DNA of 64,000 bases from Planctomycetaceae bacterium (GTDB lineage: Bacteria; Planctomycetota; Planctomycetia; Planctomycetales; Planctomycetaceae): positions 1 through 64,000 of the forward strand of contig JANSXP010000036.1 in the NCBI GenBank assembly GCA_024742875.1, given 5' to 3'. The notes beneath the pieces are model-generated. The model made no database searches, was not told where the DNA came from, and worked only from the letters and a program-made list of their open reading frames with translations. Of the stretch, positions 1 to 64,000 are shown piece after piece. Positions within the stretch are counted from its first letter, which is position 1. Each line of letters starts with the position of its first letter. The translations under genes and the position numbers were made by a program.

Positions 1-2809
1 CAAACAACTGATCCAGAGATTCGGTCGTGCGAATACGTTCAGACAGCACATCATTGATTTGGGGGTGGCTGATTCGTGAAACGATGTCGTTCGAGCAGGC
101 CTGCAGTGCGTCCGTGAGGCGGGTGTCCACGTCGGGATCACCCAAAAGATCTGTCAGGCAGCAGGTGGCCCATGTCAGCACAGATTCCTGCGGCGCGTCC
201 GTTGTCACTTCCTGTTTGGCAGGCCAGTTGCGTGCCACCGTGGGAGCGGGCGCCTTGAGAAACTCCATCGGCATTTGCACGATCTTCACGAGGGCGTCTG
301 CCGCTGTCTGCAGATCACCACGCTGTCGAGCGAGGCAGGCGTCCAGAACAGTCAGCTGCAGCTGCTGCTCTGCTGTGAGCGGCATTTCGCGAATGGCGGC
401 CAGATCGGCATCCGGATTGCCGGCGGCCAGCTGCAGTTGCGCAGCAAACATGATGGCCTCCCTCTGCGACCGATCGACCATTGTGGATTCGGTGCTGCCG
501 GCGACATCCAGAGCCCCCTGCCAGTCTCCGGAATCCAGCAGTCCCTGCGCGATCTCCAGTGGATCGCCCGACGTTTCTGTGGTGGGTCGCGTGGACAGTC
601 GCCATAGCCGGTCCGCCGCGAGATAGAAATAATCGCCGCTGCCGTCACGGACTGCTGCCAGCCTTCCCCAGCCCGGCGAGGGAAGGACATTTCGGGAGGT
701 CTGAATCAGCTCGCCAGACTTCAGATCCACGGCGGCGATGCAGCCGGTGCTCATGGGAAGTGCAAGGATGTCGCCCGTCAGCGTGCCTTTGCCAAACGGA
801 TAGCCGGTGACGTCGTTCAGCTCCAGCAGCCAGAGCAGCTGACCGCTGTAGGTATCAAAAGCGCGAACGTGTTCTGCTGTGGACAGAATGACGCGGTCTG
901 AGTTCGCATGCACAAGAATCTCTCCCTGCGCGACTTCCTGTCGCTGCAGCTGCACGCCGGTCGCCGCTTCCATCCAGACCAGATCACGCGATTCATGAGC
1001 GGCGATGACCATGCGGTCTGCAGACGACACCATCTCCACAACCGACCAGCGATCCCGCAGCGAGGCCGAGCGGGTGAAGACGACCGGCTGATTGCGGCCC
1101 ATACGGATCGTGGGTTCCTGCTGTTTCAGTTCATGCAGCTGCGAGGCAAAGACGATGGACTGCGTGGCTTCATCTACACAGGTGAGCCAGCCGGTGGACG
1201 TGGGGCACCAGATCAGTCCTTCCCGACGAACGGGCGTGCAGCCCCACAGCGAACGCACGGCGTCGCGATCGATCGTCTGTTCGGGAAACGCCAGCACGCA
1301 GCTCCAGTTCAGTTCGCCGGTCACACGACTGATGCAGCCCAGCCGCATTTCGCCATCCCATTCAAAAACGCTGTACAGAAAATGACCGTCTGCCAGCGGA
1401 GGGCCGCCAAACCAGCCACTGGAACTGGAAGGCCCCAGCCGTTCTTCCAGCGTGGTTTCCGCCAGCGTCCATATCCGGCGACCGGAAGACTTTTCGATGG
1501 CGATCAACTGGCCGCTGTCGCGCTTCGGCGAGCGGGCTCCAAATGGCATGAATTGTGGAGTGGTGCGTGACGCCCCCAAATAGTCGGGCGTGTTCTGGAT
1601 CAGGTACAGCGCTTCGTTGTCTGCCGCAATCTGACCGATTGAATTGTCACGGCAGAACACACTGACAAACGGAGAGGAGTCCATCGACGTGAATCCCACA
1701 CTCGGAATCCCCCGCATCTGCTGCACGATGGGAGAGGATGAAACGGAGCTGGAAATCTGCGGCTCAACCGGTGGCAGCAGTGGATACTCCCAAATGGACT
1801 GCCCGGATGCCGCGTCTACACACGTCAGTCCGCGCAGGCTGCGGCGGTAGATGCGATCTGCGTCAATGACTTCTCGCCAACTGGTCTGAGGCGGGAAGTT
1901 GCTGCCAGCGGCCGACTGCAAAAACACGTCGATCTGGCCCCGGAGCCGGGGAGAAATGTTGGGGCGGGACTGCCACATCAGATTCTCCGGCAGAACCACG
2001 CTTTGCCTCGGAACGCTCTGATCCTCGCGAGCATCCGGCCTGCCACCTTCTGCGGGCGGGGTGCCGGACGAGACCGGTGCGTTCGCGTTTGCCTTTGTGT
2101 CCTGGGGGGCAGCGCCATCCGGTGGGTTTTCGGGGCGCTGCGGCCGAAAATCGGCCAGCAGCCGATTGGCCCGCTCACGCACATTCTGCGGCAGACCGGG
2201 CGCGGTCAGCGGCAGCAGCCAGGTCTGGGCGGCCGTGACGTTTCCTCGAGCCAGATGCAGGCGGGCAACGATCCAGTGAGCGTCGATGGAGGCCGGGGTC
2301 CCTGCTCCTGACAGCACTACCTCACTGATGGCCTGCAGATTGCCATCCCGTACGGCGACGCTCAAACGTCGCTCCATCCGGGCCGCTTCGGTTTCGACCA
2401 GAGCGTCGCGGACATCCGCCGGTAGTTGAAAGGCCAGTTCAAACAACGCTCGAAACAGCGGGATGTAGATTTTTCCCTCATCGGCCGGCACCAGCGTCAG
2501 TGGATCCGCGGTTTGCAGTGTACGAAATTCGTTGAGGGCGTCGCTCGCGCGGCCCGCTTCCAGGCTCTCCCGCAACTGCGACAGGACCTGATTGGTTTTG
2601 CGGTCGGTCGGCAGTCGCTGCGGCAATGTGGGCGCATTTTCGTCAGCGTTTTCCGGCGGGGCGTTCTGCTGCCACGCGTCGGCCTGCGATCCACTCAGGC
2701 CGACGAGCAGCGCCGTCCAGAGCAGGATGACGGCCGTTCCGCCGGGCCGGTCTCCGTCGGCCCGCCACTCGGCAATTGGCAAACTGACCGCAGAACTCGG
2801 AATTCGCAT
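1..2809 (-). CDS. PQQ-like beta-propeller protein, 3' end beyond window
   Basis: About 936 residues are visible and the frame stays open to the left edge, so the C-terminus is missing. Residues about 29-48 form a hydrophobic stretch after a charged start, which fits a signal peptide or anchor and suggests export. Next comes a helical, TPR-like region (roughly 60-220) and a Pro/Asp-rich linker. The remainder has repeated segments of the type IYRRSLRGLTCVDAASG, GQLIAIEKSSGRRIWTL and VRAFDTYSGQLLW, which are typical PQQ-like propeller blades. The tail (TEQQLQLLLDAC type) is helical again. The family is usually extracytoplasmic and structural or interaction-mediating; no catalytic residues can be named. 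The start at 2809 is the first ATG before the hydrophobic segment. It is divergent from the rplY gene. Substrate and partner are unknown. Confidence 0.8.
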   Translation of the reverse strand, partial: MRIPSSAVSLPIAEWRADGDRPGGTAVILLWTALLVGLSGSQADAWQQNAPPENADENAPTLPQRLPTDRKTNQVLSQLRESLEAGRASDALNEFRTLQTADPLTLVPADEGKIYIPLFRALFELAFQLPADVRDALVETEAARMERRLSVAVRDGNLQAISEVVLSGAGTPASIDAHWIVARLHLARGNVTAAQTWLLPLTAPGLPQNVRERANRLLADFRPQRPENPPDGAAPQDTKANANAPVSSGTPPAEGGRPDAREDQSVPRQSVVLPENLMWQSRPNISPRLRGQIDVFLQSAAGSNFPPQTSWREVIDADRIYRRSLRGLTCVDAASGQSIWEYPLLPPVEPQISSSVSSSPIVQQMRGIPSVGFTSMDSSPFVSVFCRDNSIGQIAADNEALYLIQNTPDYLGASRTTPQFMPFGARSPKRDSGQLIAIEKSSGRRIWTLAETTLEERLGPSSSSGWFGGPPLADGHFLYSVFEWDGEMRLGCISRVTGELNWSCVLAFPEQTIDRDAVRSLWGCTPVRREGLIWCPTSTGWLTCVDEATQSIVFASQLHELKQQEPTIRMGRNQPVVFTRSASLRDRWSVVEMVSSADRMVIAAHESRDLVWMEAATGVQLQRQEVAQGEILVHANSDRVILSTAEHVRAFDTYSGQLLWLLELNDVTGYPFGKGTLTGDILALPMSTGCIAAVDLKSGELIQTSRNVLPSPGWGRLAAVRDGSGDYFYLAADRLWRLSTRPTTETSGDPLEIAQGLLDSGDWQGALDVAGSTESTMVDRSQREAIMFAAQLQLAAGNPDADLAAIREMPLTAEQQLQLTVLDACLARQRGDLQTAADALVKIVQMPMEFLKAPAPTVARNWPAKQEVTTDAPQESVLTWATCCLTDLLGDPDVDTRLTDALQACSNDIVSRISHPQINDVLSERIRTTESLDQLF

Positions 2810-3263
2810 GATTGTCGCACCTTAACAGGACATCCTCGGACAGATTGACGCGGTCACACGCGTCTGCCTCACAGCTCGCTTTCCGGATTCGCCGTCATGC
2901 CGCAGAGGCAGAGCGACTGAGAATCCGCATCCGGGGAGATCGAAAGCGAAAATCGGGATTCGTCGCCTGGAAGGCACATTTTAAGCGGTCGGAAGCCCCT
3001 GGTCCACGGCACAGCAGGATTCGCTGGGTGGGCGAGTCGGGGAAAGGGCGGTGATATTCAGGAATCGTGTTATTACTGTTGAAGATCTGTTTTTGGCCAG
3101 GTATCCTCCCGCGTTTCCGCTTTCGCGCGCTGGGCTCAGAATCCGCGCAATTCCGGCTGGACCAAGCTGTCGGAAGAAGCCGAAGTAGAACTCTTATCAG
3201 CGGTCCCGATCCGGCCGAACCCGCTGTTTTCACACGTTTTAGATCGAATCAAGGAACCTGGTT
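2810..3263. other. Divergent intergenic region, PQQ-like gene / rplY
   Basis: This 454-base stretch separates two divergent genes and should hold promoters for both. Short open frames exist on both strands but have Arg-rich translations with no family resemblance, so I regard the region as non-coding. One plausible sigma-70-like promoter toward rplY is listed separately. Confidence 0.6.
3079..3107 (+). promoter_or_regulatory. Candidate promoter upstream of rplY
   Basis: TTGAAG at 3079-3084 and TATCCT at 3102-3107 are separated by 17 bases, which matches the spacing of a housekeeping promoter. They lie about 155 bases before the rplY start. Planctomycete promoters are poorly defined, so this is only a candidate. 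Confidence 0.3.
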
Positions 3264-3827
3264 ATGACAGAGGACTTTCGTCTGTCAGCACAGAATCGAG
3301 AGCAGTTGGGCAGCCTGCATACGCGCCGACTGCGTGAGCAGGGTCGTGTTCCCGCAAACCTGTACGGATTCAAAAAGGACGCTGTGAATCTGAGCGTTTG
3401 CGCTGATGAAGTGGAAAAAATGGTGGCCAATGGCTCACGTGTCGTGGACGTCGATATCGACGGAAGCGTGGAAAAAGCCGTGATTCAGGAACTGCAGTGG
3501 GACATTTTCAGCACCCATGTGCGTCACGTGGACCTGAAGCGAGTGAATCCGGAAAGCGTCGTGACTGTTGACGTTGGTCTGGAAATTGTCGGTGAACCGC
3601 TGGGGCTGAAGGACGGCGGAGAAATGAAGCAGAGTCTGAAGCGGGTGACCGTGAAAGGCCCCGACTTCCGCATTCCACGCGTTATTCGCGTCCGTGTGGG
3701 GGCACTGCAGCTGGGCGGAGAAGTCAAAGTCAGCGATTTGGAGACGCCAGACGCTGTGGAAATCCTGACCGAGGCGAATTCGCTTGTGGTCAGGGTGATC
3801 GATCCCAAAGCGGCTGCCGCTGAGTAG
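3264..3827 (+). CDS. rplY: 50S ribosomal protein L25/general stress protein Ctc
   Basis: 187 residues, the long (Ctc/TL5) form with two domains. The N-terminal L25 domain binds 5S rRNA; the segment REQLGSLHTRRLREQGRVPA with the following NLYG is the recognisable core (residues about 13-36). The C-terminal beta domain covers about 95-180. The protein stabilises the central protuberance of the 50S subunit. The ATG at 3264 directly precedes the conserved domain. It heads a forward run with pth 35 bases downstream, an arrangement (ctc-pth) seen in many bacteria, and this run continues into rpsF, ssb and rplI. Co-transcription is an inference from orientation and spacing. Confidence 0.93.
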   Translation: MTEDFRLSAQNREQLGSLHTRRLREQGRVPANLYGFKKDAVNLSVCADEVEKMVANGSRVVDVDIDGSVEKAVIQELQWDIFSTHVRHVDLKRVNPESVVTVDVGLEIVGEPLGLKDGGEMKQSLKRVTVKGPDFRIPRVIRVRVGALQLGGEVKVSDLETPDAVEILTEANSLVVRVIDPKAAAAE

Positions 3828-3862
3828 CCGACGGGAAGAGTCAGCACCGGAGCGTATCAGCC

Positions 3863-4438
3863 GTGAAACTCGTCATTGGGCTGGGGAATCCGGGACTGAA
3901 GTATGACAGAACGCGTCACAATGTCGGATTCGATGTCGTGCGTGAACTGTCGAGGCGGTTTCAGGCTGAGAAGCCTCAAACGAAATATCAGGCGGACTAT
4001 CAGAACATCATCGTTCACAACGAGAAGGTTCTGCTGATCACGCCATTGACATACATGAATCGCAGTGGCGAATCTGTTTGGCAGTTCGTGAAGTTCTACC
4101 AGCCGGAACCGTCCGACATCGTTGTCATCTGCGATGACATGAATCTGCCGACCGGGCGTCTGCGATGGCGACCATCCGGTTCCTCCGGGGGGCAGAATGG
4201 GCTGAATGACATCATTCAGCGACTGGGGCATTCTGACTTTCCCCGACTGCGTGTCGGGATTGGCAGACCGCCGGGAAAAATGGAAACCACATCGTGGGTG
4301 CTCGGTAAGTTTCGTCCTGAAGAGGCGGACGACATTGAGCTGGCAGTTCAAAGAGCTGCCGATTCCGTGGAGCACTGGGTGTCCGCCGGAATGGAACTGA
4401 CGATGACCGAATACAACAGACCTGTCAAAGACAACTGA
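3863..4438 (+). CDS. pth: Peptidyl-tRNA hydrolase
   Basis: 191 residues, the normal length for bacterial Pth. It releases tRNA from peptidyl-tRNAs that drop off ribosomes. Family hallmarks are visible: GLGNPG near the N-terminus (Asn9), RHNVGFD with the catalytic histidine (His19), TYMNRSG (Asn66), and the acidic site CDDMNLP (Asp91). The later segment GSSGGQNGL is the conserved glycine-rich motif. It sits between rplY and rpsF in the same direction, consistent with a translation operon. No missing key residue was seen. Confidence 0.96.
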   Translation: MKLVIGLGNPGLKYDRTRHNVGFDVVRELSRRFQAEKPQTKYQADYQNIIVHNEKVLLITPLTYMNRSGESVWQFVKFYQPEPSDIVVICDDMNLPTGRLRWRPSGSSGGQNGLNDIIQRLGHSDFPRLRVGIGRPPGKMETTSWVLGKFRPEEADDIELAVQRAADSVEHWVSAGMELTMTEYNRPVKDN

Positions 4439-4497
4439 TTTGTGGCAACGCCGCAGATCTTCAATTCCTAGTGGATTCAACTCGGGAGTCACTGCTC

Positions 4498-4914
4498 GTG
4501 TCAGTAGCGGAAGCAGAATCAGAAACAGTTCAGGCTAAAGAAAACCTGTACGAGGGAATGTTCCTCGTCGGCAGCTCTCAGTACGCCAATGATCCGGAAG
4601 CCACCACGGAAGCCATTATGGCCATCCTCGAACGTGCGGGTGCAACAGTGGTTGCCCACCGTCCGTGGCAGGACGGCAAACTGGCTTATGAGATCGAAGG
4701 CCATCGCAAGGGCCTGCACTACCTCGTTTGCTTCAAGATGGCACCTGCCGGTATGGACGTTCTGACACGTCAGTGCCAGCTCAGCGATGTCGTCATTCGC
4801 CAGCTGGTGATCAAGCACGTTCCAGAGCTGTTCAACGCCATGGTTGATGCTCTGAACGGTGTTCTGCACGAAGAAGAACCTGCTGCAGAAGCCCCGGCTG
4901 CCAAGTCTGAGTAA
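4498..4914 (+). CDS. rpsF: 30S ribosomal protein S6
   Basis: 138 residues from the GTG at 4498. S6 binds 16S rRNA together with S18 in the platform of the small subunit. The segment ENLYEGMFLVGSS followed by YEIEGHRKGLHYLVCF is characteristic of S6. The frame can also be opened by a GTG at 4471, but only the 4498 start has a well placed ribosome binding site (GGGAG at 4484-4488, nine bases upstream). The C-terminus is an acidic, Ala/Glu-rich tail. ssb follows in the usual rpsF-ssb order, but S18 (rpsR) does not. Confidence 0.93.
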   Translation: MSVAEAESETVQAKENLYEGMFLVGSSQYANDPEATTEAIMAILERAGATVVAHRPWQDGKLAYEIEGHRKGLHYLVCFKMAPAGMDVLTRQCQLSDVVIRQLVIKHVPELFNAMVDALNGVLHEEEPAAEAPAAKSE

Positions 4915-5031
4915 TCGTCTGCAACCAGGTCAGCCTCCGTTGTACAGCCACGGGCCGTCGCACGCTCAGGTCTGTATCAGAGGCCGGTTTGTCGGGCTTG
5001 TTTTCGGTCTTTCTGAACGCAGGAGTCCAAG

Positions 5032-5559
5032 ATGGCATCATTCAATAAAGTCATTCTGATGGGTAACGTGACACGTGACCCCGAGGTCCGTTACACAACG
5101 GGCGGATCCGCTGTCACGGAAATCGGAATTGCTGTGAATCGCTTCTGGACGGACCGGAACACGAACGAGCGGAAAGAAGAGACAACCTTTGTTGACGTCA
5201 CCCTCTGGGGACGCACGGCTGAGATCGCCGGTGAGTACCTTGGCAAAGGTCGGCCAGTGCTGATCGAAGGCCGCCTGCAGCTGGATCAGTGGGAAGATCG
5301 CGAGACAGGTCAGAAACGATCGAAGCTGAGGGTTGTCGGTGAGTCCATGCAGCTGCTCGGCGGTCGCTCTGAAGGCGGCGGCGGACAGGGTGGTGGTGGC
5401 GGTCAGAGTCGCGGCGGATACAACGCGGCTCCGCAGCAGGCACCCCAGCAGGCCGCTCCCTCGGCTCCGGCGGCACCTTCGGCTTCGGCCGGCAAGTCTC
5501 CGGATCAGGCGTTTTACGACGATCCTCCCACGGCCGGTGACGACGACGTGCCGTTTTAG
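5032..5559 (+). CDS. ssb: Single-stranded DNA-binding protein
   Basis: 175 residues. The OB-fold covers about residues 1-112, opening with MASFNKVILMGNVTRDPEVR and including the VDVTLWGRTAE and GRPVLIEGRL strands. A Gly/Gln/Ala/Pro-rich linker of about 45 residues follows, then an acidic tip ending DDDVPF, the conserved SSB tail that recruits replication and repair proteins. SSB coats single-stranded DNA at forks. The gene lies between rpsF and rplI, as in many bacteria, and upstream of dnaB, the replicative helicase. Confidence 0.96.
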   Translation: MASFNKVILMGNVTRDPEVRYTTGGSAVTEIGIAVNRFWTDRNTNERKEETTFVDVTLWGRTAEIAGEYLGKGRPVLIEGRLQLDQWEDRETGQKRSKLRVVGESMQLLGGRSEGGGGQGGGGGQSRGGYNAAPQQAPQQAAPSAPAAPSASAGKSPDQAFYDDPPTAGDDDVPF

Positions 5560-5640
5560 AATCCTCCCCATACATCAACCACATAATAAGATATGACCGC
5601 AGTCTTCGGGCTGCTGTTCCTGATCAAGAAGGAATCAACC

Positions 5641-6147
5641 ATGGTCCACACCACACGGCCCAAAGGCGTTGCCGGATCCACCAACAGCACGGCAGAAGTT
5701 CTGCTGGTTCACAATGTGGAGCACCTGGGGAACCGCGGCGACATCGTCAAAGTTAAGCCGGGGTATGCCCGCAACTACCTGTTGCCACACGGTCTGGCGA
5801 CAGTAGCCACGGAAGAAAACAAGAAGATGGTTGAGCTTCACAAAGAGAAGCTGAAAGCCATCGAGTCCACGCGTATCCGCAACCTGACGAAGATTGCGGA
5901 TGCGGTCAGCAAGTACAGCGCTACGATCGAAGCCAACGCGACGGCCGACAACACCCTGTACGGTTCAGTTGTTGCCCGCGACATCAGCGACGCTTTGAAA
6001 GCTGGCGGCCACAAGATTGAGCCGGACCATGTCAAGCTGGATGGTCCGATCCGCGAGCTCGGTATGTACACTGTGAAGCTGAAGCTGCACGAGAAAGTGG
6101 AAACCGAAGTGAAGGTCTGGGTCGTGCCGTCGGCGGCTGGTGCCTAG
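5641..6147 (+). CDS. rplI: 50S ribosomal protein L9
   Basis: 168 residues from the ATG at 5641, which has a strong AAGAAGG ribosome binding site a few bases upstream; an earlier in-frame ATG at 5593 lacks one. The N-terminal rRNA-binding domain shows VEHLGNRGDIVKVKPGYARN and YLLPHGLA. A long connecting helix (about 65-95) and the C-terminal domain follow. The protein has an N-terminal extension of about 16 residues before the usual L9 beginning. Placed after ssb and before dnaB, with a strong terminator between it and dnaB. Confidence 0.94.
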   Translation: MVHTTRPKGVAGSTNSTAEVLLVHNVEHLGNRGDIVKVKPGYARNYLLPHGLATVATEENKKMVELHKEKLKAIESTRIRNLTKIADAVSKYSATIEANATADNTLYGSVVARDISDALKAGGHKIEPDHVKLDGPIRELGMYTVKLKLHEKVETEVKVWVVPSAAGA

Positions 6148-6202
6148 TCAGCCGGACGGTGGCGGTTTGAGGCCGTCAGTTCCGTGGCAGTAACAATCAA
6201 TG

Positions 6203-6237
6203 ATCCTCAGGCGAAGTCATTCGCCTGAGGATTTTTT
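6203..6237 (+). terminator. Rho-independent terminator between rplI and dnaB
   Basis: An 11-base-pair perfect stem (CCTCAGGCGAA at 6205-6215 with TTCGCCTGAGG at 6220-6230), extended by two A-T pairs, a GTCA loop, and a T6 run at 6232-6237. It lies 56 bases after the rplI stop and 20 bases before the likely dnaB start. Confidence 0.92.
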
Positions 6238-6257
6238 CACGACGGATGGAGCACGGT

Positions 6258-7682
6258 ATGTCGACTTCGGAATGGCAGAATGACGGTCCTCCTCCCGCAG
6301 GATTCGCCCGCAAGCGTCGTCGCAAGGATGCCATCGACCAGTCCACCGTGCGTTTGCCCCCCCAGAACCTCGATGCCGAACGCGGGGTGCTGGGCAGCGT
6401 TCTGCTGATGCCCGAGGCGATTGATGAGGTCGCGGAAGTCATCCGTCCGGAGTACTTTTACAGCGAAGCGCATCAGAAGATCTTTCAGGCCATCCACCAT
6501 CTGTTTGAGAACAACGTCAGGGGGATCGACGGTGTGACGCTGGCCAACGAGCTGCAGCGTCGCAATGAACTGGAGGATGTTGGCGGCGCTGTTTATCTGG
6601 GAGAGATTCTTGAGGCCGTGCCTCACGCGGCGCACGTCAAATATTATTCCTCCATCGTGCGTGAGAAGTGGATGCAGCGCACGCTGATCTACGCCTGCAC
6701 AGAGATTCTGGCCGACAGCTATGAGCTGACCACGGAGATCGACGACCTGCTGCAGAATGCGGAGCGAAAGATCTTCAGCATTGTGGAGCAGCAGGAAGGC
6801 GGCGGGAATCTGTTCATCGGTGATATCCTGATGGACGCGTTCAACCGCATTGAAGAGCGGATGAGCAAAGAAGGGGATGTGTCCGGAACGACCACCGGCT
6901 TTTCGGACCTTGATGAACACACGACCGGTTTGCAGCCGACAGAGCTGATCATTCTGGCCGCTCGTCCTTCGATGGGAAAAACGGCCCTGGTCTGCAACAT
7001 TGCCGAGGGAGTGGCGCGCAGCGGCAAGGGCGTGCTGCTGTTTAGTCTGGAACAGTCCAATCTGGAACTGGCCGAGCGATTTCTGTGTATCACGGCCAAG
7101 GTCAACGGCCACGATCTTCGTGCAGGCAATCTGAACGCGGAGCAGCGGGACAAGCTGATGGAGGCGTCCGACGAACTGTCGAGGATGCCACTGTACATCG
7201 ATGATAAGCCCGGCCGGACCATGGGGCAGATCGCCGCGCTGGCCAGACGACTGCATCGCAAGAGTCCACTGGGGGTCATCATTATTGACTACCTGCAGCT
7301 GGTGGAGCCTGACGACAAGGGGTCACCGCGTGAGCAGCAGATCGCCGGCATCTCACGTCGATTGAAGTTCCTCGCGAAAGAGCTGCGAGTGCCCGTGATT
7401 GCTCTGGCGCAGCTGAACCGCGGTGTGGAACTGCGAGAAGATAAACGTCCTCGACTGGCTGACCTGCGTGAAAGTGGTGCCATTGAGCAGGACGCGGACA
7501 TGGTGATGTTCCTGCATCGTCCGGACGCCTATGACCCGGAAGACCGACCGGGGGAAGCGGAAGTGGTGATTGCCAAGCACCGCAGCGGTCCGACCGGTAT
7601 TGTGCGGCTGACGTGGCGGAAGGAGTTCATGCGGTTTGAGGATTACAGTCCGATGGCCGACACGAACTTTGACAACCTGTAG
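6258..7682 (+). CDS. dnaB: Replicative DNA helicase DnaB
   Basis: 474 residues from the ATG at 6258, preferred over the ATG at 6246 because GGAG at 6248-6251 is correctly spaced only for 6258. The N-terminal domain (about 30-140) opens PQNLDAERGVLGSVLL. The RecA-like C-terminal domain has Walker A ARPSMGKTAL (about 235-244), Walker B IIIDYLQLV (about 341-349) and the DnaB motif DLRESGAIEQDADMVMFLHR. The hexamer unwinds DNA ahead of the polymerase. It is co-directional with ssb and rplI but separated from them by a terminator, so it needs its own promoter or read-through. Confidence 0.97.
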   Translation: MSTSEWQNDGPPPAGFARKRRRKDAIDQSTVRLPPQNLDAERGVLGSVLLMPEAIDEVAEVIRPEYFYSEAHQKIFQAIHHLFENNVRGIDGVTLANELQRRNELEDVGGAVYLGEILEAVPHAAHVKYYSSIVREKWMQRTLIYACTEILADSYELTTEIDDLLQNAERKIFSIVEQQEGGGNLFIGDILMDAFNRIEERMSKEGDVSGTTTGFSDLDEHTTGLQPTELIILAARPSMGKTALVCNIAEGVARSGKGVLLFSLEQSNLELAERFLCITAKVNGHDLRAGNLNAEQRDKLMEASDELSRMPLYIDDKPGRTMGQIAALARRLHRKSPLGVIIIDYLQLVEPDDKGSPREQQIAGISRRLKFLAKELRVPVIALAQLNRGVELREDKRPRLADLRESGAIEQDADMVMFLHRPDAYDPEDRPGEAEVVIAKHRSGPTGIVRLTWRKEFMRFEDYSPMADTNFDNL

Positions 7683-8018
7683 CGACGACCGCCGCTTTCC
7701 GCAGCTACTGAGCTGACGACGTCCGGGAACTTGTGAACATTCCGCTCGACCAATCCGGGCTCAGCAGCTTAGTCTGAGACTGGCCGACCAGTGTCATTGG
7801 TGTAAAGACGTGGCATCGGCTGCCCCACGCCAGGCGAGTGGACGGCACACGGTTCGGGGCGACGTTGCTCACGTCCACACAGAGGAAATCTGGTCGGGCA
7901 TGCACCTGGGCCAACGGGTGTGATGGTGGGCCTGCCGTCCCAGCGCCGCTTCTGAGTGAGCGGTGCTTCTGACTGAGATGTAATCAACCAGACGAGTCCG
8001 TCGCACGCCTGGTGGTCT
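7683..8018. other. Intergenic region, no feature recognised
   Basis: This 336-base region lies between the convergent ends of dnaB and the membrane-anchored unknown gene. I see no gene and no clear terminator hairpin. Confidence 0.5.
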
Positions 8019-9071
8019 TTATTTGACGAACGGGTCAAAGCCGTTTCGCAGGGCTTCGATCTCCGGCGGCAGGGCTGGCTGACTGGTGGAGTCCGCCGCG
8101 GACGCCACGTCTGCAGCGTCCTTGAAGATGGAGCCGACGTCGCTGGGCAGTCGTTCCTCGATTTGTCCCCGGGCGAATCGGCTGACGGATTCTGTGGACC
8201 GGTCGATCGAATCCTGCAGCCCGCGTCGGGCACGGTTCATGGCTTCATCCGCCCGATTTTCCAGCTGTGATGTGACTTCTTCAAAGGCGCCGAAACCGGA
8301 ATTGCTGTTCGTTGCCGGCGCGCTGCCCTCACTGCTGTCATCACCGAACAGCATTTCTTCCAGCAATCGGGTCTCTTCCTCCCGAGACAGTTCAGAGGTC
8401 CGCTCGCTGGAATTGCGACCGCTACCCGTGCCACTGCTGTTAGTCCCCCGGGAAGACGGTGCGGTGGACTCGACTTCGCGGAACCCCGTTGATTCCTCGC
8501 GGAACATGCCTTCGCCTGATTCCGATACCGAGCGGCTGCGGTCAGAGAAGACGTCCTCTGCTGAAAGACCCGTGCGGCGTGCGACGGACGTGTCATCCGA
8601 GCTGCGGCCAAACGGCTGTCGATTGGCGTCGCGGGGAAACGGAGCGTCCAGCAGATCGTCCATGTCGGTACTGCGGTTAAACGACGTGGGCTCAGAATCC
8701 TTCCGCAGCGGCAGGAATCCCGGGTCATCAAACAGCGGGTCGGTGTCTTCTGCGTCAGAGTTGAGCATGCCCCGCAGATCGTCTATGGGACTGTCGCTGG
8801 AGACCGAGTCCATCAGGTCTTTGGTGACAGAGACAGCCACCAGATCGCTGGCGCCGTTGGCCACCAGGGCGCGGGCCAGTTCCGGGAAATCATTCCACTT
8901 GTCCGCGTCCCAGGTGCGGATGTCCGCGTAGGCCAGGCCGATTCCATGCTGAGGAGTTCGCGGCACAATGCGGACGCCGTCGTGGGTGTGCACCACGTGG
9001 AACTGGAGTGCAAAAAACAGCACGCCGGCACCAACCAGCGCTCCGATCGCGAATGGTTTGAATTTTCCCAT
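8019..9071 (-). CDS. Membrane-anchored protein of unknown function
   Basis: 350 residues from the ATG at 9071, which has GAGG nine bases upstream; the frame continues upstream but without conserved character. Residues 7-23 form a single hydrophobic helix (KPFAIGALVGAGVLFFALQF). Residues about 25-90 look folded, with RIVPRTPQHGIGLAYADIR and an Ala-rich helical part. About 90-250 is rich in Ser, Asp and Arg and probably disordered. A final helical section (about 255-350) has heptad-like charge patterning. I do not recognise a named family. It probably faces the periplasmic side, by position of the anchor. It stands alone, divergent from mraZ. Confidence 0.75.
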   Translation of the reverse strand: MGKFKPFAIGALVGAGVLFFALQFHVVHTHDGVRIVPRTPQHGIGLAYADIRTWDADKWNDFPELARALVANGASDLVAVSVTKDLMDSVSSDSPIDDLRGMLNSDAEDTDPLFDDPGFLPLRKDSEPTSFNRSTDMDDLLDAPFPRDANRQPFGRSSDDTSVARRTGLSAEDVFSDRSRSVSESGEGMFREESTGFREVESTAPSSRGTNSSGTGSGRNSSERTSELSREEETRLLEEMLFGDDSSEGSAPATNSNSGFGAFEEVTSQLENRADEAMNRARRGLQDSIDRSTESVSRFARGQIEERLPSDVGSIFKDAADVASAADSTSQPALPPEIEALRNGFDPFVK

Positions 9072-9565
9072 GGCGGGAACCTCGGAAGGACAAAAGCAGG
9101 CAGGGACGGCCGCAGCATGGCCGCACTCAAACCTACACCGCGGATGTGAGCATTCTTTTGCCAAACGTCCGGGCCGGCCCGGAATTCGATGTGTTGCCAA
9201 CTGGCCGCCGGCGCTGCTTCGCCAGCCGGAGAAGTTTCCCCAGGTCGAAGGGTTTAAGGATTCCGCACAACCGGACACCAGCCGAGCCCCTCGTCCGTCA
9301 TGGCCGGGCTGTCAGAGCGGCTGCTCGCGGCTGTCAGAGCGGATTTGGGTTTCCTGGATTTCCCTGAAGCGTTCGCTTGCCGAGGCGGTGCAGCCCGTAT
9401 AACCTGATGTGTGGGTTTGGTGCCCAAAATGATCTTTGAAAATCAGTTGAATGTGGGGTGGTTGCCCAATAATCTGGGTTTGCCGTGCAGAGGGCACTTT
9501 CTGGCTCTCTCTGGCAGTCTTCACCGTCCTCCGTATGGCCAGACAGCGTTTGGCAGGATTTCGCA
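9072..9565. other. Divergent region between unknown gene and mraZ
   Basis: A 494-base region. The left 330 bases show nothing I can name. The right part holds the paired TGGG-N7-CCCA motifs described in the next entry, so it is probably the mraZ promoter region. Confidence 0.55.
9410..9480 (+). promoter_or_regulatory. Candidate MraZ operator upstream of mraZ
   Basis: Two copies of TGGG-N7-CCCA occur at 9412-9426 and 9454-9468, exactly 42 bases apart, each preceded by TG and followed by similar A/T-rich sequence. A third TGGG lies at 9475-9478. MraZ proteins studied in other bacteria bind repeated TGGG-type boxes upstream of their own gene. A weak promoter (TTGAAT 9447-9452, AATAAT 9468-9473) overlaps the second copy. 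Autoregulation is inferred. Confidence 0.5.
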
Positions 9566-10036
9566 GTGTTTTTAGCCGGCGAACATAAACGCACGATCGA
9601 TGAGCGATTTCGCGTCTCGCTGCCGCCGGAACTGGCCAGTGCCATCTGCGATGACGACGGGCAGTTGATCGTGGCCAAAGAACGCACAGGCTGCCTGAGC
9701 CTGTGGCGGTCCGACGAATGGCAAAAACGACTGGATTCCGGCGTTGGTCTGCTAACCGCAAAAATGGAATCCGGACGGATGGAGGGACGCTGGAGTGACG
9801 TGCAGCGTCTTGGTCGATTGCTGTCGACCAGACACCAGAGTGTGACGCTCGCTAAACGCTCCCGACTGCTCATCCCCGAGAGCTTCCGCGCATTTCTGGA
9901 TGTGGGAGCCGGGCAGGATGTGGTCATTGTTGGTGCGGCCGTGTGTGTGGAAATCTGGCATCCGGATCACTGGCTGGATGTGCTGAAGGCGGAAATGCCC
10001 GGTTTCGGTGAGCTGTTCAAGACGCTGACCGAGTAG
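9566..10036 (+). CDS. mraZ: Transcriptional regulator MraZ
   Basis: 156 residues from the GTG at 9566, with AGGA seven bases upstream. The N-terminal half reads [20 protein letters not shown], the first AbrB/MraZ (SpoVT-like) motif. The second motif is [20 protein letters not shown] (about residues 91-110), followed by [18 protein letters not shown]. MraZ forms rings that bind repeated boxes and usually regulates the division/cell wall (dcw) cluster. Here no rsmH, ftsL, ftsI or mur gene follows; the next gene is a convergent rsmE. A 14-base tandem repeat covers the stop codon. Confidence 0.85.
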
Positions 10037-10070
10037 CAGACACCGAGTAGCAGACACCGAGTAGCAGACA
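10029..10070 (+). repeat. 14-bp tandem repeat, three copies, over the mraZ stop
   Basis: Three exact copies of CCGAGTAGCAGACA occupy 10029-10042, 10043-10056 and 10057-10070. The first copy contains the mraZ stop TAG (10034-10036). Because the unit is 14 bases, successive TAG codons fall in the three forward reading frames. Confidence 0.9.
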
Positions 10071-10447
10071 GTTCTCGACTGGAACGCATCAGTCGTGCAC
10101 TCAGGACAGAAACACAGCACGGGCGCCGTGCGGCAACATGCCCCCATTTATGAAAGCAGAGGGATCGAATGAGAGGAGAGCGACACTTACTCAACTCAAC
10201 ACTCTCCGTCGCGGTCGGTCATGGAAGCTAATTTGAGCACCCAGGGAAGGCCAACCGGCAGGGATGCCGCTCTTCTCTCTTCGATCCTGTTTTCTTCAAC
10301 TGATTTGTGACGCCGCTTTCTCCAGCAGGCTACGGCACGTGGCCGATCTCGCACGATTGCCCACCTGGGGCGGGGCGCGGACCAACCATCAACCACAGCG
10401 AACAGTGACCGGGGGGCGACTTTGCTCCAGGCGGCCACCAGTCGCTG
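10037..10447. other. Intergenic region between convergent mraZ and rsmE
   Basis: A 411-base stretch. Apart from the remaining two and a half repeat units at its left end I see no gene, hairpin terminator or promoter. Short open frames here have no family resemblance. Confidence 0.5.
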
Positions 10448-11182
10448 TCAGTCGGTGCTCGTCGCCGCTGACGGCCGTAGCAGTTCGGCGGCAAAGACAA
10501 TGGCGGCCGTTTCAATTCGCAGGATTCCGCCCGACCAGCTAATGGCCTGACCGTCGGCTGCCTCGACCTGGCGGACCTCTCCGTCTGTAAAGCCGCCTTC
10601 CGGGCCAATGAGCAGCGTGGTGTCGGTCGGACCGTCGCTCGTCGCAGGCGTGTCGACAGCGGTGGCGTCCGGGTGAGCGATGAAAAGCCGGCGTGCCGAC
10701 TCGGCGGTCTCCATTTGTTGGCGCGACAGTAGGTCGGTGAGCGTGATCGGAGGGGCGATCGACAGCAGGTGGTAGTTTCGCGACTGTTTGGCGGCGGACA
10801 CCACGGTTGCCGCAAGCTTATCGAGTTTGTTTTGACCGGGCTTCACGACCGATCGCTGCGTCAACAACGGCACATACTGATGGACGCCAAGTTCCGCCAG
10901 TTTTTCCACCATCCACTTCAGGCGGTCGCCCTTCGGAATGGCGGCGGCGACGGTAAGGCGGCGGGGCGGGGACTCGTGTCTGACGACTTCCGTGTACTCA
11001 ATGGCGACTTCGCGGCGACTGAGCGACACCACACGCCCCTGGGCGGAGTGGCCGCAGCCGTCAAAAATGTCCGCCGCATCTCCCACTTTCAGTCGCAGCA
11101 CGTTGATGGCATGGTGCGCCTCCTGACCGGTCAACGTGGCCGGTGACGCCGTTAAATTGGGACAGTAGAACATATCCGCCAT
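10448..11182 (-). CDS. rsmE: 16S rRNA (uracil-1498-N3) methyltransferase
   Basis: 244 residues, the usual length. RsmE methylates U1498 of 16S rRNA in the small subunit. An N-terminal PUA-like part (about 1-70) is followed by the SPOUT domain. Motifs of the knotted SAM site are visible: KLAELGVHQYVPLLTQRS, LLIGPEGGFTDGEV and GGILRIETAAI near the C-terminus. The start at 11182 directly precedes the conserved PUA region. The HlyD-family gene ends 48 bases upstream in the same direction, so the two may be co-transcribed, though no functional link is evident. Confidence 0.93.
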   Translation of the reverse strand: MADMFYCPNLTASPATLTGQEAHHAINVLRLKVGDAADIFDGCGHSAQGRVVSLSRREVAIEYTEVVRHESPPRRLTVAAAIPKGDRLKWMVEKLAELGVHQYVPLLTQRSVVKPGQNKLDKLAATVVSAAKQSRNYHLLSIAPPITLTDLLSRQQMETAESARRLFIAHPDATAVDTPATSDGPTDTTLLIGPEGGFTDGEVRQVEAADGQAISWSGGILRIETAAIVFAAELLRPSAATSTD

Positions 11183-11230
11183 GCTGGCTCGCTGTGTTAA
11201 CCGGCAATGATGACTTGCGCCTTGCTGTCC

Positions 11231-12799
11231 TTACTTTACGACTCGCAGCAGAGGCACACGAAGCTGACTCAACTCCTGCCGGGCATCAGACTCCTCCTGG
11301 ATGGCGACACGGGTTCCCTCATCGATGAGATTCAGATTCGTGGTCGCAATCAGATCACCTACCTGCAGCTTCACGTCCCCTGCATATTTGACTTCGACAA
11401 GCGATTGAAATTCGCGCCCTGTGACCACGGGAACCCGAACAACTTCGTACTGTGTCGAGGCTTCCGGCGTGTCCTCGGGGGAAGTGTCGGTCGATTTCGA
11501 AGAATCCGCGGCGTCTGAGCCAGCCGTTTCAGTGGCCCTGGATTCGTCCGGCTTATCAGTGCCCGGCTTATCAGTGCGGGCCGCCGGCGGGATGTTGTCG
11601 CTTGCTGCGCTGTTCGCGCTGGCCTCGTCTTCTGTTTTGACTTCGCGGACAATATAGACGAACGCTTCTTCGCCTTTGCCGCGCACACTCGTACGCGGCA
11701 CCAGCATCCTGTTGCGGTGGACCGGGCCGTCAATCCGGGCAAACACGAAAGCACCCGGCAGAAGCGGTGCGGACGAGTCCGATTCGTTGGTGACTTCGGC
11801 ATACACCTCGACGGTCCGTGTCTGACTGTCTGCCACAGGAGAAGCCCGCTGCAGCGTGCCCTGCCAGGCCTGTTCGGATGTTTCGTTTGTCGCAAAGGAG
11901 ACCTTGGGGGCCTCTGTGTCCGGCGCACTGCCCTTCACCATATTGGCCAGCAGTACGTAGTCCTCAAATCCCATCGAGATGGGGATTTCCAGTTTTTCGG
12001 GCGCTGTCAGCTGAATGACGCGGTCTCCAGGTCGCAGGTACTGGCCCTGCTCTACAAAGACTTCACTGATGATGCCGTCAAACGGCGGCTTGATTTCTGC
12101 TCGCTGCAGATCAATTTCTGACTGCTCCTGCTCCAGTCTGGCGGCTTCTTTTCTTTGCTGGGCCGCGGCGATCTGTTCCGGCAGGATGTTCAGCTGATTG
12201 GCCAGCTGGATCTTGCTGTCTTCATATCGCTGCAGTTCAAGACGCGCTCGATTGAGTTCTGTCTTGGAACCCACGTTGCGCGAACGCAGTTCTTCCATCC
12301 GATCCAGATCTTCCTTAAGTGTGGTGAAGATCTTGTCAGCCTGCTTCAGTTGTTCTTTCACAGTGGCTGACTGCAGCTGGAGCCGCTTGATTTCTGCTTC
12401 TGCTTCAAGGACCTTCGACTCGGCCTGTTTCTTCCTCTGCACGAGATCGCGTTTGTCCAGCTGGGCGAGCGTGTCTTCCGTTGACACTCTTGTGCCGACT
12501 TTCAGCTCATCCAGTGTGCTGATGATTTCGCCGGCCACCTGGGTGGCGACAATCACTTCACGGTCGGCTCGCGCGGTTCCAAAGCCTGTGAGGATTTCCT
12601 CGTAATCCTGCTGTTCCACCCGGAAGACGTCCACCTTGCGCAGTTTGACCTCGATGGGCTTTTGCTGGACGACTTCTTTCCACCGCTCCATCGCCCGGAA
12701 TGAAACCGCTCCCGCGACGATCAGCACGACGATCAGCAGTTCACTGACCAGCAGCCGCCTGACACCCGGCGAAATTCGTGGGGATTCCGACATGACCAT
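11231..12799 (-). CDS. HlyD/RND-type efflux membrane fusion protein
   Basis: 522 residues. One N-terminal transmembrane helix (VRRLLVSELLIVVLIVAGAV) anchors the protein; the rest is periplasmic. A split lipoyl-like domain (GFGTARADREVIVATQVAGE, then IKPPFDGIISEVFVEQGQYL) flanks a long coiled-coil hairpin (about 105-235). A beta-barrel and a membrane-proximal part follow, the latter containing a Ser/Thr/Asp-rich insertion of about 60 residues. Such proteins link an inner-membrane pump to an outer-membrane channel. No pump or TolC gene is next to it here. The ATG at 12793 is an alternative start. Upstream is a terminator and the giant gene. Confidence 0.85.
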   Translation of the reverse strand: MVMSESPRISPGVRRLLVSELLIVVLIVAGAVSFRAMERWKEVVQQKPIEVKLRKVDVFRVEQQDYEEILTGFGTARADREVIVATQVAGEIISTLDELKVGTRVSTEDTLAQLDKRDLVQRKKQAESKVLEAEAEIKRLQLQSATVKEQLKQADKIFTTLKEDLDRMEELRSRNVGSKTELNRARLELQRYEDSKIQLANQLNILPEQIAAAQQRKEAARLEQEQSEIDLQRAEIKPPFDGIISEVFVEQGQYLRPGDRVIQLTAPEKLEIPISMGFEDYVLLANMVKGSAPDTEAPKVSFATNETSEQAWQGTLQRASPVADSQTRTVEVYAEVTNESDSSAPLLPGAFVFARIDGPVHRNRMLVPRTSVRGKGEEAFVYIVREVKTEDEASANSAASDNIPPAARTDKPGTDKPDESRATETAGSDAADSSKSTDTSPEDTPEASTQYEVVRVPVVTGREFQSLVEVKYAGDVKLQVGDLIATTNLNLIDEGTRVAIQEESDARQELSQLRVPLLRVVK

Positions 12800-12923
12800 C
12801 CAGCTCACAGTGGGGAAAGGAGACACCAGCTGTCAATCTTATGCCCCGGCAGGCAAAAAGCCACGGGAGCAGTCGACTTCGGATTTCTGGGAATCGCCTG
12901 ATATCAGGCACCGCGAAGGCAAA

Positions 12924-12959
12924 GAAAAAGCACCCCGGAGCGAACCGCGGTGCTTTTTC
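12924..12959 (-). terminator. Terminator downstream of the giant gene
   Basis: The arms GAAAAAGCACC (12924-12934) and GGTGCTTTTTC (12949-12959) are perfectly complementary, with a further CGG/CCG pairing inside. Read on the minus strand the stem ends in a T5 run. It lies about 60 bases after the stop of the giant gene and before the membrane fusion gene. It could also act on the plus strand. Confidence 0.85.
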
Positions 12960-13020
12960 AGTCCTGCAACTGTCCATCTGTCAGTTAGAGCCGTTGTCTG
13001 TCAGTGAGACCGAAACGGGC

Positions 13021-16000
13021 TCAGGACTGCTCATCTTTTCTGAGAGAGCGTCGACGCGGGCGGGCTACCGCCAGCCCCAGACCAAGTCCGAGAACAGCGG
13101 CCGACGCGGCCTGGTCGTTTGACTCTTCCGACAGGTTTTCTGTGGCAAGTTCTCCCACAGCCCATTCGGTCATCACGGAATCCAGCTCCCGTTCATCTTC
13201 TGCCGGTAGTTCAACGGGCTGCTCCGCGGGGCTGACTGGCTGGGCGGGGGCTGCGGCAGCAACCATCATCTGTTCCGGCTCTGCCACTCCTGTGACGACA
13301 AACGTGTCGTGGAAGATGCGGTCTGCCGGAGCAGAAGCCAGCTGAATCTCTGGTCCGTCAATCGACAGGTCCGTGTCTGCCCCTTCAGCGGCGATGCTGA
13401 AGTCGACCGGCACGCTCCATGCTGAGAATTCACCCATTTCGCTGACGGCACGAATCCAGATGCGATAATCACCTACCGCGATGCCTGCCGGCAGATCGAA
13501 TGACGTGGTCAGCACGTTGGGGTCGTAAACGGCACGCGACTGAGGAATGTCGATGCGGTTGATCCAGATTTCGTATCGGGCCGCCTGATCGATTCCGGTA
13601 AAGGTGATCGTGCTGCCGGCGGCGATGGTGGAACCGCTGGCCGGGTCGGTGACGACCGGACGTCCGCCCACGGTGAAGGACGTGGGAGCCGACCAGACCG
13701 ACTGTGTGCCGTCCGCTGCAATCGCACGCACCCAGAACGTGTAGTTGCCGTTGACCAGGTCCTGTGGCGGAATTCGGGTTGTGCCATTGACAAACTGGTC
13801 TCGCAGGACGATTTCTGAACCACCGCCTGGCAGGCGACGATTCAGCCAGACATAGTAACGATCGGCCCCTTCGACTTCGTTCCAGCCCAGTTCAGGCGTG
13901 CGATCGAAAGTGGATCCTGTAGGACGCAGACCGGTGGGAGAGCCGAGGATGCTGAACGTGACCGGAGCACTCCAGTCGCCATTGAACCCGTCCGGAGCCG
14001 TGGCTCGAACCCACGCTTTGTAGGTTCCGCCCAGCAGACCGGCGGTCAGGGTGGCGAAGCTGGTGGTGTCCAGATTGACTTCCCGGATGACCTGGCTGAC
14101 GCCACGCGTGATGTCGTTCACCCACAGATCGTAGTTGGAGTCAACCACCGTGGACCAGGACAGGGTGGGAGGTGTGCTGGAGGCACCCGCTCCATTAACC
14201 GGATTGATAAAGACGGGAGGCGTGGTGACGCGGAATGTGTTGCCCGCTGACCAGAAGCCTGGCTGTTCCAGGCTGTCGTACGCACGGACCCAGTAACGGT
14301 AGATGCCGACGCCCATTTCCTGAGGCGGGACAAACTGCTCCAGACGAGCCAGTTCCACATTGTCGATGAACCAGTCGTCGTAGATGCCTGGTACTTCTTC
14401 TCCGTCGATGTTTGGCTGCGTCGATTTGCCAATGCTCTGGAAGCGGAAGGCAAAGTTGGCGTGCAGTGCGTCAGCTGGCAGGAAGATGGTGGAGTCTTCA
14501 AATACCGTCATGTCTTCGCCGGATCCGTTTTGTCGTTCGACGACAATCCACTGTCCGGCAGCGTTGCGGTAGGAAATCACAAGGTCTTCCCCGTTACCGG
14601 GAGACTCACCGCCACCGGTTTGCTGGAAGGAGTACCGCAGCTGCACACCTGAGGGTTCTTCACCGCCCCAGATCGCCGCCGAGGACGACAGGTCGAAGGT
14701 GGGAGAAATCAGGGAGTCGCCGCTGGCCGGATCTCCGTTCAGTCGGGCACTGAGTGAGCCGTTCTGTTCGTTGAGAGCCACGTCATCGATGGTGGCTCCG
14801 TCGTTGGTCCAGCCTTCCGTGGCAAACGAGCCGGATTCGAAGTTGTCGGTAAACAGAGGGGCGGACGCCGCAAAGTTCTCCAGTCGGTACAACTGCACAA
14901 TGTTCCGCGACACGTCGTTGACCCACAGGTCGTAGCGGGTGGCACCGTCGACAGCCCCCCATTGCAGCGCGGGCGTGGAATCGGGTGTGACGTTCACCGG
15001 TGACAGTGAGACGGGCGGTTCATGATCCAGTACTGTGAGGTCCAGCACGCCGTCCAGATAGCTGGTCGCTGAGCCCGTGATCGAAACCATCTGAGCGCGG
15101 TCGACACGATCATCATCCACCGAAGAAATCGTGAATGTGGCTGATGTTTCCCCGGCCGGAATAACGACCTGAGCAGGAATCGAGATTTCGGTCAGGTCGC
15201 TGTTGGTCAGTGTGACCACGACATCCTGATTCGGAATCAGAGCACTGAGGCTGACGGTGGCTTCCACCGTGGTGCCGGCGGTTTCCACAAAACTCTCATC
15301 GCCGGCTGCAACCGTGATAATGACCGCTTCAGAATCGAGGATGGTCAGGTCGAAGGTATCGCCGCTGACCGTTGGTGTGAGTGTGTCAGGATCATCGGCC
15401 GTGATGGTCACTATCTGCGTGCCATCAACGACGTCGTCTGACAGTGCGGTGGCCACAAACGAAACACTGAGCTGGTTGGCAGGGATCGTGACAGTGGCCG
15501 GAACAGTCAGAGCCGACGGATCACTGCTGGTCAGTGCGACTTCCTGAGGCGAGGTCAGGTCGTTGGCGTCCAGTCGTGTTACAAAGAAATCAATGTTGCC
15601 GTCATCTTCAAAAGATGGGTTGGCAAACGTTGACAGCGACAGTCTTGGTTCTTCGTCGGTGACGGTGATGTCTTCGCTGGCATCATCGACATAGCCGGGG
15701 GCAGTTGCCAGAATCTGGATGCCCGTCTGATCGCCGTCAAGCTCGAAGTCATCGACGGCATCAATCAGGAACGTGGCCGAAGATTCCATCGGGGGAATCA
15801 CGACGGTTGTGGGCACGGCCAGTTCGGACGTGTCGGTGCTCATCAGAGTAACAACCAGCGGGGTCGCTCTGGTGGAGTCGCTGCGTGTGACCGTGCCGAT
15901 CAGTGCACCGGATCCGGCGGCTTCTGATACCTGACTGGCACTGACGGCCAGAGTCAGGGTTTCCACATCCAGCACGTCAATTGTGGTGCTGCCATTGTTG

Positions 16001-19000
16001 AATCCCGGCAGGGAGACGTTGGTGGCTGTGACGCTGACCTGCTGGGTGCCGTCCACAATCTGGTCGTCCTGAGGAATCAGGTCGACGAACAGTTCGGAGG
16101 TGGCCGCCGGGAAGGTGACGTCAACAGACGCCTGTCCCACCTGATTGCCGAAGCTGAGCAGAATTTCTGACGGGTCGTTGGAGACGACTGTCACCGTAGC
16201 AGGAGCCAGTCCCAGTGTCTCGATGTCCAGGGCCCAGTCCAGCAGTACGCCGGAGTCTGTGATGTTGTCGTCGGAGATTTCCAGCGTCCAGCGGCCGGAA
16301 GGATTCTCGCCATCGAGTTTGCTCAGCAGTTCTTCCGGAATGAAGCGACCGGTGTACGGCGAAGAACCGTCCACGATGCGTGTGGCCGCTTCGTCGTCGA
16401 AGATCGTGTTTGTCATGCTGGATTCGTTGGAACCCAGGTCCGTGAACAGTTCCACACGCGTGCCCTGCGGGCTCACCAGGAACACGTCCAGGTCCGGAAT
16501 GAACGAGTGCTGCAGCGTGATGGTGACGTTCAGGTCGGTGATAATTGAGTTCTGAGCGGGAATCACAATTTCTGACAGCGTGACATCGCGATCCACGATG
16601 GCCAGTGGAGCACTTGGGGTCTGGATATCCAGACTCCAGTCGAGCAGCACACCCGTGTTACCCGTGGCATTGTCGGTCAGTTCCAGCGTCCACTGCCCCG
16701 AAGGATTCTGCTCATCAAAGTCAGACAGGGATCCCTGCGGACGGTAGATGCCGGTGTAAGGTGCCACCGAGCTGTCGTTCTCCAGTGAGCGGGATGCTTC
16801 ATCGTCAAACGTCGTCTCCGTCAGGCTCGTGCCGGTGATGGTCGGATTGGTGAACAGCGGCACGCGGGTTCCCGCCGGGCTGATCAGCACGGCGGTCAGG
16901 TCGGCCGGGTTGGCGTGCTCAATATTCAGGGTCACGTTCAGATCGGTGATGCTGGAACGCTGAGCGGGAATTTCAATCGTGGATGTCGTCACGCCGTTGT
17001 CTGTGATCGGAGTGGAGAACACAGGACGTGCGGCGGGCTTCTGTCCGGAGGCCGTGGCTCGCGTGAAGGCCTCTTCGGTGTAGGGACCATCGAGGTCTGT
17101 TCGGAAGACGCGAATGGCAGATGGGTACGGCAGATCGTTTTCGAACAGCGTCGGATTCATGGTGGTCGGATCCAGCGGGACGCTGGTTTCGATGCCCACT
17201 TCTTCAGAGTCGATGACGGAAATCACGGGTGACTCGGAAATGTAATGATCGGCAGATCCCACCAGTGTGACCAGCTGTGTGCCGTCCAGCAGCGCGTCCG
17301 GCAGGACGTCGACCATGACCGTGATGGACTGCTGTCCGGCGGGAATCACGACAGTCTGGCTCGCGGCGGGAATGCCGATTTCTGTCAGGTCACTGGAGGT
17401 CAGCGTCACAAACAGATCGCCCGATGGCAGGTCAGGGTTGCGGGCAAAGCTGATGAAGCTGACATCACCCGTATTCTCGAGGCTGGCCAGTGTGCCGGCG
17501 GCCAGATCTTCAAGGCTGCCGCTGATCACCTGACCGTTGACATCTGATGCCAGGAACGCGAGGCTCACGTTGGTCTCAACATCCACGATGTGTCCGAGGC
17601 CCGTGTTGTAGATGGCCTGTGTCTGTCCGACCGGATCAAAGACGCGGATGATGCCGCCGTTGGCACCTCCATACATCGTGCCGTCGACGCCAATCGACAG
17701 CGTATTCACGGCAGCATCCAGATCAATCGTGGCCAGCTGAGCGAGGGTCTCCGGATTGTAGACGGCAACACCCAGACCCGTTTCGAACAGGCCGTACAGC
17801 AGGCCATCGTGCAGGCCCACGGCCACGTCGCGGAAGTTCTGGTCGGCCGTGATCACGCCCGGCACATCGCCGCCGCCGATGTCCTGATTGAATGAATAGC
17901 CGCCGTTGTCCAGCAGGTCGATTGGACCGGTGGCTGGGTTGTTGTCCAGACGGTTGCCGTCGCGGTCGAACAGCTGGATACCCTGAGGATCGCCGTTGAC
18001 GTAAATGACATGATCGTGAGTCGTTGTCCCCACGGTGGCATCGGCGATGGCCGTGATGCCGTTGGTGCCGAAGCTCAGAATGCCGATATCCTGCTGCACC
18101 AAAGCGCCTGGCACCTGAGTGGCCTGACCGTTGGCCAGGTTGATCTCATAGATGTTGGCGTCTGTGAAGAACGTTGGCGTGTTCTTGGGCATCCCGAGAA
18201 CCAGCAGTCGCCCATCGGCGATGTTGTCCGCCTGAATGGCGCCCAGAGCGGGGTCCACGAACAGACCATTCAGTGTGGTCAGGGCAATCTGATTGCCCAC
18301 GAACTGGCGGGTCACCGGATCGTAACCCTTGATCACATATTCGCTGAACACGCCCACACCGGTCGGATCGTTAATGTAGATCCGGTTGTTGAGAATGGTC
18401 ATGCCTTTGGCCGCGTTGGAGCTCAGGCCAGGCAGCGCGTGACGTTCCAGGACCATTTCTGAGTCCGGATCGATCTTCAGCAGTTCGCTTTCGAAGTAGT
18501 CAAAGAAGAAACCACCCTGATTGGTACTGATGTCGGTGAGTACCCAGAGAGCTTCGCCGTCAAATGCCACCGTGATGGTTTGCCGCTGTCCGACCGTTGG
18601 TGGCGGCACAGGGATTGACTTGATCAGTTCGCCCGTCTGACTGTTGATCTCCTGCAGTTCGTTGCCGTTGATGGTGAACAATCGCGAACCCACGGCTGCC
18701 TGTCCGAATCGCACAGGATCATTGGTCGGGCTCGACATGTCGAATCGGAGCAGGCCACGCTGACCGTCACCGTCGTCCAGGTCGGTGACGAATACATAGT
18801 TGCCAATTGAAGTCACGCCACCCGTTGATGGGTCTGTGCCCGATGCGTTGATGCGGTCCGATGGATCAGCAAACGGCTGCAGCAGCCAGTGGTTGGCCGG
18901 GTTTGGATCGGTGGACGAAGGGTTGTAGACGGCCAGGAAGCCGTCAACCGTACCGTTGAACACTGCCACTCGACCATCATCCAGCACCTGAATATCGTGC

Positions 19001-22000
19001 ACCGTTTCAAACGACGGACGTGGCGGGTTGGGGTAGGGAATCGGGATTGTATCCAGCAGCGTGCCGGCGGCATCGTATCGCAGCAGATCGGTACCTCGAG
19101 CGACCCAGTGATCGTCCGGACCGCTGTCGACGTTGCTGCGTGTGACCGTCACGGGCACCTGAATGGGCTGATCGTCAACGGGCTCGGCCACCTGATTGCC
19201 GGCAAGTGACACAGAGATGGTTTCGTGATCCAGTACGGTGATAAAACCAACAGCATTCACTTCACCGCCCACAGAAACCGACAGCTCGACAAACTGGTCA
19301 CCGTCCAGGAAGGCGTCGTCCACAATCTCCACGTCAAAGTCCACAAACTCCACACCGGCGGGAATGGTGATCGTGGACTGTGGGAAGGTCAGTTCTGATG
19401 TGTCGGAAGAACCCAGTTCCACAGTGATTTCTGTGGTGTCCGGCGTTCCTTCCGGTCGCGTGATGCGGCCGAAGCCAACCTGCAGACCGGCATTCTCCAG
19501 CACAGATGTTTCATTGAATGACAGCTCCACTGCCGGCGGCAGCGCGCCCGTCATTTCAAACGTGTACTGTCCCAGGTTGCCGTATTGTGCCGGGTCCTGC
19601 ACGACGGGGAAGCCCTGGAAGTTGGTCAGGTACTGGTTGGAGATCGCAACAAAGTAGTCGCCCACTTCCAGTGTCGGCAGGAAGATTTCCGCCGTGACGC
19701 TCGCGGGTGAGCCATCCGACAGAGCGGGCGCCTGAATGCCGCTGGAGGCGACCAGATCCGGCGTCGTGGTGCCGTTGTCACGGAACAGCTGCAGTACCGG
19801 GTCGAAGTTTGTTCCCGGATTGGTGGCTCCGGCGTAAACGGCTGTCAGGTCAATGCCCGAGACACTCAGTCGGACATTGGTCGACGGTCGGGCGCGGAAG
19901 CGGAACCAGTCCGCATCGTCGACATCATTCTGCTGAGCGTCAAACACGCGCCCAATGATGCCCCGTTCGTTGACGGGAGTGTTCAGGTCCAGAGGCGTTG
20001 CCTGGAAAACATTCTGGCCGTGGTCATCAGCACGGAATCGCACCAGGTTGCGCGGGCTGGTGATGATTTCAATGGGATCCTGCGGAGACGGGACAGAACC
20101 GTCAGACAGTCGCAGTGTGTCTCGCAGACTGGCGGACGAGTTGCCGCCGACAGGGCCCAGTGCCGGCTGACCGACCACCAGGCCGTTGGGCGCGTTTCCG
20201 GCAAATGTGAAAGCGGGTTCCACCCCAAAACTGTTGAGGATGATGCCGGTGGCGGCAGCGGCGATGTCTTTGTTGTTGCCCGCGACATCCGGAAACGCGA
20301 TGGCCACATTCTGGATGTTGGGATTGGCGAATGGCGCTACGTTGGGTGTCAGGTAGCCAGCACCCGGGCCGGTGTTGACGTCGGTGAGCCAGTCAATGAA
20401 ACCGGTACCCGTTGTGTTCAGTGGCGTATTGGCTGTGGACAGCCAGCTGCCGTCACCGCCAATGATGACCTGCAGTGCTTCCTGGTTAGGGAATGCGCTG
20501 ATTGGTGATGTGGTGATGTTGATGTTGAACGGGGCAAAGTCTTCGGCCACGCGGTCGCGAATTTCCTGAATGGCCACTTCTTCGGCCGCAGAGAACGTTG
20601 TTTTGTCTCCGTCCAGGTCAAACGGTGGCACATAGAAATTGTTGGCCACGCCGTCGGCACGATGACGGGAGATGGAATCTTCAGTGACCACACCGCCGTT
20701 GAAGTCCAGGTAGATGGTCTTCAGGTCCGGACCGGCGGCTGCCGGCAGGAACGAGCTGAGACCACGTGCGGCAAACGGGACGGGCACTTCAAATTCGGAT
20801 GTCACGCCACCGATCGAGACGCTGTACGCTCCAATGTTGCCATATTCGCCACCATTGCTGACGGCGATGAAGTAGATACCGGCCGGCAGGTTTGGCTCAA
20901 CGATTTGGGAACCCAGAGTGCCCAGGCCATTGCTCGTGATGGCACCGGTCAGCGCCACACCGTTGGCATCAAACAGCTGCACCGTGGGGTTCAGGTTGGC
21001 ACCCGGGTTGGTGACGCCGTTATTGGAGAACGCATTTCCCTGAGAGGAAATGCTGTTGGCCAGATCCAGATTGGCCTGCGCGGTGATGGTCGTCGTGCCG
21101 CCGGCCGTGCTGAACTGGAAGAAGTCGACATCGCCGTTGGCTTCGATGAATCCGCCGGCACCCGATGCGGCCAGAGAAATGGGTGAGGCAAACGTCAGCG
21201 AGTCACCATGATCGTCCGGGCGGACGGTGAAGGAATTCGTGTTGTTGGTGATGATGCTGATGTCATCCTGACCGCCCGCGTTTGACCAGGTGTCTCGCCA
21301 TCCTGGGGGAAACGCATTGTTGTCGTCGTTCACGATGGCCGATGCCTCGGGCGTGTCGCCGCGTGTGGGCTCGTCCAGTCCCAGTGCGATACCGATGGCT
21401 TCACTCGCGCTGTACGCCACGTCGCGTCCCAGCTGTCCGGGCCGCGTCACGGCGCCTTCAAAACGAGGATGGCTGGTAAAGTCCTGAGGGAATACGAAGA
21501 CGGTGTTGGACGAGTTGGTGGTGTCCGTAAAGCCGTCCTGAATGGCGTTGTTGAACGAACGCAGTGACCAGTCAGCCGGGTCCGAGCCGTTGGGGAAGGG
21601 GTTGCTGTCGCCGCCAATGGCCACGCGGATGGTGGTGCCCACGGCAAAGCTGTCGGGCTCTTCGGTGGTGACGGTCACGTTGTCAAACGGCGAGAAGTCT
21701 TCGGCCACGCGAAGGTAAATCTCTTCGATGACTTCGCGTTCCTGAATCGTCCAGTTGTTGCGATTGCCGTCCAGGTCAAATCGCGGACTGATGACGTCGA
21801 AGGTGCCTTCCCGACGCGCCTCCCAGGCGGCGCTGTCGTCGTTGTACAGGTCGAAATCCAGATAAATGCTGATCGGGGCGCCCGGGTTGCTGTCAAACAG
21901 GTCCGGGTTCGTCAGCAGCAGGCGTTGCTCGAGCGACTCTGAGTTGTGGGGTGTTTGGGATTCGGTTCGGCGGGACTTCCGAGTGATATTGCGGGATTTC

Positions 22001-22035
22001 CGGAAGTTGGACAGCAGGGATTTCAGAACCGTCAT
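13021..22035 (-). CDS. Giant secreted multidomain protein (3004 residues)
   Basis: The ATG at 22035 has GAGGAT seven bases upstream. The N-terminus is basic and carries LEQRLLL (35-41), an LEPR-type motif known from large exported planctomycete proteins. Order, approximate: metalloprotease-like domain 56-228; PPC-like domain 268-410; second metalloprotease-like domain 438-608; second PPC-like 665-825; Calx-beta 830-920; a Calx-beta interrupted by a propeller-like region (970-1530); a Calx-beta interrupted by two proprotein-convertase P-like domains (1684-1806, 1817-1940); three or four more Calx-beta repeats to about 2320; four FN3-like repeats to about 2895, the first interrupted by a 180-residue jelly-roll-like domain (2390-2572). 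The C-terminus is a hydrophobic stretch plus basic tail (AVLGLGLGLAVARPRRRS), as in sorting signals. Both protease-like domains lack HExxH. Likely cell surface or extracellular; function unknown. Confidence 0.88.
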   Translation of the reverse strand: MTVLKSLLSNFRKSRNITRKSRRTESQTPHNSESLEQRLLLTNPDLFDSNPGAPISIYLDFDLYNDDSAAWEARREGTFDVISPRFDLDGNRNNWTIQEREVIEEIYLRVAEDFSPFDNVTVTTEEPDSFAVGTTIRVAIGGDSNPFPNGSDPADWSLRSFNNAIQDGFTDTTNSSNTVFVFPQDFTSHPRFEGAVTRPGQLGRDVAYSASEAIGIALGLDEPTRGDTPEASAIVNDDNNAFPPGWRDTWSNAGGQDDISIITNNTNSFTVRPDDHGDSLTFASPISLAASGAGGFIEANGDVDFFQFSTAGGTTTITAQANLDLANSISSQGNAFSNNGVTNPGANLNPTVQLFDANGVALTGAITSNGLGTLGSQIVEPNLPAGIYFIAVSNGGEYGNIGAYSVSIGGVTSEFEVPVPFAARGLSSFLPAAAGPDLKTIYLDFNGGVVTEDSISRHRADGVANNFYVPPFDLDGDKTTFSAAEEVAIQEIRDRVAEDFAPFNINITTSPISAFPNQEALQVIIGGDGSWLSTANTPLNTTGTGFIDWLTDVNTGPGAGYLTPNVAPFANPNIQNVAIAFPDVAGNNKDIAAAATGIILNSFGVEPAFTFAGNAPNGLVVGQPALGPVGGNSSASLRDTLRLSDGSVPSPQDPIEIITSPRNLVRFRADDHGQNVFQATPLDLNTPVNERGIIGRVFDAQQNDVDDADWFRFRARPSTNVRLSVSGIDLTAVYAGATNPGTNFDPVLQLFRDNGTTTPDLVASSGIQAPALSDGSPASVTAEIFLPTLEVGDYFVAISNQYLTNFQGFPVVQDPAQYGNLGQYTFEMTGALPPAVELSFNETSVLENAGLQVGFGRITRPEGTPDTTEITVELGSSDTSELTFPQSTITIPAGVEFVDFDVEIVDDAFLDGDQFVELSVSVGGEVNAVGFITVLDHETISVSLAGNQVAEPVDDQPIQVPVTVTRSNVDSGPDDHWVARGTDLLRYDAAGTLLDTIPIPYPNPPRPSFETVHDIQVLDDGRVAVFNGTVDGFLAVYNPSSTDPNPANHWLLQPFADPSDRINASGTDPSTGGVTSIGNYVFVTDLDDGDGQRGLLRFDMSSPTNDPVRFGQAAVGSRLFTINGNELQEINSQTGELIKSIPVPPPTVGQRQTITVAFDGEALWVLTDISTNQGGFFFDYFESELLKIDPDSEMVLERHALPGLSSNAAKGMTILNNRIYINDPTGVGVFSEYVIKGYDPVTRQFVGNQIALTTLNGLFVDPALGAIQADNIADGRLLVLGMPKNTPTFFTDANIYEINLANGQATQVPGALVQQDIGILSFGTNGITAIADATVGTTTHDHVIYVNGDPQGIQLFDRDGNRLDNNPATGPIDLLDNGGYSFNQDIGGGDVPGVITADQNFRDVAVGLHDGLLYGLFETGLGVAVYNPETLAQLATIDLDAAVNTLSIGVDGTMYGGANGGIIRVFDPVGQTQAIYNTGLGHIVDVETNVSLAFLASDVNGQVISGSLEDLAAGTLASLENTGDVSFISFARNPDLPSGDLFVTLTSSDLTEIGIPAASQTVVIPAGQQSITVMVDVLPDALLDGTQLVTLVGSADHYISESPVISVIDSEEVGIETSVPLDPTTMNPTLFENDLPYPSAIRVFRTDLDGPYTEEAFTRATASGQKPAARPVFSTPITDNGVTTSTIEIPAQRSSITDLNVTLNIEHANPADLTAVLISPAGTRVPLFTNPTITGTSLTETTFDDEASRSLENDSSVAPYTGIYRPQGSLSDFDEQNPSGQWTLELTDNATGNTGVLLDWSLDIQTPSAPLAIVDRDVTLSEIVIPAQNSIITDLNVTITLQHSFIPDLDVFLVSPQGTRVELFTDLGSNESSMTNTIFDDEAATRIVDGSSPYTGRFIPEELLSKLDGENPSGRWTLEISDDNITDSGVLLDWALDIETLGLAPATVTVVSNDPSEILLSFGNQVGQASVDVTFPAATSELFVDLIPQDDQIVDGTQQVSVTATNVSLPGFNNGSTTIDVLDVETLTLAVSASQVSEAAGSGALIGTVTRSDSTRATPLVVTLMSTDTSELAVPTTVVIPPMESSATFLIDAVDDFELDGDQTGIQILATAPGYVDDASEDITVTDEEPRLSLSTFANPSFEDDGNIDFFVTRLDANDLTSPQEVALTSSDPSALTVPATVTIPANQLSVSFVATALSDDVVDGTQIVTITADDPDTLTPTVSGDTFDLTILDSEAVIITVAAGDESFVETAGTTVEATVSLSALIPNQDVVVTLTNSDLTEISIPAQVVIPAGETSATFTISSVDDDRVDRAQMVSITGSATSYLDGVLDLTVLDHEPPVSLSPVNVTPDSTPALQWGAVDGATRYDLWVNDVSRNIVQLYRLENFAASAPLFTDNFESGSFATEGWTNDGATIDDVALNEQNGSLSARLNGDPASGDSLISPTFDLSSSAAIWGGEEPSGVQLRYSFQQTGGGESPGNGEDLVISYRNAAGQWIVVERQNGSGEDMTVFEDSTIFLPADALHANFAFRFQSIGKSTQPNIDGEEVPGIYDDWFIDNVELARLEQFVPPQEMGVGIYRYWVRAYDSLEQPGFWSAGNTFRVTTPPVFINPVNGAGASSTPPTLSWSTVVDSNYDLWVNDITRGVSQVIREVNLDTTSFATLTAGLLGGTYKAWVRATAPDGFNGDWSAPVTFSILGSPTGLRPTGSTFDRTPELGWNEVEGADRYYVWLNRRLPGGGSEIVLRDQFVNGTTRIPPQDLVNGNYTFWVRAIAADGTQSVWSAPTSFTVGGRPVVTDPASGSTIAAGSTITFTGIDQAARYEIWINRIDIPQSRAVYDPNVLTTSFDLPAGIAVGDYRIWIRAVSEMGEFSAWSVPVDFSIAAEGADTDLSIDGPEIQLASAPADRIFHDTFVVTGVAEPEQMMVAAAAPAQPVSPAEQPVELPAEDERELDSVMTEWAVGELATENLSEESNDQAASAAVLGLGLGLAVARPRRRSLRKDEQS

Positions 22036-22514
22036 TGATTAATCCTCATGATCGCCGGCCAGATCGTTGGTCGGCAATGAAGCCATTCGCTGCAGAAAAA
22101 TGAATAAAGACAGCAATTCGCCGCTATATGAACTGAACGGAATACGTGAATCCAGATTCTTTCTGGAACGCCTCACCGAATGAGCCAAAACAGGCCGCAA
22201 AAAGCAGCTAATCGTCGCAGACCGCACAGAACGCCCCCCAGAATCCGGAGATCCCGAACGACAGAGGCGCGGCCATTCGTGTTACGACGGCAAAGTCGCT
22301 GCGACCCAACACATTAGAACTGTTCGTGTGTTCAGTGTTCGTGCGGATTCGTCGCCAAATCGCGACGCCACCCGGAGGGTTCCCCTGCCGGGGAAAATTC
22401 GTCCGTGAAGTGTCGGTTTTGCGAACTATGGGCCGGCCAGCAACACTCGTGGAAGACGATTAACGGTCACCACGGAAAGCCGGAGGATGTCGTCAGTGCG
22501 TGGACGACGATTTG
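22036..22514. other. Upstream region of the giant gene
   Basis: A 479-base stretch. A small hairpin, TTCCCC (22380-22385) and GGGGAA (22390-22395), lacks a T run. TGTTCGTG is repeated at 22321-22328 and 22336-22343. The promoter of the giant gene must lie here, but I cannot point to it with confidence. No further gene seen. Confidence 0.45.
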
Positions 22515-22682
22515 TCAGCCATTTTCCCGAAGTTTGGTGCCGATCGCGAACAGCACGATTCCCACCAGCAGGCTGGCGGGCATGACAATCAGGCGAAAGC
22601 CGAACGTCAGCTGGAAGTAAATCAGCGTGGGCAGTACGGCCAGCACGAACAACTGCAGGCCTGTTCCGATGGTTTGTCGCAT
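22515..22682 (-). CDS. Small two-helix membrane protein (55 residues)
   Basis: The frame runs from the ATG at 22682 to TGA at 22515. The translation begins MRQTIGTGLQLFVLAVLPTL and ends GTKLRENG. Two hydrophobic segments (about 8-25 and 30-49) are separated by FGFRL, predicting an inner-membrane hairpin. The composition differs sharply from random shadow frames, and similar small proteins occur in planctomycetes to my recollection. Function unknown. It is flanked by the cupredoxin-like gene, which ends in a terminator, and the giant gene, all on the minus strand. Confidence 0.65.
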   Translation of the reverse strand: MRQTIGTGLQLFVLAVLPTLIYFQLTFGFRLIVMPASLLVGIVLFAIGTKLRENG

Positions 22683-22785
22683 AGCGGTATTCTCATCCGA
22701 GCGGATTCAGGCCACGACGGTTCCGGGAGCACAAATGTACGGAATACGAGGATGACGGTCCCGAAAAATCTATAGAACCCTATAG

Positions 22786-22817
22786 AAAAAGCCTCCTGCC
22801 GCTGGGCGACAGAAGGC
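22786..22817 (-). terminator. Terminator downstream of the cupredoxin-like gene
   Basis: On the minus strand GCCTTCTGTCGC pairs with the complementary arm ending GGAGGC in a 12-pair stem with one or two G-T pairs, loop of three bases, followed by TTTTTC. Positions 22791-22817 form the stem and 22786-22790 the T run. Confidence 0.88.
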
Positions 22818-22863
22818 CTTGATCCTAACGCAAACGCTCACGCAGGCAATGCGTGGCGGCGAC

Positions 22864-23622
22864 TTACTCTTCAGGGAATTCGCTCAGCTTGTAGGAAATC
22901 GGCTGCAGCTCGTTGTCGCCCGCTTTCACAGTGACTTTGAATTTGCGATCCAGATAACCCTTGCGTTCGTGCCACAGTCGGAACTCGTGATCACCGACAG
23001 GCAGGTTCTTGATTTCAAATTCGCCCTTTTCATTGGTGGCGGCCGCATAGGGATGATCGAGGACCAACCAGTAAGCCATCATCCATGGGTGATAGTCGCA
23101 TTTGACCTGATGCGGCAGCGACTCTCGCGTGTTGGTGGCCACTGCGACCCCCGCCCCTTTGGCCGTGTTGGGAGCCACCAGAATATTGACGGCCTGATTA
23201 CGCAGCGGGTAGGTGTGAGTATTGTGGGCGACGCTGTCTGAGTTCAGCACTTCCACCGTCTGACCGGCCTGGACGACCAGAGCGTGGGGCTTAAACACAC
23301 AGTTTTTCTGATCAAAGATGACTTTGGGATCCGGCGTTTTGGCATCCGGATGAACGGACTTGGGCTTCTTGTACAGGTAGATAAAGATGTTGGCGATGCC
23401 CTTGGTGTCTTTGTCGATCACCAGATCCTGCTTGTAAACATCGACGGCAGCACACACAGCCGCATCTTTGATGTTGGCGCCTTTGGCATTCTGCAGGACG
23501 GGTGCCGGGACGTCGCCGTCCAGCACGATTTTGCCTTTGATAGTGCCCCAGTCGTCCGCCTGGGCGGTGGCCGCCAGCAGCAGCGCGGTGACGCACAGGG
23601 CGGAGGTGAACTGTCGTTTCAT
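22864..23622 (-). CDS. Secreted cupredoxin-like protein
   Basis: 252 residues with a clear signal peptide (1-22, ending TAQA before DDWG). After an N-terminal beta segment (WGTIKGKIVLDGDVP), residues about 105-190 resemble a blue-copper fold: NSDSVAHNTHTYP and VKCDYHPWMMAYWLVLDHP supply His, Cys, His and Met residues in a plastocyanin-like order. The final 60 residues (NEKGEFEIKNLPVGDHEFRLWH) look like a carboxypeptidase regulatory-like beta sandwich. The product is probably periplasmic; electron transfer or copper binding is inferred from motif only. It is monocistronic, with its own terminator, and divergent from the ComM-type gene. Confidence 0.75.
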   Translation of the reverse strand: MKRQFTSALCVTALLLAATAQADDWGTIKGKIVLDGDVPAPVLQNAKGANIKDAAVCAAVDVYKQDLVIDKDTKGIANIFIYLYKKPKSVHPDAKTPDPKVIFDQKNCVFKPHALVVQAGQTVEVLNSDSVAHNTHTYPLRNQAVNILVAPNTAKGAGVAVATNTRESLPHQVKCDYHPWMMAYWLVLDHPYAAATNEKGEFEIKNLPVGDHEFRLWHERKGYLDRKFKVTVKAGDNELQPISYKLSEFPEE

Positions 23623-23930
23623 GACCTGACCTTCTTCAAGAATTGTGAATGAGTCGCAGCGATCCGGCAGGGGGGCGTGGGAACGCAGGCTGGACCCGGT
23701 GCGACCGGCGGGAGTGTTCTACTCCATTTTATGACCGAACTGACCGAAGTCGACGCATCCGTCCGCTGATTCCCGGGAATCCCGTACGCAATTGTCACAG
23801 GTGACAACGCTTTTTCCTCGCTATTGCCCGTAACCGGCCCCCAAAACGCGTCTCTCAATGTGGCACAACCGCAGGCAGATTGATTAACTAACGGTCCACC
23901 ATCTGATGCACACTTATTGACTACCACCTA
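23623..23930. other. Divergent region, cupredoxin-like gene / yifB
   Basis: A 308-base stretch containing two perfect palindromes, listed next. No gene is apparent. Confidence 0.5.
23768..23807. promoter_or_regulatory. Two perfect palindromes in a divergent promoter region
   Basis: GATTCCCGGGAATC at 23768-23781 is a 14-base palindrome. TTGTCACAGGTGACAA at 23792-23807 is a 7+7 inverted repeat with a two-base centre. They are separated by ten bases and could be operator sites for dimeric regulators of either neighbouring gene. The regulator is unknown. Confidence 0.45.
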
Positions 23931-25469
23931 ATGCTCTCGCGACTTGCCACGTTCACACTTCTGGGGATCGAAGCGAAATCTGTTGAGGTGGAAGTCGACA
24001 TTTCGCCGGGCGCTTTGCCAAAGACCATCCTTGTGGGACTGGCCGAGGCGGCCGTGCGAGAGAGCACGCATCGGATCGAACGCGCCCTGGTCAACAGCGG
24101 CTATTCGCGGCCGGTTGATCGCGTTGTCATCAACCTGTCGCCGGCCGATCTGCCGAAGGACGCCGCGGCCCTCGATCTGCCCATTGCGCTGGGGCTGCTG
24201 ATTGCCGATGGGCAGGTGGAGCCTGACTCAGAAGTGGATGCGGTGTACATCGGAGAACTGGCGCTGGATGGCACACTGCGACCTATACGCGGGGCACTGT
24301 CGATGGCTATCGCGGCCCGTGATGCCGGCCGCAGATACATCGTCGTGCCGGCCGCCAACGCGCGGGAGGCGGCAGTGGTTGAAGGGATCGACGTCATTTC
24401 TGTGGGTGTGCTCGCGGAAGCCGTTGGGTTTCTCACGTCGCAACTGCCGCTGGATCCGGTGGCCTTCAGCTGGGAATCCGCACGCACCAGTTTCGGGCAG
24501 TACGATGTGGATTATGTGGATGTGAAGGGCCAGGAAATGGCCAAGCGGGCACTAACAGTAGCCGCCGCGGGGCGCCATCACATCATGATGATTGGCAGTC
24601 CGGGCACCGGAAAAACACTGCTCTCACAACGGTTGGGTTCCATTCTGCCCGAGCTGGAACCGGAGGAAAGCCTGGAGACCACGCAGATCTACAGCGCCGT
24701 CGGTCGGCTGGAACCCGGTCAGCCGCTGCTGCTCACACGGCCGTTTCGAGCGCCTCACCACACCATCAGTGAGGCGGGGTTGGTGGGTGGCGGCAGCACG
24801 CCAGGACCGGGAGAAATCAGTCTGGCCCACCATGGGATCTTGTTTCTGGACGAGCTGCCGGAGTTCAATCGGCGGACGCTGGAGGTGCTGCGGCAGCCAC
24901 TGGAAGACCAGTGCGTGACGATTTCGCGGGCGATGGGCAGCGTTACGTTTCCTGCCAATCTGATGCTGGTCGCCGCCATGAATCCCTGTCCATGCGGGTT
25001 TCGGGGAGATCCCAAGAAGCAGTGTTCCTGCACGCCGATGCAGGTCGAACGCTATTTGGGTCGCATCAGCGGGCCTCTGCTCGATCGCATCGACATTCAC
25101 ATCGAGGTGCCACCGGTGCCGTTTCGGGAACTGTCCGATGCCACGCCCGGGACGTCGAGTGCCGAAATGCGGGAACTGGTGGTGCGAGCGCGGGAACATC
25201 AGGTGAACCGTTTTCAGGGTCGGAAGACGAGGGTGAACGGAAAGATGAAGCCCCCGGAAATCCGCAAATTCTGCAAGTTGGTCCCGGCCGCGGAGGAGTT
25301 ACTCCGGGCCGCCATGGAAGAAATGGGGCTTTCCGCGCGGGCCCACGACAAAATCCTTCGAATTGGCCGCACAATTGCCGATTTGGCCCACAGCGAACAG
25401 ATTTGCGAAGAGCATCTCAGCGAAGCCATCAACTATCGCACGCTGGACCGCAATTACTGGCAGCAATAA
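23931..25469 (+). CDS. YifB/ComM family Mg-chelatase-like AAA ATPase
   Basis: 512 residues. The N-terminal ChlI-like domain shows GALPKTILVGLAEAAVRES and VINLSPADLPKDAAALDLP. The AAA+ core has Walker A GSPGTGKT (about 222-229), PHHTISEAGLVGG, Walker B ILFLDELPEF and a cysteine cluster (AMNPCPCG, then QCSC). The C-terminal helical domain ends the protein with HLSEAINYRTLDRNYW. In Vibrio and Haemophilus the homologue ComM promotes branch migration during natural transformation. No other competence gene is in view. It starts with ATG at 23931. Confidence 0.93.
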   Translation: MLSRLATFTLLGIEAKSVEVEVDISPGALPKTILVGLAEAAVRESTHRIERALVNSGYSRPVDRVVINLSPADLPKDAAALDLPIALGLLIADGQVEPDSEVDAVYIGELALDGTLRPIRGALSMAIAARDAGRRYIVVPAANAREAAVVEGIDVISVGVLAEAVGFLTSQLPLDPVAFSWESARTSFGQYDVDYVDVKGQEMAKRALTVAAAGRHHIMMIGSPGTGKTLLSQRLGSILPELEPEESLETTQIYSAVGRLEPGQPLLLTRPFRAPHHTISEAGLVGGGSTPGPGEISLAHHGILFLDELPEFNRRTLEVLRQPLEDQCVTISRAMGSVTFPANLMLVAAMNPCPCGFRGDPKKQCSCTPMQVERYLGRISGPLLDRIDIHIEVPPVPFRELSDATPGTSSAEMRELVVRAREHQVNRFQGRKTRVNGKMKPPEIRKFCKLVPAAEELLRAAMEEMGLSARAHDKILRIGRTIADLAHSEQICEEHLSEAINYRTLDRNYWQQ

Positions 25470-25668
25470 CCGGGTCGGATTGGCAGCCTGCTCTCACCCA
25501 CCGGATGTGCCTTGCGAATCGGTCGGGCGAAACCGAGTTTTGGCCCGTTTTTTCGGGATGAAACCGCTAAGTCTGGCTCAGAGTCGAATTGACTTGATGG
25601 GCGCGAACGGTATCCTACCCGATTCGATCCCTCCCGGATGTATTTGAAATTCGAAAGATATTGGTCAC

Positions 25669-25839
25669 ATGGGACGCGTTGAACGACAGAGAGAACTTGC
25701 CCGACGCCGCAAACGCCGTGTTCAGCTGAAGAAGCTGCGTATCAAGCACGCCGCCGCGACCTCAGAAACTGAGAAAGCGGAAGTGCTGGCGAAAGCTCGT
25801 CGCATGAGTCCGTTTGTCGAATTCGAAGCCGCCAACTAG
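25669..25839 (+). CDS. Small basic/charged protein (56 residues), DUF6800-like
   Basis: The ATG at 25669 leads to a 56-residue protein starting MGRVERQRELARRRKRRVQL and ending SPFVEFEAAN. It is strongly basic in the first 26 residues, then helical and Ala/Glu-rich. I recall short planctomycete proteins of this pattern grouped as DUF6800, but this is memory, not a search. It is followed by a clear terminator at 25869-25898, supporting a real transcription unit. Function unknown; RNA or ribosome association would fit its charge but is a guess. Confidence 0.75.
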   Translation: MGRVERQRELARRRKRRVQLKKLRIKHAAATSETEKAEVLAKARRMSPFVEFEAAN

Positions 25840-25868
25840 CCGTTGCGGTTTGGAAATATCGAGCAGCC

Positions 25869-25898
25869 AACGACGAGGGCCAGTGCACTCGTCGTTTT
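25869..25898 (+). terminator. Terminator after the 56-residue gene
   Basis: AACGACGAG (25869-25877) pairs perfectly with CTCGTCGTT (25888-25896) around a ten-base loop, and a T4 run at 25895-25898 follows. It lies 30 bases after the stop codon. Confidence 0.8.
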
Positions 25899-26035
25899 GT
25901 TATGCGCACGCATCGGCCCGTCTCTGCTGCGTCTGACTCATTCAGCGGTCGTCCGACAGAGCCTCCACCAGGTCGGCATGCGGACGATCGGCCTGGCGCC
26001 TCAGGGTTGGACGCCGGATCTGTTGTGCCCGAGCC

Positions 26036-26058
26036 CATTGGCATTCATGATGCCAATG
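26036..26058 (+). promoter_or_regulatory. Perfect hairpin upstream of the transsulfuration gene
   Basis: CATTGGCAT (26036-26044) and ATGCCAATG (26050-26058) are exact inverted repeats with a five-base TCATG loop, 123 bases before the start codon. No T run follows. It may be an operator or leader hairpin. Confidence 0.4.
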
Positions 26059-26181
26059 AGGCCACAAATCCTGACGCCACAGTGGTGAACCTGTCCACCG
26101 CGATCCCTGTCTGCGCGTGAGCAGGGCCCACCTGCTCTGAGACTCCGTCTGTCATCTTCCCAAGCACGAAATCTGCCTGGC

Positions 26182-27321
26182 ATGAACTTCGAAACTCTGT
26201 GCATTCACACGGGCGTCCACAAAGACACGCAGTACAACAGCGTGATCACGCCCATCTATCCGTCGTCCACGTTTTACTGGAACGATCTGGAAACCAACTC
26301 CGGCTATGACTACACGCGCTCCGGCAATCCCACGCGCGACGCGCTGCAGGAGAATCTGGCCGCGCTGGAGGGGGGCGTCGGCTGCGTGGCCACATCCACG
26401 GGCATGTCGGCCGTGCATTGCGCTATGGCATTGTTCAAACCGGGTGATCACATCATCGCCCCGGCGGATGTTTACGGGGGCACCTTTCGACTGTTCAGTC
26501 AGTATCTCACGGAGAAGGGGCTGACTTTCAGTTTCGTCGACATGACGGATTTGACGGCGGTCCACGAGGCGGTGGAACCGACCACGGCCGGCGTCTGGAT
26601 TGAAACGCCCAGCAATCCGATGATGAAGGTCATTGATCTGGCGGCCGTCGTGGAGATTGCCCGACAGGCCGGCGCGCTGACCATTTGCGACAACACGTTT
26701 TTGTCGCCTTATCTGCAGCGGCCGCTGGACTTTGGCGTGGATGTGGTGATGCACAGCACCACCAAGTACATCAACGGACACTCCGACGTGGTCGGTGGCG
26801 CCGTGATTTCCAAAACTCAGGAGCATGCCGATCGTGTGGCGTGGCTGTGCAACGCGCTGGGACTGGCGTGCTCGCCGTTTGACGCGTGGCTGGTCCTGCG
26901 GGGCGTGAAAACGCTTGGCTGCCGCATGGACGCCCAGCAGGCAAATGCCATGAAAATTGCCCGCTTTCTGGATGAGCATCCGGCCGTGGAACGCGTGTAT
27001 TATCCGGGCCTGGAAAGCCATCCGCAGCACGAACTGGCCAAAACGCAGCAGCAGGGATTTGGAGCGATGCTCAGCTTCGACGTGAAAGCAGGTCGCTCCA
27101 TGGCGGAACGGGTGTGCATGAATTCCCGGCTGTTTGATGTGGCAGAATCGCTGGGCGGAATTGAAAGTCTGATTTCGTTTCCCGTCACGATGAGTCACGC
27201 CTCGATGTCGGCGGAAGGTCGTCAGGCGGCTGGCATCACCGACAAGACGGTGCGTGTTTCTGTCGGTCTTGAGCATTCTGACGATCTCATCGCCGACCTT
27301 TCCCAGGCCCTGGCCTCGTAG
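26182..27321 (+). CDS. Cystathionine gamma-synthase/lyase family PLP enzyme
   Basis: 379 residues, the normal length of the Cys/Met metabolism PLP family. Visible motifs are YDYTRSGNPTRDALQ (phosphate-binding Arg), SGMSA-like TSTGMSAVHCAM, DNTFLSPYLQRP, and STTKYINGHSDVVGG with the PLP lysine at Lys195. The C-terminus has SLGGIESLISFPVTMSHASM and HSDDLIADLSQAL. Members condense homoserine esters with cysteine or cleave cystathionine; the sequence alone does not settle which, and metB, metC-like or a gamma-lyase role are all possible. It is likely monocistronic, or followed by the HAD gene 110 bases downstream. Confidence 0.88.
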   Translation: MNFETLCIHTGVHKDTQYNSVITPIYPSSTFYWNDLETNSGYDYTRSGNPTRDALQENLAALEGGVGCVATSTGMSAVHCAMALFKPGDHIIAPADVYGGTFRLFSQYLTEKGLTFSFVDMTDLTAVHEAVEPTTAGVWIETPSNPMMKVIDLAAVVEIARQAGALTICDNTFLSPYLQRPLDFGVDVVMHSTTKYINGHSDVVGGAVISKTQEHADRVAWLCNALGLACSPFDAWLVLRGVKTLGCRMDAQQANAMKIARFLDEHPAVERVYYPGLESHPQHELAKTQQQGFGAMLSFDVKAGRSMAERVCMNSRLFDVAESLGGIESLISFPVTMSHASMSAEGRQAAGITDKTVRVSVGLEHSDDLIADLSQALAS

Positions 27322-27431
27322 TTCGCCTCACGATTCCATCACCAGCGCCGGGACCTTAAGCTGGTGTCTGCCGGGCATTCATCCTGGAGTCGTCAGCCGG
27401 GCGGGAATTCGAGCGTACCGAATCGCAGCTT

Positions 27432-28388
27432 ATGTCACTTTCACTTGCGGAATATGCCGACGCACTGGCCAGTCGCGACTTGATCTGGCCACGTGTGATG
27501 CCGCCAAAACCCGTGAAAGCGCGGCCTTCCATCAAGCCGCTGCCGGGTGTTCGGGCAGTGCTGTGGGATGTCTACGGCACACTGCTGCGGACTCCGGACG
27601 GCGGCTTTGACCTGTTTCCGGAACCGGAAGTGCGACTGCAGGTCGCGCTGGACAAGACGATCCACGAATTCAATATGTGGAACAGCATGTATCGCAAGCC
27701 CGGTCCGCCGTGGCAGTCGATGATCGGCCAGTACCGTGAGTATGTCGACAGGCTTGCGATGTCGGCCCCGAAACTGTCAGGGGATTACACGGATGTGAAT
27801 CTGACGGTCGTGTGGGCGCAGATCATCAACCGGCTGTTTGATAAGGAATACGCCTACGACGAGGACGCCTATGGCGACATAGGACAGTTCGCGGAAAAGG
27901 TGGCCTATTTTTTTCACTGCAATCTGCAGGCGACCGAAGCACGTCCCGGCGTTTTGCAGGTGATGCAGCGACTGCACGAGGCCGGCATTGTGCAGGGAAT
28001 TGTGGCAGATGGGCAGATCTTTACCAAAGTCCAGTTGCTGCGGGGGTTGATGGAGCAGGGCCTGAGTGTCCCCCTGCCGGAACTGTTGCGGCCGTCACTG
28101 ACCCTGTATTCGTGTCAGATGGGAATCCGCAAACCCAGTCGCTCGCTGTTTCGCTATTCGCTGGAGCAACTCGAGGCCGCCGGACTTTCGGCCGACCAGG
28201 TGCTGCATGTCAGCTGTCGCCTCGAAAACGATCTGGTTCCGGCTCGCAATGAGGGGATGAGAACGGCTTTGCTGGCCTGCGAGAAAACCGGACTTGAGGC
28301 GCCTGCAAATTTGATCAAAGATCCGCAATCCCGGCCCGACCGGTTGCTCACTGATATCAGTCAGATTACATCTGTGGTGTCGGCCTGA
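27432..28388 (+). CDS. HAD-superfamily hydrolase
   Basis: 318 residues. The nucleophile motif is VLWDVYGTLLRT with Asp46; tyrosine at the second acidic position resembles haloacid dehalogenases. A helical cap (about 80-170) contains FNMWNSMYRKPGPPW. Motif II is GIVADGQIF, motif III has the lysine of GIRKPSRSLF, and motif IV is HVSCRLENDLVPARNEGM, in which the usual GDS is replaced by SCR. The substrate cannot be predicted. A first segment of about 40 residues precedes the core. Possibly co-transcribed with the upstream PLP enzyme. Confidence 0.82.
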   Translation: MSLSLAEYADALASRDLIWPRVMPPKPVKARPSIKPLPGVRAVLWDVYGTLLRTPDGGFDLFPEPEVRLQVALDKTIHEFNMWNSMYRKPGPPWQSMIGQYREYVDRLAMSAPKLSGDYTDVNLTVVWAQIINRLFDKEYAYDEDAYGDIGQFAEKVAYFFHCNLQATEARPGVLQVMQRLHEAGIVQGIVADGQIFTKVQLLRGLMEQGLSVPLPELLRPSLTLYSCQMGIRKPSRSLFRYSLEQLEAAGLSADQVLHVSCRLENDLVPARNEGMRTALLACEKTGLEAPANLIKDPQSRPDRLLTDISQITSVVSA

Positions 28389-28544
28389 GCAGCGCCCGGC
28401 GACCGCTTTTCAGCGTCGCTGGATCGTCTCGGTGACAGTCCCTGAGGATTCCAGAGGATCTGAAATGGTCGCCCGGTCTTTTTCAGCGGGAACCAAAGTG
28501 GGAAGCTGGTGGGTTTTGAAGGGATGATTGGCGGGAAGATCGCC

Positions 28545-28589
28545 ATTTCGGAGGCAGCCATTTCGGAGGCAGCCATTTCGGAGGCAGCC
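28545..28589 (+). repeat. 15-bp tandem repeat, three copies
   Basis: Three exact copies of ATTTCGGAGGCAGCC at 28545-28559, 28560-28574 and 28575-28589. The multiple-of-three length keeps every frame open through the array. Confidence 0.93.
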
Positions 28590-28604
28590 ACTGAGGAACA
28601 GCAT

Positions 28605-28630
28605 CGCAGCCACCTTCGCAGCCACCTTCG
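28605..28630 (+). repeat. 12-bp tandem repeat, two copies
   Basis: Two exact copies of CGCAGCCACCTT at 28605-28616 and 28617-28628, followed by CG, sixteen bases after the 15-bp array; both arrays share the GCAGCC core. Confidence 0.85.
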
Positions 28631-28766
28631 AAATACCTTCGGGAATCGTCTCCACAAACTGCACCATCACCCTTTTCACTCCGGGCGTCCGTCCTCTCAG
28701 GACGGTCGGTCACGACAGCCAGTCGATTCAGCACCCAACTGACGAAAGTCCAACGGAAACACATTC

Positions 28767-29267
28767 ATGCCGTCCGAACCTCTTGTTGACATGAACGACT
28801 TCGATTTCGACAACCCCATGTTCGATCTCGATGACATTCGCCGCATCAACCCTCAGCGTCACGAGATGGAGCAACTGACGGGGATTGTGCATGTGGACGA
28901 GCCCACGCATACGATAGTCGGGTTCAAGCAGATCACCGACAAAGAGTTCTGGATCGCCGGTCATATGCCCGGCTTCCCCCTGATGCCCGGCGTGGTGCAG
29001 TGCGAAGCGGCCGCCCAGCTGGGCGGGTTTTACGCTCGCAAATACGATTTGATTGGCGGCGACTATCTGGGTTTTGGGGGGATGGACTCGGTGCGATTTC
29101 GCAAACCCATTCTGCCTGGCTGCCGGCTGGACATGGTGGCTCGCGTGACGCGGGTGCGGGCCAGAAAGCTCGCGCAGTTTCGCTTCCAGGGATTTGTCAG
29201 CGGCACGCTGATGTTTGAAGGCGAAATGCTGGGCGTGACCGTCAACCGTGATCAGGCGATCGACTGA
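28767..29267 (+). CDS. FabZ-like 3-hydroxyacyl-ACP dehydratase (hotdog fold)
   Basis: 166 residues. The catalytic hotdog motif reads AGHMPGFPLMPGVVQCEAAA, with the histidine at residue 66 and the glutamate in the central helix, matching the FabZ pattern GHFPxxPxxPGVxxxEAxAQ. Later strands RFRKPILPGCRLDMVARV and KLAQFRFQGFVSG also fit. FabZ removes water from 3-hydroxyacyl-ACP in fatty acid elongation. The N-terminal 25 residues are acidic and unusual. Several planctomycetes carry more than one such gene, so this may serve a specialised acyl chain. trmB follows closely. Confidence 0.85.
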   Translation: MPSEPLVDMNDFDFDNPMFDLDDIRRINPQRHEMEQLTGIVHVDEPTHTIVGFKQITDKEFWIAGHMPGFPLMPGVVQCEAAAQLGGFYARKYDLIGGDYLGFGGMDSVRFRKPILPGCRLDMVARVTRVRARKLAQFRFQGFVSGTLMFEGEMLGVTVNRDQAID

Positions 29268-29310
29268 TCAACCACCGCCGACAGGCCGACTCTCTTCGGG
29301 TCAGAACACG

Positions 29311-29943
29311 ATGCAGACTGCACCAATCAAGCCACTGAAACCGTACTTTCAGGTCCTCGATGATCTCGATGACTTTGTCGACTGGAAGACGTTCTTTGGC
29401 AACGACAACCCCGTGGAACTGGATATCGGCTGCGGCCGGGGGCTGTACATCTTCAACGCGGCTGTCGCCAATCCTCAGATCAACTATGTGGGGCTGGAGA
29501 TCGACTACCGCGAGGGACGCCGCACGGCCACCCGATTCATGAAACGCGAAATGCCGAACGCCCGCGTAATTGGCGGCGACTGCAAGGTGTTTCTGTCAAA
29601 GATGATCGCCAAAAACTCGGTCAGTGCCGCGCATGTTTACTTCCCGGATCCGTGGTGGAAAAAACGTCATCACAAACGGCGTTTGTTCACGGATGACTTC
29701 TGCGACCTGCTTGCCGACGTGGTGAAACCAGGCGGCTTTGTGCATTCCTGGACCGATGTTATCGAGTATTTTGACATCATCGAGGAACTGATGGACTCCC
29801 ACGACAGCTTCCACACGAAACAAGCGGCCGCCGAACGTGAGGCCCAGCACGACATGGATTATCAGACCAGCTTCGAACGCAAGAAACGTAAACTGGGGCT
29901 GCCCATTTATCGGGGACTGTGGGAACGCAAACCGCTGGTTTAG
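29311..29943 (+). CDS. trmB: tRNA (guanine-N7-)-methyltransferase
   Basis: 210 residues from the ATG at 29311; the frame can also start at a GTG (29248) overlapping the FabZ-like gene. The SAM-binding motif is VELDIGCGRGLYIFNAA. The TrmB signature VYFPDPWWKKRHHKRRLF and the later PGGFVHSWTD are intact, as is YQTSFERKKRKLGLPIYRG near the end. TrmB makes m7G46 in the variable loop of tRNA. It is close behind the FabZ-like gene, so co-transcription is likely. Confidence 0.94.
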   Translation: MQTAPIKPLKPYFQVLDDLDDFVDWKTFFGNDNPVELDIGCGRGLYIFNAAVANPQINYVGLEIDYREGRRTATRFMKREMPNARVIGGDCKVFLSKMIAKNSVSAAHVYFPDPWWKKRHHKRRLFTDDFCDLLADVVKPGGFVHSWTDVIEYFDIIEELMDSHDSFHTKQAAAEREAQHDMDYQTSFERKKRKLGLPIYRGLWERKPLV

Positions 29944-29983
29944 TGTGACAGACGCTCAGCGGGCGGCCGTCGGAAATCAGCGT

Positions 29984-30754
29984 CTAGGCCTGCTGGCTTC
30001 TTTGCACTGTTGGAAGTGACCAGACAGCCAGACTTCGGGTGTCGCTGGGGAAGCACTCCACGATACTGCGGGTGATCATGCGATCGTCGTCGTGCAGTGG
30101 GCTGGCCAGTCCCTCCTGATCGGGAAAACTGTGCCGCAGGCCGGCCAGGATCAGCGACCAGACCTGACTGTTCTCGGACGACAGCCGTTCGTTGCGAAAG
30201 CGGTCCTGAAAGAATTCCTGAGCGCGTGTGCGATCGAACGCATAGTCCCACAGATCGTACTGTGCCATCAGTGAGCAGTTCAGCAGATCGGCCCAGCGTT
30301 CTGAGGCGGCCCGCAGTTTGTCAATGTGCAGCAGCTGCTCGGGGCTGAGGGACTTGTCTTCCATGCAGATGCCCAGTGCTTTGTGGCGTACTGCCATGTG
30401 ACTGCGATAGACGTTGTGCGCCAGTGGCTGAATGCGATTCTCCTGGCGATGCACGTCACACGCGACCAGGATGACCGTCCAGACACGATTGAGCAGATCG
30501 TTGATCAGCACCTGCTCGGCAATGGACAGTGACGGCGGCACACGGGGCGTGAGGCCAAACAGGTGCAGTGGGTCACTGATCGAGACCCCGTTGTCCAGGT
30601 CATTCAGATCACGCATCCAGCGATTGAAACGGTTGCGGCACTGCACATAGTAATCGCCGAGCAGCACATTGGAGATCTGCTCAGGCTGTTCGATCAGCAG
30701 TTTGCTGTGGGCGGAAACGAGAGCTGTCACTTCGACAAGGTAGGCCAGCTTCAC
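29984..30754 (-). CDS. Conserved-looking protein of unknown function
   Basis: 256 residues from a GTG at 30754 (MKLAYLVEVTALVSAHSKLL). The protein is mostly alpha-helical, with no signal peptide or membrane helix. Segments such as YYVQCRNRFNRWMRDLNDLD, HLFGLTPRVPPSLSIAEQVL and LLNCSLMAQYDLWDYAFDRT look like a folded domain rather than a shadow frame. I do not recognise the family. It is convergent with trmB. The ribosome binding site is weak. Confidence 0.75.
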   Translation of the reverse strand: MKLAYLVEVTALVSAHSKLLIEQPEQISNVLLGDYYVQCRNRFNRWMRDLNDLDNGVSISDPLHLFGLTPRVPPSLSIAEQVLINDLLNRVWTVILVACDVHRQENRIQPLAHNVYRSHMAVRHKALGICMEDKSLSPEQLLHIDKLRAASERWADLLNCSLMAQYDLWDYAFDRTRAQEFFQDRFRNERLSSENSQVWSLILAGLRHSFPDQEGLASPLHDDDRMITRSIVECFPSDTRSLAVWSLPTVQRSQQA

Positions 30755-31209
30755 GGGAGACTTTCTGACGATGATGGTCTGTTGGCTGCATAATGAAAAT
30801 GAGGTGCAGCTGTGTGTGGCAAACCTGGTGCCAGAATCTCAACAAAATGGAACGGGCGAAATTCGCGTTCGGGCCAGGATTCCGCGGAATCTGCCATGGC
30901 CGCTTCAAATGACAAATTGTCTGTCCCAGGATTGTCAATGTTGCCTGCTGGCAACATGCCACCGTTAACGTGTTGTCATCGGGCATCATGGAAATGATGC
31001 CGCGAGGCAACGTGCGGGAATCAATTTGATGCCCGCAAGCCACGTTGGTGAAGGCGTACGTGACTGGCCATCATCTGCTGTTGGACGCGGAAATCGTCTC
31101 ACCGCTGACGTGCGGCAGCGAGCCCTGATGCACCAAGAGCTCATGCAGCAAAGTCGTGATTCAGGGCGATTGAAAAGTCGCAGCGCGGATCTGTGACCAC
31201 ACGGGGCTG
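30755..31209. other. Intergenic region with two perfect hairpins
   Basis: A 455-base stretch between two minus-strand genes. ATGTTGCC/GGCAACAT (30938-30945, 30950-30957, loop TGCT) and GGCATCAT/ATGATGCC (30982-30989, 30994-31001, loop GGAA) are both exact 8-bp stems with four-base loops. Neither has a T run. Nothing else was recognised. Confidence 0.6.
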
Positions 31210-31950
31210 TTACGGTGCTTTGGTTTCTGCTTTTTTCTCACTGCTGTCTTTGGCAGCGGGCAGTTTGCGAATTCTGGCTTTGCGAATCCACGTGGTGGAC
31301 TGAAACGTGGACAGTCCCATCGGTTTGGACAGGTCGACTTCAAAACGCACGTCGACTTTTCGGTCCTTTGTCTCCTGCTCCACAATCTGAGCGCCATCCA
31401 GCCAGGCTTCGATCATGTTGTCCGTCACCTTCAGTCGAACCTTGTACCACTGGCCGTTCGTGAAGGCCGTATAACTGGTGGTTTCGTTTTCCGACGCGTC
31501 CATGCCGTCAATGCTGGACAGTCCGCAGACACCGCCCCCCCAGCCGCCCAGAATCAGGCTGCAGCTGGACTTGCGGTAGGGAAACGTGAGACCAACGAAA
31601 AAGTCGTTGCCTTCGGCGCGGGTGGCTTCCAGCTCAATTTCGTAATTGGAGGTCGGCAGGTCTTTGCGGGTGCTGGTGATGCCGGACAGGTCGACGCCCT
31701 GAGAAATCACGACGTTGCCTTTTTCCAGGTAAACTTCGCCTTCGCCGCCGAAGTTGGTGACTTTCCAGCCATCCAGATTTTTGCCGTTGAACAGCGGTTG
31801 CCAGCCGTCGGCATCCCGGGCGCTGTCCGATGATTTCTGCTCCGTCTGCTGTTTCTTCGCGGCCTGTTTGTCGTCGTCGCCAAACGCGGGGGCGAAACTG
31901 CTGCCTGTCAGAAGGAGGGTCAGTACCAGTGAAAGTCCGCGAATCGCCAT
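31210..31950 (-). CDS. DUF1080 (3-keto-disaccharide hydrolase) family protein
   Basis: 246 residues from the ATG at 31950, chosen because GGAG lies seven bases upstream. A signal peptide covers about 1-23 (MAIRGLSLVLTLLLTGSSFA). The domain opens with DGWQPLFNGKNLDGWKV, the standard DUF1080 beginning, and includes NDFFVGLTFPY, WYKVRLKVTDNMIEAWLDG and a C-terminal FQSTTWIRKARIRKLP. This beta-sandwich family is abundant in planctomycetes and includes 3-keto-glycoside hydrolases. The protein is probably secreted or periplasmic; the substrate is unknown. Confidence 0.85.
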   Translation of the reverse strand: MAIRGLSLVLTLLLTGSSFAPAFGDDDKQAAKKQQTEQKSSDSARDADGWQPLFNGKNLDGWKVTNFGGEGEVYLEKGNVVISQGVDLSGITSTRKDLPTSNYEIELEATRAEGNDFFVGLTFPYRKSSCSLILGGWGGGVCGLSSIDGMDASENETTSYTAFTNGQWYKVRLKVTDNMIEAWLDGAQIVEQETKDRKVDVRFEVDLSKPMGLSTFQSTTWIRKARIRKLPAAKDSSEKKAETKAP

Positions 31951-32087
31951 ACCCATGCTCCGGTTAGAAATGTGCTGCCCACCGATGTGTCGTCTCTCGA
32001 TCGTATCGACGCAGCCAATTGTACCGCAACCGCGCTGCACATAAAGCGGCGGCTGCAGATTGGCGAAATCCGCACAGGTGATATGGA

Positions 32088-33983
32088 CTAACTGTCCTGG
32101 GAGAATTCCCAGACGGAGTGATAGGCGCCCACCGCTTCGAACCAGGCCAGCAGTGTCTGGAAGAACTCATCGGCACCCAGCGTTCCGCTGTCGCCGATGA
32201 CAATCAGCTTGCGTCGTGCGCGCGTGAGGGCGACGTTCATGCGGCGGGCATCGGACAGAAAGCCAACTTCTCCCGTGCTGTTGGAGCGGACCGTGCACAT
32301 CACGACCGCCTCTTTTTCCCGCCCCTGAAACCCGTCCACGGTGTCGATTTCCAGATGGTCGAATTCACAGTTCTGTCGCAGCCAGCGAACCTGCGCGGCG
32401 TAGGGCGCGATCACGGCGATATCGCGGGGTGACAGTCCGGCTTCGCACAGCTGCGTGACCTGCGCTAGCACGAGACGCCCTTCTTCGGGGTTGCGTTTGC
32501 TCAGTCCCTGCGGCTCCAGTTCTTCCTCCCAGCCCGCACCGGCGGTGTCGATAAACACGACGGGCTCATCCAGTGCGTCGTCCCGGATGGCAGGCAGATC
32601 CGACAATCGATGCTCGGCGACGGACGTGTCCGCCAGCAGCTGTCCGTCATAAAAGTGGTCCGACGAAAATCGCATGATGGATTCATGCATGCGATACTGT
32701 GTGGTGAGCAGTCGGGTGGCTCTCTCGCCATAATGCTCCACCAGTCTCTGCATCAGACTGATTGCGTAGCCTTCGGCGGCGGCCTCCTGTGACAAAATGG
32801 TGGGCGGCAGCTGACAGTGATCGCCCGCCAGCACAACGCGGTCGGCAAATTTCAGCGGCACCCAGCAGCCAGGCTCCACGCTCTGGCACGCCTCATCAAT
32901 CACCAGAAGATCAAAGCGGCAGTCCTCTACGTGGGTGAAATCAAAACTCGTGGTCGCACAGATGACCGACGCATCGGCGATGACGTCGGCCACCAGGCTG
33001 CGCTCCATCAGCCGTGCGTTGCGGCGCAGTTCGCGGGCTTCCTGTCGCTGCTGATACTTCTGCCCGGGAGCCGGACGGGCACGCGTGAAACGGCTGGCTC
33101 GACGTTCGAGTTGTTCCGCCTCTTTGAGCATGTCCTGAATGACCGAATAGGCGTCATGACGTTCCACCAGTGCATCGAGCGTGCGTTCACGGACTGTTTT
33201 GTGAACGCGGGCCGGGTGTCCCAGGCGAACCACGGGAACACGCTGGTTGACCAGTCGTTCGAGCAGATTGTCGACCGCTGTGTTACTGGGAGCACACGCC
33301 AGCACGCGCTCTCCATTGGCGACTGCCTGACAGATCAGATCCACCACCGTGGTCGTCTTGCCCGTGCCGGGTGGTCCGTGAATGATGGCGATGTCGTTGG
33401 CGGACATCCCAAACGCGACGGCTTCCTGCTGCGATGTGTTCAAAGTGGGCGAGGCGACGACTTTGACCTGACGACCGAATGCGGGCTCTCGCTCATACAG
33501 CAGCAGTTCGCGGAGTTGCCCCGTTCTTCCCGTCACGTTTTCGCACAGATCAATGGCGGCTCGCTGCCGCTTGCGGGTCACTTCATCCGGAGACATATCC
33601 ACCCGAAACACGTCGCCTTCCGGCCACTGCTCCAGGGCGACCTCCAGACTGTCGGCTCTGCGTCCGCTGACGACAGCCGGTACCGAGCCGCATTCGTCGC
33701 TGGACAGAATGACAGGGCTGCCGGGTTTGAAGCGGTGCCACGGCAGACGGTCCACCTGTTTGCGTTTCTGCAGTGTGAGCAGATAACGACCGCCCAGACC
33801 GACGGTGTGGGTGCGAATGACCAGATCGAGCAGCGTCTCTCCGCCTTTTTCGGCATCGGCCGTGGATTGCAGACGGCGTCGCTCTTCCAAACGCTGGCGC
33901 TCCGCTTCGCCCTCCATGTCCAGCCAGCGACGGAGGTTGTCAAAGTGCTGGTGGGCCAGCAGGGCATCAAATTTTTCGCTCAT
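32088..33983 (-). CDS. Superfamily 1 (UPF1/IGHMBP2-like) helicase
   Basis: 631 residues. Walker A is IIHGPPGTGKTTTVVDLI (about 198-215), motif Ia is LACAPSNTAVDNLLERL, Walker B is LLVIDEACQSVEPG, motif III is VVLAGDHCQLPPTI, and later motifs are TTQYRMHESIMRF, TVDGFQGREKEAVVM and RRMNVALTRARRKL. An N-terminal barrel-like region (about 40-165) precedes them, as in SMUBP-2. All helicase motifs are intact. Such proteins unwind DNA or RNA 5' to 3'; the cellular role in bacteria is unclear. Gene stands alone on the minus strand. Confidence 0.92.
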   Translation of the reverse strand: MSEKFDALLAHQHFDNLRRWLDMEGEAERQRLEERRRLQSTADAEKGGETLLDLVIRTHTVGLGGRYLLTLQKRKQVDRLPWHRFKPGSPVILSSDECGSVPAVVSGRRADSLEVALEQWPEGDVFRVDMSPDEVTRKRQRAAIDLCENVTGRTGQLRELLLYEREPAFGRQVKVVASPTLNTSQQEAVAFGMSANDIAIIHGPPGTGKTTTVVDLICQAVANGERVLACAPSNTAVDNLLERLVNQRVPVVRLGHPARVHKTVRERTLDALVERHDAYSVIQDMLKEAEQLERRASRFTRARPAPGQKYQQRQEARELRRNARLMERSLVADVIADASVICATTSFDFTHVEDCRFDLLVIDEACQSVEPGCWVPLKFADRVVLAGDHCQLPPTILSQEAAAEGYAISLMQRLVEHYGERATRLLTTQYRMHESIMRFSSDHFYDGQLLADTSVAEHRLSDLPAIRDDALDEPVVFIDTAGAGWEEELEPQGLSKRNPEEGRLVLAQVTQLCEAGLSPRDIAVIAPYAAQVRWLRQNCEFDHLEIDTVDGFQGREKEAVVMCTVRSNSTGEVGFLSDARRMNVALTRARRKLIVIGDSGTLGADEFFQTLLAWFEAVGAYHSVWEFSQDS

Positions 33984-34075
33984 CGCCGCAGGATAGTCTC
34001 AAGGGTGTCCCGTGGAAGTCTGCTGTGCGGTAGAATCACAGGAACTGCCCATTCCCTCCCTGCCGGCCGACTGTC

Positions 34076-34498
34076 ATGCGAGAACTGAATCCCGAACGAC
34101 TGTGGATTGGCAATGCGGGCGACAGTCGGCAGCCCCGGATCCTGTTCGAAACGGGCATTCAGGCGGTCGTCAGCGTGGCCATGGAAGAGCCGGTTCCGCA
34201 GCTGCCGGCCGAGTTTATTGTGGTTCGTATTCCGCTGTACGATGGCGAAGGCAACGCCGCACAGACGCTGCGCCTGGCGATCGATACAGTTGCCGCCCTT
34301 GTGCAGTCGCGCACGCCTACTCTGCTGACGTGTTCGGCTGGCCTTTCACGCTCACCGCTGGTGGCGGCGTACGCTCTGTCGAAGGTCACCGGCACTCCCC
34401 CGCTGGAACTGGTTCGCGTCTGGACACAGACCGCCCGTTTCGATCTGCATCCGCTGCTGCTGCGAGATCTGCAGTCGCTGTCTGGAGCCGCAGGATGA
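34076..34498 (+). CDS. Dual-specificity phosphatase-like protein
   Basis: 140 residues. The fold is indicated by ILFETGIQAVVSVAMEEPVP followed by FIVVRIPLYDGEG and the P-loop LLTCSAGLSRSPLVAAYAL. Cys86 and Arg92 form the CX5R active site. The histidine that normally precedes the cysteine is threonine here. Proteins of this type dephosphorylate phosphotyrosine or phosphoserine; activity with the altered P-loop is uncertain. The gene lies between the divergent helicase gene and the sulfatase, 89 bases before the latter. Confidence 0.75.
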   Translation: MRELNPERLWIGNAGDSRQPRILFETGIQAVVSVAMEEPVPQLPAEFIVVRIPLYDGEGNAAQTLRLAIDTVAALVQSRTPTLLTCSAGLSRSPLVAAYALSKVTGTPPLELVRVWTQTARFDLHPLLLRDLQSLSGAAG

Positions 34499-34587
34499 GT
34501 GGCCTGCCGTCACCTGACTTGTTTGTCTTTGCCGTTGAGGCGAAGATGACCGGCGACAGATTTCAGTTTGCTGGCGGGTGAGAATTT

Positions 34588-35955
34588 ATGCTTCGATTTG
34601 CTGCCGTTTTGCTGGGTGTGTGTCTGGTCGATTCTGTTCAGGCCAAACCGCCCAATGTGGTTGTCATATTTTGCGATGATCTGGGCTACGGAGATCTGGG
34701 GTGCTTTGGGCATCCCACCATTCGCACGCCTCACCTGGACCGCATGGCTCAGGAAGGTCAGCGGTGGACCGAGTTCTATGTGGCGGCCTGCGTGTGCACG
34801 CCCAGTCGCGCTGCGCTGCAGACGGGCCGCTATCCCATCCGCAATGGCATGTGCAGCAGTCGTCGGCGTGTGCTGTTCCCCGATTCAAAGGGCGGCCTGC
34901 CGGCCACCGAAGTCACCATTGGAACAATGCTCAAAGCCGGCGGCTATGCGACGCATGCCATCGGCAAATGGCATCTGGGTCACCTGCCGCAGTTTCTGCC
35001 CACCTCTCACGGATACGACACCTATTTTGGCATTCCGTATTCCAACGACATGGATGCTGTCAAAAATGCGCCACGTGGTCGAGCGCGGTTTAACGAGCCA
35101 AAGATCGAATACTTCAATGTGCCGCTGATGCGAGGAGAAGAGATCGTCGAACGTCCGGCCGATCAGCACACCATCACGCGTCGTTTCACCGAGGAAGCGG
35201 TGAAGATCATTCAGGCACGAGACGAGAATCCATTCTTCATCTACCTGGCCCACAATCTGCCGCACGTTCCCCTGTTTGTTTCCGACGAATTCACGGATGT
35301 CAGCCGTCGCGGCCTGTACGGTGATGTGATTGAAGAAATCGATCTTTCCGTGGGCACAATTCTCAACACGCTGAGAACCGAGGGCATTGCAGAAGACACG
35401 CTCGTCGTCTTTACCTCCGACAACGGTCCCTGGAATTCGTTTCGTCAGCAGGGCGGTTCCGCCGGACTGCTGAGGGATGGCAAAGGGTCCACGTGGGAAG
35501 GCGGCATGCGGGAGCCGACGCTGTTCTGGCAGCCAGGTAAAATTGCTCCCGGCGTCGTCATGGACATGGGCAGCACTCTGGATCTGCTGCCGACGCTGGC
35601 TGCACTGTCCGGCAGCAAACTGCCAAAGACGACTCTCGACGGGCACGACCTTTCGCCCGTGCTGTTTGAAGGTCGGCCCGGTCCTCGGTCCACCCTGTTT
35701 TATTATCACGGTGCCGAGGTGTATGCCGTTCGCAGCGGCATGTACAAGGCGCACTTCAAAACGAAGACTTCGTACGTGGGGCAGAAAGAGGCGGAAGTTC
35801 ACGACCCACCGCTGCTGTATCATCTGGGGCATGATCCGTCGGAGGAATACAACATTGCCGCCGATCATCCCGACGTGATCGACGCAATTCGCAGGCTCCG
35901 CAAAGAGCATGAGGCTTCGATTGAACGCGTGCCCAGCCAACTGGAACTGCGGTAG
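34588..35955 (+). CDS. Secreted type I sulfatase
   Basis: 455 residues with a signal peptide (1-19, ending VQA). The calcium site VIFCDDLGYGDLG (Asp30, Asp31) and the formylglycine motif CTPSRAALQTGR (Cys70) are present, as are GKWHLG and VVFTSDNGPW. The cysteine must be converted to formylglycine by a maturase not seen here. Type I sulfatases remove sulfate esters, in planctomycetes often from algal polysaccharides. Overall length is typical of arylsulfatase-type enzymes. A hairpin lies just past the stop, before the convergent cdd gene. Confidence 0.94.
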   Translation: MLRFAAVLLGVCLVDSVQAKPPNVVVIFCDDLGYGDLGCFGHPTIRTPHLDRMAQEGQRWTEFYVAACVCTPSRAALQTGRYPIRNGMCSSRRRVLFPDSKGGLPATEVTIGTMLKAGGYATHAIGKWHLGHLPQFLPTSHGYDTYFGIPYSNDMDAVKNAPRGRARFNEPKIEYFNVPLMRGEEIVERPADQHTITRRFTEEAVKIIQARDENPFFIYLAHNLPHVPLFVSDEFTDVSRRGLYGDVIEEIDLSVGTILNTLRTEGIAEDTLVVFTSDNGPWNSFRQQGGSAGLLRDGKGSTWEGGMREPTLFWQPGKIAPGVVMDMGSTLDLLPTLAALSGSKLPKTTLDGHDLSPVLFEGRPGPRSTLFYYHGAEVYAVRSGMYKAHFKTKTSYVGQKEAEVHDPPLLYHLGHDPSEEYNIAADHPDVIDAIRRLRKEHEASIERVPSQLELR

Positions 35956-35978
35956 CACACAGTCACTGTGGTCTGCAT

Positions 35979-35998
35979 CGCGGTGCGTCGGCACCGCG
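35979..35998. terminator. Hairpin between convergent sulfatase and cdd genes
   Basis: CGCGGTGC (35979-35986) and GCACCGCG (35991-35998) form a perfect 8-bp stem with a GTCG loop, 24 bases after one stop and 23 before the other. There is no T run, so it may be a pausing or Rho-assisted site. Confidence 0.45.
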
Positions 35999-36020
35999 GT
36001 GTGGGACCGTTCGCTGCGGG

Positions 36021-36440
36021 TCAGGGATCCAGGCGGAACCCTCGGGGCAGCAGATCCGACAGCCGCAGGCACTCCGGCTCGGCTGGTGCGCCATCGTTCA
36101 GATCATCCAGCAGCACCAGCATGTCGGGATTGAACTCGTACAGGAACTGTCGGCAAATACCGCAGGGCACCGGCGTGCCAGTCAGTGAGATGCAGATCGC
36201 GGCAATGTCCCGCTCGCCGGCCGCGATGGCGGCCCCAACAGCCATACGTTCTGCGCAAATGGTGCCGCCGTAAGACGCGTTTTCCACGTTGCAGCCGCGG
36301 AATATCTTTCCACGGGACGTCAAGAGAGCGGCGCCCACGTGAAACTGTGAGTAGGGCGCGTACGCAGCTTCACGCACGGCCCGCGCTGCGGCGCGAAGGT
36401 CGTGCCAACTGTCCGGAAGCGAGGGGGAACTGTTGCTCAT
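36021..36440 (-). CDS. cdd: Cytidine deaminase
   Basis: 139 residues from the ATG at 36440; an upstream in-frame GTG at 36503 would add 21 residues of no family resemblance. Motifs are YAPYSQFHVGAALL, GCNVENASYGGTICAERMA (catalytic Glu beside a zinc Cys) and TPVPCGICRQFLYEF (two further zinc Cys). This is the short tetrameric type, which deaminates cytidine and deoxycytidine in pyrimidine salvage. Convergent with the sulfatase gene. Confidence 0.94.
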   Translation of the reverse strand: MSNSSPSLPDSWHDLRAAARAVREAAYAPYSQFHVGAALLTSRGKIFRGCNVENASYGGTICAERMAVGAAIAAGERDIAAICISLTGTPVPCGICRQFLYEFNPDMLVLLDDLNDGAPAEPECLRLSDLLPRGFRLDP

Positions 36441-36701
36441 GGTGTGACGGCGCAGATCAGGGGATGGGACAGGTTTCCGCGGGGCCCGGCCGTCGGCCAC
36501 CACGTGTTCGTCTGGCAGCAGAATGCAGGGCCATTCTCCGGGGAACGACAGGAATCAGAAACTCCCCAACACTGTCGGAAAGATCCCGATTGTCAGTTTG
36601 ACCGATTCCTCTAAAGTGTGGAACCGGTTGTAATGGGAACCCGCCCCAAAGCGAACCATACGACGGAGCACCACTTTTTCGAATCTGGCACGGAGAAAAT
36701 T

Positions 36702-38369
36702 ATGACGGACGCGCCACCGACAGCGAGCACAGACGTCGAGCGATCCGCATTTCCCCGGAAGATGATCATCTTCACGGTCGTGGTGGTTGTGCTGTTTGCC
36801 CTCGTCTTCTGGCAGATCAGCCTGCTCGACGACCTGTTTGGCATCGGTCTGGACATTGTGTCCGTGTTTTCCGTCATCAGTGGCGTTTTCCTGCTGCTGG
36901 CCTGGGTGGTGTGGCTGCTGGCTTTCAGCCGGTCCCCCATCTGGAAGCGTCTGGTTGGCAGCGCCTGTCTGATTGCGGCCCCCTTTGTTTTTGTCTTCGT
37001 GTTCCGACCGGTGATTGGCGGGGACGCCAATTTTGTCGGACTCAACCCCATTTGGAACGCGCCGCCGAAGCCACCCGAGGTGGACAAAACCCAGGCGACA
37101 CCCGCCGATCTGCTGACGGAGTCTCCGATCGATTTTCCCCGTTTTCTGGGGGCTGATCAGAACGGTGTCTACACAATTGATGGCGAGATCGACCCTGCTC
37201 AGCTGAGTGAAGACTGCATTCTGTGGAAGAACGATATCGGCCTGGGGTGGTCAGGGTTCGTGGCCCGCAACGGATTCGCTGTGACGATGGAGCAGCGGGA
37301 GAAAATGGAATGCGTCAGCTGTTATGACATCGCGACCGGAGAACTGCGGTGGCTGTACGAGCACGAGGCGCGTCATCGGGATGCCATCAATCTGGGCGGC
37401 ATTGGCCCGCGATCAACGCCCGTTATTCACCAGGGCAACGTCTATGCCGTGGGGGCGATTGGCAACGTCGTGTGTCTCAACGGGGGCACCGGCGAGGTGA
37501 TCTGGCAGGTGGATCTGAATGATATTCTGGGCGTGTCCCTGATGACGATGACTGACCGTGACGGGTTTGCCGTGCAGGCGGAAGAGAACTCGTCGCTGGC
37601 CTGGGGACGGGCTGGTTCTCCGCTGGTTGTGGACGAAGTGCTGGTGGTGCCGGGTGGCGGCCCCACTGGTGGACCGTATCAGACGCTGCTGGCGTTTGAC
37701 CTGCAGACCGGAGAGCAGCGCTGGTCTGGCGGCACGGAGATGATTGCCTACGGATCTCCTGTTCTGGCGACCGTCGCCGGCGTACGACAGATCCTGCTGA
37801 CCACGGAAAACGCGGCCTGTGGTTATGACCCCGCCACAGGTGAACTGCTGTGGCAGGTGGACCGACCGGGAGACACGGGCGCTGAAGCGAATACGTCGCA
37901 GCTGACATATGTTTCTGAGAATGAGGTGCTCACCTCCAAAGGCTATCCCGACGGCGGCGGCGAGTTGATACGTCTGAGCAACGTGGATGGTCGGCTGGTG
38001 CCGGAGTCCGGCTGGCGGAACAAGCTGGCGTTAAAAACCAAACTGACCAGCCCCGTAATTCACGAAGGACATTCGTATTCTTTGTCGAATGCTTTTCTGG
38101 AGTGCGTGCGGCTGTCAGATGGCAAACGTTTGTGGAAACGACGGGGGCGGTTCGGTCATGGCCAGTTGCTGCTGGTGAACGGACTGATCGTGCTGCACAG
38201 TGAACTGGGCACCCTGCACCTGATTCGCGCGACGCCCGAAGACTGCGAAGAAATCGCCGAGATCCCCACTATCGACGGCGTTTGCTGGAATACGCTGTGT
38301 CTGTATGGCAATCGGCTGCTGGTGCGCAGTCATATTCAGGCGGCCTGTATTGAGCTGCCGCTCAAATAG
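36702..38369 (+). CDS. Membrane-anchored PQQ-like propeller protein
   Basis: 555 residues from the ATG at 36702, with GGAG eight bases upstream. Residues about 20-110 contain three hydrophobic helices (MIIFTVVVVVLFALVFW, VFSVISGVFLLLAWVVWLLA and LVGSACLIAAPFVFVFVF). The rest is a propeller of PQQ-like blades: CYDIATGELRWLYEHEARH, VCLNGGTGEVIWQVDLND, FDLQTGEQRWSGGTE, YDPATGELLWQVDRPG. It resembles planctomycete outer-membrane/propeller proteins in pattern, but here the anchor is in the cytoplasmic membrane. Function unknown. No partner is adjacent. Confidence 0.85.
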   Translation: MTDAPPTASTDVERSAFPRKMIIFTVVVVVLFALVFWQISLLDDLFGIGLDIVSVFSVISGVFLLLAWVVWLLAFSRSPIWKRLVGSACLIAAPFVFVFVFRPVIGGDANFVGLNPIWNAPPKPPEVDKTQATPADLLTESPIDFPRFLGADQNGVYTIDGEIDPAQLSEDCILWKNDIGLGWSGFVARNGFAVTMEQREKMECVSCYDIATGELRWLYEHEARHRDAINLGGIGPRSTPVIHQGNVYAVGAIGNVVCLNGGTGEVIWQVDLNDILGVSLMTMTDRDGFAVQAEENSSLAWGRAGSPLVVDEVLVVPGGGPTGGPYQTLLAFDLQTGEQRWSGGTEMIAYGSPVLATVAGVRQILLTTENAACGYDPATGELLWQVDRPGDTGAEANTSQLTYVSENEVLTSKGYPDGGGELIRLSNVDGRLVPESGWRNKLALKTKLTSPVIHEGHSYSLSNAFLECVRLSDGKRLWKRRGRFGHGQLLLVNGLIVLHSELGTLHLIRATPEDCEEIAEIPTIDGVCWNTLCLYGNRLLVRSHIQAACIELPLK

Positions 38370-38714
38370 CAGCCATTGAGGCAGCCGACGCCGTCACACG
38401 GCCGGTAGATGGTTCCGGTCGTCTTGCCGAGGGACGCCCTGCCCTGACTGATTCTGCCTGCGGGATCGCACGGCGGAACCGGATTCGGTGCCAATATTGC
38501 CAAAGTTTGGGCGAATCCAGAGATTCCGTAATCCGTGTTTGAGTGCCACCGTTAGAGGCTCGTTATCTTCGTGGCGACAAATGCGACCTCCCTGCAGGTC
38601 ATGCGGTGGGAACGGTGTGCTGGCGGGATTCTGACCGCTTTGGCTCGCCAGGTTTCCGCGTCTGTGGATCGAGCAGACCTCCGTGGACTCCTTCTGAATC
38701 ATCCTGAGTGTGCT
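38370..38714. other. Intergenic region upstream of the ABC exporter
   Basis: A 345-base stretch. GGATTCG (38481-38487) and CGAATCC (38512-38518) form an inverted repeat around an A/T-rich centre that includes CCAAAGTTTGG. The promoter of the ABC genes may lie here. The ATP-binding frame stays open through the right half but without conserved sequence. Confidence 0.45.
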
Positions 38715-39647
38715 ATGACAAATACGGTGGAACTTGCTGGCGTCACGAAGACGTTCGGCACAAAAACGGCGGTCGAGTCTCTGGATCTGCAGATCCCGGA
38801 AGGCGCGATTTACGGATTCATCGGTCCCAATGGGTCTGGCAAAACGACCACCATTCGCATGATCCTGCGAATCTTCAAACCCGATTCCGGCGATGTCACC
38901 GTGATGGGCGTCAACCATGGCGACTGTGCGGATGATCGCATCGGTTATTTACCGGAAGAACGCGGTCTGTATCCCAAGATGACTGTGAAGTCGGTGCTCG
39001 AGTACTACGCCAGGCTCAAGGGGTTTTACGACTGTTCGGCAGAGATTGACATGTGGCTGGAGAAGCTCGGGGGCGCAGGCTGGCAGACAAAGAAGGTTGA
39101 GTCGCTGTCCAAAGGGATGGCGCAGAAGGTGCAGTTCATCTCGTCGATTATTGCTCGGCCACAGCTGCTGATTCTGGATGAGCCCTTCAGCGGTCTGGAC
39201 CCGGTGAATCTGGAAGTTTTGCGGGAAGCCATTCTGGAACTGCGCGAACGCGGCACCACGATCATTTTCTCCACGCACGACATGGACGTGGCCGAGCGGA
39301 TGTGTGACACGGTGTTCATGATCCTCAACGGACGTAAGGTTCTTGATGGCACGGTGGACTCCATCCAGCGCAACTATCCGGCCGATGAAGTGAAAGTGCG
39401 ACTCGCCGAAGGTGATACGGTTCCCTCACATATCCCCGGCGTGCTGCGGACAGACCAGCGGGGGCAGTATTCGTATCTGAAACTTGGCAGTCCGGACGAT
39501 GCCGGTGGCGTACTGCAGTCACTCGTACAGGACTGTCGGGTGGAACACTTCGAACTGCTGCGGCCTTCACTGCACAATATCTTTATCCGCATGGCGGGTG
39601 ATGACGCGGAAGGTGTCCCTGCGCTGGCATCGACCGCCGACGAGTGA
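38715..39647 (+). CDS. ABC transporter ATP-binding protein (Nat type)
   Basis: 310 residues from the ATG at 38715, at the start of the conserved ATPase domain; the open frame begins earlier. Walker A is FIGPNGSGKTTTIRMIL, the signature is ESLSKGMAQKVQFISSI, Walker B is LLILDEPFSGLDPVN, and the switch histidine follows in IIFSTHDMDVAERM. A C-terminal extension (about 225-310) is typical of NatA-like exporters. It energises the permease encoded 137 bases downstream. Confidence 0.92.
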   Translation: MTNTVELAGVTKTFGTKTAVESLDLQIPEGAIYGFIGPNGSGKTTTIRMILRIFKPDSGDVTVMGVNHGDCADDRIGYLPEERGLYPKMTVKSVLEYYARLKGFYDCSAEIDMWLEKLGGAGWQTKKVESLSKGMAQKVQFISSIIARPQLLILDEPFSGLDPVNLEVLREAILELRERGTTIIFSTHDMDVAERMCDTVFMILNGRKVLDGTVDSIQRNYPADEVKVRLAEGDTVPSHIPGVLRTDQRGQYSYLKLGSPDDAGGVLQSLVQDCRVEHFELLRPSLHNIFIRMAGDDAEGVPALASTADE

Positions 39648-39784
39648 AAGCCGTCAGTCCCGCCGGGCCATGGAGACATGGTCAATGACGTTCAACGACA
39701 GGTCGCGCTTCGCGTCGTCTTCTGTCCGCCCCTCACACATTCCGGTCGCCGCCAGACCGTCTCCCGACAACGAGCAGAACTCCG

Positions 39785-41206
39785 ATGAAGAAAATTCTTA
39801 CGATCGCTCGACGCGAATATCAGGCCATGGTGGCCACCAAAGCGTTCCTGATTGGTCTGGCCATGATGCCCGTGCTGATGCTGGGCGGCATGTACGTACC
39901 GTCGCTGCTGAAGGGCATTCAAAAAAGCGAAGAACGCACGATTGCCGTCATTGACGGCACCGGAGAGCTGTTTGCTCCGCTAAAAGTCATCATGGATCAG
40001 AAGAACCAGATGACAGAGCAGTTTGTCAGCGATCAGGAGGAAGACAGCCCGACAGATTCGGGCGAGGACGTCTCGCCGGAAGACGAAAAACGCCGTGCCA
40101 AACAGTCGCTGGGCATGGATGACATCAACACCTACCTGCTGGAAGAAATTCCGGCTGCCGAACTGGACGATGAAAAACGGCTGGAACTGTCGGAGCGCAT
40201 TCGCGACGGCGAACTGCACGGTTTTGTCGAGATTCCGGCCGACATACTGCAGAAGAAGGCGCTCAATCTGGAGAATCCGGAAGAGAACATTCTGCTGCCG
40301 GAGATTATCTACTGCAGCCAGGACTCCGCGATTTCTGACGTGAAGTCTGTGTTGCGGGAAGCGATGACGCAGATCATTCGATCGCGACGTCTGGAAGAGT
40401 CAGGCCTGTCGCAGATGCTGCTGCTGGAGTTGCAGAAGTCGGCCCGCATCAAAGCCACCGGGCTGTACGACAAAGCCGAAGACGGATCCGTTGGTCCGGA
40501 ACGCAAACCCGATGAGCTGACCAGCATCTTTCTGCCCATGGGCGTCATGATGCTGATGTTTATGATCGTGATGATGTCCGCTCAGCCAATGCTGGAAAGC
40601 GTGCTGGAAGAAAAGAGCCTGCGAATTTCCGAAGTGCTGATGGGGTCAGCCAACGCCAGACAACTGATGTTCGGCAAGCTGATTGGCAACGTGTGTGGCT
40701 CACTGACCGTATTTGCTCTGTATGCGGGCGGGGCCATCATCGTGGCCGCGCGGCAGGGCTATCTGGACGTGATTCCCGTTGGCGTGCTGCCCTATTTTGT
40801 GATCTTTCAAATTCTTGCCGTGCTGCTGTTCAGCTCGGTCTTTATGGCCATTGGTGCGTCCGTCAGCCAGTTGCGGGAAGCTCAAAGCCTGCTGCTGCCC
40901 GTGTGGATGGTCATGATGCTGCCGCTGATGATCTGGATCATGGTGGTCAAAGAGCCCAACGGCTCACTGGCGACCACCATTTCGTTCTTCCCACCGTCCA
41001 CACCGCTGATGATGACGCTGCGGCTGGCCACCGGGGCCGTGATTCCGATGTGGCAGATTCTGGTCAGCATTGTGCTGCTGATTGCCTGCACGTGTCTGGG
41101 CGTGATCGCCGCCAGCCGCATCTATCGCGTGGCGATCCTGTATCAGGGCAAGACACCCAAGTTCTCCGAAATGGCCTCGTGGGTCATTCGGGATCCGGCA
41201 AAATAG
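39785..41206 (+). CDS. ABC-2 type permease (NatB-like)
   Basis: 473 residues. A first membrane helix (TKAFLIGLAMMPVLMLGGMYV) is followed by a large extracytoplasmic domain (about 50-245), then a cluster of helices: LPMGVMMLMFMIVMMSA, LTVFALYAGGAIIVAA, FVIFQILAVLLFSSVFMAIGA, VWMVMMLPLMIWIMVV and ILVSIVLLIACTCLGVI. The arrangement fits NatB-type exporters that pair with NatA ATPases; the substrate (sodium, antibiotic or lipid) cannot be told. The 3' end overlaps the convergent DUF1559 gene by 23 bases. Confidence 0.9.
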   Translation: MKKILTIARREYQAMVATKAFLIGLAMMPVLMLGGMYVPSLLKGIQKSEERTIAVIDGTGELFAPLKVIMDQKNQMTEQFVSDQEEDSPTDSGEDVSPEDEKRRAKQSLGMDDINTYLLEEIPAAELDDEKRLELSERIRDGELHGFVEIPADILQKKALNLENPEENILLPEIIYCSQDSAISDVKSVLREAMTQIIRSRRLEESGLSQMLLLELQKSARIKATGLYDKAEDGSVGPERKPDELTSIFLPMGVMMLMFMIVMMSAQPMLESVLEEKSLRISEVLMGSANARQLMFGKLIGNVCGSLTVFALYAGGAIIVAARQGYLDVIPVGVLPYFVIFQILAVLLFSSVFMAIGASVSQLREAQSLLLPVWMVMMLPLMIWIMVVKEPNGSLATTISFFPPSTPLMMTLRLATGAVIPMWQILVSIVLLIACTCLGVIAASRIYRVAILYQGKTPKFSEMASWVIRDPAK

Positions 41207-41954
41207 GGGCCGCTGGCCGGTCACGACCATCTTCCATTTGCGGGGCGATCTGCGGATCGCCCTGTGCGTCGGAACGCTGCAGCAGCGCCCGCACATCGCT
41301 GGCGGTAATGCTGGCGTCAAGCCGATGAAGTGATCCGTCGGCGAAGACCACGGCCGGGGGATTTTTCCAGCTGCTGATGCCGTTGACCGGATCGGTGCCC
41401 GGTGTCAGCGTCATCGTGTTGATGTGAAGATCTCTGGGCTCCGACCAGATCACACCACCCTGGCGATTCTCGACAATCAGGATCGTGCGGCCGGAGCCAT
41501 CGGGAATGCTGTCATAGCCGGCTGTCCCCTGCGGTGGCCACAGAGTGTCCTCGCCAGTGACTGCCAGATAGTTGGTGATCTCATCCTGCTCGTTCTGCTC
41601 GTCGTGCATGTGAAACACGTTGGGGCACTCGGATATCAACCGGCGGTTGGCCACACTGTCCCATGGTTCCTCAAAATTGTAACGATCGTACAACTCACCT
41701 TCGTTGATGAATGGCAGGATCAGCACCCGCCACGAATGCATGGGGGTGCCGTCTTTGGCGTACACGACCGCCGGCGGAAAGCTGTCATAGACTTCGTGAT
41801 AGTTCGCGACCGCGAGACTCAGTTGCTTCAGGTGTCACTGGTCGGCCGTGCGTTTTGCTGCCTCGCGCGCCTCGCGGACCTGGGAGAGGAACACAGCGGC
41901 GACGAAGAACAGACCGGCTGAGACAGTACCGATCGTGATTTGCCAGCGTTTCAT
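41184..41954 (-). pseudogene. DUF1559-type gene interrupted by an in-frame TGA
   Basis: From the ATG at 41954, with an AGGAGAGGA binding site just upstream, the frame gives MKRWQITIGTVSAGLFFVAA, a membrane helix, then REAREAAKRTADQ, and a TGA at 41837-41835 (codon 40). Reading on gives HLKQLSLAVANYHEVYDSFP and a complete DUF1559 domain to 41184. The sequence on both sides of the stop is the family pattern (EAARRxxCxNNLKQxxLAxxNYH), so the two parts were one gene. There is no good restart downstream before a GTG at 41765, which lacks the conserved start of the domain. Either it is a nonsense mutant or UGA is read through; only one lesion was seen. DUF1559 proteins are usually pilin-like and abundant in planctomycetes. 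A sequencing error is possible. Confidence 0.75.
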
Positions 41955-42043
41955 TGTCCTCTCCTGACTGACGACTCTGCCAACAGGGCAATCCGCCCGC
42001 ATGTTCGGCGTGAACCGCCTATTTCACGAATTATCCGCGGGGA

Positions 42044-43873
42044 ATGCAAACTCAGTTCGCATCCGCTCGCGCTGCGCCGTCGATACAAACCGCAGTGCCG
42101 GTGCAGACTCTGCCGCGTTTTCCTGGCGTGATTGCTCAACAAAGGGCGACCGAAAGCAGCGCCTGGCAGGCTGTGGCGGACCGACTTTCCCGGTTTCTGA
42201 CTGATTTGCTTCCTCAATCCTCCGGACGATGTGGCGTGCTGAACGGCGAGCAGAAATCTGAAGGCACGGGCTACGGTCAGCTGATGATTGCGCTGGGCAT
42301 CGGACTGGCTTTGCGTCTGATCTACTTCATTGGTGTCGCCGGCCACGATGATGTCAGCTACTTCAACTACGCGCTGGACGTGCTGGACGGTACGTTCAGT
42401 ACAGAGCCGGCGGCGGACGGATCGTTTCCATTTCGGTTCCGACTGGGCGTCATTCTGCCGACCGCACTGTTGTTCCGCCTGCTGGGGCCCAGTGAGCAGG
42501 TGGCCGCCATTTTGCCGCTGGCCGGTTCGCTCGCACTGATCTGGATGTGCTGGTGGGGCGGCCGCCGGATTTCTCCGCGGGCCGGCTTTTTCGCGGCGCT
42601 GCTGATGGCCACCTTTCCTCTGGCCGTGACGACGGCCACCAGTCTGCTGCCCAGTCCATTCACCGCGCTGCTTGCTGGTGTGTCGATTCTCTACTGGACG
42701 GACACTGAGTCCGGCCAGCGTTGTGCACAATTCACCGCCCGTCAGGCAAACGTCCGGTATTTTCTTGCGGGGGTGATTCTGGGTCTGGCGTACTTCTTCC
42801 GGATCGAAGCCGGTTTGTTTGTGATGTTCTTCGTGGCGTTTGCTGTGGTCCATCGTCGCGCCTGGCTGGCGTGTGGGCTGGCGCTGGCGGGCGCGGCCAG
42901 CGTCGTGCTGATCGAGAACATTGTGTATTTCCTGATGCACGGGGAACTGCTCTATCGACTGAAGGTGATCTCCGGCGGATTTTCTGATCTGGATGTCGAA
43001 CTGGCCGATGTCGTGCAGGCAAAGAAATCGCCACTCGTTTACATCAAGTACATCTTTTTCAAACCCACAGATCTGGGACTTCACTGGGCCGCACTGCTGC
43101 CGTGTGCCGTTTGGGGGCTGATGAATCGTCGCCCGGAACGCACCACCGTCATTCTTTGGTTCTGGCCGGTCACTTTGTATCTGTTTTTTGGCTCGTGGAG
43201 TCTGAGCAGTTACGTGCCCACGACCAAAGACCCCCGCTATCTGATGATCGTCACTGCCCCGGGACTGATCCTCGTCGGCGCGTTTGCCGATCAACTGCTG
43301 CAGCGTTCACATCGACTGGCGATGGCAGGGCGGTGTGCGCTGGGCGGTGTGCTGCTGGCTGGATTGCTTCTGACCAATCTGGTGTTTGTCTACCGCAGTG
43401 AGAACGCGACCGGCTCTCGAACTGCCGCCCGCTTTATTCTTCGTCAGGAACAGTCGGCAGATGCTGTCTCTGCGATCCGTACCGGGCCAATCTGGTGTGA
43501 ACACCACGGCGCTTTGGCGCTGCGCTGCCTGTTGCCGCATCGAGACATCGTTCCCCTGACAGAACACGATCTGGGAGTGGGCCAGACGGCCGTCCGGCTT
43601 CGGTCAGGTGACCTGACAGCTGACGGCATTGTGGTGATGGACGCGTTTCTCATCAACAAGTACGTGAGTTACTCCGACATGCTGGTGCCCGAGTATCTGC
43701 TGACGCCGCCGGATGACTGGAATGTTCTGTACCGGCAGCCGCATCCGACTGACGGCCCGGCGTATGCCGTGGTGAGAGCCATCGACACAATTCTGGGAGG
43801 TCGCATGGCGGGGCCCGCGCAATCGCTGCAGGAGGATCCTGTGTCCATTTACCACCCGATTGCCACCCACTAA
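42044..43873 (+). CDS. GT39/ArnT-like membrane glycosyltransferase
   Basis: Up to 609 residues. The likely true start is the GTG at 42236, giving 545 residues, because the first 64 residues look non-conserved; the ATG at 42044 has a poorly spaced binding site. About ten hydrophobic helices follow, beginning LMIALGIGLALRLIYFIGVA. The luminal acidic motif GHDDVSYFNYALDVL after the first helix is the GT39/ArnT-type DD site, and ARAGFFAALLMATFP-like and RIEAGLFVMFFVAFAVV helices are typical. Such enzymes transfer sugars from polyprenyl phosphate on the outer face of the membrane. The acceptor is unknown. It is divergent from the DUF1559 gene. Confidence 0.8.
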   Translation: MQTQFASARAAPSIQTAVPVQTLPRFPGVIAQQRATESSAWQAVADRLSRFLTDLLPQSSGRCGVLNGEQKSEGTGYGQLMIALGIGLALRLIYFIGVAGHDDVSYFNYALDVLDGTFSTEPAADGSFPFRFRLGVILPTALLFRLLGPSEQVAAILPLAGSLALIWMCWWGGRRISPRAGFFAALLMATFPLAVTTATSLLPSPFTALLAGVSILYWTDTESGQRCAQFTARQANVRYFLAGVILGLAYFFRIEAGLFVMFFVAFAVVHRRAWLACGLALAGAASVVLIENIVYFLMHGELLYRLKVISGGFSDLDVELADVVQAKKSPLVYIKYIFFKPTDLGLHWAALLPCAVWGLMNRRPERTTVILWFWPVTLYLFFGSWSLSSYVPTTKDPRYLMIVTAPGLILVGAFADQLLQRSHRLAMAGRCALGGVLLAGLLLTNLVFVYRSENATGSRTAARFILRQEQSADAVSAIRTGPIWCEHHGALALRCLLPHRDIVPLTEHDLGVGQTAVRLRSGDLTADGIVVMDAFLINKYVSYSDMLVPEYLLTPPDDWNVLYRQPHPTDGPAYAVVRAIDTILGGRMAGPAQSLQEDPVSIYHPIATH

Positions 43874-43953
43874 TTCCCGGCATCCTGGCGACGGGCACGA
43901 ACCGCCGGGCGACAGGTTTGTCAGAACGCGCGTCAATCAATGCGCTGGCGCAC

Positions 43954-43986
43954 AAAAAACTCTGATTCCAGCGAGGAAATCAGAGT
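43954..43986 (-). terminator. Terminator downstream of the anti-sigma gene
   Basis: On the minus strand ACTCTGATT pairs exactly with AATCAGAGT around a ten-base loop (43959-43967 and 43978-43986), followed by a T6 run. It lies 48 bases after the anti-sigma factor stop. Confidence 0.9.
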
Positions 43987-44033
43987 GCAAAGTCTTCTAT
44001 CTGCCACCTTTCAGGACACGCCCGACGGGTTGC

Positions 44034-44600
44034 TTAGAAGTTCAGATCGTCGTTCTCGGAATTGACGATGGTCGGCACCAGTCGGCGAGTGACTCGGTCG
44101 TAAAGCACCCAGGAACCGTCCTGCAACTGCACCTGAACCAGACGCCCCTGGTAGTTTCCCTGTCCTTGCTCAGTCCCGGAATAGCCGACGTTCATTGCCG
44201 GGGCCACGGAGTAATCGTTGGCCAGCTGCGCGTCATCATGCGTCGGCAGATTCTGCACGGCCGTGACCAGAGCCAGCATCAGCGAACAGACACACAAAGC
44301 GGCGACAGCGACATTGAAGCGGCGTCCTTCCGGCACCGTTCGCATTTGTGCCTGACGTACTTTCAGCTGATCGGCCATCGCAGGCCACAGAGAACGCGAC
44401 ATGGGTTCCGGAGGCACGCTCTCACGCGCTTCTTCCAGCACGGACATAGCGCCCATCATGCCGGCATGATAGGCGCGACAGTCTGAGCAGGCGTGCAGAT
44501 GTTCCGACAGCCGTGACTCTTCTTCCGGCAACGCGTCATCACCCACGGCCAGGTGAATCAGGTGACGGGCATCCGCACAGGAAAGATTTGATTTGTGCAT
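44034..44600 (-). CDS. Membrane-anchored zinc-finger anti-sigma factor
   Basis: 188 residues from the ATG at 44600. The N-terminal zf-HC2 domain contains HLHACSDC (HX3CX2C; residues about 35-42), the zinc-binding anti-sigma motif. A single transmembrane helix follows (FNVAVAALCVCSLMLALVTAV, about 95-115). The extracytoplasmic tail (about 70 residues) includes QDGSWVLYDRVTRRLVP. The gene begins ten bases after the ECF sigma factor, a typical sigma/anti-sigma pair, and the operon ends with the terminator at 43954-43986. The signal it senses is unknown. Confidence 0.88.
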   Translation of the reverse strand: MHKSNLSCADARHLIHLAVGDDALPEEESRLSEHLHACSDCRAYHAGMMGAMSVLEEARESVPPEPMSRSLWPAMADQLKVRQAQMRTVPEGRRFNVAVAALCVCSLMLALVTAVQNLPTHDDAQLANDYSVAPAMNVGYSGTEQGQGNYQGRLVQVQLQDGSWVLYDRVTRRLVPTIVNSENDDLNF

Positions 44601-44610
44601 CACTGTTCCT

Positions 44611-45258
44611 TTATCCCAACTGCTCTTCTTCAATGCTCCGCTGACGACGTTCCCAGGCGTCCTTAAACATTCGCCGGGCTTCGGCCAGACGCCAGCGAAT
44701 TGTCGCTTCGCTGCGTTCGGTCACGGCGGCCACCTCGCTGGTGGAGAATCCTTCCAGATCCCGCAGCACCAATACGGTACGGTAGGTCTCCGGAATGTCG
44801 GTCAGCACCGCCTGGACCTCCTGAGACAGATCCAGATCGCCACGCGGGTCAGGTGCCTGCGGATCCGGCACCCGGTCTTCGCCCGCCTCACTGAACAGTG
44901 CCCACTTGCCCTTGCGTTTAATTTTCCGCAGGTGGTCGTAAGTGGTGTTCACGGCGATGCGAAACAGCCAGGGCCCGAACCGACGCGACGGATCAAACTG
45001 CTCCAGCCGGTCAAAGGCCTTCAGGAAGGCATCCTGAGCCAGGTCCAGGGCAATGTCCTGATCCGGCATGAACCGCCGGATGACTTTCATCACCCGCCGC
45101 TCGTAACGCTGCACCAACTGACCGAAAGCGTCGGTATCGCCATGACGGGCTTTGTCCACCAAACGCGCATCTGTCGCCTGAGACATGGCCGAATCGTGAG
45201 ATTCGAGCTCAGCCTCGGACGAGCCGAAATTCGCGTCCGATTCAGTCATTTGCAGCAT
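44611..45258 (-). CDS. ECF-type RNA polymerase sigma factor
   Basis: 215 residues from the ATG at 45258 (AAAGG nine bases upstream); TTG 45276 and ATG 45249 are alternatives. Region 2 reads DLAQDAFLKAFDRLEQFDPS and RRFGPWLFRIAVNTTYDHL. Region 4 reads DIPETYRTVLVLRDLEGFST followed by SEVAAVTERSEATIRWRLAE. The linker between them is Asp/Pro-rich (SEAGEDRVPDPQAPDPRGD). It is transcribed with the anti-sigma factor that follows. Such pairs respond to envelope signals. No target promoter motif was identified. Confidence 0.92.
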   Translation of the reverse strand: MLQMTESDANFGSSEAELESHDSAMSQATDARLVDKARHGDTDAFGQLVQRYERRVMKVIRRFMPDQDIALDLAQDAFLKAFDRLEQFDPSRRFGPWLFRIAVNTTYDHLRKIKRKGKWALFSEAGEDRVPDPQAPDPRGDLDLSQEVQAVLTDIPETYRTVLVLRDLEGFSTSEVAAVTERSEATIRWRLAEARRMFKDAWERRQRSIEEEQLG

Positions 45259-45583
45259 TTCATGGTGCCTTTCCAATGTTCCTACGCGGAAAGGCTGGCA
45301 AACGTTGGGGGAATTTGACGGGCTGTGGCAGGTATCCCGGGGCCTTCACCCTGTTCAAAGGTCCACGACTGAGATTTGTCTCTCAATTTGGTCGTTTTGG
45401 GTAGCCCAGACACATGGCGGTTCGTGCTCCGGAGCCGTTTTTCGCAGCAAATGCGGCTGGTGGGGCAGAGCCCTGCCCCCCATCACCGAACAGAGCAGCC
45501 CGGAATCAAACCGGGGGCGGCCGTCTGGAGACGACCGCTGCGTGGGGATTCTGCTGGTCGCCGATTCCTGCCGGCCGGCGGCC
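45259..45583. other. Upstream region of the sigma factor operon
   Basis: A 325-base stretch. GGGGCAG (45462-45468) and CTGCCCC (45473-45479) form a perfect 7-bp hairpin with a four-base loop and no T run. The sigma factor promoter should lie near the left end, but I see no certain site. No gene. Confidence 0.45.
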
Positions 45584-46570
45584 TTAACCCAGCAGTTCCC
45601 TGATTTCCGCTTCGGTAAAACGCTGCGCCATACGCGCCCCCAGCTGACTGACAATTCGCGCGGAGGCGTGAGAAGCCAGATGGCCTGCGTCTTTCCAGGA
45701 CAGTCCGTTGGTGATGCCGTACAGCAGGCCGCCGGCATACATGTCACCAGCGCCCGTGGTGTCAATGGCGTTGACACTGACTCCTTCAATGGGAATTGCT
45801 TCACCGCCGTGCATCAGAAGGGAGCCATTGGCTCCCAGCGTCATCGCCACGTTTTCCGCGTGCTCGTGGATCGCGGCGGCACACGCGATTGGGTCTTCTT
45901 TGTCGGTCAGGCTTTTGGCTTCTTCCTCGTTGCAGAAGAACAGGTCGACCGGCCCTTCCACCAATTGCCACAGTTCGTCCTTGAGCAGGTTGACCAGAAA
46001 CGGGTCTGAGGCGGTGAGAGCCACTTTGACGTTGTTCTTTTTGGCCAGTTCGATGGCCCTGTAGGCGGCCGCTTTGGTGGTGTCTCCGGTCAACAGGTAG
46101 CCTTCAATGTAGACATACTTTGACTGCTTCAGCTCGTCCTCATCAATGTCGGCTTCCGTCAGTGTGGCCGAAACCCCCAGGTTGGTCAGCATCGTTCGCT
46201 GGGCGTCTTCAGTGATCAGTACACCGCAGGTGCCTGTCTGTCCGGTCTCCGAAGGCTTGACGTCAATCGTGACTCCCATTTCCCGCATGTCTTTGAGGAA
46301 GAACTCACCCGTTTCATCGGCCGCCACTTTGCCCACGTAGGCCGCCTTGCCGCCAAAGTCTGCCACTCCCACAATGGTGTTGGCCGCTGAACCTCCAGCG
46401 CAGCGATTCAGGGGCAGGCCATTCAGACGACCGAGGACACCCTGCTGCTGTTCATCATCCACCAGCGTCATGATGCCCTTGTCAAAGCCGGTCGCGGCCA
46501 GAAGTTCGTCGCTGACCTGCGCCTGCACGTCAACCAGTGCGTTGCCCACTCCGTATACGTCGTATTTCAT
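45584..46570 (-). CDS. PfkB-family (adenosine kinase-like) sugar kinase
   Basis: 328 residues from the ATG at 46570 ([16 protein letters not shown]). The PfkB fold shows the first signature [20 protein letters not shown] and the second signature with the catalytic base, [19 protein letters not shown], near residue 280. The overall pattern ([31 protein letters not shown]) fits bacterial adenosine kinase-like proteins more than ribokinase or fructokinase. Likely converts adenosine or a related nucleoside to its monophosphate. SelO lies upstream in the same direction with a gap of about 195 bases. Confidence 0.86.
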
Positions 46571-46765
46571 GTCTGTCTTGATGCTTTGGTGTCTTGGATT
46601 CAGAACGGAAAAATGAACCACCGATGGTGGTGCGGTGGCGGAAGCATAGCAGAACGGGCCCTGCTCCCAACGCGGCAGACGCTGCAAACAAAGGGAATCG
46701 GGGGCAAAGGATGGCCCGCGACGGGCAGGCCGACGCACGCCAGCCGGTACCCCGGCTGCCGACCG

Positions 46766-48367
46766 TTACGAACTGCAGGAGAGCATCGAACAGCCGGCCC
46801 GCTCCCGTGCCCATTCCGGACGCCTGGCAAAATACTGCTGCTCGTGCTCGGGTTGTTCGTCATACGGATGACGCAGCAGTTCCAGCAGTCGATTCACCTC
46901 GTCAGCACGCCCTTCTTCCAACTGGTCGATGGCCACCTGTGCCATGTAGTTGCGCAGCACATATTTGGGGTTGGCGGCATTCATCATGGCCGATCGCTCG
47001 TCCGCAGACAGGCCATCATCCACGATTCGCAGCCGGTAGCGGTTGAGCCAGTCCAGGAAGGCTTCCCGAACGTCCCCGGTGAATTCCTCCGGAACGTACA
47101 GCGCGTCGGACAGACACGCGGGCAAATCATTGACGGGATCACTTGTGTGAGGCAGCTGTGCCAGGTTGCGGAAGAAAATCGTCATGTCCGTTTCTGTGGT
47201 GGACAGCACATCAAACACATCGTCCACCAGATCCTGATCACCATCCGGCTGAAACTTCGACAGACCCAGCTTCTGTGTCATCATCTCGTAAAAGCCGCGG
47301 TTGAATGAGTTGGCATACTCTTCCAGTGACTGCTCCAGCGGTTTGGGGTCTTCTGTCATCTGCACGATGGCGTTGGCCAGCTGGTAAAGATTCCAGTGCG
47401 CAACGACCGGCTGGTTGCCAAACCGATATCGACGGCCCTGAGCGTCCGTCGTGTTGGGCGTCCAGCCGCGATCGAAGCCCTCCAGCCAGCCATATGGGCC
47501 GTAATCAATGGTCAGGCCCAGAATTGACATATTGTCGGTATTCATGACGCCGTGAACAAAACCCACCCGCTGCCAGTGCACAATCATGGCAGCTGTGCGC
47601 TGGCAAACCTCGTCAAACCAGGCGGTCACAATTTCGGATGGCAGCGGCCCGTCATGTGCCGGGAGCAGGTGAGGGAAGTCTGAGCGAATTGTGAATTCCA
47701 CCAGCTGTTTGAGTGTGTCCGGATCTTTGCGGGAGGCGAAGATCTGAAAGTTGCCGAATCGCGTGAAGGAGGGGGCCACACGACAGACCACAGCACCAGG
47801 TTCCCACTGTGGATTGCCGTCGTAGAACATGTCTCGGCGAACTTTCTCGCCTGTGAGCACCAAAGACAGGGCACGCGTTGTGGGCACTCCCAGGTGATGC
47901 ATGGCTTCACTGCACAGGTACTCTCGCACGCTGGATCTGAGCACCGCCAGTCCGTCGGCTGTGCGCGAATACGGCGTGGGGCCGGCGCCTTTGAGCTGCA
48001 GCGTCTGATAACCGGTGGACGTACGCACTTCTCCCAGATTGATAGCGCGGCCGTCTCCCAGTTGTCCGGCCCAGTTGCCAAACTGGTGACCGCCGTAACA
48101 CATCGCAAATGGATCCATTCCGTCCAGCAGGCGATTGCCGCCGAACAGCTCCGCAAACAAAGGACGCTCACATTCCTCCGGCGGCAAGTCCAGATCGGCG
48201 GCCACCTCGCGGGACCACGAAACGACAGACGGAGCGGATACCGGTGTTGGTGACACGCGCGAGTAGCACGCATAGTGCACCTGCCGTCGACTGTTGGCCG
48301 AATTGTGATCCGCCGGCAACTCGCGGGAAAAACGATTGGAAAATTCGAGCGATTCGAGAGTCTTCAC
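46766..48367 (-). CDS. selO: Protein adenylyltransferase SelO (YdiU)
   Basis: 533 residues, slightly longer than E. coli YdiU. SelO has an inverted kinase-like site and transfers AMP to Ser/Thr/Tyr of target proteins. Visible are the glycine-rich GQLGDGRAINLGEV, the segment HGVMNTDNMSILGLTIDYGP with the metal-binding Asn and Asp, and the C-terminus SMLSCSS. The last cysteine is the position where many eukaryotic SelO proteins carry selenocysteine. Start at 48367 (MKTLESLEFSNRFSRELP) is well supported by the conserved N-terminus. It faces a terminator that ends the Gld-type operon. Confidence 0.93.
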   Translation of the reverse strand: MKTLESLEFSNRFSRELPADHNSANSRRQVHYACYSRVSPTPVSAPSVVSWSREVAADLDLPPEECERPLFAELFGGNRLLDGMDPFAMCYGGHQFGNWAGQLGDGRAINLGEVRTSTGYQTLQLKGAGPTPYSRTADGLAVLRSSVREYLCSEAMHHLGVPTTRALSLVLTGEKVRRDMFYDGNPQWEPGAVVCRVAPSFTRFGNFQIFASRKDPDTLKQLVEFTIRSDFPHLLPAHDGPLPSEIVTAWFDEVCQRTAAMIVHWQRVGFVHGVMNTDNMSILGLTIDYGPYGWLEGFDRGWTPNTTDAQGRRYRFGNQPVVAHWNLYQLANAIVQMTEDPKPLEQSLEEYANSFNRGFYEMMTQKLGLSKFQPDGDQDLVDDVFDVLSTTETDMTIFFRNLAQLPHTSDPVNDLPACLSDALYVPEEFTGDVREAFLDWLNRYRLRIVDDGLSADERSAMMNAANPKYVLRNYMAQVAIDQLEEGRADEVNRLLELLRHPYDEQPEHEQQYFARRPEWARERAGCSMLSCSS

Positions 48368-48479
48368 GGCATTGGCTTCCGAGACGTTTGTTCCTGGTCC
48401 GTCAGCTGACGGGGACTGTCTGGGTTGTAGTGTACATTTCTCAATCCGCCAGCCCCATTTGTGGACTCCCTACTGCGCC

Positions 48480-48515
48480 AAAAAAAACAGCTCGCCCTGA
48501 CAAAGAGCGAGCTGT
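48480..48515 (-). terminator. Terminator of the Gld-type operon
   Basis: On the minus strand ACAGCTCGC (arm at 48507-48515) pairs exactly with the arm at 48487-48495 around an 11-base loop, followed by a T8 run (48480-48487). It lies 29 bases after the DUF4340 stop. Confidence 0.94.
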
Positions 48516-48543
48516 CGGTCATCGTAAGTGCAGCCAGTGGGCG

Positions 48544-50538
48544 TTACTGACCGCCACCGGGAATCAATCCTGGCGGCAGTCCCCCGGGAATCCCACTGGG
48601 AAAGCCTCCGCCGCCGGGCAGACCGCCTGGCAATCCACCGGGAGGAGTGCCACCGGCGGGCTCATCGGTTTTCTCGGAGATCACGTCCTTGCGGGTGATG
48701 CGAAATTTCTCAAAGCTGTCGGAAGAAATGACGTAGTACCAGCGATCAAAACGAGCGAACAACTCGTCAGCCTTTTTCTGTCCGCTTTCGACTTTGTTGT
48801 CCCACGCCTTGATGTCGCGGTCATAAGCCGTCTTTGCTGCCTGATAGGCGGCCATTGCGGCGTCGTACTGTCGCTGAGCGACAACTCTGGGGTCTTCTGG
48901 TGGCGTGGCGGGTTCTGTCTGTTCAGGCTCTTCGTCCGTCCCCGGCTGTTGAGCGGCCTCACCGGTTGGTTCTTCTCCGTTTGGTTTCTCTGTTGGTGGT
49001 TGCGCTGGGGACGGAGATTCGGTCGCTTCTGTTTGTTTCGGCGGCTCAGTTGTCGCGTCTGCCTGTGGCTGTTTCGGCTCCGACTCGGTTGGGGGTTCGG
49101 GTTCGGGCTGCGGGTCTTCTGCCGGCGGCTGCTGTGCAGGCTCATCCTGCAGCGGGCCGCAGTCGTCGGCGGGTTCCTCCGGCTTTGAATCCTCCGGGGA
49201 ATCCTCTGTCGCAGTTGCCCGATCATCGTTGACGTCACCCGCCTGTTCACTGTCTGCAGTCTCTTTGGCCGGCACGGCGTCTTTGGCTGGCTGCTGGAGA
49301 ATTTCCGGCAGCTGCGGCTTCACCGGCTCAATGGGTTTCTTACCCAGCAGACCTTCATTGAATTCCACTTTCACCAGCAGGTATCGCCGTGGGCCAGCGT
49401 CTTCGTCCGTCGATGATTTCTCTGAGTCGGCCTCTGTGTCGCCTTCCTCGTCCTCGTCTTTGCTGTCAGCTGCATCCAGACCCACTTCGATGTCACGCTG
49501 CGTGCCGCGGGCGATCTCTCCAAAATACAGCGTGTACTGCACGCCATTGCTGTCGCCGGCCAGCAGTTCACCGTCGTTGGAGTACAGGCGTTCTTTGCCG
49601 TCGCGGTCACCACCGATGAAATAACCCTGCTGCTGCATCTGCATTTCCAGAATCTGTTTCACGGCCGGATTGATTTGCATGTTGCCTCCCAGGCCTTCCG
49701 GCTTGGGACGCACACCGACAATCTTCAGGTCTGCCAGGTTGGTGGCGATCGCGGCAATTGGACTGGTGTCCAGCTGTTCGGTTTCCGGATCCATGCCCAC
49801 CATTTCCCACGTGCCCGAGGGAGACAGGTCCGTCTTGGCGAACTCCAGCAGTTCGGTTTTCTCCACCGTGCCGCGCTGCTCATTAATGGAATAGTTGTCG
49901 AGCGTGATGGTTACCAGATTGTTGGCCGTCGTCTTCAGCAGATCCGGTTCAATCCAGTCGCTGAATTTGGCCGACAGATCCACTTCCAGTTCGGCAATGA
50001 ACGTGGTGTTGCTTTCCGGTTCCCGCACGTAGTAATGGCCATCGCGATTTTCCACGGCGTTGCCCACAATCAGGTCCACCAGAGCGTTGCCACTGTTGTC
50101 TTTGAGCGTCAGGCGTGTGCCGCGTTCTTCGGCATCGGCGGAGCCGCTGGCGGCCGGGTCGACCACGCCGTAGCGTTTCCAGTCATCTTTGCTGCGGCTC
50201 TGGACGGCCTTTTTTCGCACGCCCATCAAAGATGTGGCCGTCTTCGCCAGGCGGTCTTTGGCTTCGGCCGGATAACTGTGGTGCGAGGGAATGACCCACA
50301 GGTCGTTCTCATCCTGCTTCACCGAGAATTCGGCCAGTCGTTTGCTTTGACTGTCGAAATCCTGAACGTCCAGCTCGGTGGCTTTTTCCACGTTGTCGAA
50401 CTCGGGGAACAGTTCCTTCCCCACGTCCGAAAAACCTGACACGTCAGCAGGCAAAGTGGAGTACCACGCGGCTGCGGCAAACAGTGCAGAAACACCTGCG
50501 GTGGCCAGAAAAGTGAGAGTGCGGCTCAACGGATTCAT
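48544..50538 (-). CDS. DUF4340 domain protein of a Gld-type ABC module
   Basis: 664 residues. One N-terminal helix (TLTFLATAGVSALFAAAAWY) anchors the protein. The DUF4340 region (about 30-390) contains LAEFSVKQDENDLWVIPSHH, YGVVDPAA, VDLIVGNAVENRDGHYYVRE and QYTLYFGEIARGTQRD. A Pro/Gln/Glu/Thr-rich segment of about 150 residues (about 395-545) then precedes a short helix and a final strand, FDRWYYVISSDSFEKFRI, which looks like the end of the same domain. The tail is Gly/Pro-rich. Proteins with this domain accompany GldG-type transport genes. It is the last gene of an operon ending at a strong terminator. Confidence 0.85.
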   Translation of the reverse strand: MNPLSRTLTFLATAGVSALFAAAAWYSTLPADVSGFSDVGKELFPEFDNVEKATELDVQDFDSQSKRLAEFSVKQDENDLWVIPSHHSYPAEAKDRLAKTATSLMGVRKKAVQSRSKDDWKRYGVVDPAASGSADAEERGTRLTLKDNSGNALVDLIVGNAVENRDGHYYVREPESNTTFIAELEVDLSAKFSDWIEPDLLKTTANNLVTITLDNYSINEQRGTVEKTELLEFAKTDLSPSGTWEMVGMDPETEQLDTSPIAAIATNLADLKIVGVRPKPEGLGGNMQINPAVKQILEMQMQQQGYFIGGDRDGKERLYSNDGELLAGDSNGVQYTLYFGEIARGTQRDIEVGLDAADSKDEDEEGDTEADSEKSSTDEDAGPRRYLLVKVEFNEGLLGKKPIEPVKPQLPEILQQPAKDAVPAKETADSEQAGDVNDDRATATEDSPEDSKPEEPADDCGPLQDEPAQQPPAEDPQPEPEPPTESEPKQPQADATTEPPKQTEATESPSPAQPPTEKPNGEEPTGEAAQQPGTDEEPEQTEPATPPEDPRVVAQRQYDAAMAAYQAAKTAYDRDIKAWDNKVESGQKKADELFARFDRWYYVISSDSFEKFRITRKDVISEKTDEPAGGTPPGGLPGGLPGGGGFPSGIPGGLPPGLIPGGGQ

Positions 50539-50649
50539 ATCAGGACCTGTTTTCGAATCGCTGTGTTGGAAACGAAGGATCTGAGTCTTGAGTGTCTGGA
50601 AACAAAGTTGGCTTCATCATGGCGGGGAGCAGCCTGATGATGAGGAGAA

Positions 50650-53379
50650 TCAGCGGCGTCGGTCGACGGCGATCGACTGTCTTTCTGAGAGATTGCTCAG
50701 CCCCAGAAACAGCAGTCCGAAGCAGATCGGCAAAATGGCGGATGCCAGGTAGGCCAGAATACGGGTTTGGTTTTCCAGCCTGCGGATCTTCCGCTGCATC
50801 GTCAGGGCCGCTTTGCGGATGCTGGAATCCTTCTCCTGTTCCAGCACGCGTTCTTCGGCATCGAGTTCCTGATTCAGCTGTTCTTCTTTTTGTCGCAGCA
50901 ACTGCTCCTTGCTGCGATTATCGATGTCTGTGCGTTTGGTGATGTCATCCACTTCCGCCTGCAGCTCTTTGCGAGCGGCATCCAGTTTTTCCGTCATCTT
51001 CTCATCCGCTTCTGTCTCTACCTTGTTCAGTTCTTCTCGGAAGCGGCTCTTCTCTCGCTCGATGGTGGTGAGAGTTCGCAGACTGGATCTTCGCGATCGC
51101 AGGGCGATGAATGTGTCCACGGCGGCGAGGCGATCGACGGCATTCAGAATGAATGAGACGTTGTCGAACGCCAGATCCAGATTGCCGCGACTGCGTTCCA
51201 GAAAGAACCAGTCGCTGATCATGTCGATGTCCGTCACGAACACGACATTCGTTGGCTTGTCTTCGTTGATCACATGGCAGGCGAGAATATGAGAGTACTC
51301 GTCGTCTTTGCGGAGTGGGCTGGGGTTAATCTGCGCCACGGGAGACATGGTCATCGGATTGAATGTGTTGCGAACAACCTGTTCCCATTGCAGACGACCG
51401 GAACTGGCGCTGGTCTGCAGCAGCGGCGTGAACGTGTCGCTGCCTTTGGGACCCACTACAGAACCGGGAAACAGACACACAATGTCCTGCAGGCCTTTGG
51501 TGATGGCTACGTCGCGGTTAAACGCCTCTTTGCGATTACCGGCGCGGGACACAAACACATATTCCGGTGGCAGCGTCTGAAACTGCGGGTGAGGATTGGA
51601 TGTGTCGTACACCACTTCGCCGTTGTCCCACTGGATGCCCATGCGTCGCAGCAGTGACGTCAGTTCCCCGTTTTCTGCCTTGGGCTCAGGCTGCTGACGC
51701 TGGCCGAACATACCGCCGCCACCGCCACCGGGCTTCGCCAGTTTGGGGGCCATCGACAGACCAAACTGCGTCTGTGAGAAAATCGGACACGGGTCCTCAA
51801 ACACGAGTACCGGTCTCCCGGCTTCCACATATTCCATGAAGTTATTCATCTGCGGGTCCGTCAGCGATGACGGCATCACGGCCAGCAGGACGTCGAAGTC
51901 TTCCTTCTCGTCGCTTTCGCTGTCTCCATCCTGCTCGGCATCCGCCGTGCTTTCGACGAGGATCTTTCGCGCCGGATCGACGCTGATGACTTTGTACTGC
52001 TTTTTCAGTTCCTGGACGAGTTCCCAGTCGCGGCCGCGGCCATCGCCGGAGATGACTCCTGCGTCCGTCTGCAGCACGCCGATGGTCAGGCGATTGTCCT
52101 GGGAGACAGTTCGCACAGAACGCGTCAGCTCATATTCAATCGGCAGGCCTTTGCCAAAGAACGGAATTTCCACGTCGTCCGTATCGCTCAGGACGACGGC
52201 TCCCAGGAAGATCTCGGCCTCTTCAAATTTGCCGTCCTGCTCGTACTGTAACCGCACGGGATCCACTCCCAGAGCCCGCGCCTCTTCTGCTTCCACACTG
52301 AACGGCTCGACGTTGACAATTCGGACTTCGATATTGGCACCGCCCCGCAGATCGAACTCCCGCAGCAGTCCCAGCAGGCGGCGGCGCGTGTCGTTGTATT
52401 CGCCCGGCACTTCCGGACTGATGAAGGCCTGAATGGTGACCTTGCGATCGCCAATCTCGTCAATGGTCTGATAGGTGGCATCCGACAAAGAGAACAGTTT
52501 TTCGGACGTCAAATCGGCTCGCAGCGGAAAAATGCCGGAGATCACCAGCAGACTGACGAACGCGACTGTCAGACTGACTGTGCGGGCCGCGTAATGCAGC
52601 CACATTGATCCGGCTTCGGAGGCCTGCCAGCGACGCCGTGAGATGACGATCAGATTCAGATACAGCATCAGCGCCGTGAGCATCACAAAGTAGGCGATGT
52701 TGGACAGTGGAATCACGCCCACGCCAAAATCCTTGAGCTGTTCCTGCAGGCTCAGTTTCTCCACAGCGGTGCGGAACTCGTACATGGAGCTGACCACGCC
52801 GAATTGAGCCAGTACCCATTCCAGGGCGGACGACACTGTCCCGATGAAGACAGGCACACAGCAAAAGACAACGCCCAGCACAAAAGCCACCGTCGCACTG
52901 CTGGTCAGCGCTGAGGCAAACATGCCCACCGCCAGCAGGGCGGCCCCGGAGTACCAGTAACCGCAGTAGCTGCCAAGCAGCAGCCCCAGATCCGGCGAAC
53001 CGAGGTACTTGAGTGTGACCACGTTGATCAGTGAAAACAAAAGAGCGACCGTATAGACGCCCAGGACGGCAAAGTACTTGCCAATCAGCACTTCCACATC
53101 TGAGGCGGGCAGCGTGAACAGCAGTTCGTCGGTTCCCAGCTTCTTTTCATCGGCCCACACCGTCATGGTAATGGCGGGAATCAGAAACAGCAGCAGCAGC
53201 GGAAACTGCTGGCTGAGCTGATCCAGATTGGCCTGATTGTCGGCAAAGAACTGGGTGTTGAACGCCATCACAGACGCCGCCACACAGAAGACGACAATAA
53301 ACAGATAGCCCAGCACGCTGGAAAAGTAGCTGCTGAAGTTGCGTTTGGTGACAGCCAGAATCACGTGAGTGCGGATCAT
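50650..53379 (-). CDS. GldF-GldG fusion: ABC-2 permease joined to GldG-like domain
   Basis: 909 residues from the ATG at 53379. The first about 265 residues are an ABC-2 permease (SSVLGYLFIVVFCVAASVMA, FPLLLLFLIPAITMTVWADE, several further helices to LMLYLNLIVISRRRW). A next helix (TVAFVSLLVISGIFPLRADL) begins the GldG-like part: LTSEKLFSLSDATYQTIDEI, then the GldG/DUF7088 domain with DVLLAVMPSSLTDPQM and a Gly-rich loop. A coiled coil (about 800-875) and a final helix (ILAYLASAILPICFGLLFLG) end it. In Bacteroidetes GldF and GldG are separate gliding proteins; here they are one chain. ATPase upstream, DUF4340 downstream. Confidence 0.88.
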   Translation of the reverse strand: MIRTHVILAVTKRNFSSYFSSVLGYLFIVVFCVAASVMAFNTQFFADNQANLDQLSQQFPLLLLFLIPAITMTVWADEKKLGTDELLFTLPASDVEVLIGKYFAVLGVYTVALLFSLINVVTLKYLGSPDLGLLLGSYCGYWYSGAALLAVGMFASALTSSATVAFVLGVVFCCVPVFIGTVSSALEWVLAQFGVVSSMYEFRTAVEKLSLQEQLKDFGVGVIPLSNIAYFVMLTALMLYLNLIVISRRRWQASEAGSMWLHYAARTVSLTVAFVSLLVISGIFPLRADLTSEKLFSLSDATYQTIDEIGDRKVTIQAFISPEVPGEYNDTRRRLLGLLREFDLRGGANIEVRIVNVEPFSVEAEEARALGVDPVRLQYEQDGKFEEAEIFLGAVVLSDTDDVEIPFFGKGLPIEYELTRSVRTVSQDNRLTIGVLQTDAGVISGDGRGRDWELVQELKKQYKVISVDPARKILVESTADAEQDGDSESDEKEDFDVLLAVMPSSLTDPQMNNFMEYVEAGRPVLVFEDPCPIFSQTQFGLSMAPKLAKPGGGGGGMFGQRQQPEPKAENGELTSLLRRMGIQWDNGEVVYDTSNPHPQFQTLPPEYVFVSRAGNRKEAFNRDVAITKGLQDIVCLFPGSVVGPKGSDTFTPLLQTSASSGRLQWEQVVRNTFNPMTMSPVAQINPSPLRKDDEYSHILACHVINEDKPTNVVFVTDIDMISDWFFLERSRGNLDLAFDNVSFILNAVDRLAAVDTFIALRSRRSSLRTLTTIEREKSRFREELNKVETEADEKMTEKLDAARKELQAEVDDITKRTDIDNRSKEQLLRQKEEQLNQELDAEERVLEQEKDSSIRKAALTMQRKIRRLENQTRILAYLASAILPICFGLLFLGLSNLSERQSIAVDRRR

Positions 53380-53484
53380 GGTGTTATCACGCCCTGAAAT
53401 CGGGAATTGGAGAAAGTGGGTTTGCACAGGGGGCGACTCGTCAGGACCAAAGTCATCAGACGAGCCAAGTGATGGGGAGTTCGA

Positions 53485-54258
53485 TCAGGACCGTCCGGAC
53501 GTGAGTGTCCGAAACTTGTCTTCCATGGCGACTTCGCTGTCGCCCAGGTCCGATGTCGGACCATCGAAGACCAGACGGCCGCTGTTGATCATGACCACCC
53601 GACTGCACACGGCACGCACTTCCTGCAGAATGTGCGTCGAAAGCAGGATGGTTTTGGTCCGTGACAATTCACTGATCAGTTCCCGCACGCCCTGCACCTG
53701 GTTGGGGTCCAGGCCGCTGGTGGGTTCGTCGAGGATCAGCACATCCGGATCGTGCAGCAGCGAGTTGGCCATGCCCACACGCTGCCGAAACCCGCGCGAG
53801 AGTTTGGCAATCGGCTTGCGCCAGACTTCTCCCAGCGAGCATTTGTCAGCCACGAAGGCCAGTCGTTCCCGCAGGCTGGAACCCGACAGACCTCGGACCC
53901 GTCCGGCGTACTGCAGCATGCCTTCCGGCGTCATTTCAGAATACAGCGGCCCGTTTTCCGGAAGATAACCCAGGCGTTCGCTGGCCGCGATGCGATCGGT
54001 CGACACATTGCAGCCTGCCAGGAATGCTTCCCCCTCGCTGGGGGCAAGAAATCCGGTCAGCATTTTCATCGTCGTGCTTTTGCCAGCGCCGTTGGGCCCC
54101 AGAAACGCACACACCTGTCCGCGGGGGACGGTGAAGGAAACGTCTCTTGTGGCGGCAAAATCGCCGTAATATTTGCTCAGCCCGCGGGCTTCAATCATCA
54201 CATCCGAGGACGTGGCCGACGCTTCGTCGGCTGGCCTCAATTCTGCGGTCGAAGTCAT
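53485..54258 (-). CDS. ABC transporter ATP-binding protein (GldA-like)
   Basis: 257 residues from the ATG at 54258, which follows a non-conserved open stretch. Walker A is [18 protein letters not shown], the signature is [17 protein letters not shown], Walker B is [15 protein letters not shown], and the switch is [11 protein letters not shown]-terminal about 20 residues precede the domain. It is the ATPase for the adjacent GldF-GldG fusion, starting the operon that ends with the terminator at 48480-48515. Confidence 0.93.
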
Positions 54259-54633
54259 GGAAGAACTTTCGAACTCTGGAGATGGGTTTGGTGTCGGGTG
54301 TGGTGTCGAAGGATTGAGCTGTTGAGGAAACAGCCAGGTGTCGACGCAGGTGGGGGATTCGGCCGCTGCCGCAGCAACGGTGCAGAATCCTCTGCCGATT
54401 TGACAGAGAACCCCACAATCTACCGGAGCGGCAAATGCCATTCCAATCGATGGCCACACTTTTGGGCCAAATATTTGGGCGAGTGCGTTGCCGGTACGCT
54501 CGCCTTCCGGTCAGAAAAATCGAGAATCCCCGCTGCTGATCAGCAATTCCCCCAACCGCCGCAAAAACGGCAGGGTATCCGCGCCGGACGATTTGCCTCG
54601 TCAGGACGGCCGACTTTGCCCGGAGAATTTCCC
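54259..54633. other. Divergent region, Gld-type operon / pdxJ
   Basis: A 375-base stretch separating divergent genes. TTTGGGC occurs twice (54461-54467, 54474-54480), next to a partly paired hairpin (54478-54503). Promoters for both directions are expected here; none can be fixed. No gene was recognised. Confidence 0.45.
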
Positions 54634-55350
54634 ATGCCCCAACTGGGTGTCAACATCGACCACGTCGCGACCGTTCGGCAGGCTCGCCTTACCAACGAGC
54701 CGGATCCCGTGCATGCTGCCGTCCTGGCAGAATTGGGGGGCGCTGACGGCATCACCGTCCACTTGCGGGAAGATCGACGGCACATTCAGGAACGAGATGT
54801 GCGTCTGCTGCGTCAGATGATCCGCATCAGTCTCAATCTGGAAATGGCGGTGGATCAGCAGATCACGGAATTCGCCCTGGAAGTCGGGCCTGATCAGGCC
54901 ACGCTGGTGCCGGAAAAACGGGAAGAACTGACAACAGAAGGGGGCCTTGATGTGATCGGGCAGCACGATCGCGTGGCCGCCTGTGTGAAGCAGCTCAAAC
55001 AGGCGGGCATCGGAGTGAGCCTGTTCATCGATCCCGAGGCCGATCAGGTTCGCGCGTCGGCTGATCTGGGGGTGGACGCCGTGGAACTGCACACCGGCGC
55101 CTATGCGGATGCTCCGTCCGCCGCCGAAGCCCAGGCAGAACTGGGGCGGATCCGGGCGGCCAGCGAACTGTCTGTCGGCTGCGGTCTGGTGCTCAACATG
55201 GGGCACGGACTGACCTACCGAAATGTCTGTCCGATCGCCCAAATCGCGGGCGTGCACGAACTGAATATTGGCCACAGCATCATGAGCCACGCCATGATGG
55301 TCGGCATGGAACGGGCTGTGCGGGAAATGAAAGAACTGATCAACTCCTGA
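54634..55350 (+). CDS. pdxJ: Pyridoxine 5'-phosphate synthase
   Basis: 238 residues from the ATG at 54634, with GGAG eight bases upstream. PdxJ joins 1-deoxyxylulose 5-phosphate and 3-amino-2-oxopropyl phosphate in vitamin B6 synthesis. The TIM-barrel motifs [47 protein letters not shown] and [14 protein letters not shown] match the family throughout and length is typical. The start fits the conserved first strand. A thioredoxin-like gene follows 43 bases downstream and may be co-transcribed. Confidence 0.96.
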
Positions 55351-55393
55351 CGGTCCACGTTCCCTGCCTCGTTCCTCAGCCCCGGATTTCACC

Positions 55394-56656
55394 ATGACTA
55401 TTTTCATTCGTTTGCTCGTCATGTTTGTGCTGGTCAACAGTGCCGGCCCTACCCACGCGGCCGAACCAGCGTCTGGACCGACGGCCGACGTGATGGGCGA
55501 CTGGGACATGCGCATTGCGTGTCCCGGTGGCGACATTCGGTTTGGGCTGCAGCTGCAGCAGGCCATTTCCACATCTCCCACGGCAACCGTGTCGTGGAAC
55601 GCTTTTCTGGTGAACGGTGTTGAGCGGATCGCGGTGCCGCAGGTGTCTGTGAACGAAGACGTGATCACGCTGAACATTACGCATTACGACTCAGTTGTAA
55701 CGCTTCGGCGGCAACCTGATGCGACCGACGCGCTGGTTGGTCAGTGGAAGAAGCGGCGCGGAGCAGACGAATGGCAGCAGATGACCGTTCACGCCCGTCG
55801 ACCTGAAACCGCACAACAAACGGCGACTGCCGCCAGTCAGCCGTTTCTGGGTCGGTGGAGTGTGAAGTTTGAAAAAAGTGACGACCTGGCCGTCGCCGTT
55901 TTCCGACATGTAGACGACCACGTGGAAGGCACGTTTCTGACGACCACGGGAGACTATCGATTTCTGAGCGGTGATGTTCGTGACGGTGTACTGCGGCTGT
56001 CCTGCTTTGACGGTGGACACGCCTTCTTGTTTCACGCTCGCCAAAGTGACGATGGCAGGCTGCAGGGAGATTTCTGGTCGGCCAGCACATGGCACGAACG
56101 CTGGACGGCCACCGCGGATGCGCAGGCAAAACTGCCGGACAGCTTTGAACAGACCGTGGCAGTCGCAGGCGTGGATGCGGACGCCCTGAAGTTTCCCGGT
56201 CTGGATGGCGTCGCTCGATCCATCAACGATCCGCAGTTCGCCGGCAAGGCTCGTATCATTTACGTGTTTGGCAGCTGGTGCCCCAATTGCCACGACGCGG
56301 CCGCCTACTTTTCACAGCTGCAAACTCGTTTCGGTGACCAGGGGCTGTCGATCCTCGGGCTGGCGTTCGAGCTGACGGGCGATTTTGAGCGGGATCGTCA
56401 GCAGGTTCAGCGTTATGCGAAACGCCACAGGACGGGCTATCCAATTTTGATCGCCGGTTTGTCTGACAAGGCCAAGGCGTCAAAGCGACTGCCGATTCTC
56501 GATCGAGTGCGGTCTTATCCGACGACCATTTTTCTGGATCGTGACAACCACATTCGTGCCGTCCACACAGGATTCTCGGGGCCGGCGACCGGCGGTGAAT
56601 ATGACCGCCTGCGGGAACGCTTTGAGCTGCTGATCACAGAATTGCTGGAAGACTGA
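55394..56656 (+). CDS. Secreted thioredoxin-like (TlpA/ResA family) protein
   Basis: 420 residues with a signal peptide (1-22, ending THA). The N-terminal half (about 35-255) is a beta-rich region with repeated GRWSVKFEKSDD and GDWDMRIACPGG type openings, perhaps two related lipocalin-like units. The C-terminal half is a TlpA-like thioredoxin with the redox motif WCPNC (295-299), FGDQGLSILGLAFEL, and SYPTTIFLDRDNHIRAV with the cis-proline. It probably acts in periplasmic disulfide reduction or cytochrome maturation, but the partner is unknown. It is 43 bases after pdxJ. Confidence 0.86.
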   Translation: MTIFIRLLVMFVLVNSAGPTHAAEPASGPTADVMGDWDMRIACPGGDIRFGLQLQQAISTSPTATVSWNAFLVNGVERIAVPQVSVNEDVITLNITHYDSVVTLRRQPDATDALVGQWKKRRGADEWQQMTVHARRPETAQQTATAASQPFLGRWSVKFEKSDDLAVAVFRHVDDHVEGTFLTTTGDYRFLSGDVRDGVLRLSCFDGGHAFLFHARQSDDGRLQGDFWSASTWHERWTATADAQAKLPDSFEQTVAVAGVDADALKFPGLDGVARSINDPQFAGKARIIYVFGSWCPNCHDAAAYFSQLQTRFGDQGLSILGLAFELTGDFERDRQQVQRYAKRHRTGYPILIAGLSDKAKASKRLPILDRVRSYPTTIFLDRDNHIRAVHTGFSGPATGGEYDRLRERFELLITELLED

Positions 56657-56748
56657 TCCGCCCGGAAGAGGGCCGGAGCGAAGCGCGTGTTGCGGCGGTG
56701 ATGCTTCCGTGGACGGGCTGCGGCGGATGGGCTGACGCTGACGCCGTC

Positions 56749-59217
56749 CTACTGCGTGACCCTTTGCGGCTGCACGTAAAACTCGCTCAGCAGGCTGCCA
56801 TCACCGGCGTTCCAAAGACGCACCTGACCGTCGTAGCTGCCGGTGACGAGCAGTTTCTGAGCGTCGTGAAAGTCCATCGCGTACACCCAGTCCCGATGTC
56901 CGCTGAAGTCCTGCAGCATGCTGCCGTCTGCGAGGCTGTGGCTTCGTGCCATGCGGTCGGCCGACGCCGTCAGCACCCGATTGTCCGACGTCACCAGTAC
57001 GCGGAAGATGTCGCTGTCAAAGCCCTCAATGGTGCGAATGACTTTCCCGCTGGCAGCGTCAAATACGCGGGCCGTCTGATCGCTGCCCACGCTGACGACC
57101 TGCTGACCGTCGCGACTGAATGCCGCTGAATACACGGGCTGCGTGTGCGCGGCATTCCGGCTGATCAGGGTGAGTGACGCCGTCTCGAACACCCGCACAA
57201 TCCCGTCACGACAGGCCGTCACAAGCGCTGCCCCGTCCGGCGACCAGTTAACGTCTGTGACCCAGTCGGCGTGCGGCGGCAGGCGGCGAGTGTGCATGGT
57301 GTCGGGGCTGACAAGACTCACTTCCCCGGCGGCCGTCGTCACCGCCAGCTCCTTCCCGGATGGCGAGAGGCTGACGGCAAGAATGGCGTCATTGCGACGC
57401 AGCAGTGTCCGCGCTGGAGAACCGTCATCCAGCGAAAACATTTTCACTTCGCCGTAGACTCCGGGGACGCTGGCAGCAGCCATCAGGAATTTTCCATCGG
57501 CGCTGAACGCCAGGTCGCTCACCAGTTCGGCCACATTGCCGATCCGCTGTTGCAGCCGCCCATCGCGGGCATTCCAGATCAGCAGTTCATTCTGCCCGGC
57601 TGTGGCCAGTTGACTGCCGTCCGGATGCATGGCCAGTGAAGTCACTGGCAAGGGCACGCGATAGCTGACGGGGGCTGCCGGCTGTGGTTTCTCGGGGACA
57701 ACATCAAAAACGCTGGCCGTTCGATCCCGACCAGAGTCGTTGATCGCTCCATCGTCCAGCCAGCGACGCAGCAGTTCCTGCTGATCAGCCGTCAGGGGCT
57801 CCGCGTCTTTGGGCATGGCACCGGACGTCACCACCTGCCACAGCCGTGATGACTGGTGGCCTGTCGGATCGAGCAGCGGGCCCGACTTTCCACCGTGCAG
57901 CAGGCCCGCCAGGGAGTCGAGCCGCAAATCGCCGGCCGACGATTTGGTGTCGTGACAACTTACGCAGCGACCAGCCAGAATCGGAGCGATGTGCTGGGAA
58001 TATGACACCAGGCGTCCTGCCTTTTTCAGGCCGTCGGCCGCCGCCGCTTCCCGCGTTTTGACTTCCTGCTCCAGTCTGACAATCTCGGCCTGCTGCTGTT
58101 TCAGGCTTTCGGCTCGGGATGGTTCCTGCTGTTTCAGTGTGTCCAGCTCGGCTTTGGCCGTGGTTTCCTTTTTTGTCAGTCGTCGCTGGTTGTTCTGCAG
58201 ATCGGCAATCGCCAGCTGCAGTTCAAAATGAGCACGGCTGATGTCTGCCTGCTGTGTCTGCCGGCCAGCCATCGATGCCTGGGCGGTCTCCGCTTTTTTG
58301 ATGGCCGCGGTGACAGCGCCGCGGGCCGTCTGTTCCCGCTGTTTGGCTTTCTCCACCGCCTGCCGGGCTTTAGCGACCAGCATTTCGACCCCGACAATGG
58401 ACTGATCCAGTTCCCCGGTGACGGTTGCCGGATCCATGCCGGCGGCTTCCGCTGCACTGCGAATGGTCTGGCGTGTTTTGTTCAGTGCTGCGAGACTGGC
58501 GTCCGCTTTCTTCAGTGCTGCGACTGCCGTCGCCACCTGTCGGGAATCAGCATCCAGTTCCTGCTGTGGCGTTTCCAATTCGCCTTTGGCCGCCTTCCAC
58601 TGCTGCTGAGCGACAGCGAGTGCCTGACCAGCCTGCTCCAGTTGCTCGCGCGCCTGCTTCAGTTCCTGCAGCCGCGACTGCACACTCTTTTCACTGTCCG
58701 CTCGTTCTTTGGCCATCGTCACCAGCGACTGCTGCAACTGCTGCATCCGCTCGGTTGCCTTTTGCTGGTCAGTGACGATTTCCTGTTTGCGGGCGATCGC
58801 TTTGTCCAGGTCCGCCTGAGCCGTCTTGAGTTCGGCAACCAGTTTGTCGGCCCGTTGATGTCGCTTCAGAGACTCACGCAGTTCGGCAAGCATCTTTCCC
58901 CGTGTTTCGATCTCCCTGCCAGCCTGCTCGAACGCTTTGCGATCGGCTTCCACCTGAGCTTTGGCCTTTTCCAGCTGCTGCTGCAGCTTTTCCACCTGCT
59001 GCTGAGCGATGTCCATCGACGCTTCTTTGAGAGCGGCCGTGCGTCGTGCCGTCTTGTGTTCCGCGTCCGCACGCTGGAGCTTCTTAAGCACAGAGGCGGT
59101 ATCCGTGTCGGCGATGACTGGTGAGACCGTTGCCAGCAGGACAGCAATCGACAGGCAATGCGTCAGGCGTGGACAAGTCAAAAGACGAAGCGAATGGCGG
59201 TGAGGGCGCGAGGTCAT
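56749..59217 (-). CDS. Cytochrome c (planctomycete type) plus WD40 protein
   Basis: 822 residues from the ATG at 59217, with GGAG six bases upstream. A signal peptide (about 8-36) precedes a coiled-coil region of roughly 350 residues. Then comes a planctomycete-type cytochrome c segment, YSQHIAPILAGRCVSCHDTK with heme motif CVSCH (about 415), and TSGAMPKDAEPL supplying a likely Met ligand. The remainder (about 505-820) is a WD40 propeller with blades such as VTDVNWSPDGAALVTACRDG and VYSAAFSRDGQQVVSVGSDQ. Such proteins occur in planctomycete gene clusters with DUF1549/DUF1553 partners; none is adjacent here. Probably exported. Confidence 0.87.
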   Translation of the reverse strand: MTSRPHRHSLRLLTCPRLTHCLSIAVLLATVSPVIADTDTASVLKKLQRADAEHKTARRTAALKEASMDIAQQQVEKLQQQLEKAKAQVEADRKAFEQAGREIETRGKMLAELRESLKRHQRADKLVAELKTAQADLDKAIARKQEIVTDQQKATERMQQLQQSLVTMAKERADSEKSVQSRLQELKQAREQLEQAGQALAVAQQQWKAAKGELETPQQELDADSRQVATAVAALKKADASLAALNKTRQTIRSAAEAAGMDPATVTGELDQSIVGVEMLVAKARQAVEKAKQREQTARGAVTAAIKKAETAQASMAGRQTQQADISRAHFELQLAIADLQNNQRRLTKKETTAKAELDTLKQQEPSRAESLKQQQAEIVRLEQEVKTREAAAADGLKKAGRLVSYSQHIAPILAGRCVSCHDTKSSAGDLRLDSLAGLLHGGKSGPLLDPTGHQSSRLWQVVTSGAMPKDAEPLTADQQELLRRWLDDGAINDSGRDRTASVFDVVPEKPQPAAPVSYRVPLPVTSLAMHPDGSQLATAGQNELLIWNARDGRLQQRIGNVAELVSDLAFSADGKFLMAAASVPGVYGEVKMFSLDDGSPARTLLRRNDAILAVSLSPSGKELAVTTAAGEVSLVSPDTMHTRRLPPHADWVTDVNWSPDGAALVTACRDGIVRVFETASLTLISRNAAHTQPVYSAAFSRDGQQVVSVGSDQTARVFDAASGKVIRTIEGFDSDIFRVLVTSDNRVLTASADRMARSHSLADGSMLQDFSGHRDWVYAMDFHDAQKLLVTGSYDGQVRLWNAGDGSLLSEFYVQPQRVTQ

Positions 59218-59649
59218 AGCAAACTCCGCGAGGCAGGATGGTGGGTGCCCCGGACCTGAGTGCGGGCAGGAAAGCTGAGAGCTGAGAGCTGTTCGCAACC
59301 TGTCGACGCTGCGGTGCCGCGTCGGATTCCTTCCATGATCGGGCAGGTTTGCGAAGGTCCCCCAGACATTACCATCCATCAGCATTCGCGGGCTGTCAAG
59401 CTTCCCGTAATCCTCCAGGTCTTTGGGTTTGCCCGAGGATTGCGGCCCGGCGAATGCGAGATGCGTACAGTCTCCGAAATCCGCGCAGTCAGAAAGCCCG
59501 GCACGATGTTCATCGAACCGGGCTTCGGTGGATTTCTTCCGGGATACCGACAGTTTTACTCAAGCGGATGGTACGAATGACCACTCCGCGAGTGGGGTGT
59601 CCGCGTAGCCTGCCGGTGTTGGCATGGCCAGCGTCACACGGCTGATCGC
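59218..59649. other. Intergenic region, no feature recognised
   Basis: A 432-base stretch between the minus-strand cytochrome/WD40 gene and the 28-residue basic gene. I see no gene, hairpin terminator or repeat that I can support. Open frames here have no family resemblance. Confidence 0.45.
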
Positions 59650-59736
59650 CTACTTGCGGTGTCGGATCTTGGCTCGCATACGTCGTTTTTTGCGGCCCAC
59701 TTTACGACGTCCCTTACCTGTTTTCTTCGTTCCCAT
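59650..59736 (-). CDS. 28-residue highly basic protein
   Basis: The ATG at 59736 gives MGTKKTGKGRRKVGRKKRRM followed by RAKIRHRK and a TAG stop at 59652-59650. Fifteen of 28 residues are Lys or Arg. AGGAA lies a few bases upstream, and GGAG further up, so translation is well supported. The composition recalls very short ribosomal proteins such as bTHX or COX24/mS38-like proteins, and I recall similar unannotated planctomycete peptides, but this has not been searched. A ribosome or RNA association is an inference from charge. Confidence 0.7.
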   Translation of the reverse strand: MGTKKTGKGRRKVGRKKRRMRAKIRHRK

Positions 59737-60069
59737 TCTGATTCCTACTCCACAAGGCGGACGATCCGCCAGCTGAATTGAGCATTTGCTCAGTGAATGT
59801 GAGCCCAGCCGCCGTGAGTCGGAGTTCAGCAGCGGGCAGAATACCCGGCGATTCGATCATACAGTCATACGATCATCCCGTCGCCGGGTGCCGAGGGCGA
59901 ACCGCGGAGGATAGCAACACCGTGATGGTGCAGCAAATGCGGTTGTCCGATGTGTGCAAAGTATCGGGGAAATTCCCGCGATTCTGAAGCCGGATCGCCC
60001 TTAAAACACGGTGTTTGGTGATCCAGAGAGCCCCGCCAGGCAAGGTCGAACGACGGATCACAGGTCACC
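59737..60069. other. Intergenic region downstream of rnr
   Basis: A 333-base stretch between the rnr stop and the 28-residue gene, both on the minus strand. AAACA and TGTTT (60004-60016 region) form a short hairpin that is too weak for a confident terminator. It should also contain the promoter of the small gene. Confidence 0.4.
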
Positions 60070-62439
60070 TCACTTTGACCGACCGCGTTTTGAGGACTTC
60101 GATTTGCGGCCCGATTTGGCCGCTCCTTTGCCGCCGGAGCGAGCTGTTGTGCGGCCGGACGTCCTCGCGGATGAGTCTGCGGACGATTTGCCGCGGGATT
60201 TGCCTTTTGCTTTGCCCTTCCCGCGGCCCGGTTTTCCGCTGGACGTGGCCCCGGATTTGCCACGTTTGCTCGAACGCGACTTGTGTTTGCCTGATTTCCC
60301 GGCATCCGACCGCGGAGCCGGCTTCCCCACAACCCGAAAATCAAGCTGGCGACGATCGACATCCACGTTCACGATGACAACCCGGATCTGATCACCGAGA
60401 CGATATTCGCCTCCTGTCCGTTCTCCGGTCAGCGATTTCGAAGGCGCGTGGTAACTGTAGAAGTCATCTGTCAGCGAACTGATGTGCACCAGCCCTTCGG
60501 CCGGGACTTCCGAGGCCTGACAGAAAATCCCAAAGCTCTCGACGCCCGTGATGAATGCGTCCAGTTCGTCGCCCACACGATCTTCCAGATACCGCAGCAG
60601 CTTAATCCGCTTCAGTTCACGTTCGGCCTTCTCGGCCCGGCGTTCTGTCGTGGAGCAGTTTTTCCCGAGCTGAAGCAGTTCATTCATGCTGCCCGTCTTC
60701 GGCTTTTTGCCGGCCGCCAGATCGCCAATCAGGCGATGCACCAGCAGGTCCGGGTAGCGGCGAATGGGGCTGGTGAAGTGGCAGTAGTGCTCTTCATTCA
60801 ACGCAAAATGGGCGAACTCCTCAGGACTGTATTCCGCCTGTTTCATGGTCCGCAGCAGGGCAAAATTGATCGCCCGTTCTTCCGGCTTACCGGCGACGTC
60901 GTTGATGAGTGTCTGAATCTCCGCCCGGGACTGATATCGTTCCAGGTCATACCCCAGCCCACTGACAAAGTCCTGGAAACTTTTCAGCCGCAATTCATCC
61001 GGAGTGCCGTGCACGCGCCGCAAAAACGGAATGTCGCGGGCTGTCAGCGTCTCTGCCACGGCAATGTTGGCCGCCAGCATAAACTCCTCGATGATTTCGT
61101 GACTTTCATCGTGATGACGTTCGTGGGCGCCCGTCACGTTGCCGTCGTCATCAAAATCGATTTCCACTTCCGGCACGCCCATCTGCAGAGCGCCATTTTT
61201 GAAGCGACGTTTTCTCAGCATCATGGCCAGCTTGTGCATCTTGAGCAGCAGCTGAACCACTTTGGCCGACACTTTGCCTTTGACAGACTGCGGGTCGTTG
61301 ACGATTGGCATCACCTGTTCGTAGGCAAACCGCCGCGTGACTTTGATCACCGAGTTGGCCACTTCCGAACCCACCACCGCACCGTTTTCATCAAACTCAA
61401 TGAAGCAGCTTTTGGTGTAACGAACTTTTCCTTCCTGCAGGCTGGCCAGACCATTGCTGATCACTTCGGGCAGCATGGGGATCACGTGCCGCGGCAGGTA
61501 AACACTGGTGCCCCGCTCCACGGCTGAACGATCGAGCGCTCCGCCGACCGGCACAAAGTGGGCCACGTCAGCGATATGCACACCCAGCTGCCAGTGACCG
61601 CGTTTGTCGCGCCGCAGTGAAATGGCGTCATCAAAGTCACGCGCCGTCGCCGGGTCGATTGTGACGATGGTCTCTTTGGTCAGGTCCAGTCGATCGCCAA
61701 AGTCAGATTCGTCAAACAGTTCTGCCTGGCGGCGTGCATCGTCGAGCACGTCTTCGCTGAAATCATGCGGCACACCCAGACTGTGGACGACCGTCATGGT
61801 GTCAACACCCGGGTCACCGCGATGCCCGAGGACTTCGGTCAGCACCGCTTCTCCGACGCGATTGGCGGACGGAAATCGCAGCATCTCGATGACCACTTTG
61901 TCATCGGGCATGGCGCCTTTCGCCCCGGGGTCACCCACATGGATGTCCGAGTTAAACGTGGTGCCGTCCACTCGCACGAACCCCTGGCCGTGGGCTTCCA
62001 GATAGGTGCCCACAAACACGTTCCGCGCCCGTTCCAGAATCTTTTCAACCTGGCCGCATCGCTGGCCCCCACTGCGGCGGCGGGATATGAGTCGCACGAG
62101 CACTTCGTCGCCGGTCTGAGCGTCTTTGATGTCCCGCGCCGAGACATACACGTCCGGGTTGTCCAGGCCGGCCACTTTTTCTGTGGGGATCACAAAGGCG
62201 GCGCCGCTGGCGATCTTCTTTACGGTGCCGGAAACGAAACCGGCTGCCGTCTTTAATCGCAGCCGTCCCTTTTTGCCTTCGCGAATGCGTCCCTGATCGA
62301 CGAGCGTGCCAATCGTTGACCGGAAGGTCTTCATGTTTCTTTTGGTGATGCCCAGTTTTTTGGACAGGGTTCCGCTGTCAATCGGGCGATAACCCGGCTC
62401 TGACAGAAACTCAATGATCTGATTTTCAATTTTACTCAA
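60070..62439 (-). CDS. rnr: Ribonuclease R
   Basis: 789 residues. An N-terminal winged helix-turn-helix (YRPIDSGTLSKKLGITKRNM, then IGTLVDQGRIREGKKGR) precedes cold-shock domains, the RNB catalytic domain (TIDPATARDFDDAISLRRDK, HVPVGG-type HFVPVGGALDRSAVERGTSV, and the NEEHYCHFTSPIRRYPDLLV segment), and an S1 domain (about 640-705). RNase R degrades structured RNA 3' to 5'. The C-terminal tail of about 85 residues is rich in Lys, Arg, Ser and Gly. A YhaM-like exonuclease gene lies upstream in the same direction. Confidence 0.95.
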   Translation of the reverse strand: MSKIENQIIEFLSEPGYRPIDSGTLSKKLGITKRNMKTFRSTIGTLVDQGRIREGKKGRLRLKTAAGFVSGTVKKIASGAAFVIPTEKVAGLDNPDVYVSARDIKDAQTGDEVLVRLISRRRSGGQRCGQVEKILERARNVFVGTYLEAHGQGFVRVDGTTFNSDIHVGDPGAKGAMPDDKVVIEMLRFPSANRVGEAVLTEVLGHRGDPGVDTMTVVHSLGVPHDFSEDVLDDARRQAELFDESDFGDRLDLTKETIVTIDPATARDFDDAISLRRDKRGHWQLGVHIADVAHFVPVGGALDRSAVERGTSVYLPRHVIPMLPEVISNGLASLQEGKVRYTKSCFIEFDENGAVVGSEVANSVIKVTRRFAYEQVMPIVNDPQSVKGKVSAKVVQLLLKMHKLAMMLRKRRFKNGALQMGVPEVEIDFDDDGNVTGAHERHHDESHEIIEEFMLAANIAVAETLTARDIPFLRRVHGTPDELRLKSFQDFVSGLGYDLERYQSRAEIQTLINDVAGKPEERAINFALLRTMKQAEYSPEEFAHFALNEEHYCHFTSPIRRYPDLLVHRLIGDLAAGKKPKTGSMNELLQLGKNCSTTERRAEKAERELKRIKLLRYLEDRVGDELDAFITGVESFGIFCQASEVPAEGLVHISSLTDDFYSYHAPSKSLTGERTGGEYRLGDQIRVVIVNVDVDRRQLDFRVVGKPAPRSDAGKSGKHKSRSSKRGKSGATSSGKPGRGKGKAKGKSRGKSSADSSARTSGRTTARSGGKGAAKSGRKSKSSKRGRSK

Positions 62440-62589
62440 GAGTGTCTTCCATGCAGGCCGGCGGTCTCCGGGACCGCGTTACATAAATCGTGTTCAATCG
62501 TGTGTTCAGAGGAGAACGCCACCGATCCTTCTGAGTGATCGGCTCACGAAGTCAGATTCCGGCCTGCAGAATTGCTCTCGTGATGACTG

Positions 62590-63570
62590 TCAGGACGGCT
62601 TTTTGCTGTAGCCCTTAAACAGCTTGCGTTCCATGCGCGGACTGTACGGAGTCCACGGAGAATCTTTGTTGAGGTCGTCTTCTATGGTTCGCACGAACTC
62701 GTGCAGCTTGGCATCGATGTTGTCGATGTAGTGCAGCACGATGGCTTCCGGCGTCATTGGCACGCGCGGGCTGCCGAATTCGAGTGTGCCGTGGTGGCTG
62801 AGGATCATGTGTTTCAGACGCAGCACGTCTTCCTGATCGATTTCCTGACCGCCCAGCTCAGCGCGGGCCATCATGATCTTTTCATTCAGGATCTCAACGG
62901 CGATATTCATGTGGCCCAGCAGCTGGCCCTCATCGGTGTATGCCAGAGCCGGATCCCATGACAGTTCGCGGACCTTGCCCAGATCGTGCAGCAGCACGCC
63001 GAGCAGCATCAGGTCTCGATTGAGGGCCGGATAATGGTCGCACAGTCGATCGGCGACTTCCGCCATGCTGACAACGTGTTCGATCAGCCCGCCCTGATAA
63101 GCGTGGTGAGCCTTGATGCCCGCCGGGGCGGCACACAGGCTGTCCACCAATGCCCTGTCAGACAGGAAGCAGCCACCCAGGGTTCGCAGTTTTTCACATT
63201 TGATGGACTGCAGCAGTTCCGTCAGGCGATTCAGCAGTGGCTCGACGTTGGCCTGTGGCTGCAGATTGAAGTCCTCTGGATCGAGACCCCCTTCACCGGC
63301 CACATCAATGTAATTGATGATCATCTGCAGGCCGCCCTGATACAGTTGCACCTTGCCCTTCACCTTGACCAGATCGCCGGCGGAGATGTGATCCAGACGT
63401 GACTCGACCACGTTCCACATCAAACCACTGATGACTCCCGTCTTGTCCCGCAGCGTGGCCAGCAGGTACGTGTCCGCGTTGCGGTTGGCTCGCAGCTGCT
63501 TGTCGGCCAGCAGGAACACTTCGTTTACGTTGTCTCCGTCTGCGAGGTCTTTAACAAAAGTGCGGGCCAT
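62590..63570 (-). CDS. 3'-5' exoribonuclease, YhaM family
   Basis: 326 residues. An OB-fold nucleic-acid-binding domain comes first (KQLRANRNADTYLLATLRDK, then VKVKGKVQLYQGGLQMII). The C-terminal HD domain carries the metal site: HHAYQGGLIEHVVSMAEVAD, LLGVLLHDLGKVREL, HMNIAVEI and HMILSHHGTLEFGSP. Length and domain order match Bacillus YhaM, a 3'-to-5' exoribonuclease. Start at 63570 (MARTFVKDLADGDNV) is well placed. It is 150 bases upstream of rnr in the same direction, so an RNA-decay operon is plausible. Confidence 0.93.
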   Translation of the reverse strand: MARTFVKDLADGDNVNEVFLLADKQLRANRNADTYLLATLRDKTGVISGLMWNVVESRLDHISAGDLVKVKGKVQLYQGGLQMIINYIDVAGEGGLDPEDFNLQPQANVEPLLNRLTELLQSIKCEKLRTLGGCFLSDRALVDSLCAAPAGIKAHHAYQGGLIEHVVSMAEVADRLCDHYPALNRDLMLLGVLLHDLGKVRELSWDPALAYTDEGQLLGHMNIAVEILNEKIMMARAELGGQEIDQEDVLRLKHMILSHHGTLEFGSPRVPMTPEAIVLHYIDNIDAKLHEFVRTIEDDLNKDSPWTPYSPRMERKLFKGYSKKPS

Positions 63571-63910
63571 TCGAAGCTTTCACGGGGCTGTACTGCAGTG
63601 ATGAGAAGCGCTCACCGGCAGCAGGTCTGCGGTGGGGCGCCCGCGCAGTCTACGCACTGCTGTGTCCGGAACCAACCCTCACAGCCGCGGCAAATTCCTG
63701 CAGCGAAAAGGTTTACGGTGGACCATCCCCTACTGAGTGACGCCCGGCGACACCCTTCACAGGCAGTGGGCGATGGTCCGTCGACTCGCGCTGTGGCCCG
63801 TGGTGGACGCAGTTCGCGCGGCGGAACTGCCGACCCGCTGCTGATCGTTGCTCAGACGCCGAATCACCGGCGGCCGCCCCGCGGGCTGGCGATCAGTCAT
63901 GGCCCGTTTT
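63571..63910. other. Intergenic region, no feature recognised
   Basis: A 340-base stretch upstream of the YhaM gene and downstream of the partial gene at the right edge, all on the minus strand. I see no gene or strong hairpin. The promoter of the YhaM/rnr run is expected here. Confidence 0.4.
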
Positions 63911-64000
63911 TCAGTTGGTTCCGCCCAGCTGCAGTGGCACGAACACGGGCTGAGGAGCCGGAGGTGGATCGCCGGAATCCGGATCGAGGTGTTCTGCCGG
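63911..64000 (-). CDS. C-terminal end of an unidentified protein (partial)
   Basis: The last 29 codons of an open frame enter from the right edge and stop at TGA (63911-63913). The visible tail is Pro/Asp-rich, PAEHLDPDSGDPPPAPQPVF, and ends VPLQLGGTN. The composition is that of a disordered C-terminus. The family cannot be told; a chance open frame remains possible because the fragment is short. Confidence 0.4.
   Translation of the reverse strand, partial: PAEHLDPDSGDPPPAPQPVFVPLQLGGTN

Follow-up and report, generated by a model that had tools for sequence, protein, structure and literature searches.

Does a giant planctomycete protein carry whole domains inserted into the loops of other domains, and does one loop serve as a general site for such insertion? 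The question arose from a 64,000-nucleotide stretch of DNA of a Planctomycetaceae bacterium (the window, i.e. the whole stretch that was analysed). Its open reading frame at 13021-22035 on the minus strand starts with ATG and encodes 3004 amino acids in a single open frame with no stop inside. An earlier note had read its translation as Calx-beta-type and FN3-like repeats interrupted by other domains. All motifs quoted there were recovered by motif search, with residue numbers accurate to within a few residues: VTRSNVDSGP at 964-973, RNPDLPSGDLF at 1532-1542, VFRTDLDGPYT at 1643-1653, VTVVSNDPSEI at 1948-1958, QLYRLENFAA at 2381-2390 and QEMGVGIYRYW at 2572-2582. The 3004 residues contain no cysteine, no HExxH and no match to the RTX nonapeptide GG.G.[DN]D. 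In a Pfam search with the whole protein, no propeller, FN3 or Calx-beta model matched; CopC (E 0.02) and Peptidase_C41 (E 0.25) appeared below cut-off. Judging from its domain content and from its N-terminus, which presumably is of the planctomycete type, this is probably a secreted or surface protein. Its Ig-like repeats, six Calx-beta-like (CB0 to CB5) and four FN3-like, stand in tandem, and three of them are split by inserts. From the N- to the C-terminus the features are:

13021-22035, minus strand: complete open reading frame of the giant multidomain protein, 3004 aa
21226-21873, minus strand: metalloprotease-like domain 1, residues 55-270, zinc motif missing (BLAST)
20776-21225, minus strand: PPC-like domain 1, residues 271-420, assigned by eye and unnamed by Pfam
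20041-20748, minus strand: metalloprotease-like domain 2, residues 430-665, zinc motif missing
19540-20040, minus strand: PPC-like domain 2, residues 666-832 (Pfam PPC, E 0.0062, under the curated cut-off)
19225-19530, minus strand: uninterrupted Calx-beta-like repeat CB0, residues 836-937 (profile)
19120-19224, minus strand: N-part of split CB1, residues 938-972, strands A, A' and B
17443-19119, minus strand: insert 1, propeller-like region, residues 973-1531 (strands, Foldseek, sequence profile)
17203-17442, minus strand: C-part of split CB1, residues 1532-1611, strands C-G
17080-17202, minus strand: N-part of split CB2, residues 1612-1652, strands A, A' and B
16618-17016, minus strand: insert 2a, P domain 1, residues 1674-1806 (Pfam PF01483)
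16204-16617, minus strand: insert 2b, P domain 2, residues 1807-1944 (Pfam PF01483), with a counterpart in 22 of 22 proteins
15964-16203, minus strand: C-part of split CB2, residues 1945-2024, strands C-G
15022-15960, minus strand: three uninterrupted Calx-beta-like repeats, CB3-CB5, residues 2026-2338 (profile)
14863-15021, minus strand: N-part of the split FN3-like unit, residues 2339-2391 (profile)
14323-14862, minus strand: insert 3, jelly-roll-like domain, residues 2392-2571, MAM-like by eye only
14224-14322, minus strand: C-part of the split FN3-like unit, residues 2572-2604 (profile)
13396-14223, minus strand: three uninterrupted FN3-like units, residues 2605-2880 (profile; AlphaFold2 model to 2790)
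13024-13203, minus strand: C-terminal tail with a D-x-V-M-x-x-W motif, a short hydrophobic stretch and an Arg/Lys cluster

Homologues were collected from 58 genomes, the window's own (G000) among them. The propeller, the P domain and the N-terminal parts were matched in five other genomes (G003, G004, G005, G006 and G012). Three more, G001, G002 and G007, gave piecewise matches; they were identified via the jelly-roll insert itself and are counted as pieces because none has a propeller match. Across 170 genomes of the family, the propeller part was matched (E<=1e-6) in 24, own genome counted. A contig scan yielded 19 loci, of which 12 were aligned and seven (L120, L122, L123, L124, L126, L127 and L128) were dropped because the match covers only part of the propeller; L110, L111, L112 and L118 correspond, in this order, to the records G003, G005, G006 and G012. 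The 12 aligned loci, the window and G004 form a 14-protein set. A 23-protein set adds nine proteins (G064, G065, G066, G144, G146, G149, G150, G151 and G154), G091 being excluded for its weak match. The gene of G005 appears to be spread over two contigs, with the insert on one and the propeller on the other; the first 49 bases of the insert contig recur unchanged close to the end of the propeller contig, which fits a single gene without proving it.

The Calx-beta-like sequence breaks where the earlier note had said, CB1 around the propeller-like region of about 560 residues and CB2 around the P domains. Compared with the 104-column host profile by hhalign, the N-part of CB1 aligned to positions 3-33 with a score of 52.4 and the N-part of CB2 to positions 4-32 with a score of 31.6 (13 rows) or 31.1 (14 rows), while the control maximum was 17.6 for 222 overlapping 37-residue segments, cut at a step of 9 from other parts of the family. 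The CB2 N-part scored 15.0 when gap-rich columns, filled by one row's insert, were kept. The C-parts aligned to positions 35-104 (CB1) and 39-104 (CB2; 33-100 by the single-sequence profile), with probabilities of 99.8 and 99.4. The two cuts thus coincide in the repeat, at about position 33, as had been proposed.

A single-sequence profile was built from 52 uninterrupted repeats (CB0 and CB3-CB5) of the 14 proteins, cut repeats excluded, and was run over these proteins, their reversals and the nine added proteins. It detected the CB1 N-part in 23 of 23 proteins (window, -1.8 bits), ending at positions 30-43 in 18 and running to 56-90 in five. The CB2 N-part was detected in 18 of 22 proteins, at 1.0-12.6 bits, and missed in four, the window included; reversed sequences score up to 8.6 bits, so single weak matches to this profile prove little. 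Matches to the CB2 C-part started at position 32-34 in 20 of 22 proteins and at 41-42 in the other two (G149 and G150), those to the CB1 C-part at 25-33 in 16 of 23 and at 5-15 in seven. Among six proteins, T963, R966, S967, N968 and D970 of the CB1 N-part are invariant. Six of 40 uninterrupted repeats were recognised by Pfam PF03160 at E<=1, with 2.8e-5 as the best value, and the repeat in the first row, which comes from the window, went unmatched; the Calx-beta-like repeat profile retrieved the NCX1 Calx-beta structures (2fws, E 0.0012). Because the propeller is present in 23 of 23 proteins and the P domain in 22 of 22, there is no orthologous empty site for CB1 or CB2, and only sibling repeats serve as the uncut comparison.

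AlphaFold2 models were obtained for residues 836-2026 (13 sequences, pLDDT 77.7, pTM 0.44) and 2024-2790 (12 sequences, pLDDT 85.1, pTM 0.51). The uncut CB0 has eight predicted strands, read A, A', B, C, D, E, F and G. CB1 has three strands before the propeller and five after it, and CB2 has three before the P domains and the rest after; the cut was therefore read as lying in the B-C loop. The strand order fits the earlier expectation that the flanking halves belong to one sandwich, with A-A'-B before and C-G after each Calx-beta insert as in CB0, in models of low pTM. Together with the complementarity of the profile matches, this order suggests that the halves of each cut host would pack into one sandwich. 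Ig and FN3 receptors were among the Foldseek matches of the second model, as were complement-type and axonemal chains.

The propeller-like region is unmatched in Pfam. With the model of residues 836-2026 as query, the top Foldseek match was the propeller 2ymu (E 5.7e-13). The 50 matches listed include numerous propeller proteins along with other chains, TM-scores being low throughout. A sequence profile of the region matched the designed propellers Cake9 and Cake10 (E 1e-6). AlphaFold2 predicted 42 strands, which would make 10-11 blades and exceed one usual propeller. The region is found in 23 of 23 proteins and measures 485-568 residues in 22 of them. In L119 it has 259 residues, the middle blades being gone in frame; this is a single MAG, and an assembly fault may be the cause.

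Between residues 1653 and 1948 the two P domains announced by the earlier note were confirmed as two stretches of PF01483 (E 9.1e-28; 96.6 bits against a curated cut-off of 21, the separate domains reaching 55.2 and 53.7 bits). Among the 22 proteins that cover the CB2 loop, a single P domain occupies the site in 20, and a pair does so in the window and G066. P domain 2 is the common one of the window's pair and P domain 1 the extra. The doubled P domain of G066 (L176) occupies the same loop, at residues 1392-1521 and 1533-1660 of its frame. A tree of 19 P domains, rough and with bootstrap not settled, groups the G066 pair together (94/90) and sets P domain 1 of the window apart, in an unsupported placement; the doubling probably arose separately in the two lineages. 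The idea that P domain 1 is a recent copy of P domain 2 was dropped, since the two are only 52-53% identical, and P domain 1 is thus old or brought in. In G006 (L112), CB2, the host of the P domain, also has roughly 110 additional residues inserted between its strands A and A'.

The third break also stood up: the first FN3-like unit is split by a jelly-roll-like domain of 180 residues, and the three following units are uncut. An FN3-like profile matched the first unit in two parts in the window (positions 2-67 and 55-91, the first match extending about 12 positions into the insert), G005 (2-54 and 55-91), G001 (2-76 and 58-91), G003 and G006, and in one piece in G004 (7-91, 70.9 bits), L113, L116 and eight of the nine added proteins. 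No Pfam FN3 family model was matched by the whole protein or by units 1 and 2 alone. The jelly-roll-like domain is likewise unmatched in Pfam, and the search by sequence for its solved relatives gave a best E of only 0.34.

Comparison with homologues showed that this loop can be filled or empty. Of 26 proteins, the window included, eight have it filled (window, G003, G006, G012, G005, G001, G002 and G007, with G002 and G007 counted though their contigs begin or end within the insert). It is empty in 16 (G004, L113, L114, L115, L116, L119, L121 and L125, and G064, G065, G066, G144, G149, G150, G151 and G154 among the added proteins), and two (L117 and G146) were left unassigned. In a tree of residues 836-2024 from the 14 proteins, the empty G004 is sister to the filled G006 (100/99), within a clade of six proteins of which five have the loop filled; two changes are required on the tree. 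Since G004 is empty within a filled clade, the insert appears to have been lost and to have left a continuous domain. One gain and one loss, the latter leaving the host continuous, would be the simplest history.

The same modules were also seen in other hosts. The jelly-roll profile found two copies in a 6394-aa frame of G004 (L151; residues 1326-1476 and 1945-2099) and a distant copy near the N-terminus of a 2978-aa frame of G003, while the window's own genome gave no further copy at E<=0.01. By eye, one of the L151 hosts resembles a beta-helix and the other a PPC-like stretch. A search of G000, G003, G004 and G006 returned five stretches homologous to the L151 frame in which the flanks are adjacent (two in G003, one each in G000 and G006, and one elsewhere in G004). 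The two insert sites hold 151 and 155 residues in L151 against 0-3 in these five; in contig C122 of G000, for example, the flanks meet at 57771/57775 and 59130/59137. The idea that the jelly roll had moved from the FN3 site into the other G004 hosts was considered and set aside, as the module tree supports one of six inner branches and is uninformative.

P domains occur at residues 1155-1276 and 3229-3353 of a 6649-aa frame in G000 (L130, contig C59), where by eye, against sibling repeats, they appear between the segments read as strands F and G in Calx-beta-like repeats and so seem to use the F-G loop. In L129, L130 and L132, three other frames of this genome, 11 strong matches to the Calx-beta profile (>=45 bits; the count covers strong matches only, and one of them ends with its contig) are uncut across position 33. 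On 23 P-domain frames from other genomes, at loci L022-L045, the profile, which is tuned to the 3004-aa protein, found nothing. The proposal of an insertion-tolerant scaffold holds in part. It is backed by whole domains placed in loops, including two that share a host position, and by empty FN3 sites, and it is strengthened by the jelly-roll copies in other hosts of G004 and by the P domains that seem to interrupt repeats in L130; 'one loop' as a general rule was rejected in view of the apparent use of the F-G loop in L130, the A-A' insert in G006 and the 11 uncut matches.

In the N-terminal part (20041-21873), metalloprotease-like and PPC-like domains alternate twice, and neither metalloprotease-like copy has HExxH. 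BLAST with the metalloprotease-like domains matched 11 loci, nine of which keep HExxHxxGxxH; the other two, L058 and L059, are short frames. Among the 14 homologues, L113 and L114 retain one copy each of HEFGH. By these motif comparisons, the two domains are classed as tandem pseudoproteases in the window's lineage. An NCBIfam Por_Secre_tail match at residues 341-396 (23.5 bits, cut-off 23) was taken as spurious because its position is not C-terminal. At the other end, D-x-V-M-x-x-[WL] recurs in the tails of 10 of 14 homologues, namely those that reach the C-terminus, and is followed by WW in nine; it is possibly a sorting signal. A search for this tail in other proteins of the window's genome gave no clear second case (best E 0.017).

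From the directly observed cut points, host-profile matches, filled and empty sites and differences in cargo between species, we consider it quite probable that the protein is a stalk of tandem Ig-like repeats in which three split hosts carry the propeller-like region, the P domain or domains and the jelly roll. The Calx-beta-like and FN3-like repeats would form the stalk, perhaps stiffened by calcium, a property of the Calx-beta family. Provided that the termini of an insert are adjacent, the host could still close its sandwich, and after export the split hosts would hold their cargo out sideways, by analogy with split-domain RTX-type adhesins. The cargo would be the likely recognition part, with glycans, matrix or other cells as candidate ligands.

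A more far-reaching version is one in which we place slightly less trust than doubt. Here the jelly roll would be, within this genus, a roaming module that entered three unlike hosts with empty counterparts and left at least one host whole, and the stalks would bear re-loadable sockets, mostly at the pole of the antibody loops, with the P socket doubled twice. The B-C, F-G and C'-E loops share one pole of Ig-like folds, which would be the pole of the antibody binding loops.

The inserts might instead be tolerated passengers of neutral modular drift that lengthen the protein without recognition work. Cargo is indeed changeable, as the jelly roll is missing in G004, the P domain is doubled in two of 22 proteins and the propeller is reduced to 259 residues in L119. 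Moreover, in the five orthologues the propeller (37-47% identity to the window) is conserved no better than the stalk (CB0, 38-49%). Against drift, the propeller is retained in all 23 proteins and the P domain in all 22 that cover its site. P domain 2 (57-70%) also lies above CB0 and the CB1 C-part (38-51%), though its conservation resembles that of CB3 (52-63%) and of the N-part of FN3-like unit 1 (53-74% where covered). On balance we judge drift unlikely.

It is more improbable still that the flanks of CB1 are not one domain, the C-part borrowing the last propeller strand as its strand B and the propeller lying between two partly decayed domains. This would suit the seven proteins in which the C-part match starts at position 5-15 (window, L110, L113, L118, G146, G150 and G151), as these matches include the last propeller strand, and AlphaFold2 places a strand there (model 691-695). 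As a 14-row profile, however, the extended stretch scored 15.2, within the control range (maximum 17.6), compared with 52.4 for the CB1 N-part. Strand borrowing would furthermore orphan the conserved A-A'-B segment with its five invariant residues, and it is inapplicable to CB2 and the FN3-like unit. An artefact of assembly or gene prediction, which the 168 contigs of the window's genome, the broken gene of G005 and the fragments in G001, G002 and G007 might suggest, has next to no probability given the single open frame and a domain order that is identical in independent assemblies, among them the single 8.9 Mb contig of G004 (8,920,478 bases).

The preferred reading, recognition domains carried by split hosts of an Ig-like stalk, has several relatives among known systems. 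In integrins, the I domain and the hybrid domain of the beta subunit are cases of a recognition domain inserted in a propeller or Ig-like loop; these are animal receptors, and no homology to the window protein is claimed. For RTX adhesins, Graham et al. 2024 is reportedly the cited source of the split-domain principle. Ligand-binding domains that emerge from split domains are described for RTX adhesins, with crystal structures (PMC12077191, in the part covered), and split Ig-like domains are named for FrhA and MpIBP (PMC10865825, likewise in part). The window protein resembles these adhesins (MpIBP, FrhA, AhLap) in having Ig-like hosts interrupted by a projecting domain and tandem Ig-like extenders, as far as the covered parts of both papers describe them; profiles, empty sites and predicted strand order all point to Ig-like domains interrupted by another domain. 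It differs from them in lacking an RTX motif within its 3004 residues. Its hosts are Calx-beta-like and FN3-like, its cargo is propeller-like region, P domain and jelly roll, it belongs to a planctomycete, and its family shows filled and empty states between sister species.

Further comparisons are looser. In Lipin/Pah, two distant stretches also co-fold into one Ig-like domain, but this is a eukaryotic enzyme, and the covered part of PMC7066176 describes the intervening stretch as a linker rather than a domain. Fuerstia marisgermanicae NH11 has 45 genes above 5 kb, and giant genes are reported to code mostly for surface proteins or PKS/NRPS (PMC5177795, in part). Domain insertion is not mentioned in the part covered, and the main text nowhere uses 'calx' or 'propeller'. 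Insertion as such is common, since insertions are given for 20% of multidomain proteins (PMC13114784, in part). No planctomycete split-domain protein turned up in a literature search that covered mostly openly available papers, and the sources, partly covered, gave no precedent for such hosts with such cargo, for the lineage, for the same loop serving twice within a protein, or for natural filled and empty pairs. Compared with the RTX adhesins, the present protein would extend the split-domain principle to planctomycete giant proteins. Because its FN3 loop is filled in some relatives and empty in others, plugged-in parts can be traced as they are gained and lost, and the closely related filled and empty sites offer natural pairs for studying loop tolerance, host-sparing loss and cargo exchange. 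Split hosts may likewise help to locate recognition domains in giant proteins where Pfam finds nothing.
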